Below the pieces are notes generated by a model. The model was not told the origin of the DNA. It saw nothing but the letters and a program-made list of their open reading frames with translations, and did no database searches. Both the position numbers and the translations under genes were made by a program. Shown piece by piece: positions 1 to 5,859 of a DNA stretch of 5,859 nt; position 1 is the stretch's first letter; each line of letters begins with the position of its first letter. Source of the stretch: a bacterium. Its GTDB lineage: Bacteria > UBP6 > JAFGXH01. The stretch is taken from NCBI GenBank assembly GCA_027064085.1, contig JAMOQH010000175.1, positions 1 to 5,859 on the forward strand. The letters are read 5' to 3'.

Positions 1-8
1 GCCACTCA

Positions 9-30
9 TTAGTCGCATCATAATTTCAAG
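9..30 (+). repeat. Left arm of a window-spanning inverted repeat
   Basis: TTAGTCGCATCA (9-20) is the exact reverse complement of 5613-5624. Allowing one gap and two mismatches, the match continues through TTCAAG (25-30, against 5604-5609), about 19 of 22 positions. The right-hand partner abuts and overlaps the outer arm of the attC-like element at 5620-5763, so this arm may be the edge of a second, oppositely oriented element lying mostly off the left end. A 12-bp match alone could occur by chance in a window this size; the extension and the location make chance less likely. Confidence 0.4.
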
Positions 31-178
31 AAAATAAACTAGAAATTAAATAATAATTGACTAATAAATCAAAAATTACAGCTTTTGAATTATTCAACAA
101 AAATATTTATCTTAAAGGAGGAATTAACGAGAGGAAATAATTAATTTATTAACAATGCCCATTACTCGAATTTTTAGA

Positions 179-238
179 GGGGAAAGCAAGTAGTCTTTAA
201 CAGACTGAGAACCTTTTATCAACTACTAAACTTCTCCC
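179..238 (+). other. Long imperfect hairpin, possible structured RNA
   Basis: GGGGAAAG (179-186) pairs with CTTCTCCC (231-238), with one G-U pair and one A-C mismatch. After a small internal loop, AGTAGT (189-194) pairs perfectly with ACTACT (222-227), leaving a 27-nt apical loop. A local alternative helix, AGTCT (192-196) with AGACT (202-206), is mutually exclusive with the inner stem. No T-tract follows on either strand, so it is not an intrinsic terminator. If the promoter at 269-299 is right, this element lies upstream of the transcript of the first large gene and would belong to another transcript. A weak promoter candidate, TTGAAT-N17-TATCTT (85-113), precedes it. Confidence 0.3.
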
Positions 239-268
239 AAAATCGTTAACCAAATTTATGATTGTTAT

Positions 269-299
269 TTAGTTACTTGAGTAAATTTATTTATATTTG
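269..299 (+). promoter_or_regulatory. Candidate Bacteroidetes/FCB-type promoter for the first beta-helix gene
   Basis: TATATTTG (292-299) matches the TAnnTTTG -7 box of the Bacteroidetes-type housekeeping sigma factor. TTAG (269-272), 19 bp upstream, matches three of four bases of the TTTG -33 box at the canonical spacing. Transcription would begin around 305, leaving a leader of roughly 35 nt that carries a T8 run (318-325) and a GGAG ribosome binding site (329-332), seven bases before the ATG at 340. This is consensus matching only, in an AT-rich background where such matches are common. Confidence 0.45.
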
Positions 300-339
300 C
301 TAAATATGCAAATACTATTTTTTTTAATGGAGTTAAATA

Positions 340-3150
340 ATGGAAAAGATTTTATTTATCACCTTTATAATGACCATTGCATTTCTTTTTACCAATAATC
401 TTTGGTCAACAACTTATTACGTTTCCAATACTGGTAGCGATCATAATCTAGGAACAGAAACTGCCCCTTTCGAACATATTCAATTTGCAATTGATAACCT
501 TCAAACCGGAGGTGAAATAATTGTAGAAGAAGGTACTTATGATCCGACTGTACTTGACTCAAATATTGATCTAGTTGAGGATTTATATATTCACAGTAGA
601 TTCGATGTAAATTCTCCTAACAGCACTTACTACATCGAATATACAATTATCAGTGCTGGGACGATTGATACTGCAATTGATATTTATAGTTGTGATACTA
701 ATGATTTCCAAATTGTAATCGAGGGATTTTCAATAAAAGATGGTCATTATGTAAATACTAATAATCAAGGGCACGGTGTTAAAGCACAAGGATCATCTAT
801 CTCACTTAAATTGAATTATAACTTTATCTCAAATAACACCTCTAGTACTCGTGGAGCAGGCATTAGCTGCATATTAGGTGATTTTGAAATAATCAATAAC
901 AAAATATTCCAAAACTTAACAGAGACTCAAGGTGGTGGAATTAGTATTGACTCTGCAGTAGCAATAATAAGTAACAATGAAATATATTCGAACACAGCTG
1001 TTTATTACGGTGGTGGAATTGGATGTTTTGGATGTGGTAATTCTTATAGAGAATATGATGTAGAGATACTTGAAAACTCAATTCACGATAATACAAGTAA
1101 TAGAGGTGGAGGTATTGGTATTTTACCTGATCACCATAGATACTTGATTTCTGATAATGATATTTACGAAAACGATACAGTGAATATTTGGGATAATGGT
1201 CAAATAGAGTACTATGCAGGTGGTGCTGGCATTAATATAGCAGGTAATACTCACGCAATAAATAATCGAATAGTTAATAATACAAGTGAGTATGCTGGTG
1301 GCGGTGTTGTATGTGGTGAAAATGAGTTCACGAATACAATTTTTGATGAATGTTTAATTTTAGAAAATATTGCTGCTAAAGGTGGTGGTATTTATTATGA
1401 AAGTGGTAAAATTGAGATTTCGAATTGTACAATAATAGATAATGATTCCTCAATATCTGGTGGTGCTATAAATATTGATTGTGAGTTTTCAAACCCTTAT
1501 GACTTGATTCATCCAGTCATTCAGAATTGTATATTATATGGCAATCAAGCAAATAATACTTCGAACCAAATCAATATTACTAATGATTCAAGCATTGTGG
1601 ATGAAATTGAGTTATCCTATACTTGTTTAGACGGTAATATTACAGAAATCACCGGTAGTACATCTGACTTAGTTTCTAGTGATATTTTTGACCTTGATCC
1701 ACGTTTTGTCGATTATGCAAATAATGATTTCACTTTATCAAACAATTCACCTTGCATTGATGTTGGTAATCCAAGTTCAAACGGTATTGATATAGATTTA
1801 GATGAAGATGGAACCCGTAAAGATGTAGGCTGTTATTCAATTGACCAAGATTTGATCACTTATAATAGAACCCTTAGAACAGGTTGGAACTGGCTCTGTT
1901 TCCCACGCCTAAAAAGAGTGGATTATGTTAATAACAATGTTATTTTACCAACATTCGGTACAGGAAAATTTATTGACCCTCTCTGGATAGATACTGTTTC
2001 TGGATTTGCACCATATTCTATAAATGGTAATGATCCTAATCCACCAATTTGGCTTAATAACCATTGGGTGCAAAATTCTTTTGTAATTGAGAGTATTGAA
2101 GGATTTAAACTCAATATGAGCGGAACTGCAACAGAAAGTCAAGTGGGAGCTTTGGATAGCCCATACACAAAAATTCAGTTAACGAACTTAGATACTAGAC
2201 CTTCATATATCGGCTATATCTTAGCTGAACCTGGTTTAATTACCGAAGTAGTTCCTCAAGGTATGCTGCAATATGAGTTCCAAATTCAAGCTCAAAATTG
2301 GTGTGCTACTTACGATCCAACAAGTCTTGGTGGTAACTGCTGGAAATTTGACACAACTTCAGAACCGGTTATTAAATGCGGTCAAATGATTGCACTAAAA
2401 ATGCTGGCTGCAATAAATGGAGAATTTGTTTTCCAATGGCGTGAGCCACAAACAACTCGTGTAGATTATGTTGAAAGACCAATGCCTGAATACTTCAGCT
2501 TTGTAGAACAAGAGGATTACTTACCTGTTTTTCTTGAGTTAGATTGCAACAATCTTCCTCAGGAGATTGGTTTATTCATCAATGGTATATGCAAAGGTGC
2601 TGCTGTTGTTAATCAAAATCAAACTGAAGAAGCTATTTGCCAAATCAACGCTTATGTTATGGAAGAAACGAGTGACAACTTTTTGGAAGAGTTAGATATT
2701 GTCTATTACTACGAATCAAGAAATACAATAATGAACTACAACAAATTTGCTGTGTATAATCAGCAAAATTCTGAATACTACAATCAGAGCCTTATTTTAG
2801 CTGATGTTTTAGATAAAGATCAAATAACTATCTCAATGAGAGGTTGTAGTTATGAAGAGTCTCCTGAAGCAGAATTTGAATTTAGAAGTCATAACTATCC
2901 GAATCCATTCAATCCAATAACTGACATTTATTTTTCTCTACCTACAGCATCTAATGCAATTTTAGATATCTACAATATTAAAGGTCAAAGGGTAAAAACA
3001 CTTGTTAATGGGCAACTAGATGAAGGTGAACATAAAATTACTTGGGATGGTACTGATAGTAATTGTAACCAAGTTAGTAGTGGAATTTACTTCTATCGCT
3101 TACAAAGTGGAAAAAAAGTCATTAATAAGAAGATGATGCTCCTTAAATAA
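340..3150 (+). CDS. Secreted right-handed beta-helix protein with C-terminal T9SS type A sorting domain
   Basis: This 936-residue protein is predicted to be exported and sorted to the cell surface or medium. Residues 1-23 form a signal peptide (charged MEK, hydrophobic ILFITFIMTIAFLF, cleavage likely near LWS). Residues 25-67 carry a DUF1565-like beta-helix entry motif (YYVSNTGSD, GT..APF, GGEIIVEEGTY). Residues about 110-460 are parallel beta-helix coils with a Gly-rich turn every 25-39 residues. The helix closes with SPCIDVGNP (470-478) and DLDEDGTRKDVG. Residues about 505-845 form a separate Cys-containing module starting GWNWLCFPRL (515-524), which I recognise only as a motif style seen in such proteins. 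Residues 849-936 are a Por secretion/FlgD-Ig-like sorting domain with YPNPFNP (853-859), LDIYNIKGQ and SSGIYFYRL, ending KKMMLLK. The start is supported by GGAG seven bases upstream and by the signal peptide. The next gene starts 69 bp downstream on the same strand. No polysaccharide lyase or hydrolase catalytic residues are recognisable, so adhesion or glycan binding is inference. Confidence 0.9.
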   Translation: MEKILFITFIMTIAFLFTNNLWSTTYYVSNTGSDHNLGTETAPFEHIQFAIDNLQTGGEIIVEEGTYDPTVLDSNIDLVEDLYIHSRFDVNSPNSTYYIEYTIISAGTIDTAIDIYSCDTNDFQIVIEGFSIKDGHYVNTNNQGHGVKAQGSSISLKLNYNFISNNTSSTRGAGISCILGDFEIINNKIFQNLTETQGGGISIDSAVAIISNNEIYSNTAVYYGGGIGCFGCGNSYREYDVEILENSIHDNTSNRGGGIGILPDHHRYLISDNDIYENDTVNIWDNGQIEYYAGGAGINIAGNTHAINNRIVNNTSEYAGGGVVCGENEFTNTIFDECLILENIAAKGGGIYYESGKIEISNCTIIDNDSSISGGAINIDCEFSNPYDLIHPVIQNCILYGNQANNTSNQINITNDSSIVDEIELSYTCLDGNITEITGSTSDLVSSDIFDLDPRFVDYANNDFTLSNNSPCIDVGNPSSNGIDIDLDEDGTRKDVGCYSIDQDLITYNRTLRTGWNWLCFPRLKRVDYVNNNVILPTFGTGKFIDPLWIDTVSGFAPYSINGNDPNPPIWLNNHWVQNSFVIESIEGFKLNMSGTATESQVGALDSPYTKIQLTNLDTRPSYIGYILAEPGLITEVVPQGMLQYEFQIQAQNWCATYDPTSLGGNCWKFDTTSEPVIKCGQMIALKMLAAINGEFVFQWREPQTTRVDYVERPMPEYFSFVEQEDYLPVFLELDCNNLPQEIGLFINGICKGAAVVNQNQTEEAICQINAYVMEETSDNFLEELDIVYYYESRNTIMNYNKFAVYNQQNSEYYNQSLILADVLDKDQITISMRGCSYEESPEAEFEFRSHNYPNPFNPITDIYFSLPTASNAILDIYNIKGQRVKTLVNGQLDEGEHKITWDGTDSNCNQVSSGIYFYRLQSGKKVINKKMMLLK
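817..1476 (+). repeat. Tandem beta-helix coils with GGGI/GAGI turns
   Basis: Residues 160-379 of the first large protein contain eight degenerate coils of the form NN-x-I-x-x-N followed by a Gly-rich turn. The turns are GAGI 172-175, GGGI 198-201, GGGI 224-227, GGGI 256-259, GAGI 295-298, GGGV 320-323, GGGI 348-351 and GGAI 374-377. Spacings are 26, 26, 32, 39, 25, 28 and 26 residues, so the basic coil is about 26 residues with insertions in two. The Gly codons are mixed (mostly GGT and GGA), so the DNA repeat is diverged and contains no long homopolymer. Confidence 0.8.
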
Positions 3151-3172
3151 ACCAAAAGTAATGGAAACATAT

Positions 3173-3204
3173 ATCGTAGGCGAGAATAAATTCTCGCCTA
3201 CGAT
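3173..3204. repeat. Perfect 15-bp inverted repeat between the two beta-helix genes
   Basis: ATCGTAGGCGAGAAT (3173-3187) and its exact reverse complement (3190-3204) are separated by AA. In RNA this gives a very stable hairpin once the innermost A-T pairs open to form the loop. There is no T-tract on either strand, so it is not a standard intrinsic terminator. It starts 23 bp after the first stop codon and ends about 6 nt before the AAAGGA ribosome binding site of the second gene. It is GC-richer than its surroundings. Plausible roles are a REP-like dispersed palindrome, an mRNA processing or stability element, or a dyad operator; the sequence alone does not decide. Confidence 0.9.
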
Positions 3205-3219
3205 TACAAAGGAAAACGA

Positions 3220-5574
3220 ATGAAACAAAAACTTATACTTTTTTGTATGTTATGTCTATCTGGTGTAGTCTTGTCGATACCCGATTCGCTATTATTATCT
3301 AACACTATCACAGTAAATCAGGATGGATCTGCTGATTACACACAGATAAACATAGCAGTTGCAGAAAGTGTTGATGGTGATACAATAAAAGTATATCCTG
3401 GTACTTATGAAGGCAATATATTGCTGGAAGATCGACATAACCTGCTTATTACCAGTCTCTACCATTGGACTGAAATTGATTCTTTTATGTACAATACAAT
3501 AATCGATGGAGAATTAGAATACACGGGCATTAAATTTGATTTATGTTCCAATATTACGTTACAAGGATTTACAATTCAAAACTGTGTAGGTACAAATCCT
3601 CATTATTGTGGGGCTGGTATCAGAATAATGAGATCTGATCCGATTTATATTTTTGATAATTATATCACAGAAAATCACGCCAGTTGGGGGGGGGGGGTCA
3701 ATATATCAGGCAATTTCCCTGAAAATCAAAATTATGTTGATTTAAGAAATAATGTTATTACAAAAAATTATGCTGCTAACGGTGCCGGTCTAAATGTTAC
3801 AAACTACTCTACATTATTAATGAACGAAGAAAATTGTAATTTAATCTATAACAATTTTGCTAATTTTAGTGCGGATATACATTTGGACGTAGTTTCTTCT
3901 CAAAATATTTTTGTAGAAAAAATCAGCATAAATCCCTCTGATGATAATTTTTCACCATACTATTATTATGATTATAACTCAAATTGCAATTTGTCTGCTA
4001 ATAATTATATGTATGATTTATATGATAATGATGTTTACGTAGATGGCATAAATGGCAATAATAATAATCCAGGATCTAGTGAAGAGCCCTTTAAAACAAT
4101 TACCCACGCATTATCAAGAATACGAAGTAACACTGATAATACAAACAAAGTATATATTAACTCAGGTATATATAATCAAGAAGGCTGTAGTTTGCCAATA
4201 AAAAATAATATTGGTATTATTGGAAATGACAATACGATTATTGATTATAATAATCGTTTCTTCTTTAATATATTAATATCAGGAGGTACTGTCTCGCAAA
4301 TTCAAAATCTTACAATAGAAAATATTTTGTTTTGCAACATTAATACTTCACATATAACATCTATTATGATGTTTTGTAATCCTGAAAACATCATACTAAA
4401 TAATATAAAATTTGAAAATATTCAACTTAATCACAGTTTATTATATTTTTGGCAAGATTTCTTAAATAGTGCTAAGATAGATTTATTTAATGTCCATATT
4501 GATAATTACACAAATGGACTCGCTTTAGGTAGTTTTGGTGCAGATACAGATATTATAAATTGTTCAATAAAAAACTCTGAATATACATATTGGGGAGAAG
4601 GTGAAGCAAAAGCAGTAATTGCTTTTGCAGGATATGTTTATAATCCAAATCACCCTACAATAAATGTTATTAACACTGAAGTCACAAATAATGAAGCAGC
4701 CAATAACTGGCCGGGTGAAACTGGTGCTCCTTGTGGTATTTGCACAGGTCCAAGGACTAATGTAAATATTATAAATAGTACAATAACCAATAATCGTGGC
4801 GTTCCATCCTACTATCATCCAAGTGGTGAATATGGTAGAGCAATTCGATTCTGGGAGCAAGATTCGCACGTAAATATTATAAATTCAATCATATATGGAA
4901 ATGATGAGTTGGATATTGGCTACAAAGACCCAGGATTTTACGATCAAAATAATAATTATAGCTTAAATGTTGTGAATTCTATTGTTGGTGCACATGAGAT
5001 TGATTTACTCGATAATCAAATTAGCTTTGATGATGTCTGGAATGATGACCCTGGATTTGCTGGTGAAGAATCAGAATATCCATTTTCTCTACTTGAAAAT
5101 TCTTATGTGATTGATGCAGGAACAATGAACTATCTGGATTATCTACCAGAAGGGTTTGAATTTCCTGAATTCGATTTAGCAGGAAATCCACGAATAAGCG
5201 GGTATGCAATTGATTTAGGTGCTTATGAGTATCAGGACTCAGTATTCACTCAAGAAACAGAAATATCTAATCCTACCAAAGTGACAAAAATCAATAGTTA
5301 TCCAAATCCCGTAAGACTGAGTAAGCGAAGTGGAGTAACAACAAAAATTAGATTGAATCTAGTTGATGAAGGAAATTATAAATTGGATATTTACAACATA
5401 AAAGGTCAGAAAGTACGCTCAATTCTAGACGCATTTTTAGCAAGAGGCAAGCACTCTTTCTCTTGGAATGGGAAAGATATTAACAATAGAAGCTTATCAA
5501 GTGGAACTTACTTGATTAAATGTGAACTTGATGGAGAATTAGTAACAACCAGTAAGATGACAATAGTAAAATAG
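3220..5574 (+). CDS. Secreted beta-helix protein with two entry modules, sorting domain and a poly-G tract
   Basis: This 784-residue exported protein has a signal peptide at residues 1-19 (MKQK then ILFCMLCLSGVVLS). A first beta-helix entry lies at 29-63 (TITVNQDGSADYTQINIAV, GDTIKVYPGTY), with coils whose turns are GAGI 131-134, GGGV 157-160 and GAGL 188-191. A second, independent entry motif begins at 271 (DVYVDG...NNNPGSSEEPFKTI, 271-294) and is followed by more coils, such as VNIINSTITNN (515-525) and VNIINSIIYGN (551-561). Closing motifs are YVIDAGT (629-635) and GNPRISGYAIDLGAYEY (655-671). Residues about 692-784 form a sorting domain (YPNP 694-697, LDIYNIKGQKV, SSGTYLIK) resembling that of the preceding gene but without the full YPNPFNP. 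The start has AAAGGA (3208-3213) six bases upstream. It probably shares a transcript with the first gene. Codons 156-160 contain a 12-G homopolymer, implying possible phase variation. No catalytic motif is recognised; a surface adhesin-like or glycan-binding role is inference. Confidence 0.9.
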   Translation: MKQKLILFCMLCLSGVVLSIPDSLLLSNTITVNQDGSADYTQINIAVAESVDGDTIKVYPGTYEGNILLEDRHNLLITSLYHWTEIDSFMYNTIIDGELEYTGIKFDLCSNITLQGFTIQNCVGTNPHYCGAGIRIMRSDPIYIFDNYITENHASWGGGVNISGNFPENQNYVDLRNNVITKNYAANGAGLNVTNYSTLLMNEENCNLIYNNFANFSADIHLDVVSSQNIFVEKISINPSDDNFSPYYYYDYNSNCNLSANNYMYDLYDNDVYVDGINGNNNNPGSSEEPFKTITHALSRIRSNTDNTNKVYINSGIYNQEGCSLPIKNNIGIIGNDNTIIDYNNRFFFNILISGGTVSQIQNLTIENILFCNINTSHITSIMMFCNPENIILNNIKFENIQLNHSLLYFWQDFLNSAKIDLFNVHIDNYTNGLALGSFGADTDIINCSIKNSEYTYWGEGEAKAVIAFAGYVYNPNHPTINVINTEVTNNEAANNWPGETGAPCGICTGPRTNVNIINSTITNNRGVPSYYHPSGEYGRAIRFWEQDSHVNIINSIIYGNDELDIGYKDPGFYDQNNNYSLNVVNSIVGAHEIDLLDNQISFDDVWNDDPGFAGEESEYPFSLLENSYVIDAGTMNYLDYLPEGFEFPEFDLAGNPRISGYAIDLGAYEYQDSVFTQETEISNPTKVTKINSYPNPVRLSKRSGVTTKIRLNLVDEGNYKLDIYNIKGQKVRSILDAFLARGKHSFSWNGKDINNRSLSSGTYLIKCELDGELVTTSKMTIVK
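3686..3697 (+). repeat. Poly-G tract (12 G) inside a coding region
   Basis: Twelve consecutive G residues encode the end of Trp156, Gly157-159 and the first base of Val160 in the second beta-helix protein, at a conserved GGG turn. With 13 G the reading frame reaches TGA at 3720-3722, giving a 167-residue product. With 11 G it reaches TAA at 3743-3745, giving a 174-residue product. Either change removes the second helix module and the sorting domain. Long G tracts of this kind are established slipped-strand phase-variation sites in other bacteria such as Campylobacter and Neisseria. A homopolymer length error in the assembly remains possible. Confidence 0.9.
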
Positions 5575-5603
5575 CAATTCCTAAAATTAAAGATTTGGCT
5601 GAG

Positions 5604-5624
5604 CTTGAAGATTGATGCGACTAA
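5604..5624 (-). repeat. Right arm of a window-spanning inverted repeat
   Basis: This is the partner of the arm at 9-30. Positions 5613-5624 (TGATGCGACTAA) are the exact reverse complement of 9-20, and CTTGAA (5604-5609) matches TTCAAG (25-30). The arm runs into the outer arm ACTAAC (5620-5625) of the attC-like element, so the shared sequence crosses what would be that element's boundary. Confidence 0.4.
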
Positions 5625-5763
5625 CAAACGTGTCAGCGGGTAGGCTGGGTGGTTTATTTGGGCTGAATCGTACCTATTCAGGTTTGGGCGGTTTGTTCGG
5701 TCGTGATCGTTCCGATCCCGCTGCACACGCCAACATTATGCAGCTTCTATAGGCGGAGTTAGT
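5620..5763 (+). other. attC-like folded element (possible integron recombination site)
   Basis: The outer arms ACTAAC (5620-5625) and GTTAGT (5758-5763) are exact reverse complements. They resemble, without fully matching, the attC boxes RYYYAAC and GTTRRRY. Inside, CGTGTCAGCGGG (5629-5640) pairs over 12 bp with 5717-5729, interrupted only by the bulged C5724; extrahelical bases are a hallmark of folded attC sites. CGCC (5728-5731) could alternatively pair with GGCG (5752-5755). The element is about 144 bp, within the size range of long attC sites. By hand count it is about half G+C, against an AT-rich background. It begins 45 bp after the second beta-helix gene's stop codon, where a cassette attC would lie. 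Alternatives are a REP- or MITE-like palindromic repeat. No integrase gene is in the window. Confidence 0.4.
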
Positions 5764-5768
5764 GGAAG

Positions 5769-5795
5769 CTCTAAGATAATTCTTTGAGGTTTTTT
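5769..5795 (+). terminator. Candidate rho-independent terminator
   Basis: CTCTAAGA (5769-5776) pairs with TCTTTGAG (5781-5788) over seven pairs with one T-T mismatch, around a TAAT loop. It is followed directly by G and then T6 (5790-5795). The stem is AT-rich and only moderately stable. It lies about 195 bp after the stop of the second beta-helix gene, so it could end that transcript after the attC-like element. It overlaps a possible convergent reading frame, so the match may be coincidental. Confidence 0.4.
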
Positions 5796-5859
5796 CCCAA
5801 AATTCCCAACTGTTCAACGATTTTGAGTTTGATAAAAGCAAATTCAACCGAGAATTGTA
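5771..5859 (-). CDS. Possible C-terminal fragment of a convergent gene, unrecognised
   Basis: Reading leftward from the right edge, one minus-strand frame is open for 28 codons (QFSVEFAFIKLKIVEQLG, then ILGKNLKELS) and ends at TAG (5773-5771). The composition, amphipathic and rich in K, E, L and I, looks like a genuine helical protein C-terminus, but the fragment is too short to assign a family. The start lies outside the window. If real, this gene converges on the beta-helix pair and its stop lies 7 bp from the attC-like element. Another minus-strand frame is also open here, so coding is not certain. Confidence 0.3.
   Translation of the reverse strand, partial: QFSVEFAFIKLKIVEQLGILGKNLKELS

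Follow-up and report, generated by a model that had tools for sequence, protein, structure and literature searches.

A gene for a predicted secreted beta-helix protein contains a run of 12 consecutive G residues, and the question raised by this locus is whether the run serves as a switch or is a by-product of a glycine-rich coding sequence. The window, by which we mean the whole 5,859-nucleotide stretch that was analyzed, contains two tandem + strand genes, at 340-3150 (encoding 936 aa) and at 3220-5574 (encoding 784 aa), and a T9SS-type sorting tail ends both of them. The features discussed below are as follows.

340..3150, + strand: upstream gene, predicted 936-aa secreted beta-helix protein with a T9SS type A sorting tail (TIGR04183, 37.5 bits, cut-off 23)
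3173..3204, no strand assigned: intergenic inverted repeat, perhaps a terminator or a processing hairpin (self-match, sequence)
3220..5574, + strand: tract gene, predicted 784-aa two-module beta-helix protein with a C-terminal sorting domain (domain matches, family alignment)
3220..3276, + strand: N terminus resembling a signal peptide, MKQKLILFCMLCLSGVVLS (read from the translation, without a predictor score)
3686..3697, + strand: G12 homopolymer located in a first-module turn of the beta-helix, candidate ON/OFF switch by slipped-strand mispairing, in the ON state in the assembly (frame test, codon comparison, shuffles, tracts in relatives)
4048..4233, + strand: start of the second beta-helix module, DUF1565 match, residues 277-338, absent in both off frames (domain match)
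5083..5235, + strand: Choice-of-anchor Q domain, residues 622-672, absent in both off frames (domain match)
5299..5565, + strand: C-terminal T9SS-type sorting domain / FlgD-Ig-like fold, residues 694-782, absent in both off frames (domain matches)
5615..5740, + strand: attC-like imperfect hairpin, a repeat common to other Cloacimonadota genomes (repeat and end-pairing comparison)

The TIGR04183 match that ends the tract gene is weaker than that of its neighbor (23.9 bits, with the same cut-off of 23), and its PF18962 score falls just under the cut-off for that family. The C-terminal TIGR04183/PF18962 match and the signal-peptide-like start are the features that this protein shares with T9SS type A cargo, and from these we infer that its product would be located at the cell surface. 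The beta-helix assignment is a prediction based on family matches and on the repeated GGG turns, because the structure model was poor; a single-sequence structure prediction, with a mean pLDDT of 38.5, was discarded. The inverted repeat between the genes is strong, and short self-complementary intergenic stretches were also seen on another contig of the same assembly (C142).

The 12-G homopolymer reported at 3686-3697 by the first-pass annotation is present and is the sole G run of five or more across the whole window, in which the longest homopolymers of other bases are A7 and T8. None of 200 dinucleotide shuffles of the window sequence reproduced a 12-G run. The tract is read in frame within the 3220-5574 ORF as TGG GGG GGG GGG GTC, or W-G-G-G-V, and the assembled length of 12 corresponds to the open (ON) frame. 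When the frame was computed, the addition of one G yielded a product of 167 aa and the loss of one G a product of 174 aa, compared with 784 aa at full length; these are the lengths given earlier. As had also been claimed, a change of one G would remove the second module along with the sorting domain; their coordinates lie past both stops. The tract, its frame and the consequence of a one-base change are thus observed directly, and they present two hallmarks of a contingency locus, a homopolymer far beyond chance in or near a gene and a one-unit change that switches between full-length and truncated products.

Interpretation of the tract depends on the origin of the contig. Judged by its composition and its similarities, the window contig is Cloacimonadota-like and misbinned in its MAG (G000; 3.65 Mb, 195 contigs). 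The T9SS tails of this MAG are almost confined to eight contigs of 3-8 kb. The contigs with these tails have a GC content of 31-34%, in contrast to 24-29% for the long contigs, and they also group separately by tetranucleotide profile. Among 20 relatives of the MAG, 18 had no T9SS tail at E 1e-3 and a single one had a tail scoring above cut-off. On the other side, one Cloacimonadota MAG contains 127 matches to the tract protein, the best of which is full-length (7.7e-64), and a 126-bp repeat at the 3' end of the window recurs in many genomes of this phylum, at about 80-96% identity. No close orthologue of the whole locus was found in Cloacimonadota, where DNA matches were limited to the 3' repeat and the sequence encoding the tail, and a search of a phage collection with the window gave no match. 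An SprA model, used to look for T9SS machinery, had no match in the MAG bin, which is not the true host of the contig, nor in the controls. The misbinned set comprises the window (G000:C175) and the sister contigs C5, C29, C36, C48, C142, C186 and C190.

A search for further G tracts across the genome had been suggested as a check. It was run on the MAG and tracts were found, but because the contig is misbinned these do not bear on the window tract and the check was uninformative. They were dropped as support, given that the composition of the long contigs is different and that the MAG's phylum lacks T9SS tails. Several are worth recording as observations on the MAG's own lineage. At L013 (7277-7286; G000:C179, - strand), a G10 lies right after the signal peptide of an EGF-like secreted protein and sets a 46-aa frame apart from an ORF of >1,300 aa, making it an independent candidate for a poly-G switch, OFF as assembled. 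At L012 (1501-1509; G000:C188:55197), a G9 occupies the ribosome-binding position just ahead of an ATG. Finally, at 1501-1509 of L002, L004 and L011 the exact DNA AGGGGGGGGGCTGA, encoding R-G-G-A-(D/E), is common to three host genes, one of which resembles MlaE; such a sequence is unusual where the genomic GC content is about 26%.

For this Cloacimonadota-like contig, the sister contigs and the genomes of that phylum provide the appropriate comparison. In an alignment, the tract column falls on a GGG turn that is conserved in four paralogues on the sister contigs, as the first-pass annotation had proposed. It had also proposed that the equivalent turns in the neighboring gene use mixed codons and lack a homopolymer, and this holds: the GGG turns of the upstream gene (340..3150) use mixed glycine codons. 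Among T9SS-tail proteins encoded on the sister contigs, a turn made of GGG codons throughout occurs in one of 33 GGG tripeptides, the window's own, and the remaining 32 are encoded by mixed GGT/GGA/GGC codons. The G runs of four other genes of the family on sister contigs do not exceed 6, which counts against the switch. Homologues of the family are present in 109 of 124 Cloacimonadota genomes. In 92 family genes from other genomes, runs of five G (74), six G (9) and seven G (1) were recorded, and beyond these runs of 8, 8, 10 and 12, the last of which belongs to a G076 gene already found by the tract search and is therefore not an independent draw. All four of these longer runs are located at first-module GGG turns, at residues of about 148-195.

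The 124 genomes were also scanned for runs of at least 12 G, and 42 loci around such runs, together with some others, were inspected. Runs of this length were found in 37 of the genomes; most of those in the inspected loci are intergenic or ambiguous, and the clear intragenic ones occur mainly in the family of the window gene. The most informative case is G076, in which three paralogues with about 78-81% DNA identity have G runs of 12, 13 and 12 at a single turn that is homologous among them. In two of these the tract (12 G and 13 G) is in frame, with 148+662 and 139+659 aa around it, and in the third a 12-G tract is out of frame, with 160 aa before it and 659 aa including the T9SS tail after it. 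A second secreted gene of G076 is also split by a G12, in two copies. A family member in G035 has a G12 at a neighboring turn, again out of frame (open frames of 186 and 626 aa, with a T9SS tail), and three further genomes have runs of 10, 8 and 8 at first-module GGG turns. In G092, the contig ends just beyond a G14 in an HWGGGG turn of a different beta-helix protein. The comparison of tract lengths among related genomes that had been suggested earlier thus turned up similar G runs in Cloacimonadota homologues, and the finding of G12-G13 in both ON and OFF frames, at homologous or neighboring turns, supports the ON/OFF reading of the locus. The family, the recurrence of the tract and the relatives in both states are direct observations; the ON and OFF lengths (G076 ON12, ON13 and OFF12; G035 OFF12) belong to paralogues and homologues rather than to alleles, and the G076 paralogues are related, so that they are not fully independent evidence. 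As to further tracts in one genome, a comparison that covered the sister T9SS contigs and the relative G076 showed no G run longer than 6 in the former and several long tracts in the latter. Two further patterns were noted in passing. G or C runs of 12-14 lie near the 5' ends of T9SS-tail ORFs in other Cloacimonadota (L151, L167, L168) and are possible promoter or start-site switches, and the second T9SS gene of L172 (8068-10476, - strand) has a second tract, a C12 in a PPP stretch that is C8 in a paralogue, so that this one gene has two homopolymers.

The G076 trio also permits an estimate of selection. Pairwise dN/dS for the module beyond the tract is 0.14-0.17, and on the individual branches it is 0.20 for the OFF copy vs 0.13-0.14 for the ON copies. 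The downstream module of the OFF copy, which has no stop codon across 658 codons, is under purifying selection. It follows that this copy is not an old pseudogene and that it was turned OFF either recently or reversibly, which further backs the contingency reading. In addition, the pairwise dS of the paralogues is about 0.9-1.0, and yet none of the three has lost the run; the probability that three synonymous G positions would survive neutrally in every copy is roughly 0.02, a rough estimate from a per-branch dS of 0.5 that ignores gene conversion.

As a whole, these results make it likely that the G12 tract is a contingency locus that switches a T9SS-type surface protein by slipped-strand mispairing. 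Replication slippage would add or drop a G within the run. A length of 12, or one differing from it by multiples of three, would give the full 784-aa protein, secreted and sorted by way of its C-terminal tail, and whole-codon changes would alter the turn alone. At any other length, translation would continue for no more than about 30 residues, and the resulting fragment would lack both the second module and the sorting tail. The surface or secreted protein would then be ON or OFF at random among cells. Variation of the tract length within a population, and a benefit from switching, are what we infer from these observations.

Three other explanations were weighed. The run may be a neutral by-product of the G-rich GGG turns, with codon drift and slippage building up a long run that has no adaptive role and with the OFF copies as young pseudogenes. 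A glycine-rich turn is raw material in which a G run forms more easily by chance, and since GGG makes up 9.5% of the glycine codons in the family, about 0.26 all-GGG triples are expected per 300 turns. Poly-G is also common in Cloacimonadota and mostly intergenic, and T9SS genes show no significant general enrichment of runs of at least 12 G: 10 of 41 such tracts in the phylum lie in T9SS genes, against 8.9 expected from local gene coverage (simulated P 0.38). Because T9SS genes are not over-represented, part of the pattern possibly reflects this general abundance, to which mutational bias may contribute. Neutrality is nevertheless unlikely to be the explanation when three paralogues have retained the tract at a dS of about 1, selection persists beyond the tract in the OFF copy, and six genomes or more, counting that of the window, have independent runs of 8-13 at turns of the first module.

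An error of sequencing or assembly, with a true run that is shorter or broken, would be in keeping with a short misbinned contig and with the poly-G pile-ups at contig ends in some genomes (G127, G032:C168). It is quite improbable for a run that is internal, with coding sequence on both flanks, at which a length of 12 preserves both the GGG turn and the frame leading to an intact tail, and of which relatives assembled independently have internal counterparts. Homopolymers can also be used for programmed slippage in bacteria. Such use, discussed in PMC3711429, raises the possibility that slippage by RNA polymerase or the ribosome yields both a full-length and a short protein from a single template, in place of heritable switching. 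The paralogues differ in run length and in frame, which speaks against such a use of the tract, and we give this explanation the least credence of all.

How does a slipped-strand switch in this protein compare with known systems? The pmp10 tract of Chlamydia pneumoniae is a poly-G in a GGA turn, and the variable-expression loci of Pmp10 and its relatives encode what is architecturally nearest to the window protein, as surface proteins of a large paralogous family with a beta-helix and glycine turns. For the Pmp passenger, a parallel beta-helix is predicted in which a Gly-Gly turn motif, GGA(I,L,V), recurs (PMC2997323), and homopolymer-mediated phase variation of Pmps has been hypothesized (PMC4514472). 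The likeness is one of architecture, with differences: Pmps are autotransporters with a beta-barrel, whereas the window protein has a T9SS-type sorting domain and comes from another phylum. Its C terminus matches FlgD_ig/Por_Secre_tail and no autotransporter family appeared among the domain matches, so that identity with a Pmp is excluded by the T9SS-like C terminus. In the phasomes of Campylobacter and Helicobacter, long poly-G/C runs inside reading frames switch surface functions ON and OFF (PMC6321876, PMC2823697). The mechanism is alike, although proteins and lineages differ and the window tract replaces a structural glycine turn. Among the open-access papers searched, we found none that links T9SS cargo with homopolymer phase variation and none that links Cloacimonadota with phase variation.

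The ends of the window suggest a further aspect of the locus. The left end of the 3' hairpin, GATGCGACTAAC / GATGCGACTAA (5615-5625), is complementary to the start of the window, TTAGTCGCATC (8-18), and the same complementarity between start and 3' hairpin, in other letters, is found on contigs C29, C190 and C142. Pairing of the outer arm of attC with the 5' end of the cassette is how integron cassettes are built, and the window has such an attC-like site at its 3' end, pairing with its own 5' end, in a repeat that is found across Cloacimonadota genomes. An integron integrase scoring above the TIGR02249 cut-off is present in 7 of 124 Cloacimonadota genomes, a count that applies to the lineage at large. 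Because of the cassette-like end pairing and the integrases in Cloacimonadota, the two-gene T9SS beta-helix units are probably mobile cassettes. The anatomy of 8-18 and 5615-5740, with the attC-like outer arm pairing with the unit's own 5' end, was also noted on sister contigs L073, L076 and L078.

Homopolymer phase variation is best known in host-adapted pathogens. If it is recurrent in T9SS-type surface proteins of an uncultured and mostly environmental phylum, other pressures for switching are suggested, for example phage or grazing. The locus also suggests a design rule, in which the switch is placed in a glycine turn of the beta-helix, where whole-codon changes should be tolerated, and metagenomic reads offer a direct test of the switch. 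Rather tentatively, the surface of Cloacimonadota might be diversified by T9SS beta-helix genes that are carried on mobile, integron-type cassettes and contain poly-G switches in their glycine turns, a union of two mechanisms that are each already known. Were this combined reading true, the genes would move from genome to genome as well as being turned on and off.
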